Shown one piece after another: positions 1 through 34,639 of a stretch of 34,639 nucleotides of DNA; positions within the stretch are counted from its first letter, which is position 1, and each line of letters begins with the position of its first letter. A program made the translations under genes and the position numbers. Under the pieces are notes generated by a model. The model worked only from the letters and a program-made list of their open reading frames with translations. It made no database searches and was not told the DNA's origin. Location of the stretch: positions 1 to 34,639 of the IMG/VR virus record IMGVR_UViG_3300015262_000023. One strand, written 5' to 3'. Source of the DNA: a virus.

Positions 1-35
1 GATACCGCCATGCATAAAATCCAGACGCCAGAAAC

Positions 36-75
36 CACAAAACCCCTGACTTCTCTCGAAATCAGGGGTTTTGTG
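36..75 (-). terminator. Host tRNA-Ser terminator hairpin, displaced copy
   Basis: A 14-bp perfect stem (36-49 with 62-75) with a 12-base loop encloses the complementary cccctga/tcagggg arms and A/T tracts. It lies 11 bases beyond the displaced tRNA-Ser 3' fragment and in the correct orientation to terminate the original minus-strand tRNA gene. A diverged copy sits at 34523-34559 next to the rebuilt tRNA. This copy is therefore the host's original terminator, pushed to the far side of the prophage. Confidence 0.75.
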
Positions 76-86
76 TATATCGAATT

Positions 87-109
87 TGGCGGTGAAGGAG
101 AGATTCGAA
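87..109 (-). other. attL: displaced 3' end of tRNA-Ser
   Basis: These 23 bases are identical to the 3' end of the tRNA-Ser gene at 34573-34595 (on the plus strand, starting tggcggtgaagg and ending attcgaa). Identity stops immediately to the right, and to the left it continues with scattered mismatches into the terminator region. This is the usual left scar of a tyrosine integrase that crosses over in the T-arm and acceptor portion of a tRNA gene. Confidence 0.9.
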
Positions 110-182
110 ACTACCCGTTTGCGGTTTTTTGAGCATGCCCCCCCGGTTTATAAGGGCTGCAGAGGAGCGAGATTTTGAATCT

Positions 183-202
183 CAGTCCCATGCCAGTCCC
201 AT
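183..202 (+). repeat. Putative integrase arm-type sites (left pair)
   Basis: Two copies of CAGTCCCAT lie at 183-191 and 194-202, 11 bp apart and in direct orientation, 73 bp from the attL core. An equally spaced pair of the same motif in the same orientation (34475-34483 CAGTCCCAT, 34486-34494 CGGTCCCAT) lies 78 bp from the attR core. Symmetric pairs of short direct repeats about one helical turn apart on both sides of the core are typical arm-binding sites of tyrosine integrases. The assignment is inferred from position and repetition. Confidence 0.6.
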
Positions 203-276
203 GGGTTTTGCACACCAGGTTACAGAACAGGGTCGCGAAGGCCATCTCGACGATTCATGTTGACCCCCGGGAAAAA

Positions 277-550
277 GGTAATTTTGGTAATGCAGCATGA
301 GGGGACATTTGGAAGCCTTAAAAGTCGAGGCCTTGAGAGAATTCCGCAGAGGTAATAATTTAGTAAGTATGAGGTTAGAAAATTACCTTTCCCATGGGTA
401 ATCCCTGATAGCCCTCAAACCCAGTAAAATCGGGCACTTCAGAAAATATTACCCTCACCCTTACCTAAAATTACCCTTTGAGGTAATGACTGAAAGCCAA
501 GCACCATAAGGGCTGTAGTCCACTTTCATCCCTCGCTTACCAAAATTACC
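277..550. repeat. Cluster of ATTACC/GGTAAT repeats
   Basis: The hexamer GGTAAT or its complement ATTACC occurs at 277, 286, 351, 382, 397, 448, 470, 482 and 545, with TTACC variants at 461 and 537. That is roughly ten copies in 275 bases on both strands. The best copies share an extended AAATTACCCTTT form (469-480 and 544-555). No ORF explains them. They could bind an excisionase or Cox, a partition-like or replication protein, or a regulator. The function is not known. Confidence 0.55.
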
Positions 551-778
551 CTTTTCCCACCCCACGTTTGAAAATATCCGTACGGCAAATCCCAAGCAAC
601 CGCTTTCGGGTCCAACCTGGAGCACTCTCGCTGCTATGCTGGTTTCTTTCAAATGGAGCCAGTACCAATGCCAAGAGAAGATGCTTTACCCGGGAGTTCG
701 ATGCGTGAGGTGTTCGATGTATTCCAGCGCGCGCATCAATGATACGCGCTCATCTTTTCATGACCGGGCCAACAATGC

Positions 779-825
779 TGGTCGAGCAACGGACTTGAAC
801 CGTGGACCAAGGGATTATGAGCCCG
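779..825 (-). pseudogene. tRNA 3'-half relic (CAT anticodon, Ile2/Met-like)
   Basis: Read on the minus strand, this stretch has an anticodon loop CTCATAA, a TTGGTC variable region, a T-arm with GGTTCAAGTCC and an encoded CCA end. These match the 3' half of tRNA-Ile2 or tRNA-Met. The anticodon stem is only partly paired (two mismatches), the T-stem has one mismatch, and no matching D-arm or 5' acceptor strand is found upstream (825-860). It is therefore a decayed or partial tRNA rather than a working gene, possibly an old attachment-site copy. Confidence 0.4.
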
Positions 826-943
826 AGTTAAAGTGCCGTGATCATTGGTCATCGTCAGCAAAATCAATGGTTTCAGATCAGGCCTGTGCATATATGCAGA
901 AATGAAATCTTCCTAAATTGGACGGATCATTGATTGGCCTTGC

Positions 944-1567
944 TCATAACGGCGCAGGTGGCGCGACCGCCGTGTAGGCTTGAGCGCGCATCCTGTCAAT
1001 CTCTTCAATTCTTGCCAGTCTGGCCAGTAAATCTTCCTTTGGATCGTAAAAAGGAGGCCGTTCAGGTGGTGGGATTTTGTATTTCTTACAGAGAGATTCG
1101 ATTTGTCCAATTGCTCTTAACGCAAGCTTCGACAGGTTTTCATCCCGGTACCGGTAATACTCCTCGTAGTCAGGTGGGGATGCTTGATCCCCGACAGAAT
1201 CCATGCCTTCTTTGATGGCGTTGAGTCGATTGGGCATCGACATGATGTCGTACATCAGCTGGGTGGGTAGTGCCCGATAGTCACCGCCTTCAGGAAGCGC
1301 GAAGTCGGGGTTTGGAATAGTGCTATGGGTGTAGCCCTGATCATCCGTGAAAAGTGGATCGTTTACCGCGTTGTAACATTCGCCTACCAGCTTATCCAGG
1401 ACGAGTACCAGTCGAATTCCTAAATGCTGCGCTTCGATTTTTTGCTTTTTGCACGAAAGGCGCGATTCCTTTATCCATCCCAAGGCGAATAGGATCAAAG
1501 AACCGGTCGTTGCGATGACACCTCCAAGAGCGACTTTCCCAACGTCAGTAGCGAAGAACTCCCACAT
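944..1567 (-). CDS. Membrane-anchored protein of unknown function (207 aa)
   Basis: I do not recognise a named family. The preferred start at 1567 (MWEFFATDV) has GGGGA about eight bases upstream; an in-frame GTG at 1642 would add 25 poorly supported residues. Residues 10-33 form one hydrophobic membrane segment (VALGGVIATTGSLILFALGW). It is followed by a charged KESRLSCKKQK stretch, so the rest probably lies in the cytoplasm. The body is mostly helical and acidic, with a Pro-rich segment (IPPPERPPFY) near the C-terminus. It sits alone next to attL, the usual place for phage cargo genes such as superinfection exclusion or defence. That role is only inferred from location. Confidence 0.6.
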   Translation of the reverse strand: MWEFFATDVGKVALGGVIATTGSLILFALGWIKESRLSCKKQKIEAQHLGIRLVLVLDKLVGECYNAVNDPLFTDDQGYTHSTIPNPDFALPEGGDYRALPTQLMYDIMSMPNRLNAIKEGMDSVGDQASPPDYEEYYRYRDENLSKLALRAIGQIESLCKKYKIPPPERPPFYDPKEDLLARLARIEEIDRMRAQAYTAVAPPAPL

Positions 1568-1832
1568 TTGATCTATCCCCATCCAAAGTTCAGGTGCTTC
1601 AAGGCTGTGCAAAGGCCGAAATTCAAGGTGCGTCCCGGCCACCGTGCCTTCTGTCTAGATCGACTCTGATTTTGGAAACCCGCTCACTGCAGGATTATCG
1701 ACCCGTTACGAATTCGAAAACTGCGCAAATCTATCCTTTTTTGGGATCTGATCCCCGTACACAAAGGCTTTGAGCTGTGGGCTTCATGATCCGGCTTGCC
1801 GCAAGCTTAGTGCAGGGTTTCTGCATTTTCTT

Positions 1833-2033
1833 TCAAACCTTTGCATCTCGTGCAATCGCCGACTTCCATACTAGCCCCCCGACATCGCTAGGCGGGAAGT
1901 CAGCTTGCACTACATCCGGGTTTGCAAAAAAAACGGACGCAAAGCCCGTCGGCGGGAGGGGGATAAGTGCTTTTTCAGCAGTTTTTTTCACGGTGGCGGG
2001 ATTTTCCCAGGACGGGCTGTGATCCTCGCCCAT
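1833..2033 (-). CDS. Small ORF of uncertain reality (66 aa, Ash-like character)
   Basis: This is an open frame with an ATG at 2033 (MGEDHSPSWENPATVKK) and a stop at 1833. Its composition, with a central GFASVFFANPDV segment, resembles small 'Ash-like' peptides often annotated beside phage regulatory regions, but I cannot identify it firmly. No clear ribosome binding site is visible, and the frame overlaps a terminator-like hairpin at about 1925-1951. It lies upstream of, and divergent from, the LexA-boxed cassette. It may equally be non-coding. Confidence 0.25.
   Translation of the reverse strand: MGEDHSPSWENPATVKKTAEKALIPLPPTGFASVFFANPDVVQADFPPSDVGGLVWKSAIARDAKV
1925..1951 (-). terminator. 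Terminator-like hairpin with T-run (minus)
   Basis: On the minus strand ACGGGC and GTCCGT can pair around a short loop, followed directly by eight T residues. This would stop leftward transcription arriving from the LexA-boxed region before it enters the 944-1567 gene. The stem is short and contains a bulge, so the call is tentative. Confidence 0.35.
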
Positions 2034-2100
2034 GCGATCAACCTAGCGCCGATAGCCGTCAGTCGCTCTCTTGATGTGTGGTAACAAACCGCTCGATATA

Positions 2101-2116
2101 CTGTTTACATATACAG
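2101..2116 (+). promoter_or_regulatory. LexA (SOS) box
   Basis: The 16-mer ctgtttacatatacag matches the CTGT-N8-ACAG consensus of gammaproteobacterial LexA boxes, with an AT-rich centre. It lies 25 bases before the ATG at 2141, where it would cover the promoter. This makes the 2141-2697 cassette DNA-damage inducible. The match is seen directly; that LexA regulates it is inference. Confidence 0.8.
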
Positions 2117-2140
2117 TATTCGAAAAGGTGGGTATGGCCG

Positions 2141-2392
2141 ATGAATAGGGAATCTGTGGGAACCGTAATCCCGGAGTCATCTGAAGTTGTGCGGTGGCGA
2201 GTCATGCTGCGCGATGAGGCCGCATTGCTCGCAATGCCCGGTGCCCATCACAAAGCATTGCTTAGGCAAGCCCATACTCTGCACCAGGACCGCCTAATCA
2301 ATGCTGATCACCTCAGCGATATGCTTGAGCTGGCGGACGCGGCGCTGGCCTTTGCTGTCGAGTCGCTTCTTGATCTCGACGGTGACGAGTAG
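2141..2392 (+). CDS. SOS-controlled small acidic protein, unknown function (83 aa)
   Basis: The start ATG at 2141 (MNRESVGTV) is preferred because the earlier GTG-started frame runs through the LexA box. AAAAGGTGGG lies upstream. The product is short, helical and acidic at its C-terminus (SLLDLDGDE), with no membrane segment or enzyme motif that I recognise. It is the first gene after the LexA box, and the next ORF starts 8 bases downstream, so the two form an operon. Because the prophage repressor seems to lack a self-cleavage domain, an SOS-made small protein could act as an antirepressor. DNA-damage cargo unrelated to induction is the alternative. Confidence 0.65.
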   Translation: MNRESVGTVIPESSEVVRWRVMLRDEAALLAMPGAHHKALLRQAHTLHQDRLINADHLSDMLELADAALAFAVESLLDLDGDE

Positions 2393-2400
2393 GAGACCCA

Positions 2401-2697
2401 ATGTACGTATTGGTCACACCTATGCGCTTACGTGGCGTCGCATTAGATCCCAAGGAGCGGCGCCGCTATCCGGCAATCAGGGGCAATGTCATGGTCAACT
2501 CTACTGAATGCCATGAATTAGGCCGAGCAGCTAACGTTGCTCGCGTAAAGATAGGAATGCCGCTCGATCCGGATCCATTGCCGCCATTGCTTGATGCAAC
2601 GCTGGCAGGGATGGCCGTGACGGGTTTTGTGTTGAGCGGCATCGAGTACATCGATGGCTGCGCCTACGCGCAGTCTTGGTGGTGCCGGCAGGGATAG
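2401..2697 (+). CDS. Second gene of the SOS cassette, unknown function (98 aa)
   Basis: It begins at ATG 2401 behind GTAGGAGA, a good ribosome binding site, 8 bases after the previous stop. The protein starts MYVLVTPMRLRG and contains a Pro/Leu-rich turn (LDPDPLPPLLDATLAG) and a hydrophobic C-terminal half ending in CAYAQSWWCRQG. I recognise no domain. It is co-transcribed with the LexA-controlled gene upstream, and a 9-bp hairpin follows the stop. The function is unknown; co-expression suggests it works with the 83-aa protein. Confidence 0.65.
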   Translation: MYVLVTPMRLRGVALDPKERRRYPAIRGNVMVNSTECHELGRAANVARVKIGMPLDPDPLPPLLDATLAGMAVTGFVLSGIEYIDGCAYAQSWWCRQG

Positions 2698-2703
2698 AAG
2701 GAT

Positions 2704-2724
2704 GCAGGGGCCAATGGCCCCTGC
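2704..2724 (+). terminator. Hairpin after the SOS cassette
   Basis: A 9-bp perfect stem (gcaggggcc / ggcccctgc) with a 3-base loop lies 7 bases after the stop at 2697. There is no T-run, so it may be a weak terminator or an mRNA 3' end stabiliser. Confidence 0.5.
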
Positions 2725-3138
2725 TAGTGACGCGTTATATTTCCCGAGCGAGAACGAACAGGCGCACAGTCCAATAAGCTGCTTGGAGCGCTCGAATCAT
2801 TTCTTCAGGTAGATAACGATTTATAAGTATCTTCATATAAAGATGCTCAGAGAGTTGGCGGGAACCGCTACCTGCAAAGGTGCGGAGTGTCCTACCCGTT
2901 TAGCAACTCAACCCGCCGACACAGAAACTTATCCACGCAACTCGTTAAATAATGATTATTTCCAAATTAGGAAAAAGTCACAACTAAACTCATTTGACAA
3001 GTATTCTTGCTTGACTGGTCTGTCACAGAGCCATACTCTTCGAAATTCCGGTATCAAAGAAGCAAAGCCTCGGGTAGTTGGGAAGGATGCTAACACAGCT
3101 TTTCTGACGTGGAACAGCCAATGCGGCACATCCGAGGA

Positions 3139-3176
3139 ACACAATAAAGCCCGGCTCCGCCCGGGCTTTGTTGTGT
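3139..3176 (-). terminator. Strong terminator of the late tail operon
   Basis: AAAGCCCGG and CCGGGCTTT arms pair around a short loop, and the flanking AACACAATA / TTGTTGTGT extends the pairing. This is the classic Pseudomonas/phage intrinsic terminator form and can work in both directions. It lies about 270 bases beyond the last tail gene (stop 3445) and would separate the late operon from the left cargo genes. Confidence 0.75.
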
Positions 3177-3253
3177 CTGGCGCCCGGGCGAGAGCGCCGA
3201 TTTGACACCGCTGCCTGAAACACAAGGGTTTGGTTGAGGCGTTGATCAAATTT

Positions 3254-3273
3254 GTTTACCGATATCGGTAAAC
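3254..3273. promoter_or_regulatory. Perfect 20-bp palindrome, probable operator
   Basis: gtttaccgatatcggtaaac is a perfect 10+10 palindrome. A matching half-site (gtaaac) follows at about 3289. Its length and symmetry fit a dimeric repressor of the GntR, LacI or TetR type, but no such regulator is encoded in the window. It lies between the last tail gene and the terminator. Confidence 0.5.
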
Positions 3274-3444
3274 TTTCGTCAACACAAGTAAACACTATGT
3301 CACGAAAACTTTCCGACAGACGGTCGGCGACAACTAATTGTATCAAACAGGGCGCCCCCACCCATCTTCCACACTTAACTGTGGAACCATGTACGAATAC
3401 CGCATAACCATTTATGCCAGCACACTCTCAATAGTAAAACACGC

Positions 3445-4416
3445 CTACTGCGTAACGCGCTTTAATACCCCGGCGTGGGATGCAGCCAATGCACTGTTCG
3501 TGGAAAAAGCAGCCGCGTTGGAAGGTGCCGGACTCGGCCCGTGAACGTGTGCAGCAATCTGAGCATTCATCTGTTCCAGCAGGTCGAGCACATCGCAGAC
3601 AACCTGGAACAAGTTCACGCTTTCCGAGCCAATCCAATTCTTCGGCGCTTCCAGGCGTTGTCCCTGGCTGGCCACACTTTGACGAACACCCTCGATCCGC
3701 TCCTGCATATCACCGCCCACCGTGGCGTTGTGCTTCTGCCCCACTACCAGGTTCAGATCCCGACCGGTTGCCTGGTGCAGATCATCCACCGCCGCCAGGC
3801 TCGCCGACCCGCCCGACAGCAGCTTGAGCGCGCCCAGCGCCTCGATCTTTTTCACACCACCCACAGTCTCGGTCGAGTGGTTGTCGACGGCTCGCGTATG
3901 GCTCTGGAACTGCTCGCGGTTGTCCAGGGCTTCAACCTCGCGCTCGATCGCTTGATCCCGGATCTTGCCATCGGTCTGGCGTAACCAGTTGCCGTCCGCG
4001 TCGACGCGCTGCTGGGCGGTGCCGCTGTGCTGCCACACCTGGTCGCCTTTGGGCACCTTCGGCATGCTCAGCCCGTGAGGCAAGATCGATTGGATATAGG
4101 GCTTGTTCGGTAGGCCGTAGGCGAAGCACACCACAACCCGCGTCCCTTCCTCTGGAAAGGCGTAAATGCCCATTTCCTCGCCGCCGGTGGGCAGTGGCAG
4201 CGGCACGCCGGTCAACGGCGGCATGGCCGGATCTGGCGCGTCGTCAGGGCCGAGAACAACAATGTCCACCGCGTAGCGCGGACGGAAGTCGTCGCAAAGT
4301 CCGGCGTCCGCCGGCGCATCGGCCACGGCTGTGACCTGGGCGAATCGTGGCAGGTGATAACCGCCGGTGAGTTCGGGAAATTGGCGCTCTACAGCGCGGC
4401 GGATTGCGTCTTCCAT
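3445..4416 (-). CDS. Baseplate spike protein V-like (323 aa)
   Basis: This is a baseplate assembly/spike protein of the gpV/Gp45 type, the central membrane-piercing spike under the tail tube. Residues about 1-110 form the OB-fold-like N-terminal part, with FPEEGTRVVVCFAYG typical of gp5/VgrG-type proteins. A long repeat-like beta region follows (GNWLRQTDG, ATGRDLNLVVGQKHNATVGG), then a C-terminal HVHGPSPAPSN segment. It is the last gene of the late operon and overlaps the hub gene by 28 bases. The position after a hub protein supports the assignment. Confidence 0.75.
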   Translation of the reverse strand: MEDAIRRAVERQFPELTGGYHLPRFAQVTAVADAPADAGLCDDFRPRYAVDIVVLGPDDAPDPAMPPLTGVPLPLPTGGEEMGIYAFPEEGTRVVVCFAYGLPNKPYIQSILPHGLSMPKVPKGDQVWQHSGTAQQRVDADGNWLRQTDGKIRDQAIEREVEALDNREQFQSHTRAVDNHSTETVGGVKKIEALGALKLLSGGSASLAAVDDLHQATGRDLNLVVGQKHNATVGGDMQERIEGVRQSVASQGQRLEAPKNWIGSESVNLFQVVCDVLDLLEQMNAQIAAHVHGPSPAPSNAAAFSTNSALAASHAGVLKRVTQ

Positions 4417-5093
4417 CGGATAGCCATCTGGTCATTGGCGAGCGCCACACTGGTGACGCGCTCGCCGGCGTTGATCGTTGCACCTGGTCGTAGCCCCGGA
4501 AGGGCCGCGACCATTGCGCTCTGGTTGCCCTGGTAGCCGTCGAAAAGCTCCGTGGGGATCTGCAGCGGCGCCCGGGCGCCAAAAAAACTGTCGGCCCAAC
4601 TGCCGGCAAACACTTCGCCGTTGCCCAGCTGGTGCCAGGTGAAGTCCGGAATGCTGAACACGCGGGCCAGACTGTCCATCGCCTGGTAGCCGGCGGCGAG
4701 GCTGTAGAAATACGGTGCTTTCATGCCGGCATAGGGTTGATCCGGAACACGAAAACGCAGGCCGGTCTGCTCACTGATAGCGGCCAGCACGGCGCGCAGG
4801 TCAACGTGACGCAGATTCAGCGGCAAGGGGTTGGCCAGCACAGCGGCCAGCTCGCGGCAGAACAGCACCTGCTCCACCGCGTTGGCGGCAGTGCAGCGCT
4901 CGACGTAGCCGATGAAATGGCGCTGCAGCGTCCGATCGTTATAGCCGATATCCAGCGTGACCAAGCCCTTCAGCGGCTCGGCAGACTGAACGGTGAAGTT
5001 CGCCCGCCCTGGACTGGTGGCGTCCAGCCGGACGTCTTCCTTGACCAGGGGAACAGACGCGCCATTGATCGACAGAACCTTGTGCAGCTTCAC
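4389..5093 (-). CDS. Baseplate hub protein, gpD/Gp44-like (234 aa)
   Basis: The start GTG at 5093 overlaps the upstream stop (GTGA), showing translational coupling. The sequence (GRANFTVQSAEPLKGLVTLDIGY, then ISEQTGLRFRV) resembles the beta-rich hub and late-control D-type proteins that join the tail tube to the spike. It is shorter than P2 gpD (about 390 aa), in keeping with the HP1-like split of the hub and spike between adjacent genes. It acts in the virion baseplate. Confidence 0.65.
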   Translation of the reverse strand: MKLHKVLSINGASVPLVKEDVRLDATSPGRANFTVQSAEPLKGLVTLDIGYNDRTLQRHFIGYVERCTAANAVEQVLFCRELAAVLANPLPLNLRHVDLRAVLAAISEQTGLRFRVPDQPYAGMKAPYFYSLAAGYQAMDSLARVFSIPDFTWHQLGNGEVFAGSWADSFFGARAPLQIPTELFDGYQGNQSAMVAALPGLRPGATINAGERVTSVALANDQMAIRWKTQSAAL

Positions 5094-5632
5094 TTCTGCT
5101 CACTCCCCAGCCACTTGTCTACACGGCCCAGCACCTTTTCAAACCCGCTCAATTCCGGATTGTCGCCGGAGCCGGAGCCGCCGCCCTCCCCGACCCCGCT
5201 GCCCGGGGCGCCTTGGGCGTCAACCTTGTTGCCGGCGCGTCGTCCCTCGACCTTTTCCGGGTTCGATTCGCGCTCGCTGAGGGTGAATTGCACCAGCCAG
5301 GCTTTCAGGGTGTCCGCCTCCCGGGCGCTGACACCTTCGGAGAACTCCACCTGACGCACGCCGAAGGCCTCGGCGGTGTCATTCACCACGCGGTACAGAT
5401 GGAGCTGACCACCGCTTGCCGTGGCTTCGGCCATGCGCATCAAGTCAGTCAACTGCACCCGATCGACGAAGGGGATCATCAGCGACACGGCCAGCGTCTT
5501 GGGCTTGAAGCCCTTGTGCGCCTTGTCGGTGTTGCTGGTCTGCCCGGACATATCGCCGCTTTCAATTCGCAGGTTAGCTGTGACTTTGAGGTTCTTCCCC
5601 TGGACTTTCTGCCCGTCGAGTAACAGCGTCAT
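5090..5632 (-). CDS. Baseplate complex protein (180 aa)
   Basis: The ATG at 5632 overlaps the upstream TGA (ATGA), so this start is preferred over the longer frame from 5707. The N-terminal 130 residues (MTLLLDGQKVQGKNLKV, KTLAVSLMIPFVD) look like a beta-rich structural domain. A Gly/Ser/Pro-rich linker (GSGVGEGGGSGSG) leads to a short helical C-terminus. Proteins of this type are carried next to the hub gene in HP1-like phages. The exact role in the baseplate is not known. Confidence 0.6.
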   Translation of the reverse strand: MTLLLDGQKVQGKNLKVTANLRIESGDMSGQTSNTDKAHKGFKPKTLAVSLMIPFVDRVQLTDLMRMAEATASGGQLHLYRVVNDTAEAFGVRQVEFSEGVSAREADTLKAWLVQFTLSERESNPEKVEGRRAGNKVDAQGAPGSGVGEGGGSGSGDNPELSGFEKVLGRVDKWLGSEQK

Positions 5633-6552
5633 AGGCCCACCAGCTCCTGTACAAAACTCAGCCCTTCCTTGGTGCCGACCAACAGCATTCCCGCGCACTG
5701 CACCCATTCATGACCCGGCGCGTCACCGCTCAGCAACTCCTGGCGCAGCTCGCTGGAGTTACCCGGGCCGATCAGGCGTGCGCGGATGCTGACATCCGGA
5801 TTGCCCTCGGCCAGCAGATTTTTCAGGTCAGCCAGTTGTTGATCCCGGCCCTTTTGCTGGGCGACTTTGCGAGCGGCCAGCGCTGCCAGATCGCCCAGCG
5901 GCGAGCTATCGGCGGCGTAGCCCTCCAGCACGGCCAACTGGCCGGCCATGGAGTGTTTCGCGGCCTTCACCACCGTGCAGCGCTCCAACGGCAGCGCTTG
6001 CCAGCGCGGGAGCGGGCCGGCGCCGGGGATCTCCCACTTTTCGCTCTCCAGCTTCATCAGGTGCTGGGCGCGCCGTTCCGTGCGCACCAGGTCGGGAATC
6101 GGCAGCAATGCATTGAACCGCGACAGGCCGCTGGCCAACTGCTCCAGGCGCGTGCCCAGGAACAAAATCGACAGGGCATATTGCGGCCCCGCCGGACGCC
6201 CGTTGTCGGTCGCGTCCTCCAGCTTTCTGGCCAGGTGTTCCAGCACGTTCGGCGCCGACAGGAACCGCTGATAGCCTTGGCCCTGGCCGATGCCACTTTG
6301 AAACGGCGTCACCACCAGGCACGCCGGCACCTGGCCCAGTTGATCGGCCAGCGCCGCCCGACCGGCTTCAATGGCGCCTTTCGCGGCCTCCGCGACTGGC
6401 CCCGGGTTGGTGTTGGCCAGCCCGTCCAGACCGGCCAGCCGTTGCGCGGTGCTGACCAGCTCGCCGGTGGCCAGATCCTTGGCGGCGGACAGCCCGCCCA
6501 TCCATTGCGTGGCCTGCTCCGGCCATTGCATCGTCACCGGTGCCCAGTTCAT
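5629..6552 (-). CDS. Conserved tail-region protein, unknown function (307 aa)
   Basis: It is coupled at both ends by ATGA overlaps. The protein is helical and Ala/Gln/Leu-rich, with no catalytic motif that I recognise. Its place between the fibre chaperone and the baseplate complex gene matches the uncharacterised late genes of HP1-like phages. The likely role is a structural or assembly protein of the tail or baseplate, inferred from the operon alone. Confidence 0.6.
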   Translation of the reverse strand: MNWAPVTMQWPEQATQWMGGLSAAKDLATGELVSTAQRLAGLDGLANTNPGPVAEAAKGAIEAGRAALADQLGQVPACLVVTPFQSGIGQGQGYQRFLSAPNVLEHLARKLEDATDNGRPAGPQYALSILFLGTRLEQLASGLSRFNALLPIPDLVRTERRAQHLMKLESEKWEIPGAGPLPRWQALPLERCTVVKAAKHSMAGQLAVLEGYAADSSPLGDLAALAARKVAQQKGRDQQLADLKNLLAEGNPDVSIRARLIGPGNSSELRQELLSGDAPGHEWVQCAGMLLVGTKEGLSFVQELVGL

Positions 6553-7256
6553 GCCGGCGGCGTCCAGGTGATGGCTTTCATGGCCTTGAGGTTTTTGTCT
6601 TTCAGCGCTTTATCCACAGACTGACGCAACGATTCCGCGCACTGCTGGGCAGCCTGGCGAAAGCGCACCAGGTCATGGCTGACCTTCTGCAACTGGGCGA
6701 TAGTGTGAGGCCGGAAAGCCAGCACCTGGTCGGCGCCGGTACACGGGTAAACGTCATCGAGTCCCAGCAACACCTGGGCGTTCAGGTTCACCTGGTCATC
6801 GATGGCGCTGCTATAACGATGCACGTCACCCAGCGCGCTGGAGTTGAAGCCGCCGGCGACGTACTCGGCGCAGTCAGCCCCGATCATCTGCAGCTTTTTG
6901 TCCCGAAGTGCAGCCAGCACGGCATCAATGTCATCGACCCATCCGCCGCCCTTCCAGATCTGGTTCGGCCCGGGTTTGCTCATGGTGTACCCCGCCGGCA
7001 CCGGTTCGAAACCTTCGAGCGTGCGCGGCTCGCCGGTCGCGGTGCTGTACACCACGACGCCGCCGAAGTAGTCCACAAGCTGCCAGGCGCTGCCGTTCCA
7101 CCACGCGGCTTTGTGTTCGGGGATCGGCGGCGGCGCGGTTTCCACGCAGCCGCCGGGGATCATGTACACGCCCGGTTCCAGCGGCGATTCGTCCGCCTTC
7201 ACTGCACCGACGAGGATGCCCAGGTGGTTGGTTTGATACACGAGTTTTTCGGTCAT
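6549..7256 (-). CDS. Tail fibre assembly chaperone, DUF4376-like (235 aa)
   Basis: The start at 7256 (MTEKLVYQTNHLG) is chosen since it directly follows the fibre stop at 7265. The N-terminal half carries short aromatic repeats (AAWWNGSAWQLVDYFG and QIWKGGGWVDD) seen in tail fibre assembly proteins. The C-terminal half (ALRDKKLQMIGADCAEYVAGG and onward) resembles the DUF4376 helical domain. It would help fold or trimerise the fibre encoded just upstream. The stop overlaps the next start. Confidence 0.75.
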   Translation of the reverse strand: MTEKLVYQTNHLGILVGAVKADESPLEPGVYMIPGGCVETAPPPIPEHKAAWWNGSAWQLVDYFGGVVVYSTATGEPRTLEGFEPVPAGYTMSKPGPNQIWKGGGWVDDIDAVLAALRDKKLQMIGADCAEYVAGGFNSSALGDVHRYSSAIDDQVNLNAQVLLGLDDVYPCTGADQVLAFRPHTIAQLQKVSHDLVRFRQAAQQCAESLRQSVDKALKDKNLKAMKAITWTPPA

Positions 7257-7264
7257 GCTCGATC

Positions 7265-8923
7265 TCAATACTTGATGCAGAAAAGAAGGGCCATGTTTCT
7301 AGGCCGGGTTTCGGATCCGCCAGCGGCGGCGACGGTCACGCCGTGGGTGTGCGCGCCGCCGGCGCCGATCCCAACGTTGTGCGCGTGGTTGCCGGCGGCA
7401 TCCATTCCGACGGTGTGCTGGTGATGCCCTGCCCAGGACGTTTCGTGTGCCCCGCCCGATTGCTGAACCGAGTTCATGCCGCCGGCGCCCTGACCGATAC
7501 CGGGCGAACTGGGCGCGGAGTGGTTGTGCGCGCCTTGGGCATCTGTCCATGCTCGGTGAGCGTGATTGCCCTGGGCGTCAGTCCAGGCGGAGTGGATGTG
7601 GTCGGCCACCGCTGCGGCCGAGGCGCCGTGCGTGTGGGAAAAAATCATCATGTCCTGAAAGGTGCCGAACACCCGTCCAGGATCAAGGCCACGGCCATCG
7701 TCCACCGCACGCGGGAACAGGCCGCGCAGATCCGGCAGGCCGAATGTCGTCGCACCGTCACCCTCGCCGAACACGATGCCGATGCGGGCAAAGAGCGCCG
7801 CGAAGGTCGTGCGAGACACCACGGCTCCGTTGCACTTGAGCCAACCCGGTGGCGCCGCGTTCATTGCGAAAGCGGAGACCATGCCGGCCATCGAATCGCC
7901 GACCTGTGTTTTCAGCTTGTTCAGCGCTGCAGTGGTGGCGAGGATCTCGCTGCTGTTGGTGTCCGGATCGTCACTTTTGGCGTTCGGCAGGTTGCCCAGC
8001 TTCACGTCTTCTTTTGTCGTTCCCCGTGCGCGCAGGTTGGCGTAGTCCCCGTCACGCGCTGCGAAGTGCTGGACGAGCGGCCCACCGATTGGCTCGGGCT
8101 GTCGTTCGTCCCAAAACGCCGTGGGGGACGTGTAATGGGCGATCGGCACACAGTAGTGGCGCACGCCCGCCGAGTCGGTGTAGTCGGCCTTTTCGCCGTA
8201 GACAATTTTCCACGTTGCCACCCGATCGTTTAACTGGCGTTCCAGGCAGACGTCGAGTGTGATTTTTCCAGCAGGGATAACACCGGTGAAGGCCCAAGGC
8301 TTTGACATGAACACCCGGATGCCTTCGATGTAGGCCGTACCGGTTCCCAACTGGAACCCGTTTTCGCTCTTTCCGAACGCCAGTGAGTTTCCGAAGAAAC
8401 AGGCGCGCCCGTAGATTTCACGATTGCTCAGGCGCTCGCGCTCATCGATGCCGGCCAGACGCACCGTAAAGTCGTGCTGCCAGGTGCTGGCATCGATCGT
8501 GACGCCGGTCAGCGCCTGGGCGCCGTCGAAGGCCACCAGAAAGTTGCGGGTGACGTTGTTGCCGATCTGCAGCGGCGGGATGTTCTTGCGCTTCTGCTGC
8601 AGCGGTACATAGGACACCGCGAACAGCAGGCCGTCTTCATCTTCAAGGCCGACCCAGTTGAAGTCCCAGTCGCCAATGTCGGAACCCAGCTGGGCGCTGT
8701 ACACGACCTGGTTGGGGTTCACGAAACCGGCGTTTTCCTTGGGAATCTCGTAGGTCTGAGCGATCTGCGCTGCTGGGGGCTTGCCAGCGGCACGATCCAC
8801 CGGTGCTTCGGTGTTCAGCCCGGGCACGTTGGCAAAGATAAATTTCGTGATGACCAGGGGCTTTTTCTGGCTTTGTTTCAGGGCGATCTGGCCTTCACCG
8901 GCCAACGTAATACTGGCGCTCAC
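7265..8923 (-). CDS. Tail fibre with collar domain and His-rich tip (552 aa)
   Basis: This is the receptor-binding tail fibre (gpH role). It starts at GTG 8923 with AGGAG six bases upstream. Residues 1-160 form the baseplate-attachment part (DUF3751-like, MSASITLAGEGQIALK). A phage tail-collar domain lies near 350-420 (APPGWLKCNGAVVSR, FGLPDLRGLFPRAVD). Residues about 424-544 hold repeated HxH units such as GNHAH, GAHNH, HHQH and GAHTH in near-repeats of DAQG/DAAG. Such HxH repeats bind iron in other phage fibres. It is followed by its chaperone gene. Confidence 0.88.
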   Translation of the reverse strand: MSASITLAGEGQIALKQSQKKPLVITKFIFANVPGLNTEAPVDRAAGKPPAAQIAQTYEIPKENAGFVNPNQVVYSAQLGSDIGDWDFNWVGLEDEDGLLFAVSYVPLQQKRKNIPPLQIGNNVTRNFLVAFDGAQALTGVTIDASTWQHDFTVRLAGIDERERLSNREIYGRACFFGNSLAFGKSENGFQLGTGTAYIEGIRVFMSKPWAFTGVIPAGKITLDVCLERQLNDRVATWKIVYGEKADYTDSAGVRHYCVPIAHYTSPTAFWDERQPEPIGGPLVQHFAARDGDYANLRARGTTKEDVKLGNLPNAKSDDPDTNSSEILATTAALNKLKTQVGDSMAGMVSAFAMNAAPPGWLKCNGAVVSRTTFAALFARIGIVFGEGDGATTFGLPDLRGLFPRAVDDGRGLDPGRVFGTFQDMMIFSHTHGASAAAVADHIHSAWTDAQGNHAHRAWTDAQGAHNHSAPSSPGIGQGAGGMNSVQQSGGAHETSWAGHHQHTVGMDAAGNHAHNVGIGAGGAHTHGVTVAAAGGSETRPRNMALLFCIKY

Positions 8924-8932
8924 AATGCGCTC

Positions 8933-9457
8933 CTACAGGCTGGCGACCAGCGTTTGCTGGTCGTCGTTGAAATCGATAAGGCCCACTTGAAGGCCCACGG
9001 GGGTGATGGTCACGAAGTCGTAGCGCCGGCACGTCCGACCGTATTGCTGGATCAGCACGCGCAGCAGTTCGGGATTGAGCGACAGCTGCGCGTTGCTGAA
9101 TTTCAGCAGCACCACGTCCCAATCGCGGTCGGGCTGGCGTTCCTCGATCTCGACATAGCCGACGCCCAGGCGCTCGAAAATGCGCTTCATGCCGGCGGTG
9201 CTGCCGGCGTCGACCGAGTTGATGAAGGCGAATTTCACCCGCAAGCGGAACAGCGATTCCGGCTCGCCAGTGAAGCGCGTCACGTCGCGCTGCCAGGCCC
9301 ACAGCTCAAGGATGCTCAGGTGGCAGGTGTCGGGATCGATCTGCGAGTAAGGCCAGCGCAGCCAGCCGGTGACGGTTTCCCACCAGGACTGTGCGGCAGT
9401 GGTCAGTTTCGACAGCTCGGTGCCGGCGAGCCAAAACGGCAACTTGAGCTTTATCAC
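8933..9457 (-). CDS. I: Baseplate/tail protein I (174 aa)
   Basis: It matches P2 gpI-type tail proteins, with an N-terminal LWAWQRDVT motif region and a helical GSTAGMKRIFERLG stretch followed by a beta C-terminus. The length is close to P2 gpI (176 aa). It starts at a GTG that overlaps the stop of gene J (GTGA). It sits in the baseplate wedge and connects J to the tail fibre encoded downstream. Confidence 0.85.
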   Translation of the reverse strand: MIKLKLPFWLAGTELSKLTTAAQSWWETVTGWLRWPYSQIDPDTCHLSILELWAWQRDVTRFTGEPESLFRLRVKFAFINSVDAGSTAGMKRIFERLGVGYVEIEERQPDRDWDVVLLKFSNAQLSLNPELLRVLIQQYGRTCRRYDFVTITPVGLQVGLIDFNDDQQTLVASL

Positions 9458-10626
9458 TTGATGTTCACCGTCAGGTTCTCCAGCCGGGGAATCGACAGGC
9501 CGTTGACCACGTCGACCATGGGTGTGAACTTCACCGCCTCGATACCAGGAAACTGCCGGTGTAATTCCTCACCCAAACGGCTGGTACTGAACCTTGATTG
9601 CGGATAGGTCAGGGTGGGCTGGTAGTCCCGGGGCGTGCTTTCGCGATACGCGGCCCGCACAAACAGTTCAACCTCTTGCTTGAGTTCGGCGATCTGCGCG
9701 GCGGTCTGGTTGGCGAACGGCCAGACGTTCACCACAAGGTTGGTCGGCGTTTCAGGCATGACCATGGCCAGCAAGTCGTCGCCGTGGCCGTGGTTTCCCT
9801 GGTCGCGGATATGCGCGTTGATTTGCTCCAGGTACGTCGCCGCCGGCACACCTGCATCAAACAGGATGTAGGCGTTAGCGCTGCCGGGGCCACGCGGGGC
9901 GCCGTGTTCGAAGTACACGCCGTCAGGGCGCACGCCGGGAAAGGCGGAAATCATGGCGCGATAGACCGCGTCGGTGTGCCACTGGTTGACCGCCGAAAAC
10001 TGGTTGCGCACGCGCAGGCGCAGCTGCTCGTTGGGTTCCGGATCTGCGCCTGGTGAATCCAGCCACCCATCTTTGTTGACCACCTGCACGATGCCAGGGA
10101 TCGGCGCCGGCAGGATCGCGTAATAACCCGGCGCCAAGTTAAAACCACTGCCGGCTTCGATCGCCTCGACAGGAACGTCCAGCTGCAGCTGGCCCTGCTG
10201 GAACGTCGCCGGCGCCGTCGTCACCAGTTTGTAGACGTTCCCGTTGATCGCGGCAGACTGCACCACGATGCCCTTTTCCAGCTCCAGCACACCGTCCGGA
10301 ATGGCCCGGGTAAACAGCAATTTGCCCTTCGCCTTGGTCGCGCCTTTGCGCTCGACGTTGACCGCCCATGCCAGCGTGTCCAGCCAGGCATCGACCGCCG
10401 TTTTCACGAAGAAATTGGGCAGCACGGTCAAGCACAGGAAGTCCAACAACCACAACACCGGCTTGGTGACTAGCGCGGTCATCACCCGCCAGAACGGCGA
10501 ATAACTACTGGTGTTGGCGACTTTCGCGCCCTGGGCTTCCACCTCTTTTTCCCAAGCAGCCTTCAAGCCTGCTTCGGTGGTCGGGATGCCAGTATCGGCA
10601 ATCACCTTTTTGAAATCGACGCTCAC
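9454..10626 (-). CDS. J: Baseplate wedge protein J (390 aa)
   Basis: This is a baseplate J family protein of the wedge. The true start is GTG 10626 (VSVDFKKVIADTG), overlapping the DUF2590 stop as GTGA; an upstream in-frame extension is shadow sequence. The hydrophobic N-terminal stretch (VLWLLDFLCLTVLPNF), the beta-rich middle (LELEKGIVVQSAAING) and the C-terminal domain (LGEELHRQFPGIEAVKF) fit the family. J and I together form the wedge around the hub. Confidence 0.9.
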   Translation of the reverse strand: MSVDFKKVIADTGIPTTEAGLKAAWEKEVEAQGAKVANTSSYSPFWRVMTALVTKPVLWLLDFLCLTVLPNFFVKTAVDAWLDTLAWAVNVERKGATKAKGKLLFTRAIPDGVLELEKGIVVQSAAINGNVYKLVTTAPATFQQGQLQLDVPVEAIEAGSGFNLAPGYYAILPAPIPGIVQVVNKDGWLDSPGADPEPNEQLRLRVRNQFSAVNQWHTDAVYRAMISAFPGVRPDGVYFEHGAPRGPGSANAYILFDAGVPAATYLEQINAHIRDQGNHGHGDDLLAMVMPETPTNLVVNVWPFANQTAAQIAELKQEVELFVRAAYRESTPRDYQPTLTYPQSRFSTSRLGEELHRQFPGIEAVKFTPMVDVVNGLSIPRLENLTVNIK

Positions 10627-10940
10627 AGACTTACCTCGATCGATCCGAATTTGATGGTTTTCGCGGTGACCAGGTACACGCCTGGCGCCTGCTCGGTGAT
10701 GCGCGCCGTACCCGGCACCAGACGCACGTCGTCTTCCACCAGCAGTTCCATCTGCTGGATGCAATCGCGTTGGCGCAGGCGGTCACGCTCGGCCACCAGC
10801 GTCACCAGCAGGCCGCTGTCGCGGATCATGTGGGCGATGTCCTGGGCGATGCAGGCGCGGTCATCAATCAGCCTGGGCTGGTTCGAAGGATCGAGCGCCA
10901 GGTTGTTGTCGGCGATCAGCAAATCCACGTATTCGCTCAT
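10623..10940 (-). CDS. DUF2590-like late protein (105 aa)
   Basis: This is a small protein (MSEYVDLLIADNNLALD) resembling the DUF2590 family found between tape measure and baseplate J in HP1-like phages, and possibly equivalent to the W/gp25-like baseplate wedge subunit. It overlaps the tape-measure stop by 4 bases and the J start by 4 bases, so all three are translationally coupled. The family name is recalled and not searched. Confidence 0.7.
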   Translation of the reverse strand: MSEYVDLLIADNNLALDPSNQPRLIDDRACIAQDIAHMIRDSGLLVTLVAERDRLRQRDCIQQMELLVEDDVRLVPGTARITEQAPGVYLVTAKTIKFGSIEVSL

Positions 10941-12922
10941 CCGCCCACCGCCATCGCGACCATGTTTTCCATCTCCAGCGGCGTCATCTGCTTGCCGGTG
11001 TGGATGTTCACGTTTTCCACATGCGTGCCCTTGTTCTGGCTGCTGTTGTTGTTCTGAATACTGGTCAGCAGGCCACCCGGCGGCACTGCAGACGGGCGTG
11101 CCGGCGACAGGCTGGGAATGGCCGCATTGATGGTCTGCTGGGCTTTCTGCGCGGTGTTGGCGGTATCGGAAGCGCTGGTGGCCGCGTCGACGCCTGGCAC
11201 TTCGGGCATACCGCCGAAACGTGCCTCGATGTTCACGCCCGGGATGCTGTTCAGCAGCTCGATCACGCCGTTTACGGCCTTGGTGAAAATACCGACGATG
11301 CTGTCCCACGCGGCCTTGGCCATGCCCGACCAGCCGCCCATGGAGTTGAACCAGTCGGACAGTTTCTGGAACGTTTCGGCAACGGCTTGGAACGCGGCGG
11401 TGTTCATCAGGGCCGTCGTCCATTCGTCCCAGTAATAGACCGCTGCAGCGATCGCGGCGACCAGGGCAACGATGCCGACCACGATCCACACCACCGGGTT
11501 GGCCAACAGCGCCGCGTTCACCAGCCAGATCGCGCCCTGCCACAGCAACATGGCGCCACGAATGACCGCCAGAACGGCGCTCAGCGTGTGAATCACCACG
11601 ACGTAAGCGAGGATCGCCAGTTTCTGCAGGATGAACATCGCGACCGTGCGCAGGCCCATGGCCTGGAACAGTTTCCAGACGGTAAGCATGCCCAGCCACG
11701 TCATCCGCGCGATGCCCACCACCATGGTCAAGGCTGACATGGCGGCGACGATGCCCATGATCGACAGCGCAGTGATGCCGACCACGCGGGTGATGTTGGG
11801 GAACAGCTGCGACCAGCGCACCAGCGTTTTGCCAATGTCGACCATCTTGGCCATGAACGGCGACAGCACCGGGATCAGCACCTGGCCGAACACCACGCGC
11901 ATGACTTCGACCAGAGACGCCCACTGCTGCCACGGATCGACCATGGCCCGCGCCATCTGCTCGGCGTTCTCCAATCCGCGCACCTTGCCCAGCTGCTCGA
12001 TGCCGTTGCGCAGCCGATCGGAATCCTTGGCCAGCGCGCCGATCACCTGGGCGCCTTCGCCGCCGAAGGCCTCCATCAGCTTGGCACCCGCCGACGCACT
12101 GGTCAGGTCACCGAACTTGCCTTGGAGCTTGTCCAGGATGGTCATCATCGGCAGCATTTTTCCTTGCTGGTCGGTGAACTTCATGCCCAGCTTTTCCGAG
12201 GCGGCGCCGATGTTTTCGAAAAACGCCTTGTAGCGTCCGCCGGCGTCGCCGCCTTCCATGGTGCTGCTGAGCGTGCCGATCACCGCCATCTGTTCAGCCA
12301 GGTCGACGCCGGACGTCGTCGCGATCGCCCCGGCTTCCTTGAAGGCGTCTTTCATGGCCGCGCCGCTGGTGCGGAACAGTTGCACCGCAAGCGCCGTTTG
12401 GCCGCCGAGCTTTTCCACCCACGCGCCCTTCCCCATCGCATCGGCTTGGGACTTCTGCAGGTTGTAGAGCGTGCCGACGTACTCGCCCATCGTTTCGGCG
12501 TCGGATTTGGTGGCCTTGGCCAACAGGTTGCTGGTGTTGGTAAACGTAGCCAGCTGGTTGCCGGCAAGCCCCTTGATAGCGCCCTCGATCAGGTACGCGG
12601 ACGCCACGAAGTCCTTGGCGTTCTCCCCGTAGTTCACGGCGAATTCCAGCGACTTGGCGTTGAGCGCCGACAGCGCGTCTTCAGCCACGCCCAGCGAGCG
12701 CACGTCGCCCAGGGCGCGATTGACTTCCAGCGCTGGTTCCATGGATTCGCGAATGGCGACCACGCCCGCCGTCAGCCCACCCAAGCCCAGGCCGATCGTC
12801 TTGATGTGCTTTTCGCTCTGGTCGGCAAGCTCGGAAAAGCCCATTTTCACCTTGCCCAGGGGCGCGGTGACCTTATCGGTCAGGCTCAGGATGAAAGCCA
12901 GGCTGGCGCTACGGTCTGCCAA
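10937..12922 (-). CDS. Tail tape measure protein (661 aa)
   Basis: This is the tape measure protein that sets tail length and fills the tail tube. N-terminal residues are largely helical (VTAPLGKVKMGFSELADQSEKH). A hydrophobic block near residues 370-500 holds several membrane-like helices (WLVNAALLANPVVWIVVGIV), as in other P2-group tape measures. The predicted start is TTG at 12922 with no strong ribosome binding site. It begins 6 bases after the frameshifted E' stop (12928), so its translation is probably coupled to the chaperone frameshift product. Confidence 0.9.
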   Translation of the reverse strand: MADRSASLAFILSLTDKVTAPLGKVKMGFSELADQSEKHIKTIGLGLGGLTAGVVAIRESMEPALEVNRALGDVRSLGVAEDALSALNAKSLEFAVNYGENAKDFVASAYLIEGAIKGLAGNQLATFTNTSNLLAKATKSDAETMGEYVGTLYNLQKSQADAMGKGAWVEKLGGQTALAVQLFRTSGAAMKDAFKEAGAIATTSGVDLAEQMAVIGTLSSTMEGGDAGGRYKAFFENIGAASEKLGMKFTDQQGKMLPMMTILDKLQGKFGDLTSASAGAKLMEAFGGEGAQVIGALAKDSDRLRNGIEQLGKVRGLENAEQMARAMVDPWQQWASLVEVMRVVFGQVLIPVLSPFMAKMVDIGKTLVRWSQLFPNITRVVGITALSIMGIVAAMSALTMVVGIARMTWLGMLTVWKLFQAMGLRTVAMFILQKLAILAYVVVIHTLSAVLAVIRGAMLLWQGAIWLVNAALLANPVVWIVVGIVALVAAIAAAVYYWDEWTTALMNTAAFQAVAETFQKLSDWFNSMGGWSGMAKAAWDSIVGIFTKAVNGVIELLNSIPGVNIEARFGGMPEVPGVDAATSASDTANTAQKAQQTINAAIPSLSPARPSAVPPGGLLTSIQNNNSSQNKGTHVENVNIHTGKQMTPLEMENMVAMAVGG

Positions 12923-12927
12923 TGTCG

Positions 12928-13382
12928 TTACCCGTTCAGCGCAAGGGCGATGCCGTTAGCCACGGCAAACTCCATGCGTCTCCAGTGTTCGTCCTCCAGC
13001 CACTTGGCCGTACCCATCGCCTCGGGCGTGGGTTCGGCACCAGGTAGCCAGCGGTTCGTCAGGGCCATCAACTGGCCCAGGCCGTTTTCGCTCAGGCGCT
13101 CAGCGTGCTCGAGCGCTTTTTTACGATCACCTCAACGTTGGGTGCGTATTCCTCCAGCAGCGCGCCGGCCAGCTGCATCACCATCACCGGGTTGGCCAGC
13201 AGCGGTTTCAGCGTGGCCTTTTCCTCTTGCTTGACGGTGTTCATCAGCAGGTTGTGGCCCGGGGCGACCTTGTTGGTTTGGGTCAGCGCGTTGAAGTATT
13301 TGGTCACGTCAGCCGGGGTCAAGCTGAAGGTGAATTCGTTTTCGCCGACTTCCAGGGTGATTTCTGCGTTTTGTTCGTTCAT
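12928..13382 (-). CDS. Tail chaperone E+E', -1 frameshift product (151 aa)
   Basis: A -1 slip at A AAA AAG (13122-13116) moves ribosomes from gene E into a second frame that stays open to a TAA at 12928. The shifted frame adds about 60 residues, including EHAERLSENGLGQLMAL and WLEDEHWRRMEFAVANG. The total (456 decoded bases) gives a whole number of codons. The arrangement is the same as P2 E/E+E' and lambda G/GT, directly before the tape measure. It has no start of its own and is easily missed. Confidence 0.85.
13092..13382 (-). CDS. Tail assembly chaperone E, 0-frame product (96 aa)
   Basis: This is the short form of the tail assembly chaperone. The start at 13382 (MNEQNAEITLEV) is preferred over a longer upstream frame. 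It holds a compact helical domain. Near the 3' end lies a perfect A AAA AAG slippery heptamer (minus strand, 13122-13116) in the right phase (GTA AAA AAG). Ribosomes that do not slip end at 13092. The chaperone coats the tape measure before tube assembly. Confidence 0.85.
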   Translation of the reverse strand: MNEQNAEITLEVGENEFTFSLTPADVTKYFNALTQTNKVAPGHNLLMNTVKQEEKATLKPLLANPVMVMQLAGALLEEYAPNVEVIVKKRSSTLSA

Positions 13383-13390
13383 TGGATGAC

Positions 13391-13894
13391 TCACTTGTTG
13401 AGGTTGGGTGAAGGGTTGGCCAGGGGCGCCGGCGATCGCCGGCAAACGCCCATGGCGTATTGCTGCAGTCCGACGATCATTTGCCGGCTTTGGGCGAGTT
13501 GATCTCGGAGGGTGAAATAATCCTGTCGAGCGTCTGCTGCGAGTTCGGAGCGTCCTGCATCAGCCACGCGGGCGGCGCCGGCGGTAGCGGACACAGATCC
13601 GGTGGCGGGACAGGTGGCGCTGACGTACAGCCGACCAGTGCCATCGCCAATAGCGCGGCGCAGGCGTTCGTTTTCAGTGCGTGCATCGGTCAATTCCTTG
13701 GTGTTTCGTTGGTCGATCGCGTCCCGCTCGGCGAGCATTTCGCCGCTGATGCGTGCCGCTTCGCGCAGGCCGCTGGCCTCCCATTTCGCGCTGTCGCGCT
13801 CGCGCCTGGCTTCGTCGCGCTGGCGTTCCAGTACGTCAAAACCGATCCAGGCAACCAGGCACAGCACGACCAGGAACAAGGCTTCGCGCAGCAT
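13391..13894 (-). CDS. Rz: Rz inner-membrane spanin (167 aa)
   Basis: This is the inner-membrane half of the two-part spanin that fuses the membranes at the end of lysis. The start at 13894 (MLREALFLVVLCLVAWIGF) overlaps the lysozyme stop (TGATG). Residues 4-18 are a membrane anchor, followed by a long charged coiled coil (ERQRDEARRERDSAKWEA onward). The C-terminus (PSPNLNK) follows a Cys-containing helical segment. The Rz1 gene is embedded in another frame. Confidence 0.88.
   Translation of the reverse strand: MLREALFLVVLCLVAWIGFDVLERQRDEARRERDSAKWEASGLREAARISGEMLAERDAIDQRNTKELTDARTENERLRRAIGDGTGRLYVSATCPATGSVSATAGAARVADAGRSELAADARQDYFTLRDQLAQSRQMIVGLQQYAMGVCRRSPAPLANPSPNLNK
13477..13686 (-). 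CDS. Rz1: Rz1 outer-membrane spanin lipoprotein, embedded in Rz (69 aa)
   Basis: This ORF lies wholly within Rz in a different frame. It has a lipoprotein signal (MHALKTNACAALLAMALVGC) with Cys20 as the lipid-modified residue, then a Pro-rich mature part (TSAPPVPPPDLCPLPPAPP). Those features define Rz1-type o-spanins, which pair with Rz across the periplasm. An embedded layout is known for lambda and P2-group phages. Confidence 0.85.
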   Translation of the reverse strand: MHALKTNACAALLAMALVGCTSAPPVPPPDLCPLPPAPPAWLMQDAPNSQQTLDRIISPSEINSPKAGK

Positions 13895-14427
13895 CAATAG
13901 CCCTCCGCACACAGCCGGGATTCGGCCAGCCGGCGGTTGTGCAGCCCCGGCACAAAGCGCTTCTGGCCCTTGGCGTCGGTCACAAAGGCCCATACCGGCG
14001 TCTTGCCGTCCGGCGCCCATGCCAGGGCTTTGCAGCCCTCAGCGATGCGACCGGCGTTGATGAGCGCGACCGCTCGACTGGCGCAGGTGCTGGTCACGCC
14101 GAAGTTGTGGCCGTGACTGGTGAGTGCGTCGAACGTGTTCTGGACCACGTTCGGGTTGGTGATGCACTCGGCCAGCTGCAGCTGCGTTTTGCGGATCACC
14201 AGTTGCTCCACCTCGGCGCACTTGGCGGGCGACCAGTAGTCGCCGACGACGACCGGGTACGGGCTGGTAAACCGGGTGATGCCTTTGCAAACCGTGGGCA
14301 GTCCGCCGGCGAGTTTGTCCGCGTAAACGGTGTTCTGGCCGTTGCCTTCCCAAGTGCCCAGGAAGATCACCAACGGGGCGCTGGCCAGCGCGATCAAACC
14401 GGCGGTGATACGTCCGCGCAGGCTCAT
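13894..14427 (-). CDS. SAR endolysin, GH24 lysozyme-like (177 aa)
   Basis: This is a muramidase-type endolysin that cuts the cell wall. The start at 14427 (MSLRGR) overlaps the upstream stop (ATGA). An uncleaved signal-anchor-like segment (residues 7-24, ITAGLIALASAPLVIFLG) lies before the catalytic Glu27 in TWEGNG. Asp37 and Thr45 (YADKLAGGLPT) complete the usual E-D-T triad of the P21/T4 lysozyme family. SAR endolysins reach the periplasm by Sec and are activated when the membrane is depolarised by the holin. It is placed between the putative holin and Rz. Confidence 0.9.
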   Translation of the reverse strand: MSLRGRITAGLIALASAPLVIFLGTWEGNGQNTVYADKLAGGLPTVCKGITRFTSPYPVVVGDYWSPAKCAEVEQLVIRKTQLQLAECITNPNVVQNTFDALTSHGHNFGVTSTCASRAVALINAGRIAEGCKALAWAPDGKTPVWAFVTDAKGQKRFVPGLHNRRLAESRLCAEGY

Positions 14428-14720
14428 GGGAACCACACGCGCAGCACTGCCGGCACCACCATCTGCAGCACGGCGCCGACCAGTGTCAGGATGGTCAGCA
14501 AACGCCCAACCTTGGAGCCAATCACGTTGACCGCCACAGTCAGCGCCTGCTGTCCTTTGTTCAGTTCCTTGAGCTGGCCAGTCATGTTTTCAAATTGCTG
14601 CTCAAGCTTGGTCACGCGGGTCGGCACGGTGTCGTGCCGATCTTCAAACTCGTTCATGCGGTGCTCGATCACGGCGATTTGCCGCTCCAGCGTTCCCAGA
14701 CGTGCGGTTTCAGTGGTCAT
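14424..14720 (-). CDS. Putative holin/XhlA-like membrane protein (98 aa)
   Basis: A charged coiled coil at residues 8-60 (ERQIAVIEHRMNEFEDRHD) is followed by a single hydrophobic C-terminal segment (LLTILTLVGAVLQMVVPAVL). This topology is like XhlA/hemolysin-type lysis proteins and some pinholins. It lies between the zinc-finger gene and the SAR endolysin, overlapping both, in the place of a holin. The holin role is inferred from position and topology. Confidence 0.65.
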   Translation of the reverse strand: MTTETARLGTLERQIAVIEHRMNEFEDRHDTVPTRVTKLEQQFENMTGQLKELNKGQQALTVAVNVIGSKVGRLLTILTLVGAVLQMVVPAVLRVWFP

Positions 14721-14929
14721 CGGCGGTTGCTCTTCTCAACGTCCGTTTGGCACGGGACACACCGGGTGATACCGCCATGCGCCTGGCGCGCAGGCGGAAT
14801 GGGTTTGTCGCAGTCCTGGCAATGGGTCAGGCTTGGCCCGACCGGCGCAGGCTTGCTCAGCTGGGCCTTGATCGCCTGGTCACGTTGGCGCTGCTCCAGC
14901 TCCTGGGCACGGTCGAACCAGTCCACCAT
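14717..14929 (-). CDS. TraR/DksA-type zinc-finger protein (70 aa)
   Basis: This is a small C4 zinc-finger protein. An N-terminal helix (MVDWFDRAQELEQRQRDQA) precedes CQDC...CVPC, the metal-binding pairs typical of TraR/DksA-like phage proteins. Such proteins can bind RNA polymerase in the secondary channel, but the small phage forms are not well characterised. It overlaps the tail tube stop and the holin start by a few bases. Confidence 0.85.
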   Translation of the reverse strand: MVDWFDRAQELEQRQRDQAIKAQLSKPAPVGPSLTHCQDCDKPIPPARQAHGGITRCVPCQTDVEKSNRR

Positions 14930-15381
14930 CAGCGCAGCCCCTCGATCTCGGTCGCAGCCAGGTACGGCACGCCGTTGATGTGGATGAAATCCGGGCTGGT
15001 CACGTCGAACGGCACCTTGTGTTTGGACTTCTCGCCGCCCTTCGGATCGATCGCCAGCAGGCTGGACAGCTTCACCTTGCAGCCGAAGGCTTCCACCCGC
15101 AGTTCCTCGTCTTCGCCGGCCTTGGCGAAGAACACCGCATCGAACGGTTTGAGGCCTCGGAAGCTGCCTGCCGAGCGCGCCGCGTCGATCAGCAGATTGA
15201 AGTTGGTAGTGTCCAGCTCGAATTCGCCGGCAGCGGCCACGTCACCGTCCACGGTGCCATCTGGCACGCCCCGGGTTTGGGCCACTGCAGAGTTGTCGGT
15301 GATATCCAAAGTGCAGCTTTCAACGTGCAGCGCGATATCGCCCAGGCTCACGTCAAAGTTCTTGCCGCCAATCTTCGCCAT
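14929..15381 (-). CDS. Tail tube protein, DUF2597-like (150 aa)
   Basis: This is a beta-rich protein (MAKIGGKNFDVSLGDIALH, ITDNSAVAQTRGVPDGTV) that fits the DUF2597 tail-tube proteins of HP1-like phages, in the place of P2 FII. It directly follows the sheath gene. It would stack as hexamers to form the inner tube through which DNA passes. The family name is recalled and not searched. Confidence 0.8.
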   Translation of the reverse strand: MAKIGGKNFDVSLGDIALHVESCTLDITDNSAVAQTRGVPDGTVDGDVAAAGEFELDTTNFNLLIDAARSAGSFRGLKPFDAVFFAKAGEDEELRVEAFGCKVKLSSLLAIDPKGGEKSKHKVPFDVTSPDFIHINGVPYLAATEIEGLR

Positions 15382-15387
15382 GGGGCG

Positions 15388-16503
15388 TTACTCCTGTTTG
15401 TCGGTGGAAAGATCCAACGCGATGTTTGCGGTCAGGTCTTTCGGGCAGTTGTGGGGCTTGAGCTTGATGTAGGCCGCGACCTTGGTTTTCGTCTCCCAGG
15501 TCAGCACCAGGTCGCCATCTTTCGGCGGCTCGATGTCACCGGGGAACACCTGACCCGCGAACGTGGTGGACTTGGCCATGGCACGCAGCGGCGCCATCAA
15601 CTGGTTGGTGTTGACGGCCATGCTGTTGGGGGTGTTGTTCAGGCGGCGATCGGCCACGCGGCGAATCAGCAGCGGGCGGATCTGGCGAGCGGCCTTGTCG
15701 GTGATGCGCAGGTATTCCACGACCTGAAAGTCACTGCCGGCGGTGTCCAGCATGTTGCCGTCGCCCCAGTACACGCCCGGGTAATCGGGATAAGTCTGCG
15801 AAACCGAGTAGCGCGCTCGATCCAGTTCACTGCGCACAGCCGAGGTCAGCGGGACTTTGTCGCCATCGATCGGGACAGGACCGAGGCCCAGCACAGCACC
15901 GGTGGCCACACGCATGGGGCTGTCAGCGATGCTCACAGAAGCGTTGGCCAAGCGCCCGGCCAGCACGCCCAGGTCATTGCCATGCAGTTGCGGCACGACC
16001 AGCACACGCGGCGCCGCCAGATTGGCCAGCAGCCCTTTGCGCTCGCTGACGTACTGCGCCCAGGTCTGTTCGGCGGTGATGCCAGGCACGGACGCCATAA
16101 CGAACACGCGGCGCCCGTAGGTGTTGTTCAGGGCGATCGCCGCGTCATGCATGGCCGACAATTCAGCGGCAGTGGTGACCGGGTTGGTAATCACCACGGC
16201 TTCGACGGAGTAGCCCTGTTGCTGGGCCTTTTCCAATGCGCTGGCCCAATCGCCCTCGGCGCCGATCGGAGCCGCCACGCACGCCCAGCGTTGGCCACCA
16301 TTGAGCTGGGCGGCGGTGATTTGGGTTTTCAGGTCGCTTGCCGGGACGCCCAGTTGGACGTCCAGGTCGCTGTCCATGTTCAGCGGCAGGATCTGCCCGA
16401 CGTTCTTGCCGGCTGGGCCGATGAAAAGAAAGTAACGCTCAATCTCGCTCACTGGCCCCTGGCCCAGATTGAGATTGTCGACGGTGACTTGACCGAGTGC
16501 CAT
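15388..16503 (-). CDS. Contractile tail sheath protein, DUF2586-like (371 aa)
   Basis: This is the tail sheath (FI role) of a contractile tail. The start at 16503 (MALGQVTVDNLNLGQ) has a clean N-terminus. The later part includes DYPGVYWGDGNMLDTAGSD, a sheath-like PGVYW motif, and a C-terminal beta domain (DLVLTWETKTKVAAYI). HP1-like phages carry this DUF2586-type sheath in place of P2 FI. It is coupled to the tube gene by a 6-base gap. Confidence 0.85.
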   Translation of the reverse strand: MALGQVTVDNLNLGQGPVSEIERYFLFIGPAGKNVGQILPLNMDSDLDVQLGVPASDLKTQITAAQLNGGQRWACVAAPIGAEGDWASALEKAQQQGYSVEAVVITNPVTTAAELSAMHDAAIALNNTYGRRVFVMASVPGITAEQTWAQYVSERKGLLANLAAPRVLVVPQLHGNDLGVLAGRLANASVSIADSPMRVATGAVLGLGPVPIDGDKVPLTSAVRSELDRARYSVSQTYPDYPGVYWGDGNMLDTAGSDFQVVEYLRITDKAARQIRPLLIRRVADRRLNNTPNSMAVNTNQLMAPLRAMAKSTTFAGQVFPGDIEPPKDGDLVLTWETKTKVAAYIKLKPHNCPKDLTANIALDLSTDKQE

Positions 16504-16514
16504 GCAGTGCCTCG

Positions 16515-17198
16515 TTAGCGGGGTGAATTAAGGATTTGTTGCAACACCTGGTTAATCAGCAGATTGGTGTCGCGATCGGAGTTAACGCCGATGAACTGGC
16601 GCTTCGGCAGGGTGATTTCCCAGCTCTGCGCGCCCGAAGACTCGCTGCGCTGGTCGTCCAGGATGCGGATCAGCAAGCCCGCCTTGGCGTAGTTCACATG
16701 CTCCTGAATCCACGCCACCGACGGCCTGGTCAGGCTCTTTTTGCCAGCCTGGCGCACGCGGAAGCCCAGCCGACGCAGGCGCTTGGCTTGTTTCTCGGTG
16801 GCGGCAAGTCCCGGTGGGGTTTTGTTCCAGCGGCGCATCTGCGCAGCGGTACGGCGTTCACTGACGCCGTTGTGTTGCTGGGCGGCGACCCATCGAGTCA
16901 GGGCGTTTTTCCAACCCAGTTCCGCTTCATCAGCGGTCAACCGGGTGACCACCATCAGCTTGGCCAGGCCGGCTTCCATCTTCTTTTTACCCTTGCCGTC
17001 GCCCTGACGCGGGGCGAACGCCGAGCCGTCAAGGTTCTGCTGGGCACGCTGACGTTTGCGGCTCATCGTCCGCACGCGCTTGGTGACCTGATTCAACAAC
17101 CGGCGGCGCAGTTGGGGCGGCATGGCCAGCAACGCCAATTGCTCGCGCACGCCCAAGCGACCCAGCACGTCGAGTTCGAACGTGCTACGCCCCGCCAT
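16515..17198 (-). CDS. S: Tail completion protein S-like, virion morphogenesis (227 aa)
   Basis: The start at 17198 (MAGRSTFELDVLG) is chosen because it overlaps the upstream stop at 17185. The N-terminus is rich in Arg/Gln helices (RRRLLNQVTKRVRTMSRKR), and the remainder (GFRVRQAGKKSLTRPS) resembles phage virion morphogenesis proteins that finish the tail. It is longer than P2 gpS (about 150 aa). Confidence 0.75.
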   Translation of the reverse strand: MAGRSTFELDVLGRLGVREQLALLAMPPQLRRRLLNQVTKRVRTMSRKRQRAQQNLDGSAFAPRQGDGKGKKKMEAGLAKLMVVTRLTADEAELGWKNALTRWVAAQQHNGVSERRTAAQMRRWNKTPPGLAATEKQAKRLRRLGFRVRQAGKKSLTRPSVAWIQEHVNYAKAGLLIRILDDQRSESSGAQSWEITLPKRQFIGVNSDRDTNLLINQVLQQILNSPR

Positions 17199-17637
17199 TG
17201 GTTGCCACCTCGCCGTGCTCAGCGACCCACAGGTCAAACGGGATGAACGCCCAGGTCTTGCCGAAGGCCTCGACTTCGCCGTCCGGATCTTCGGAGAGAT
17301 ACTGCGGCTCGACGAATTCCAGCGTGACTTCCACGTCGAATAGGTCGGTGTCGACCGGGTCCACGGCGAATTCCGGCGCCGGCAGATCGTGGCGGTCGCG
17401 ATCGGTGTCGTGGTTTTCCAGCCAACTGCCGACCAAGGCCATCAGGCGCGCCGGATGGTCGGCGAAGCGCTCCAGAACGATCGCGGCGCGATAGTGCATG
17501 TCCGCGAAGTGCATGCCGCCGACGTCGGGTTTCCAGATCAGCGACAGCCTTACCTGCTCGGTGAAACTGTCGAGTTGTTCAGGCTCGACCAGGCGCCGTT
17601 CCAGCAGGTAGGCGGTCAACGCCTGCAGCTTGGTCAT
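17185..17637 (-). CDS. R: Tail completion protein R-like (150 aa)
   Basis: This has the length and position of P2 gpR (155 aa), between head completion gene L and S. The sequence opens MTKLQALTAYLLERRLV and includes an acidic middle (NHDTDRDRHDLP, DPVDTDLFDVEV) typical of the family. It would cap the finished tail so it can join the head. The start overlaps the L stop. Confidence 0.8.
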   Translation of the reverse strand: MTKLQALTAYLLERRLVEPEQLDSFTEQVRLSLIWKPDVGGMHFADMHYRAAIVLERFADHPARLMALVGSWLENHDTDRDRHDLPAPEFAVDPVDTDLFDVEVTLEFVEPQYLSEDPDGEVEAFGKTWAFIPFDLWVAEHGEVATNGGA

Positions 17638-18095
17638 AGCAACTTCGCCGTGATGCGGCCACGGCCCTGCAGGGCGCGCACGGCTTGCTGACTGAATGCC
17701 AGGAACGTGTCTTCACGCTCCGGCGCTTCCTTGCCGGTGTTCTCGGCGCTCTCGCGACGGGTCACGGTGGCGAACTGCTGCAGGGCGCTGGCCTTGGCGC
17801 GGCAGTAAACGGCGCGCTTGTACAGCTTGGCCTTGAACGCACGTTCGGGCAGCAGTATCGGATCGGCTGTTTCCACGACGGTGATGCCCACCGCCAGCCA
17901 ACTGGCCTTGAGTTTGGCCAGGTCGCCATTGACCTCGGCCATGGCAATGAACAATGCGTCAGTCAGCAGGTCGCCCAGGAACTCCGCCGGCAGGCGATAG
18001 CCTTTCTGGAACTCGGCCACGGAGAGGTTCGGCCAGAAACCGTCGCTCTCGATCGCCTGTTCCACAATGGTGGTGGGTTTACCGGAAAAGCTCAT
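17634..18095 (-). CDS. L: Head completion protein L (153 aa)
   Basis: The start at 18095 (MSFSGKPTTIVEQ) is preferred over a longer frame. It matches gpL of P2-group phages in length (169 aa in P2) and in the DGFWPNLSVAEFQKGYRLP region. It stabilises the filled capsid at the neck. A 96-base gap separates it from gene M, with no recognisable signal. Confidence 0.85.
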   Translation of the reverse strand: MSFSGKPTTIVEQAIESDGFWPNLSVAEFQKGYRLPAEFLGDLLTDALFIAMAEVNGDLAKLKASWLAVGITVVETADPILLPERAFKAKLYKRAVYCRAKASALQQFATVTRRESAENTGKEAPEREDTFLAFSQQAVRALQGRGRITAKLL

Positions 18096-18191
18096 TGCTG
18101 ACCGCTCAAATAGGGCGGGGAGACTGTTTTCGTGGGGCTGGCCATGAATGGCAGACACACGTCCACAGTTCCCCGCTGGGGGGGTAGTCGG

Positions 18192-18911
18192 TTATTGCGC
18201 GCCGTTGGTGGCGGGTGCTTGTTTGGCGATTGCCTTGCGGCATTTCGCAATACGCGTTTCGTTGCCGGCTTTCGCGTGCAGCTCGGTAGAGCGTTCAAGA
18301 TGCTTGAGCGCGGTTTCCCACTGCTCGGCTTCCATGGCGCGCATGCCGATCAACTTGTGGTACTTGCTCGGGATCTGCTCGGGCAGATTCCACTCACCGT
18401 CAACACGCGGCAGCAGATCGGACAGGTACGGTTCCGGGCTGCGCTGGGCGTTGTATTCGGCGTAGGCCCAGTCGATCACCGCATCCGCGACAAAGGTCTG
18501 CACGTCGCGCTTGAAGCGCTCCGGCATCTCCTGGCCCTGCTCGATCGCGAAGTCCGCCAGTTCCAGGCCGTCTTCGAATTGCTCGGTGTCGAACAGCCAG
18601 ATCATTACCTGCACCAATACGCGGTTCGGCATCACCAGGCCCGAATCCATGTAGCGCTGGATGAAGTCCTGGTACTTGGGCAGCAGTTCTTCCCGCTTGA
18701 GTGCTTGGCGTCCGGCCAGTCCCTTGATCGCGCTCAGGCGCTCCAGGTCTTGAGCCATTGCCGCTTCCTGCAGCTGCAGGTGCTTTTTGGCATTAGCCGG
18801 ACTGCTCAGGGCTTCCGCCGGCGAATACGCCAGCGGTGCCGCTGCAGCAGCGATCACTGCAGCGGTTCCCTGCGCCAAAATGCGGCGCTTGTGGGCAAGG
18901 GCCAGGCTCAC
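18192..18911 (-). CDS. M: Small terminase subunit M (239 aa)
   Basis: The start is GTG 18911, which overlaps the capsid stop (GTGA); the open frame further upstream is antisense to nothing real. The protein is helical and matches P2 gpM (247 aa) with LQLQEAAMAQDLERL and an acidic FDTEQFEDGLELADFAI. The C-terminus (KHLERSTELHAKAGNETRI) is a helical pair. It recognises the cos DNA and loads the large subunit encoded in the divergent operon. Confidence 0.9.
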   Translation of the reverse strand: MSLALAHKRRILAQGTAAVIAAAAAPLAYSPAEALSSPANAKKHLQLQEAAMAQDLERLSAIKGLAGRQALKREELLPKYQDFIQRYMDSGLVMPNRVLVQVMIWLFDTEQFEDGLELADFAIEQGQEMPERFKRDVQTFVADAVIDWAYAEYNAQRSPEPYLSDLLPRVDGEWNLPEQIPSKYHKLIGMRAMEAEQWETALKHLERSTELHAKAGNETRIAKCRKAIAKQAPATNGAQ

Positions 18912-19927
18912 TTCACCAGCTCCACGTTTTCGGTCAGCGCGATTTTTTCCAGCTGCTCGATCACGTAGCCCTCGTTGCGGCTGTTGTAATCCTCGACGCG
19001 GGAACGTTTCGGGTTGTCCACGGTTTGCTTGCGCCAGCTGGAGTCTTGGAAGTAAATCGACAGGTTGTCCCAACTGGTGACCAGCACGCCGTTGACCGGG
19101 AAGAACGGCACGCTAAAGCTCGGCAGACCACCGTAGGTGGCGATCACCTGGGCGTCCTCGATGCGCTCTTTTTCGGTCGGGGTGTCGCCCTGTTTGGCGT
19201 ACAGCTTCGCCTTGTCAGCAGCCAGCAGGTCGGTGCCGATGATCGCCACCAGGTCGCCGCCGTCGCGCAGACGCTCGTCCACCATTTGCTTGGTGTCATG
19301 CACCAGGCCGTCCAGGTTCTCGTAATCACCGCCCGGCCCCATGGTGACCTTGCCGGGTGTTTTGCCTTCCTTGAGCACCTGTTGCGGCGCCTGTTCACGC
19401 AGCTGCTGCAGCCAGCCTTTGTTCACGTCCTGCAGCATCGGATAGGCTTCGATGTCGGTCTGTGCAGCCGCTTTCACACCATGGAAACCAACCATGATGC
19501 GATCCAGGGCGATCTGTTTCTGCACAGCGGCGGAGTAGCGTTGATGGAAGTCCGGGAACTTGGCCCAGGCATCGATCTTCGCGTAGGGCAGCCCCACGTC
19601 CGATTCGGTCGACGACAGCTCATAGGTGCTGTTCTCCAGCGCCGAGGCATCTTTCGCCACGCGATCGGTGGTCTTGGTGTTGGTGCGGCCAGTAACCGGG
19701 CCGGACACGCCAATAAACACCTTCTCGCCCTTGATCTCGGTCACCGGCATGACGTTGATGCGCTGCAGGAAGTCCGCTTTGGCGGTAATGGCGTCGTTCA
19801 GCTCCTGGGCGATCGACGGTTCAACGGAGAACATCTTGCTGGCCAGCTCGACACCGTAGGTCTCGGCGATCGCCAGCTGCATTTCGGCATACATCTTGGC
19901 GCCGTAGGCGCTCAGGGAACGGGCCAT
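18908..19927 (-). CDS. N: Major capsid protein N (339 aa)
   Basis: This is the P2 gpN-type major capsid protein (357 aa in P2). Recognisable segments are the N-terminal MARSLSAYGAKMYAEMQL, the IDAWAKFPDFHQRYS region and the C-terminal IYFQDSSWRKQTVDNPKR. The fold is HK97-like. The N-terminal end is probably trimmed by the O protease encoded immediately upstream (stop at 19930, 2 bases away). Confidence 0.93.
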   Translation of the reverse strand: MARSLSAYGAKMYAEMQLAIAETYGVELASKMFSVEPSIAQELNDAITAKADFLQRINVMPVTEIKGEKVFIGVSGPVTGRTNTKTTDRVAKDASALENSTYELSSTESDVGLPYAKIDAWAKFPDFHQRYSAAVQKQIALDRIMVGFHGVKAAAQTDIEAYPMLQDVNKGWLQQLREQAPQQVLKEGKTPGKVTMGPGGDYENLDGLVHDTKQMVDERLRDGGDLVAIIGTDLLAADKAKLYAKQGDTPTEKERIEDAQVIATYGGLPSFSVPFFPVNGVLVTSWDNLSIYFQDSSWRKQTVDNPKRSRVEDYNSRNEGYVIEQLEKIALTENVELVK

Positions 19928-19929
19928 GA

Positions 19930-20853
19930 TCAGAGTACCCGCGCTTTGGCTTTGTCAGTCGGGCCGGAATTGCGCGGCAACTGACGTCCGGTCGGTGTGT
20001 TCTGCAGCGCAGTGAATTGCTTCTGCAGGCCGGCCAACGCAGCCAACACAGCCTTATTGCCGCCACCGTTACGCTTGAATTCGCGCTCCTCTTCGGCAGT
20101 GGTGACGATCTCGTCTACTGCGGCACTGACGTCATCGATCGGGGCTTGATCGGGTTCTGGTGCGTCTTCGGCTGCAGGCTCGATCACGGCCTGAATGCCG
20201 GCAGCGACGACCAGCAGCTGGGCTAGCAGGGCTTTCAAAGCCGTTGCGGTAGCTTCATCCATTGGGGGTTTGCTCTCGGTTGGGGTTTGCGGAGTGGTTT
20301 CGGTGGGCGTGTCTTCGATGCCGAAGCGCTTGAACAAGCGGGTGAACATGGTGGCGAGGCGCCCGATCTCGCCCTGCGGTTCGGTTTCGCTCAAAGAGCC
20401 AAGTTCGTGGGAGGCGGCGTAATACGAATCGCGGCTGGTACGGCTGGAAAAGTAGAGTTCCTGAGTACCCACGCTGGCGGGTTCGTCAGTGACCGCGATG
20501 CCGGTCATATAGGCTTTGCCACGGCCCCGGAAATTCGGCTTGATCTCAATGCTGGTGAACAGCTTTTCGCCGGCGTCGTTGAGGCGCAGCAACTTGTCGT
20601 TGGGCTTCAACTGCGCTTCAAGGGCAACTTGGCCAGGTTCCAGGTCTTCCGCGTCCTCGACGAGACGCACAGCGAAGACGGTGCCGAATGAACCGAACCA
20701 ACGTTCGTGTTCACACCAGATAACGGCGGTGTACAGCGTCGGCGTGTATGTCTCGGCGATGTCGCGCAGTTCCTGGGGCAGGATCTCGCGGCCATCGACG
20801 GTCGGGCCGCTGGTGGCAACACGTTTCCAGTAGGAGACAAGGGAACGGGGCAT
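19930..20853 (-). CDS. O: Capsid scaffold and maturation protease O (307 aa)
   Basis: This is the P2 gpO-type internal scaffold with a serine protease at the N-terminus. Candidate catalytic residues are Asp20 in TVDGRE, His49 in CEHERW and Ser127 in TDEPASVGT. The segment from residue 175 is rich in Pro/Thr/Ala (DTPTETTPQTPTESKPP) and helical towards the end, the scaffold part. It is the first gene of the long late operon, divergent from terminase. Confidence 0.92.
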   Translation of the reverse strand: MPRSLVSYWKRVATSGPTVDGREILPQELRDIAETYTPTLYTAVIWCEHERWFGSFGTVFAVRLVEDAEDLEPGQVALEAQLKPNDKLLRLNDAGEKLFTSIEIKPNFRGRGKAYMTGIAVTDEPASVGTQELYFSSRTSRDSYYAASHELGSLSETEPQGEIGRLATMFTRLFKRFGIEDTPTETTPQTPTESKPPMDEATATALKALLAQLLVVAAGIQAVIEPAAEDAPEPDQAPIDDVSAAVDEIVTTAEEEREFKRNGGGNKAVLAALAGLQKQFTALQNTPTGRQLPRNSGPTDKAKARVL

Positions 20854-20936
20854 GATTGGTGACTGCGCTCAATCGTTGAATGAGCCGCCACGATAGGGAG
20901 CCGAAATCCCCCAAACAAACGCTTTGCTTCGGCACG

Positions 20937-20961
20937 ATTCGTAGAAGAAAACTCTACGAAT
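20937..20961. promoter_or_regulatory. Interrupted palindrome between divergent late operons
   Basis: attcgtaga and tctacgaat form 9-bp arms around a 7-base spacer. It lies almost midway between the O start (20853) and the terminase start (21016). In P2 the divergent late promoters of this interval are activated by Ogr bound to dyad sites near -55. This dyad is the best candidate for the Ogr-like activator encoded at 23914. The symmetry is seen; the binding is inferred. A second hairpin (20997-21013) sits just before the terminase ATG. Confidence 0.55.
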
Positions 20962-21015
20962 AACGCCGCATTTACGCCCGCGTTTCCGGCGTTTTCGCCG
21001 CATAGACTGCGGCCC

Positions 21016-23058
21016 ATGAACTACCCGACCGAAGTCAAAGAAGCCGCAAAACGCCTCTACCTGCGCCGCTGTTCGGTGAAGGAAATCCAGGCGCATTTGA
21101 AGCTGCCCAACATCCGAATCGTCTACTACTGGATCCGCCAAGGCGGCTGGGACGAGATGCTGACGGACGAAGAACCGTTGAGCGCCGTCAATCGACGAAT
21201 CACCCTGATTCTGGAGAAGATCGACCCGCTGACAAAAGCCGAACTGGATGAACTGGAGCGGCTGACAAGCCTACTTGAGCGACTGAAAAAACTCGCGGCC
21301 AAACCTGCGCCAGCGGCGACAACAGATCGTCCGGACGAGCCTCGCGAACGTCAGCCAGTTCAACGTCGTGAGCGTGGCGAAGGCGGCGGCAAGAAGCGCG
21401 AAAAGAAGGCAAAGAACGACATCAGCGGCCTGACCGAAGTGGACTTTCTGGATAAGTTCATCTCGAAAATGTACGGCTACCAGAAAGAGCTGTTCGAGGC
21501 GAAACAGAACCCGCTGACCCGCCGTGTCCGAAACATCCTTAAAAGCCGTCAGGTCGGCCTGACCTATTACTTTGCCGGCGAAGCGTTCATGGACGCCGTG
21601 TTGAGCGGTGATAACCAGGTGTTCCTGTCGGCCAGCCGATCGCAGTCCGAGATCTTCCGCAGCTACATCATCCAGTTCGCCCAGCAGTGGTTCGGCATTG
21701 AGCTGACCGGTAATCCGATCACCCTCAGCAACGGCGCTGAGCTACGCTTTCTCAGCACCAACAGCAGCACCGCCCAGGGCTACCACGGCCACGTCTACGT
21801 CGACGAATACTTCTGGATTCGCGACTTCGAAAAACTCAGCACCGTCGCCAGCGCCATGGGCACCCACAAGAAATGGCGCAAAACCTATTTCTCGACGCCC
21901 AGCGCCGTCTCGCACCAGGCGTATCCGTTCTGGTCGGGTGAAGAGTTTCGCAACAGCAAGCGCGGCAAGAAGGCCGGCGGCGTGTGGCCGAGCGAAGCGG
22001 CTTACACGCAGGGCGCGCTGTGCCCGGACGGCCAGTGGCGCAAGACGATCACCCTAGACGATGCGATCGCCGGCGGCTGCGATCTGTTCGACCTCGAGCA
22101 GCTGCAGCTGGAGTACGACGAAGACAAATTCCAGCAGCTGTTCTACTGCAAGTTCATCGACAGCACACAAAGCGCGTTCAGCCTAAAGGATCTGGAGCGC
22201 TGTTATTCGGATCTGTCGTTGTGGGAGGACTACAACCCGGAGCTGGATCGTCCGTTCGGCAACAGTCCGGTCTGGTTGGGGTACGACCCGAGCCGCACCC
22301 GCGACGACGCCACCTGTGTGGTCATCGCGCCGCCGCTCGAACCTGGGGCGAAGTTCCGGATTCTGGAAAAGCACAGCTGGCGAGGCCATTCGTTCACCTA
22401 CCAAGCCGCGCAGGTCAAGAAGCTGACCGAGCGCTTCAACGTGCAGCACATCGGCATCGATGTCACCGGCGTGGGCTACGGCGTGTTCGACCTGGTGCGC
22501 GACTTTTACGCCAAGGCGACCCCGATTCACTACAGCCTGGAAGCAAAAAACGCCTTGGTACTGAAAGCCCAGGACACGATCCAAGGCAGTCGCATCGAGT
22601 GGGACGCCGGCTGGACGGATATCGCCCAGGCATTCCTGACCATCAAGCGCGGCGCCACCAACAGCGGCCAGATCACCTACAGCGCATCCCGTACCGAAGC
22701 CACCGGTCATGCCGACATTGCCTGGGCGGTGATGCACGCCCTGTCCAACGAACCTTTGAACACCAACAAGCGGCGCCGTAGCCGCTACGTCACGAGTACC
22801 CATAGCAGCCATGGCCAACCGCAAACGCAGAAAGCACCACGTAGCCCAACCACAGCAACAGCCAATGCGCACGTTTACGTTCGGGGAGCCGGAGCAGGTG
22901 CTGTCCGGCAACATCGGCGAGTACGTGGGTGTGTTTCCCAGCGACGACGGCAAGATCTACAAACCGCCGGTGTCACGGGCAGGCCTGGCCAAGCTGTTGC
23001 GCGCCAACGCGCACCACGGCGCCATTCCGAAGTTCAAGCGCAACCTGTTGCTGCGTGA
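21016..23058 (+). CDS. P: Large terminase subunit P (680 aa frame, core about 590 aa)
   Basis: This is the DNA-packaging ATPase and nuclease. The N-terminal part is helical (HTH-like, VKEIQAHLKLPNIRIVYYW). Walker A is LKSRQVGLT near 175-183, and Walker B is VYVDEYFW near 260-267. The nuclease domain has candidate acidic residues Asp424 (LGYDPSRTRDD), Asp482 and Asp567 (GHADIAW). After residue 590 (KRRRSRYV) the frame continues for about 90 residues, of which 82 are simply an out-of-frame reading of the portal gene. In another frame a TAG stands 6 bases before the portal ATG, so the natural stop may have been lost by a small frameshift. Confidence 0.9.
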   Translation: MNYPTEVKEAAKRLYLRRCSVKEIQAHLKLPNIRIVYYWIRQGGWDEMLTDEEPLSAVNRRITLILEKIDPLTKAELDELERLTSLLERLKKLAAKPAPAATTDRPDEPRERQPVQRRERGEGGGKKREKKAKNDISGLTEVDFLDKFISKMYGYQKELFEAKQNPLTRRVRNILKSRQVGLTYYFAGEAFMDAVLSGDNQVFLSASRSQSEIFRSYIIQFAQQWFGIELTGNPITLSNGAELRFLSTNSSTAQGYHGHVYVDEYFWIRDFEKLSTVASAMGTHKKWRKTYFSTPSAVSHQAYPFWSGEEFRNSKRGKKAGGVWPSEAAYTQGALCPDGQWRKTITLDDAIAGGCDLFDLEQLQLEYDEDKFQQLFYCKFIDSTQSAFSLKDLERCYSDLSLWEDYNPELDRPFGNSPVWLGYDPSRTRDDATCVVIAPPLEPGAKFRILEKHSWRGHSFTYQAAQVKKLTERFNVQHIGIDVTGVGYGVFDLVRDFYAKATPIHYSLEAKNALVLKAQDTIQGSRIEWDAGWTDIAQAFLTIKRGATNSGQITYSASRTEATGHADIAWAVMHALSNEPLNTNKRRRSRYVTSTHSSHGQPQTQKAPRSPTTATANAHVYVRGAGAGAVRQHRRVRGCVSQRRRQDLQTAGVTGRPGQAVARQRAPRRHSEVQAQPVAA

Positions 23059-23839
23059 GTTCATCGCCTCGGCCGGCTGCAGTACGGAGACGATGGGCCG
23101 TGCCGGGCTGGACTACATGGTGTTCGGCGAAGCGTACTTCTACAACGACACCAACGCGTTCGGCCAGGTGCTGGAGCTGCAGCACCTGCCGGCGATCAAC
23201 ATGCGCGTGAAGGTCGACGGAGGCTTCGTGATGCTGCTGCCCGACAACAAGGAAATGGAGTTCGAGGCGCACGAAATCTCCCACGTCCTGGACTACGACG
23301 TGGAACAGAACATTTACGGGATTCCGGACTACCTGGGCGGCCTGCAGGCGTTGCTGCTGAATGAGGCCGCCACCCTCTTCCGCCGGCGCTACTACAGCAA
23401 CGGCGCACACGCTGGCTACATCTTCTACACAAACGATCCCGACCTGACCGAAGAGGACGAAGACGAGCTGCGCGCCCAGATCAGCGCGAGCAAGGGCGTG
23501 GGCAACTTCCGATCGATGTTCGTCAACATCCCCAACGGCAAAGAGAACGCAATTCAGATCATTCCGGTGGGTGACTTCCAGGCGAAAGACGAGCTGGAGA
23601 AAGTGAAGAACATCACACGAAACGATGTCATCGCGGCCTGGCGGATGAACCCCGCACTGGCCGGCATCATCCCGGAAAATACCGGTGGTTTCGGCGACAT
23701 CGAAAAGATCGACCGCGTGTACACCAGCAACGAGATTCGACCGATCTGTCAGTTGTTCAATCAGTTGAACGACCGGCTACGCGATGACAGGCGGTTTGGC
23801 TGGAAACCTGCTCCAGAAGCAGTGGATGTCACTGCATGA
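22811..23839 (+). CDS. Q: Portal protein Q (342 aa)
   Basis: This is the PBSX/P2 gpQ-type portal that forms the dodecameric ring at the capsid vertex. The start at 22811 (MANRKRRKHHVAQ) lies 5 bases after a TAG in a neighbouring frame. Family segments include MRTFTFGEPEQVLSG, YFYNDTNAFGQV and a C-terminal IIPENTGGFGDIEK (as in gpQ). The length is close to P2 gpQ (344 aa). It overlaps the extended terminase frame by 248 bases. Confidence 0.93.
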   Translation: MANRKRRKHHVAQPQQQPMRTFTFGEPEQVLSGNIGEYVGVFPSDDGKIYKPPVSRAGLAKLLRANAHHGAIPKFKRNLLLREFIASAGCSTETMGRAGLDYMVFGEAYFYNDTNAFGQVLELQHLPAINMRVKVDGGFVMLLPDNKEMEFEAHEISHVLDYDVEQNIYGIPDYLGGLQALLLNEAATLFRRRYYSNGAHAGYIFYTNDPDLTEEDEDELRAQISASKGVGNFRSMFVNIPNGKENAIQIIPVGDFQAKDELEKVKNITRNDVIAAWRMNPALAGIIPENTGGFGDIEKIDRVYTSNEIRPICQLFNQLNDRLRDDRRFGWKPAPEAVDVTA

Positions 23840-23857
23840 AATAGTAACCATAGCGGA

Positions 23858-23877
23858 TGCCACTACAAAATGTGGCA
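23858..23877. promoter_or_regulatory. Inverted repeat upstream of the Ogr-like gene
   Basis: tgccac and gtggca are perfect 6-base arms with an 8-base spacer, ending 36 bases before the ATG at 23914. There is no T-run, so it is more like a protein-binding dyad in a promoter than a terminator. It may control the late activator. Confidence 0.35.
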
Positions 23878-23913
23878 ATATGGTGGCGATCAGCTGCCCC
23901 TGGGGAGGGACAT

Positions 23914-24171
23914 ATGCGAGTGACATGCAAGTGTGGAAACAAGGGATTAATCCGGGATAGCAAGCCGCAATCGCCAGATTTCGTGACGCTCTATTGCCAG
24001 TGCCTGGACGTCCAGTGCGGGCATACATGGGTGGCCCATTTGACGTTTTCCCACACGCTGAGTCCATCAGCGCAAACCTTCGACCGATTGCTATTTGATC
24101 GTCTTCGGGAAATGCCCAGGGCGAAACAGCGGGAGTTGTTCGAGCAGCTCGGGGCGCAGGCAGTTGCGTGA
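23914..24171 (+). CDS. ogr: Ogr/Delta-like zinc-finger late activator (85 aa)
   Basis: The start at 23914 (MRVTCKCGNKGLI) has GGGGAGGGA eight bases upstream. Cys5, Cys7, Cys30 and Cys35 (TCKC...CQCLDVQC) form a zinc-binding set of the Ogr/Delta type, in which C-X4-C is the second pair. The C-terminal helix (DRLLFDRLREMPRAKQR) is longer than in P2 Ogr (72 aa). These proteins recruit RNA polymerase to late promoters. It follows the portal gene and would switch on the divergent late operons. Confidence 0.85.
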   Translation: MRVTCKCGNKGLIRDSKPQSPDFVTLYCQCLDVQCGHTWVAHLTFSHTLSPSAQTFDRLLFDRLREMPRAKQRELFEQLGAQAVA

Positions 24172-24178
24172 CAGGTCA

Positions 24179-24204
24179 ATCGCCGACACCGAAACGTCGG
24201 CGAT
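24179..24204. terminator. Stem-loop between convergent ogr-like and lysogeny genes
   Basis: A 9-bp perfect stem (atcgccgac / gtcggcgat) with an 8-base loop lies between the convergent stops at 24171 (plus) and 24212 (minus). There is no T-run. It probably acts as a bidirectional stop or RNA end. Confidence 0.5.
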
Positions 24205-24211
24205 CAAGACA

Positions 24212-24397
24212 TCAGCTGTTGGCTGACTCTTCAGGATTGATGGCAAGAATTTCAGATAGCCGACGAAGCTGACCTTGCTCCTTTTCACTCAATGACCGGT
24301 ATAGGCCAATGAGGCGGCGTTCCGCTTTGCTCAAGTTGTGCCATTCGAACTCGGCAAATCCCAAGCAAAGAGGTTCTTTTTTGATGCGATCCAACAT
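24212..24397 (-). CDS. Small protein downstream of the repressor (61 aa)
   Basis: The product starts MLDRIKKEPLCLGFAEFEW and is helical and charged (SKAERRLIGLYRSLSEKEQ). I recognise no named family. It lies 102 bases downstream of the repressor on the same strand, and is thus probably expressed in the lysogen. Possible roles are a repressor partner or superinfection immunity, from position alone. Confidence 0.55.
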   Translation of the reverse strand: MLDRIKKEPLCLGFAEFEWHNLSKAERRLIGLYRSLSEKEQGQLRRLSEILAINPEESANS

Positions 24398-24499
24398 GCT
24401 GACTACTCCATAAAGTGCATGGCTGAATCAGCATTGACGGGATGAGCATCGGCTTTAGAACGCGGGGGCGACCAATGTCATACAAGGTTATGTTGCGAG

Positions 24500-24850
24500 T
24501 TAATTCTTCTGACGGGCAGCGTCGTCCGCCATCGCTTTCAGAAATCGGCGGATTGCTTCTTGATCACCTGGCGTGATGGTTCTGTATTGCGTCACAAGCA
24601 GATTCTCAACTTCGGAAAGCGAAGCTTCCGTAGCTGTCGTGTGCTGACCGCTCAGGATGTAATGCACGTCAAAACCTGGCTCGCGCATAACCTTACTCAG
24701 ATACCACGCCGGGGCATCGCTGCTGCCTGCTTCGTAGTTAGCTTGGGTGCGTTTCGAAATACCAAGAACCTCGGCAACCTGATCCTGAGTCAGCCCGCTT
24801 TTCTTTCTCTCTTCCCGCAATCGCGAGCCGATGCTTTCAGAATCGTGCAA
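24500..24850 (-). CDS. CI-type prophage repressor, HTH_3 (116 aa)
   Basis: This is an XRE-family DNA-binding protein. The helix-turn-helix is at about residues 8-45 (LREERKKSGLTQDQVAEVLG, then SKRTQANYEAG). The C-terminal half (SEVENLLVTQYRTITPGDQ) is a short helical dimerisation part. No Ala-Gly/Ser-Lys S24 autocleavage domain is present. The start is TTG at 24850 with GGGAATGA upstream. It maintains lysogeny by blocking the divergent early promoter. Its lack of self-cleavage means that induction must come through another factor. Confidence 0.85.
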   Translation of the reverse strand: MHDSESIGSRLREERKKSGLTQDQVAEVLGISKRTQANYEAGSSDAPAWYLSKVMREPGFDVHYILSGQHTTATEASLSEVENLLVTQYRTITPGDQEAIRRFLKAMADDAARQKN

Positions 24851-24933
24851 AATTTTTCATTCCCGATGTTTACAAATGCACTTATGTGCATCATTCTGCA
24901 TTCCCGACACATGAAAATGCACGGAATTGCACT
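24851..24933. promoter_or_regulatory. Lysis-lysogeny switch with operator repeats
   Basis: This interval separates the divergent repressor and Cox-like genes. ATGCAC-TTAT-GTGCAT (24876-24891) is a perfect inverted repeat. CATTCCCGA occurs twice as a direct repeat (24858-24866 and 24899-24907), 41 bp apart. A further TGCAC half-site lies near 24918-24932. These are likely operators for the repressor and the Cox-like protein. Confidence 0.6.
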
Positions 24934-25146
24934 ATGCCGAACACAAACATCAACGATCAAGCCCGCCAGCAAGCAAGACAGGGCTTGGAGAAGCGAGGTC
25001 AATCAGCGAAAGACTTCGCGAAATTGCACGGACTAAACCCCAGCACCGTTTATGCGGTGCTGAGTGGCCAGAGCCATTGTCGCCGGGGAGAGGCACATCG
25101 CGCCGCCGTACTACTCGGGATCAAAGACGGCGTAATCGAACAGTAA
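24934..25146 (+). CDS. Cox/Cro-like small DNA-binding protein (70 aa)
   Basis: The start at 24934 (MPNTNINDQARQQ) is preferred to a longer upstream frame that runs through the operators. A helix-turn-helix is visible at about residues 22-45 (AKDFAKLHGLNPSTVYAVLSG). It is the first gene of the early operon, divergent from the repressor, as Cox is in P2 and HP1. Such proteins repress the lysogenic promoter and help excise the prophage. Confidence 0.75.
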   Translation: MPNTNINDQARQQARQGLEKRGQSAKDFAKLHGLNPSTVYAVLSGQSHCRRGEAHRAAVLLGIKDGVIEQ

Positions 25147-25175
25147 CGGCACGGACCAACAGGGAACAGTAGAAG

Positions 25176-25655
25176 ATGAAAAGCCTTGTTCTAGAGACAC
25201 GCAAGGAAGCGATGCGCGAGATCATTCGCAGCTTTCCCGAGGGACGCGAAGGCGCAGCAGCTCGCTTGGGAATGAAAGTCAAAAAATTCGACAACCACGC
25301 CTACGAGAATGCCGGCTGCAGTCCATTGACGGATTTGCAGATTTACATGCTGGAGCAAGCCAGCGGCACCCACCACTTTCCGAACTACGTGGCGCAGATG
25401 TATGGCGGCTTGTTTGTAGCCGTCGCCGACCCGGAGAAACTGGACAACGTCGAACTGTACGCTCGATCGGTGCAGGTATCGGCAAAGCGCGGTTGCGTTG
25501 ACCAGGCGATAGCCCAAGCACTGGAAGACGGCTCCATCAGCGTGGAAGAAGCCGAACACATCCTTGCCGCACACAACCTCCACATGGCCGCACGGCACGC
25601 CGAAGTGCTGGCCGCTATCGACTTGTACCGTGCCAAACCGGGGAAAAGCCAATGA
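25176..25655 (+). CDS. CII/YmfL-like phage regulatory protein (159 aa)
   Basis: It opens MKSLVLETRKEAMREIIRS and then reads FPEGREGAAARLGMKVKKF, an HTH-like N-terminus shared by phage regulatory CII and YmfL-type proteins. The remainder is helical (SVEEAEHILAAHNLHMAAR). It is the second gene of the early operon and overlaps the next start. It probably tunes early transcription or the lysogeny decision. Confidence 0.75.
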   Translation: MKSLVLETRKEAMREIIRSFPEGREGAAARLGMKVKKFDNHAYENAGCSPLTDLQIYMLEQASGTHHFPNYVAQMYGGLFVAVADPEKLDNVELYARSVQVSAKRGCVDQAIAQALEDGSISVEEAEHILAAHNLHMAARHAEVLAAIDLYRAKPGKSQ

Positions 25656-26017
25656 ACAATCTGCCGGCCGTACAGGAATATCAGGACATGCTCAAAACCG
25701 CGGCCTTTTCTTTTCTTGAGCGTCATCAGTGCGAACATCTGGGCGACGACCAGCAACTGTTCAAACGCGCTGTTCAGCACCTTGTGACGGATTACAACGC
25801 CACAATGCAGCACGCCGAACGGCTGGTGCATCTGGCCAACAGTGAAATGGCAGCGGTCGGCGATCGGCAGCGACTGGATGTCATCAACAGCACATCAACG
25901 CACACCGTGATTTTCGATACCGCCACCGGCAACGCCTGGGCAATCCCGGTCAGCCTGATCTACGAACGCATCCTCATTGCTCCCGATAACGGGCGCTTTC
26001 GTATCACCGCTTCCTAA
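25652..26017 (+). CDS. Early operon protein, unknown function (121 aa)
   Basis: The ATG at 25652 overlaps the stop of the regulator gene (ATGA). The N-terminal two thirds are helical (ECQ-rich, FLERHQCEHLGDDQQLFKR), and the end is beta-like (HTVIFDTATGNAWAIPV). I recognise no family. Translational coupling makes an early regulatory or replication-accessory role likely. Confidence 0.6.
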   Translation: MNNLPAVQEYQDMLKTAAFSFLERHQCEHLGDDQQLFKRAVQHLVTDYNATMQHAERLVHLANSEMAAVGDRQRLDVINSTSTHTVIFDTATGNAWAIPVSLIYERILIAPDNGRFRITAS

Positions 26018-26090
26018 CACCTAACCAACAAATCCCCGATCCCCATTGCCGTGGGTTTGGGTGAGCTGCGCCCGAAATTGAGGTTTGACG

Positions 26091-26324
26091 ATGGAAAACG
26101 CCCTGAACATCAACGCAAAACTGACGCCTGTAGAGGCTCAAGCGCTCTTGGCCAACCTGCGCGAGCAGTACCGTCTCAGCTTCAACGAACTCTGGTACGC
26201 AGACCAGTTCCGCCTGATTCCCGATGGTCTGCGCCACGGGTCAATTCTCGCCAACTGCCCCGTGATGGCTGCTCAGAAACACCTGATCGGCGCCCTCTCC
26301 CTCTGCCTCAAGAAAGCGAAGTAA
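26091..26324 (+). CDS. Small early protein, unknown function (77 aa)
   Basis: The start at 26091 (MENALNINAKLTPVEAQ) has GAGG upstream; an in-frame TTG six bases earlier is weaker. The protein is helical with no membrane segment (ALLANLREQYRLSFNELWY). It stops 2 bases before the replication protein start, so the two are coupled. A replication-accessory role is possible but unproven. Confidence 0.55.
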   Translation: MENALNINAKLTPVEAQALLANLREQYRLSFNELWYADQFRLIPDGLRHGSILANCPVMAAQKHLIGALSLCLKKAK

Positions 26325-26326
26325 CC

Positions 26327-29122
26327 ATGAAAGAGCAACTGCGCAGCGACGTGATCGAACGCCTGAAAACCGATTACGGGCTCAAGCAACGGGCAAATGC
26401 TGACTACATGCGCGGCGGCACCTGCCCAAAGTGCCGTCAGAAAACGCTATACACCCGTTTCGATGCTCCGTGGTTGGTGATCTGCGGTAGACCGGAAAAA
26501 TGCGCGCACACCCTGCACGTGAAAGAGCTGTACGAAGACCTGTTCGAAGACTGGAGCAAGCGCGCACCGGCCACTGACCAACACCCCAACGCAACAGCTC
26601 GTGCCTACCTGGAATTCGCCCGAGGCTTTCGCATCGAGCTGATCCAGGGCTGGTTCACCCAGGAAAGCTTTTACTCCCCGGACCACAACGCCGGCAGCGC
26701 CACCGTGCGCTTTGCACTGGCGAAAGGCGGCTGGTGGGAACGCCTGATCGATCGGCCGCACCGCTTCGGCAAGATGAAAGCTCGGTTCAAATCCAAGGAC
26801 AGCTATCGCGGCGTCTGGTGGTGCCCGCCGTGCGTGGACCTGTTGGAAGCGAAAGAAGTCTGGATTGTCGAGGGCATCTTTGACGCGATCGCCCTGGTGC
26901 ACAACGACATTGTCGCGGTGTCGGCCATGTCCTCGAATGCCTTCCCTGAAGAATCACTGCGAGCCCTCGCCCGTGACCGCGACGGCAAGTTGCCCAAGCT
27001 GGTCTGGGCGCTCGACAACGAGTCGGGCGCCCACGCCTACACCAAACGCTGGGCGAAGCAGGCGCGAGCGCTGGGGTTCGTCTGTGAGGCGGCGCAGATC
27101 CCTCTGCGTGACGGCCGCAAGACCGACTGGAACGATCTGCATCAGCGCTGGAGTTTCATCGAAGACGAGAGCCAACGCGCCGACCAGATCGCGGCTGATT
27201 TGAAACAGGCGCGTCACCTGGGCGCCCTGCTGCTTGCCGAAAGCGCGGCCGAAAAAGCGTTGCTGATGTACGACTGGAACAAGCGTGGTGAATTCCACTT
27301 GGGCTTCGGCAGTCGCCTGTACTGGTTCAAGTTGGACATGGAGAAATTCAACCGGGCGATGCAGGACATCGAGGACAGCGAGAACCACGACGACCAGTTG
27401 CTCAACCAATCACAACAACGCGAGAAAGCGCTGCAGCAATCGGGCAGCGTGGTCGAGATTGCCAACTGCTACCCGCAAGCCCTGTATTTCCAGCGCAATG
27501 AAGTGACGGACGAGTCCTGGTATTACCTGCGCGTCGATTTCCCGCACGACTCCGAAAGCGTGAAGAACACCTTCACCAGCGGGCAGTTGTCAGCGGCCAG
27601 TGAATTCAAAAAACGCCTGCTCGGGATGGCAGCCGGCGCCATGTATACCGGCAGCGGTCAGCAGCTGGACAAGCTGATGAAGGACCAACTGTTCGGCATC
27701 AAAACCGTGTCGACGATCGACTACGTGGGCTACAGCAAGGAATACGGCTGCTACGTCTACGGCGACCTGGCGATCAAGGACGGCACGACCTACAAGGTCA
27801 ACAGCGAGGACTATTTCGAGTTCGGCAAGCTGCGTCTGAAGACGCTGCAAAAAGGCGTCCCAATCAAACTACAGCGAGATGGCAAGGACTTCAATGAAGC
27901 CTGGCTGCCGCTGCTGTGGACCTGCTTCGGTGCCCAGGGCCTGGTGGCACTGGTGTTCTTTTTCGGCTCGCTCTTCTGTGAGCAGATCCGCAGCCGCTAC
28001 CAGTCGTTTCCCTTTCTGGAGGCCACGGGCGAGGCTGGCGCCGGCAAGACCACCCTCCTCAATCTGCTGTGGAAACTGCTCGGCCGTGAAGGCTACGAAG
28101 GCTTCGACCCAATGAAGTCGACGAAAGCTGGTCGCTCGCGGTTGATGGGCCAGGTGTCGGGCATGCCGGTGGTGTTCCTTGAAGCCGATCGGCACGGCGA
28201 TGATCGATCGCACGCCAAGACCTTCGAATGGGACGAGCTGAAAGACTTCTACGGCGGCGGCACGCTGGCCACCAAAGGCGTGAAGACCGCCGGCAACGAA
28301 ACCTACGAGCCACCATTTCGCGGCACGATCGCCATCAGCCAGAACGCGGCCGTGGTCGCTCATGAGGCGATCATGACCCGGATCGTCAAGCTGCATTTCA
28401 TCCGGCCGACAGTGACGCCGCAAAGCCGCGCTGCAGCGGACAAGCTGAACGCCCTGGACGGCGGCACGCTGAGCCACTTCCTGATTCGGGCCGTCGGTAA
28501 GGAATCAGCTGTGCTCGAGCTGTTCGCCCAACGCATGCCCGAACACGAAGCCAGGCTGCGCCGCCTGCACACCCACTGCTTTGCCTGCGGTACGGAGTAT
28601 CCCAACGAACAAGGCAACTGCAGCAGCTGTGGATACGACTTGCGTGGGTACATCCGCGTCGAGCGGATCAGCAAGAACCATGCGCAGCTGCTGTCGCTGC
28701 TCGATGCCCTGCGCCTGGTCCTGAAACTGGACGAACCCCAGGTTGCCGCCACTCAGCGCCAGATCGTGCGCATGGCCATCGAGCGCCAGGCTTCGATCAG
28801 CTCCGACCATCCGGCGGTGGCCGAGTTTTGGGAGGTGTACGACTACCTGCAATCGCTCAGCGAAGACCCGGTGGTCGACCACAGCAGCGACCCGAACGTC
28901 ATCGCGATCAACCTCAACGAATTCAGCGAACGCGCCGCCGAACACAAACAGAAGCTGGCCGACGTGGCGACCCTGCGCGACCTGCTCAAAGAATCCCGCT
29001 CGCACAAATTTCTGGACGCCAACAAGGCCGTGCACAGCGCGGTACGTGCGGCGCTGAACGCCAAAACCCCACTGGCGCCGGGCCGTCCGACGACGGTCAA
29101 GTGCTGGATCTTCAAAGCGTAA
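26327..29122 (+). CDS. Phage primase-helicase, zinc finger + Toprim + P-loop (931 aa)
   Basis: This is the replication protein. The true start is ATG 26327 (MKEQLRSDVIERL); the open frame further upstream is in another gene. An N-terminal zinc ribbon has Cys33, Cys36, Cys53 and Cys59 (CPKC, VICGRPEKC). Toprim primase catalysis is indicated by Glu182 in VEGIFDAIAL and Asp230 in WALDNESG. A helicase-type P-loop is GEAGAGKTT at 568-576, with VVFLEAD near 615-621 as Walker B. A second zinc ribbon (Cys751, 754, 765, 768) precedes the helical C-terminus. This replaces the rolling-circle gpA of P2 and HP1. Confidence 0.85.
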   Translation: MKEQLRSDVIERLKTDYGLKQRANADYMRGGTCPKCRQKTLYTRFDAPWLVICGRPEKCAHTLHVKELYEDLFEDWSKRAPATDQHPNATARAYLEFARGFRIELIQGWFTQESFYSPDHNAGSATVRFALAKGGWWERLIDRPHRFGKMKARFKSKDSYRGVWWCPPCVDLLEAKEVWIVEGIFDAIALVHNDIVAVSAMSSNAFPEESLRALARDRDGKLPKLVWALDNESGAHAYTKRWAKQARALGFVCEAAQIPLRDGRKTDWNDLHQRWSFIEDESQRADQIAADLKQARHLGALLLAESAAEKALLMYDWNKRGEFHLGFGSRLYWFKLDMEKFNRAMQDIEDSENHDDQLLNQSQQREKALQQSGSVVEIANCYPQALYFQRNEVTDESWYYLRVDFPHDSESVKNTFTSGQLSAASEFKKRLLGMAAGAMYTGSGQQLDKLMKDQLFGIKTVSTIDYVGYSKEYGCYVYGDLAIKDGTTYKVNSEDYFEFGKLRLKTLQKGVPIKLQRDGKDFNEAWLPLLWTCFGAQGLVALVFFFGSLFCEQIRSRYQSFPFLEATGEAGAGKTTLLNLLWKLLGREGYEGFDPMKSTKAGRSRLMGQVSGMPVVFLEADRHGDDRSHAKTFEWDELKDFYGGGTLATKGVKTAGNETYEPPFRGTIAISQNAAVVAHEAIMTRIVKLHFIRPTVTPQSRAAADKLNALDGGTLSHFLIRAVGKESAVLELFAQRMPEHEARLRRLHTHCFACGTEYPNEQGNCSSCGYDLRGYIRVERISKNHAQLLSLLDALRLVLKLDEPQVAATQRQIVRMAIERQASISSDHPAVAEFWEVYDYLQSLSEDPVVDHSSDPNVIAINLNEFSERAAEHKQKLADVATLRDLLKESRSHKFLDANKAVHSAVRAALNAKTPLAPGRPTTVKCWIFKA

Positions 29123-29137
29123 AAGGAGGCTACACCG

Positions 29138-29431
29138 ATGCAAGTTCAAGTGTTTATGGGCAATGCCGGCGACGGCAAAACCAACAAACTGCAGGCCGTT
29201 CAGGATCGACTGGAGTTTGTCGGCGAAAGCGCGCCGATCATCCAGGCCGGTGCCTATGGCGAAGAAGGTTTGCTGCAAATCCTGGAAGTCCGCGCCGCCG
29301 GTGGCCAGCGCGAAATCCTGGTCGACGACTGCAGCCGGCAACAGATTTTGAAGGTTCTGGAATGGCAGTCCTGTGCCGAACACCTGCCGGATTTTGACGG
29401 CCTGGTGGTTCACCTGGCCCGCAAGGACTGA
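29138..29431 (+). CDS. Small P-loop protein, unknown function (97 aa)
   Basis: It begins MQVQVFMGNAGDGKTNKLQ. GNAGDGKT at residues 8-15 is a near-canonical Walker A, but the protein is too short for a full ATPase domain; a possible Walker B is ILVDDCS. Start ATG 29138 has AAGGAGG upstream. It follows the primase-helicase by 15 bases. It could be a mini NTPase that aids the replication protein. Confidence 0.65.
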   Translation: MQVQVFMGNAGDGKTNKLQAVQDRLEFVGESAPIIQAGAYGEEGLLQILEVRAAGGQREILVDDCSRQQILKVLEWQSCAEHLPDFDGLVVHLARKD

Positions 29432-29444
29432 CCTTTGAAAAACA

Positions 29445-29472
29445 GTGTCGAGGAGTTGCAGCTCCTCGACAC
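29445..29472 (+). repeat. Long perfect stem-loop in the early operon
   Basis: gtgtcgaggag and ctcctcgacac form an 11-bp perfect stem around a 6-base loop between the P-loop gene and the next gene. There is no T-run. It may attenuate or process the early transcript, or bind a protein. Confidence 0.5.
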
Positions 29473-29496
29473 CCGACCACTACAGAGGACTCAAAC

Positions 29497-29745
29497 ATGC
29501 AAGTACAGAACCTAAGCAGCAGCGGCACGCAGGCTACCACACCAGCGCGCCACCTGGTGGCCACCGCGCTGATCGGCGCGGCCGTCATCGGCTACCTGGT
29601 GCACAAAACCCCGGAATCACGCACGCGCCTGGAAAGCCTCAGCCAGATGGCCCGTACCCTAGGCGAGTTGAGCGCAACGGATGCAGCGGTGGTCACTCGG
29701 CTGCTCGCCATTCCCGCAACACAGGGTGACTCACGCCATGTCTAA
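29497..29745 (+). CDS. Small membrane protein of the early operon (82 aa)
   Basis: The start at 29497 (MQVQNLSSSGTQ) has AGAGGA upstream. Residues 20-36 (LVATALIGAAVIGYLVH) form one membrane helix, followed by a charged helical tail (RTRLESLSQMARTLGELSA). The family is unknown. The next gene starts inside its 3' end. Confidence 0.6.
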   Translation: MQVQNLSSSGTQATTPARHLVATALIGAAVIGYLVHKTPESRTRLESLSQMARTLGELSATDAAVVTRLLAIPATQGDSRHV

Positions 29746-29905
29746 CGACCCAGCAATCTCCGCGCGGCGCTTTCCCTGGAACCTGGACCACACCAGCGTG
29801 TGCGACCTGTGCGGCAAGTGGCGGGTGCAAGGCAACCACGCCAAGTGCAGCCGGCAGCGCCAGTTGCTCAATGCCCACCGGCGCCATCACCCGCCCAAGC
29901 GATAA
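29738..29905 (+). CDS. Small Cys-rich zinc-binding-like protein (55 aa)
   Basis: The ATG at 29738 lies within the end of the preceding gene. CDLCGKWRVQGNHAKC (residues 22-37) gives Cys22, Cys25, His34 and Cys37 in a plausible zinc knuckle, and the tail is basic (RRHHPPKR), which suits nucleic-acid binding. It is the last gene of the early operon before the terminator. Confidence 0.6.
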   Translation: MSNDPAISARRFPWNLDHTSVCDLCGKWRVQGNHAKCSRQRQLLNAHRRHHPPKR

Positions 29906-29939
29906 CCGCGTCCACTAGAAGATGCGCCTGCAGATACTT

Positions 29940-29960
29940 GGCCCGGAAACGGGCCTTTTT
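29940..29960 (+). terminator. Intrinsic terminator of the early operon
   Basis: ggcccg-gaaa-cgggcc followed by five T residues is a canonical Rho-independent terminator with a GNRA-like loop. It lies between the early operon and int and would insulate integrase from full early transcription. Confidence 0.9.
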
Positions 29961-30010
29961 GTTTCCGATCGTCAGACTGTCGATACACGAGTACAGCGTT
30001 AGGGGTTTAC

Positions 30011-31195
30011 ATGAGTGGCGTCGAAGCTCGCGGCAATTCCGTGAGAATCTACTTTCAACACAATGGGGAGAAATGCCGGGAATCGATTCCCGGAGGGAAC
30101 ACGCCGGCCACCGTGGCCCAGGCCAAACGCCTGCTCGGCATCATCGATTACGAAATCCAGACCGGCACCTTTGACTACGCCCGACATTTTCCCAACTCCT
30201 CGAGGCTGGTCGAAAATACCTTCGGCCATTATCTGGACCTGTGGCTGAAGATCAAAGCCAACAGCGTCGCCGCTTCCAGCTACCGGGGTTACGCCAACAA
30301 GGCCGAGGTGCATGTGCGGCCGCGCTGGGGCAAGGTGCAGATCAACCAGATCGATCACCTGGACCTGCAGGAGTGGATTCAGGGCACGCTGTCGAAGACC
30401 CTGAAGAACAAGACCATTCGCGACATCATCAGCAACGTGCGCCAGGTGTTTCGCCTTTACCGCACGCGCATGAAGGTCGCTCACGATCCGACCGAGGGCT
30501 TGATGGTGCGCCTTCCCGATCCCGAAGCCCCGGACCCGTTCACCCGGGCCGAGATCAAACAGATCCTCGACACCCCGACCAGCCGCACGCACGAGCTGTT
30601 GATGGTGCAGTTCATGTTATGGGCCGGCCCAAGGGTGTCGGAGACGATCGCCCTGGCGTGGGAGGACGTCGACCTGGCGCAAGGCACCGTGACTTTTCGC
30701 CGCTCCAAGGTGCGTGGCGCCTACCGGGTCACGAAAACCCGACGATCGACGCGTCGGGTTCGCCTGCTGGCCCCGGCGTGGGACGCCTTGCGCAAGATCG
30801 ATGCGCTGACCCGCCGGCGCAAAGCGGAGACCGTCGAGGTCGTCGAGCGCGACAACAAGACGATCCGCCGACACTCGCTGCACTTCGTCTTCCTCAACAC
30901 GAAAAGCGGTCTGCCACACGCCAACGACTTTGTCGTGCGTGACCGTTTTTTCAAGGCGCATCTGCTCGCCGCCGGTGTGCGTTACCGGGGGCCGGGACAA
31001 TGCCGGCACACATACGCCAGCCAACTGCTGACCACAGGCGTAGCCTCCATCGACTGGATCGCCGAACAGATGGGCCACACCAACGGCAACATGATCCGCC
31101 AGCACTACGGCACGTGGATCAACGAGGATGGACCGGATGTGGTGGGGATGCTGCAAATAGCCTTGAAACTGTCACCGGTCGCGCTTCCGTGCTGA
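30011..31195 (+). CDS. int: Tyrosine integrase (394 aa)
   Basis: This is the site-specific recombinase that integrates the phage in tRNA-Ser. An N-terminal arm-binding part (DUF3596-like, GNSVRIYFQHNGEKCRES) and a core-binding helical part (70-160) precede the catalytic domain. Arg208 (AGPRVSE), Arg332-His333 (CRHTYAS), His356 (MGHTNGN) and Tyr366 (IRQHYGTW) are the likely catalytic set. The first His of the usual HxxR is replaced, as in many relatives. AGGGG precedes the start. It points toward attR, 3.4 kb away because cargo lies between. Confidence 0.95.
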   Translation: MSGVEARGNSVRIYFQHNGEKCRESIPGGNTPATVAQAKRLLGIIDYEIQTGTFDYARHFPNSSRLVENTFGHYLDLWLKIKANSVAASSYRGYANKAEVHVRPRWGKVQINQIDHLDLQEWIQGTLSKTLKNKTIRDIISNVRQVFRLYRTRMKVAHDPTEGLMVRLPDPEAPDPFTRAEIKQILDTPTSRTHELLMVQFMLWAGPRVSETIALAWEDVDLAQGTVTFRRSKVRGAYRVTKTRRSTRRVRLLAPAWDALRKIDALTRRRKAETVEVVERDNKTIRRHSLHFVFLNTKSGLPHANDFVVRDRFFKAHLLAAGVRYRGPGQCRHTYASQLLTTGVASIDWIAEQMGHTNGNMIRQHYGTWINEDGPDVVGMLQIALKLSPVALPC

Positions 31196-31610
31196 GGTGA
31201 CATTTCCACAAGGAGGTATGGTCTCAATATCCCCAGCTCCCACGGGCGACCCAGCGGAGTGGGGATACAATTGGTGGTTCATTTTACTGATTCTCAAGGG
31301 CTTTATCGGCGTGTAGCGCCCGCTTGCAAATAGCAGAGACTGGCCACCCCCAATCGCTGGTACCGAAGAACCTCGTCTGCACTCGAACCAAATTCTCCTC
31401 ACGGTCCACTGAGCTCTAAGCTCTAATTCGAGCCCTCTCGCCCATAGACACAATGCTACCTCCTTCGTAATCTACACCTCGGGCGTGTAGAAGGGGCACG
31501 TGTTGAGTGTGGTAGTGACAAACGACCCATTATAGTTTCAGACAAATAAGAAAATTATTTGCAAATTGCTTTAGCTTCACCTAATTACTAAATATACCGG
31601 GGTAGATAAT
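31196..31610. other. Gene-poor interval upstream of the SIR2 cargo gene
   Basis: The left part remains fairly GC-rich and holds an 8-bp inverted repeat (tatcccca 31228-31235 / tggggata 31260-31267) that could end int transcription. A short hairpin ctacac/gtgtag is at 31472-31490. From about 31530 the base use turns AT-rich, and this likely holds the promoter of the SIR2 gene. A candidate 32-residue ORF is listed separately; the 93-codon minus frame at 31172-31453 overlaps int and is doubted. Confidence 0.5.
31218..31316 (+). CDS. Possible 32-residue membrane peptide
   Basis: An ATG at 31218 opens a 32-codon frame that begins MVSISPAPTGDPAEW and ends in a hydrophobic WWFILLILKGFIGV. AGGAGG stands at 31211-31216, unusually close to the ATG (1 base), which argues against efficient use. 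It is too short to judge by composition. If real, it is a small membrane peptide next to a suspected defence gene. Confidence 0.25.
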   Translation: MVSISPAPTGDPAEWGYNWWFILLILKGFIGV

Positions 31611-33914
31611 ATGGAAATTGAAAGCCAAAGTACATTTGAACGTTGCCTGCGCGAAGGTATAAACGTTTTTACAGGCGCGGGATTTTCCTTATTATCGGAA
31701 GACAAAAGCGGACGCACCTTACCCATTGGCGACGAATTAAGAAAGGAACTATTAACTGAATTCCCTACCGCACCTAAAGCACTTCAACTGCCTCAACTGT
31801 GCACTTTTCTACTGAGATCAAAAAAAGAAGAACTGGAAAAGTATATCAGAGCTCGATTTGATATTGGAGAGCATAGCGAAAAGTACAAAAACCTTGAGCA
31901 TATAAATTTAAAATTTGTATTCACCACAAACGTAGACAACTTGCTTGAGTCTGTCTTCAATGGAAGCCCAAACAAATATCTGAATGATGCTCGACTCAAC
32001 GGGGTCAGCCTCCAAGATAAGGCGGCTGTAGACTATATCCATTTGCACGGATGCGTATCTAACGAGGAGTCACCTTTGATATTTGGTGATTTGGATATCG
32101 CAAGCGCCTTTGCCAATGATCCAAATCGCTGGAATTATTTTAGAAACCTTATGAACAGACACCCCACTTTATTTTGGGGCTATGCATTGAGGGATGCGGG
32201 AACTCTGCAAGTCTTCGCTGATTCGCTTGAAGACAGCAACAAGAAAAACGCGTGGATAATTGTACACCCCGAGTACACCACGGAAGATGAGATCCAGTAC
32301 TACAAGTCTTTAGATCTAAAAATAATTACTGCAGATACGGAAAGCTTCCTCGATTATCTCAGCAAATTTAAAGACACAAACAACTCTACCAAGACCGAGT
32401 ACGAAAATCCATTTCCAGAGTACTCCATCCCAAGCAACGCGGAAGTAAAACACCGAGCCACCCAAGACTTTTACCAAGGTGCCACACCGAACTGGAGTGA
32501 TATCTACTCTCCGCGAGTAATAAAACTCCGTCATTATTCCGTTATTGAAGAACACACAAATCGGGGGAGAAACGTTTTAATCACTGGTGGGCCCGCCACA
32601 GGAAAAACTACTCTCCTCATGCAATTCGCAGCTTTTCACAACTTTAACGGCATTAAAATCCTACTTTCCAATATCTCTTTGCCAAAAGCCAGGACAATTT
32701 CCGCAAAGATCGCCGACACCCCCACACTTTTATTCGTGGACAACCTACAAAGCTCAATTGATGCGCTAAACTTCCTTTCAACAAGAAAGAACATACAATT
32801 AATTATTGCGGAAAGGGATTACGCCTACCTCTCAGCATCAAGCTCAAACTTCCTGAGAAAAAACATTGAAATAATAGACATAACATCTCTAGACGAAAAA
32901 GATGCGCAGGCTGTAATCTCAAAAATCCCTGAAGATATAAAATCACGAAGAAAATACGTACTTCGCGATGGGGACTCTTTATTTGAACTCATTGAGCGAA
33001 ACTGCCGCACCCCGTCGATTAGGGAAAGATTCAACAATGTAATCGATGAGCTGAGGAAAAAGGATGACAGTCTGGTTCAATTGTTTTTGTTAGCGTGCTA
33101 CCTGCATACCTGCCGAAGCGTAACATCCATGGACGTTCTCTATAGCTTCTTTGACAAAGGCTATAACGATCATCGACAGCTTTATGAGCTTTTAGGAATA
33201 CTGAGCAGCAGTATATCTGAGTATGCGGGAGAGTTCGCCGAAAACGATCAAGATTACTTCGTAATTCGATCAAACTTATTGGCAGACCACATTTCCACAA
33301 TCGCTCCTGCGAAAGACTTGGCGAAGATGTTAAAAGCATTCCACAACAATGTCCCTCGCTTTTGCGTACCTAACTTTGATTCATTCAAACGCCGCGCCTA
33401 TGATGCTCGCCTTTATGAAAGAGCATTCCCAAACATCGAAGATGGCGAGGAAATTTATGATGTCATTTATCGAAAACACGAATCCCCATTCAACCTGCAG
33501 CAAAAATCGTTATATTTGAGTCGACGCGGAGAGCACCAACGAGCTTTCAGTGTTATAGACGAAGCAATATCAAAAGGAGGAAGTCGAAATTGGTCGATAA
33601 AAAATTCTTATGCGATCATAAAATTTAAAGCCAATATAGGGCGGGAAGACAGCGCAGACGTCAGAAAGGCACTGAACGAAAGCATGGAAGCATTAGAACA
33701 ATGCCACTCAGCTGACGTAAGGAAAGTTTTTCACGCCATGTCTTATACAGATCACTCACTACAGTATTGGAAGCGGTACAGAGATGAAATTTCCATCTCC
33801 TATCTCGAAAAATCCAAATCATGGCTGAGTGAAGAAGCAGATGCGGACAATCGAATCGGAAATGTATCAAGGCTTTTGAAACAGGTTAACATCGCACTAT
33901 CCACTGCCAGATAG
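31611..33914 (+). CDS. SIR2-STAND-like antiphage effector (767 aa)
   Basis: This is a probable NAD+-consuming abortive-infection protein. The N-terminal SIR2 domain (about 15-250) has GAGFS at 22-26, TTNVD at 105-109 with Asn107, HLHG with His146, and WGYALRD near 189-195. These align with the active-site Asn and His of SIR2 effectors such as ThsA and DSR2. A P-loop NTPase follows with GGPATGKTT at 326-334 and LLFVDN (Asp377) as Walker B, then a winged-helix-like segment near 480-520 and a long helical C-terminus that may sense the invader. The architecture is like SIR2-STAND (Avs5-type) proteins. The gene is AT-rich (about 42% GC in one line counted by hand) against its neighbours, so was acquired separately. 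A GGGG-type site precedes the ATG. Confidence 0.85.
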   Translation: MEIESQSTFERCLREGINVFTGAGFSLLSEDKSGRTLPIGDELRKELLTEFPTAPKALQLPQLCTFLLRSKKEELEKYIRARFDIGEHSEKYKNLEHINLKFVFTTNVDNLLESVFNGSPNKYLNDARLNGVSLQDKAAVDYIHLHGCVSNEESPLIFGDLDIASAFANDPNRWNYFRNLMNRHPTLFWGYALRDAGTLQVFADSLEDSNKKNAWIIVHPEYTTEDEIQYYKSLDLKIITADTESFLDYLSKFKDTNNSTKTEYENPFPEYSIPSNAEVKHRATQDFYQGATPNWSDIYSPRVIKLRHYSVIEEHTNRGRNVLITGGPATGKTTLLMQFAAFHNFNGIKILLSNISLPKARTISAKIADTPTLLFVDNLQSSIDALNFLSTRKNIQLIIAERDYAYLSASSSNFLRKNIEIIDITSLDEKDAQAVISKIPEDIKSRRKYVLRDGDSLFELIERNCRTPSIRERFNNVIDELRKKDDSLVQLFLLACYLHTCRSVTSMDVLYSFFDKGYNDHRQLYELLGILSSSISEYAGEFAENDQDYFVIRSNLLADHISTIAPAKDLAKMLKAFHNNVPRFCVPNFDSFKRRAYDARLYERAFPNIEDGEEIYDVIYRKHESPFNLQQKSLYLSRRGEHQRAFSVIDEAISKGGSRNWSIKNSYAIIKFKANIGREDSADVRKALNESMEALEQCHSADVRKVFHAMSYTDHSLQYWKRYRDEISISYLEKSKSWLSEEADADNRIGNVSRLLKQVNIALSTAR

Positions 33915-33931
33915 ATTAGAGAGCCATAACC

Positions 33932-33966
33932 TGGGCGGTAATTTTTTGAGCTTAAATTGCCGCCCA
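33932..33966 (+). terminator. Terminator-like hairpin after the SIR2 gene
   Basis: tgggcggtaattt and aaattgccgccca pair over 13 positions with one wobble, around a 9-base loop. It starts 18 bases after the stop. A T-run lies in the loop side rather than after the stem, so it is probably a terminator of modest strength. Confidence 0.55.
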
Positions 33967-34148
33967 TGAGTTCCCTTGAATTAACAGATGTTCGATGAGT
34001 GATCTTTTCTACCCACAGTCCAATTTGCCGCTGTAGTTAGTAAACTCTCTGAACAGCGTATTCGCCAACCTCGAACCGCAATGAGGGTCAGAATTCACGG
34101 GGGGCTGCCGGTGGCGCATAGCTCTTGATGAGCCAGCATGGGGCTCTT

Positions 34149-34367
34149 CTACAACTGCCGTAGTCGCATGATCGCAGCTGTAATTGCTTTTGCATTAGCA
34201 TCCAGAGTCTCCAAGGCTCCAACTGCGTTTTCTGCCACCATCCCGCCCCCATTCTCCGAAAGCCACTTGGTGACCTCTTCTATCGCCGCGCCCAAGGCAT
34301 GCTGATTATGCAAGATCAATGTCAGAGCATCTGCCGTGGTGATATTGGCATCTGAATTGTTTTCCAT
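34149..34367 (-). CDS. Small acidic protein beside attR (72 aa)
   Basis: The start at 34367 (MENNSDANITTADAL) has AAGGA eight bases upstream. The product is wholly helical with Ala/Glu-rich heptads (LGAAIEEVTKWLSENGG, then ALETLDANAKAITAAIM). I recognise no named family. It is convergent with the SIR2 gene and sits beside attR. It may be host-derived prophage cargo or a partner of the defence gene. Confidence 0.6.
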   Translation of the reverse strand: MENNSDANITTADALTLILHNQHALGAAIEEVTKWLSENGGGMVAENAVGALETLDANAKAITAAIMRLRQL

Positions 34368-34474
34368 GAATACGTCCTTGAATTGGGGATGTTTGTGAGA
34401 CTAGCTCACGGCAGCGGAATCACGCTCAATTACTCATCCAGCAAGCTCGAATCTTTTGCACCAAAATAGCGCGC

Positions 34475-34494
34475 CAGTCCCATCTCGGTCCCAT
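34475..34494 (+). repeat. Putative integrase arm-type sites (right pair)
   Basis: CAGTCCCAT (34475-34483) and CGGTCCCAT (34486-34494) are 11 bp apart in direct orientation, 78 bp from the attR core. They match the left pair at 183-202 in sequence, spacing and orientation. Confidence 0.6.
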
Positions 34495-34522
34495 CTGGCT
34501 ATTTTTCAGACACCAAAAACCA

Positions 34523-34559
34523 CAAACCCCCGACTTTCTCTAGGAAAATCAGGGGTTTG
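34523..34559 (-). terminator. Phage-supplied tRNA-Ser terminator
   Basis: caaacccc and ggggtttg form the stem, with a mismatch, around a ctttctctagg-type loop. The sequence and its flank are a diverged copy of the host terminator at 36-75. It lies 13 bases beyond the 3' end of the rebuilt minus-strand tRNA and so restores its termination after integration. Confidence 0.7.
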
Positions 34560-34572
34560 CGTTTACTGAATG

Positions 34573-34595
34573 TGGCGGTGAAGGAGAGATTCGAA
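34573..34595 (-). other. attR: 3' end of the rebuilt tRNA-Ser
   Basis: These 23 bases are identical to attL (87-109). They form the T-arm, acceptor 3' strand and encoded CCA of the tRNA, and identity ends at the next base to the right, where tRNA sequence continues. Confidence 0.9.
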
Positions 34596-34639
34596 CTCTC
34601 GATACAGTTTCCTGTATACACACTTTCCAGGCGTGCTCC
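34573..34639 (-). tRNA. tRNA-Ser(GGA), 3' part, runs off the window
   Basis: Read on the minus strand, the visible 67 bases contain the anticodon loop CTGGAAA (anticodon GGA), a long variable arm (tgtatacaggaaactg region), the T-loop GTTCGAATC and an encoded CCA end. This is a class II serine tRNA. The 5' part (acceptor and D-arm) is beyond the window. It is the integration target. Confidence 0.92.

Follow-up and report, generated by a model that had tools for sequence, protein, structure and literature searches.

The two small genes at the left end of this prophage, here called A and B, form a LexA-boxed operon which, as judged by sequence comparison, has a conserved operator, has spread over phages and plasmids independently of the resident repressor and co-occurs in its relatives with SRAP and UmuD'-like proteins. 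The simplest reading is that A and B are part of a pool of LexA-run SOS accessory genes exchanged among mobile elements. We regard the pair as a Pseudomonas-specific, LexA-controlled SOS accessory module that would probably act on host repair or SOS machinery, a reading that we hold at even confidence and no higher, because the molecular step is drawn from the neighbouring genes. A and B are thus probably a shared DNA-damage-response module, not the private trigger of this prophage. What is new here is the pair of protein families, neither of known function; the kind of setting is a known one.

The window, i.e. the whole stretch of 34,639 nucleotides that was analysed, is an IMG/VR virus record and represents a P2-like prophage that sits in tRNA-Ser of a Pseudomonas. 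Its left boundary is given by the attL core (87-109), 23 bp that are part of tRNA-Ser and identical to the attR core (34573-34595) within the tRNA-Ser gene at the right window edge. The tRNA-Ser identity was read by eye from the sequence, and ARAGORN found no complete tRNA in the window. The left end carries a 232-aa minus-strand protein, the LexA-boxed operon, and then the tail and capsid genes from D onward. In P2-like relatives, the A/B site always has gene D (3445-4416, minus strand), which we take to be D from the P2 gene order, on its right. Beyond the tail and capsid genes lie an Ogr/Delta-type activator, the repressor with a CII-like gene, the genes for a replication protein and the integrase, and one for a SIR2/STAND ATPase. 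The last of these (31611-33914) lies between the integrase and attR and encodes a 767-aa SIR2_2 and nSTAND NTPase protein that is likely, from Pfam and weak PADLOC matches, to be an anti-phage defence gene. The 232-aa protein (944-1642), which lies between attL and the operon, belongs to phrog_33426, a family of unknown function, and has relatives in the equivalent place in two other loci (L083 and L134).

The initial annotation had described a canonical LexA box ahead of two small genes, and this description holds, as the box is of the textbook kind and the only LexA-like site in the window. The sequence CTGTTTACATATACAG at 2101-2116, which ends 24 bp upstream of gene A, is the sole perfect CTGT-N8-ACAG in the window, and the palindrome extends into the flanks (ATACTGT-N8-ACAGTAT), so that the full operator on the plus strand is ATACTGTTTACATATACAGTAT at 2098-2119. 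A matrix derived from the relatives' boxes gives it a score of 37.8 (training median 34), and the next best site in the whole window reaches only -0.3, with none near the repressor. The core alone is weak evidence, since 0.34 perfect cores are expected by chance in the window and 25 of 100 shuffles hold one. These shuffles are what speaks for a chance or vestigial box ahead of junk ORFs; however, the box and both proteins are conserved over scores of distinct loci, which refutes that reading and leaves it a vanishingly small probability. After removal of duplicates, 193 distinct A/B loci remained, and 158 of them had a perfect box no more than 200 bp upstream, compared to 96 of 4,680 random windows (2%) drawn from the same sequences. 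Broken down by class, the box precedes 88/111 P2-like loci, 38/42 loci on lambdoid phages, plasmids and an inovirus, and 32/40 other genomic loci. These counts indicate that the box upstream of A/B is under selection and give comparative backing to LexA control of the pair, as proposed earlier. A sigma-70 promoter scan of positions 1950-2850 found none.

Genes A (2141-2392, 83 aa) and B (2401-2697, 98 aa) lie on the plus strand with a spacing of 8 bp, and both reading frames are conserved in relatives. Downstream of B, a GC-rich hairpin, GCAGGGGCC-AAT-GGCCCCTGC (about 2704-2724, plus strand; -20.0 kcal/mol, no T-run), possibly marks the end of the operon, the refined interval of which is about 2098-2724; the hairpin was not among the predictions of a terminator scan. 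Neither protein had a Pfam or NCBIfam match, a profile search against PDB sequences gave no match, and the PHROGs families to which they belong (phrog_6137 for A, phrog_5560 for B) are both of unknown function. Structure prediction yielded a small helical bundle for A (pLDDT 82) and an all-beta PH-like barrel for B (pLDDT 94), which also carries a conserved C-terminal QSWWC motif. Structure searches with B returned weak PH/RanBD/EVH1-like matches (best Foldseek E 0.22), and the best match of a second look (Z 5.9, rmsd 2.9, 75 aligned residues) was below significance, on a list from which the absence of a family carries no evidential weight. With A, the matches were generic helical ones such as ribosomal S20, none of them significant. 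As neither protein has a significant structural match, the structures name no function. A literature search, largely outside subscription journals, found no paper on the A/B pair. An A-like domain also forms the N-terminus of longer proteins of 172-262 aa (L462, L465, L466 and L468; phrog_19595 and phrog_8717), some of which end in a CxxC zinc-like motif, and three of these four have a perfect LexA core nearby.

Homologues gathered from genome, virus, phage and plasmid collections place A and B on P2-like prophages, lambdoid phages, an inovirus and conjugative plasmids, the latter in P. cerasi and P. syringae. An A-like gene stands beside B in 109/115 P2-like loci, in 31/42 loci of the lambdoid, plasmid and inovirus class and in 21/40 other genomic loci; A precedes B on P2-like prophages, and elsewhere B mostly precedes A. 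Because the upstream box is conserved and an A-like gene accompanies B, we consider the two to be one LexA-run unit. B is present in 70 of 299 Pseudomonas genomes, in up to three copies per genome, and in a whole-class sample of 369 genomes it occurred only in the Pseudomonas genome used as centre.

The company that the pair keeps outside P2-like prophages suggests a link to DNA repair or the SOS response. On plasmids and many lambdoid phages the operon reads LexA box, B, a UmuD'-like S24 protein and an A-like gene, and it is divergent from a gene for SRAP (YedK/HMCES family). The S24 protein aligns to E. coli UmuD' (1umu) and has its start beyond the cleavage site, and can therefore be described as a pre-cut UmuD'-like protein; PHROGs also classes it as UmuD-like, and its match to the HumD model falls below the cut-off. 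Of the 82 non-P2 loci, 28 have SRAP no further than 2 kb from B, namely 19/42 of the lambdoid, plasmid and inovirus class and 9/40 of the others, compared to 0/115 P2-like loci. The SRAP association could be positional, since lysis genes are also among the neighbours of A/B on lambdoid phages. A repair or SOS gene within the operon itself, the UmuD'-like one, is a feature of plasmid and lambdoid relatives and not of the window, and as neither SRAP nor a UmuD gene stands beside A/B in the window or its P2-like relatives, the link to repair is one of guilt by association, drawn from other elements.

Both partners have precedents on mobile elements. Phage P1 HumD and the umu-like SOS operons of plasmids are likewise SOS genes of mobile elements, and the pre-cut UmuD'-like protein between B and A resembles HumD, a UmuD'/SOS modulator cited in PMC4713147; PsiB and umu-like genes are also carried by mobile elements (PMC11541004). 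In contrast to these operons, the version in the window consists of A and B only, with no UmuD' or UmuC. SRAP is known as a neighbour of umuDC and other mutagenic polymerases (PMC3765255), and the passages on these neighbourhoods make no mention of A/B. The likeness to such neighbourhoods lies in the many relatives in which SRAP is divergent from the LexA-B operon, while P2-like prophages differ in having no SRAP near A/B. One P2-like prophage that shares the window's repressor type and has no A/B (L448) carries, in the corresponding region beyond D, a LexA box between divergent SRAP and umuD-umuC genes (1978-4473), and here the SRAP-umuDC set stands in place of A/B. In two loci, the UmuD'-like genes (L213, 6290-6640; L152, 4290-4640) have a TTG start that overlaps the end of B and have no cleavage-site segment. 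The pre-cut UmuD'-like genes on lambdoid phages and conjugative plasmids have no adjacent umuC.

We infer from these neighbourhoods that A and B act on host repair or SOS machinery. RecA would trigger cleavage of LexA and A and B would then be made, to act on some host target that all carrier elements have in common. This target would most likely lie in the SOS and repair machinery, be it the RecA filament, Pol V/UmuD'C or SRAP-linked repair, and the action would help the element's DNA to survive or replicate while the cell is damaged. More tentatively, and with distinctly less confidence, we suggest that A and B could be a new SOS effector pair specific to Pseudomonas mobile elements, common to phages, inoviruses and conjugative plasmids, that reprograms the host SOS response and is interchangeable with the SRAP-umuDC cassette at the same prophage site. 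Such reprogramming might consist, for example, in passing either RecA filaments or host UmuC on to a mobile UmuD'.

The initial annotation had instead proposed that A and B may be an antirepressor pair for the prophage's own repressor. By analogy with Tum and the Gifsy antirepressors, A and/or B, freed by LexA cleavage, would bind the non-cleavable repressor, thereby inducing the prophage; of the two, A is the likelier candidate, being helical and the faster to evolve. Several observations speak for this reading. As the initial annotation states, the 116-aa repressor (24500-24850, minus strand) has no S24 domain; it matches HTH_3 and HTH_31. The operon lies outside the immunity region, and the window holds no other LexA site. 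An S24 gene is missing from 35 of the 38 long P2-like contigs with A/B, as that proposal would predict. The arrangement also resembles p95-tum-orf97 of phage 186, likewise a P2-family phage, in which small genes away from the immunity region directly follow a LexA box, and the dinI-antirepressor-irsA operon of Gifsy prophages (GfoA, GftA), a LexA-run operon of small proteins in prophages with non-cleavable repressors (PMC3121763). As anticipated, however, A and B are not recognisable as Tum: comparison with the Tum sequence of U32222 gave only short, insignificant BLAST pairs, and no DinI domain was found by Pfam in A or B, whereas Tum has a DinI-like C-terminal part. Membership of the Tum/DinI family was rejected on this absence of sequence similarity. 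Nor does the operon have the DinI homologue of its Gifsy counterpart, from which the pair also differs by its occurrence together with S24 repressors. In contrast to the phage 186 operon, A and B are not tied to one repressor and are present on plasmids. Adjoining the repressor, a 61-aa ORF (24212-24397, minus strand; phrog_23693, function unknown) is a possible further regulator of the immunity region.

The antirepressor proposal for the window's repressor was not supported by comparison across prophages. A clear homologue of that repressor is present in 30 of the 38 P2-like contigs, mostly at 38-72% identity, and in the others immunity has been replaced, by an unrelated 138-aa HTH repressor (L316), by a small HTH protein beside the integrase together with a different replication gene (L315, L317-L319 and L322), or, in 2/38, by a repressor-like S24 protein of 239 aa, close to a serine recombinase (L320 and L321). 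In the prophages with replaced immunity, identity to the window's proteins is still 76-94% for B and 59-76% for A. Accordingly, no single cognate non-cleavable repressor accompanies A/B, which persist as prophages exchange their immunity modules, of which there are at least four unrelated ones, one of them S24. In a tree of A and B, the window falls in a well-supported set of 10 rows (95/97), the smallest such set, which spans all four kinds of immunity, and eight changes of kind are required overall. Distance correlations over 26 prophages were 0.62 between A and B and 0.15-0.17 between A/B and the repressor, compared to 0.13 for the control gene D, suggesting that A and B covary with each other and not with the repressor beyond the level of the control. 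Conversely, 13 of 24 long contigs with the window's repressor family lack B; ten of these 13 keep D plus 2.4-6.7 kb beyond it, and seven of the ten have no perfect LexA core there. Among 30 B-bearing records of the lambdoid, inovirus and phage groups, 26 have S24 proteins, and for 25 of these the reading frame spans 239 aa or more, the size of a repressor. The plasmid copies count against antirepression in that no prophage repressor needs removal on a plasmid. Gifsy antirepressors, which are also small and LexA-run, act across heteroimmune repressors (PMC3121763), and for this reason antirepression, though disfavoured, keeps a low probability; as a Tum-like partner of the window's repressor, the pair is unlikely. 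A stronger contender, which we nevertheless consider rather improbable, is an SOS-induced function in host takeover or protection that is unrelated to repair and would benefit any mobile element whose host cell is damaged, such as arrest of cell division or replication, inhibition of host defence or exclusion of other phages. The broad spread over unrelated elements is consistent with this, as are the position of the P2-like operon in a variable cargo region adjoining genes with weak defence-like matches and the finding that orf97 of phage 186, the second gene of a LexA operon, blocks 186 infection when expressed (U32222). The recurrent partners of A/B are, however, SRAP and UmuD'-like proteins and not defence or division genes.

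A two-gene LexA-controlled unit that unrelated elements of one genus retain, whether they live as phages or as plasmids and even when the repressor is replaced, points towards a requirement shared by mobile DNA whose host is damaged. Two unannotated protein families, one of which (B) occurs in about a quarter of the sampled Pseudomonas genomes, hereby gain a regulatory context and testable partners. The case also calls for caution in annotation, as a LexA box by small prophage genes together with a non-cleavable repressor does not alone make a Tum system. In P2-like loci, highly variable cargo flanks the conserved A/B pair on both sides up to D (e.g. L125, 8091-9458; L040, 3236-4723), and some of these cargo genes have weak PADLOC matches (Cas13-ApeA-like, E1-E2). 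The inovirus PfAC02b (L151, 3772-4090) carries a LexA-like box and a version of B that is diverged or shortened, next to a Gabija pair and the inovirus repressor.
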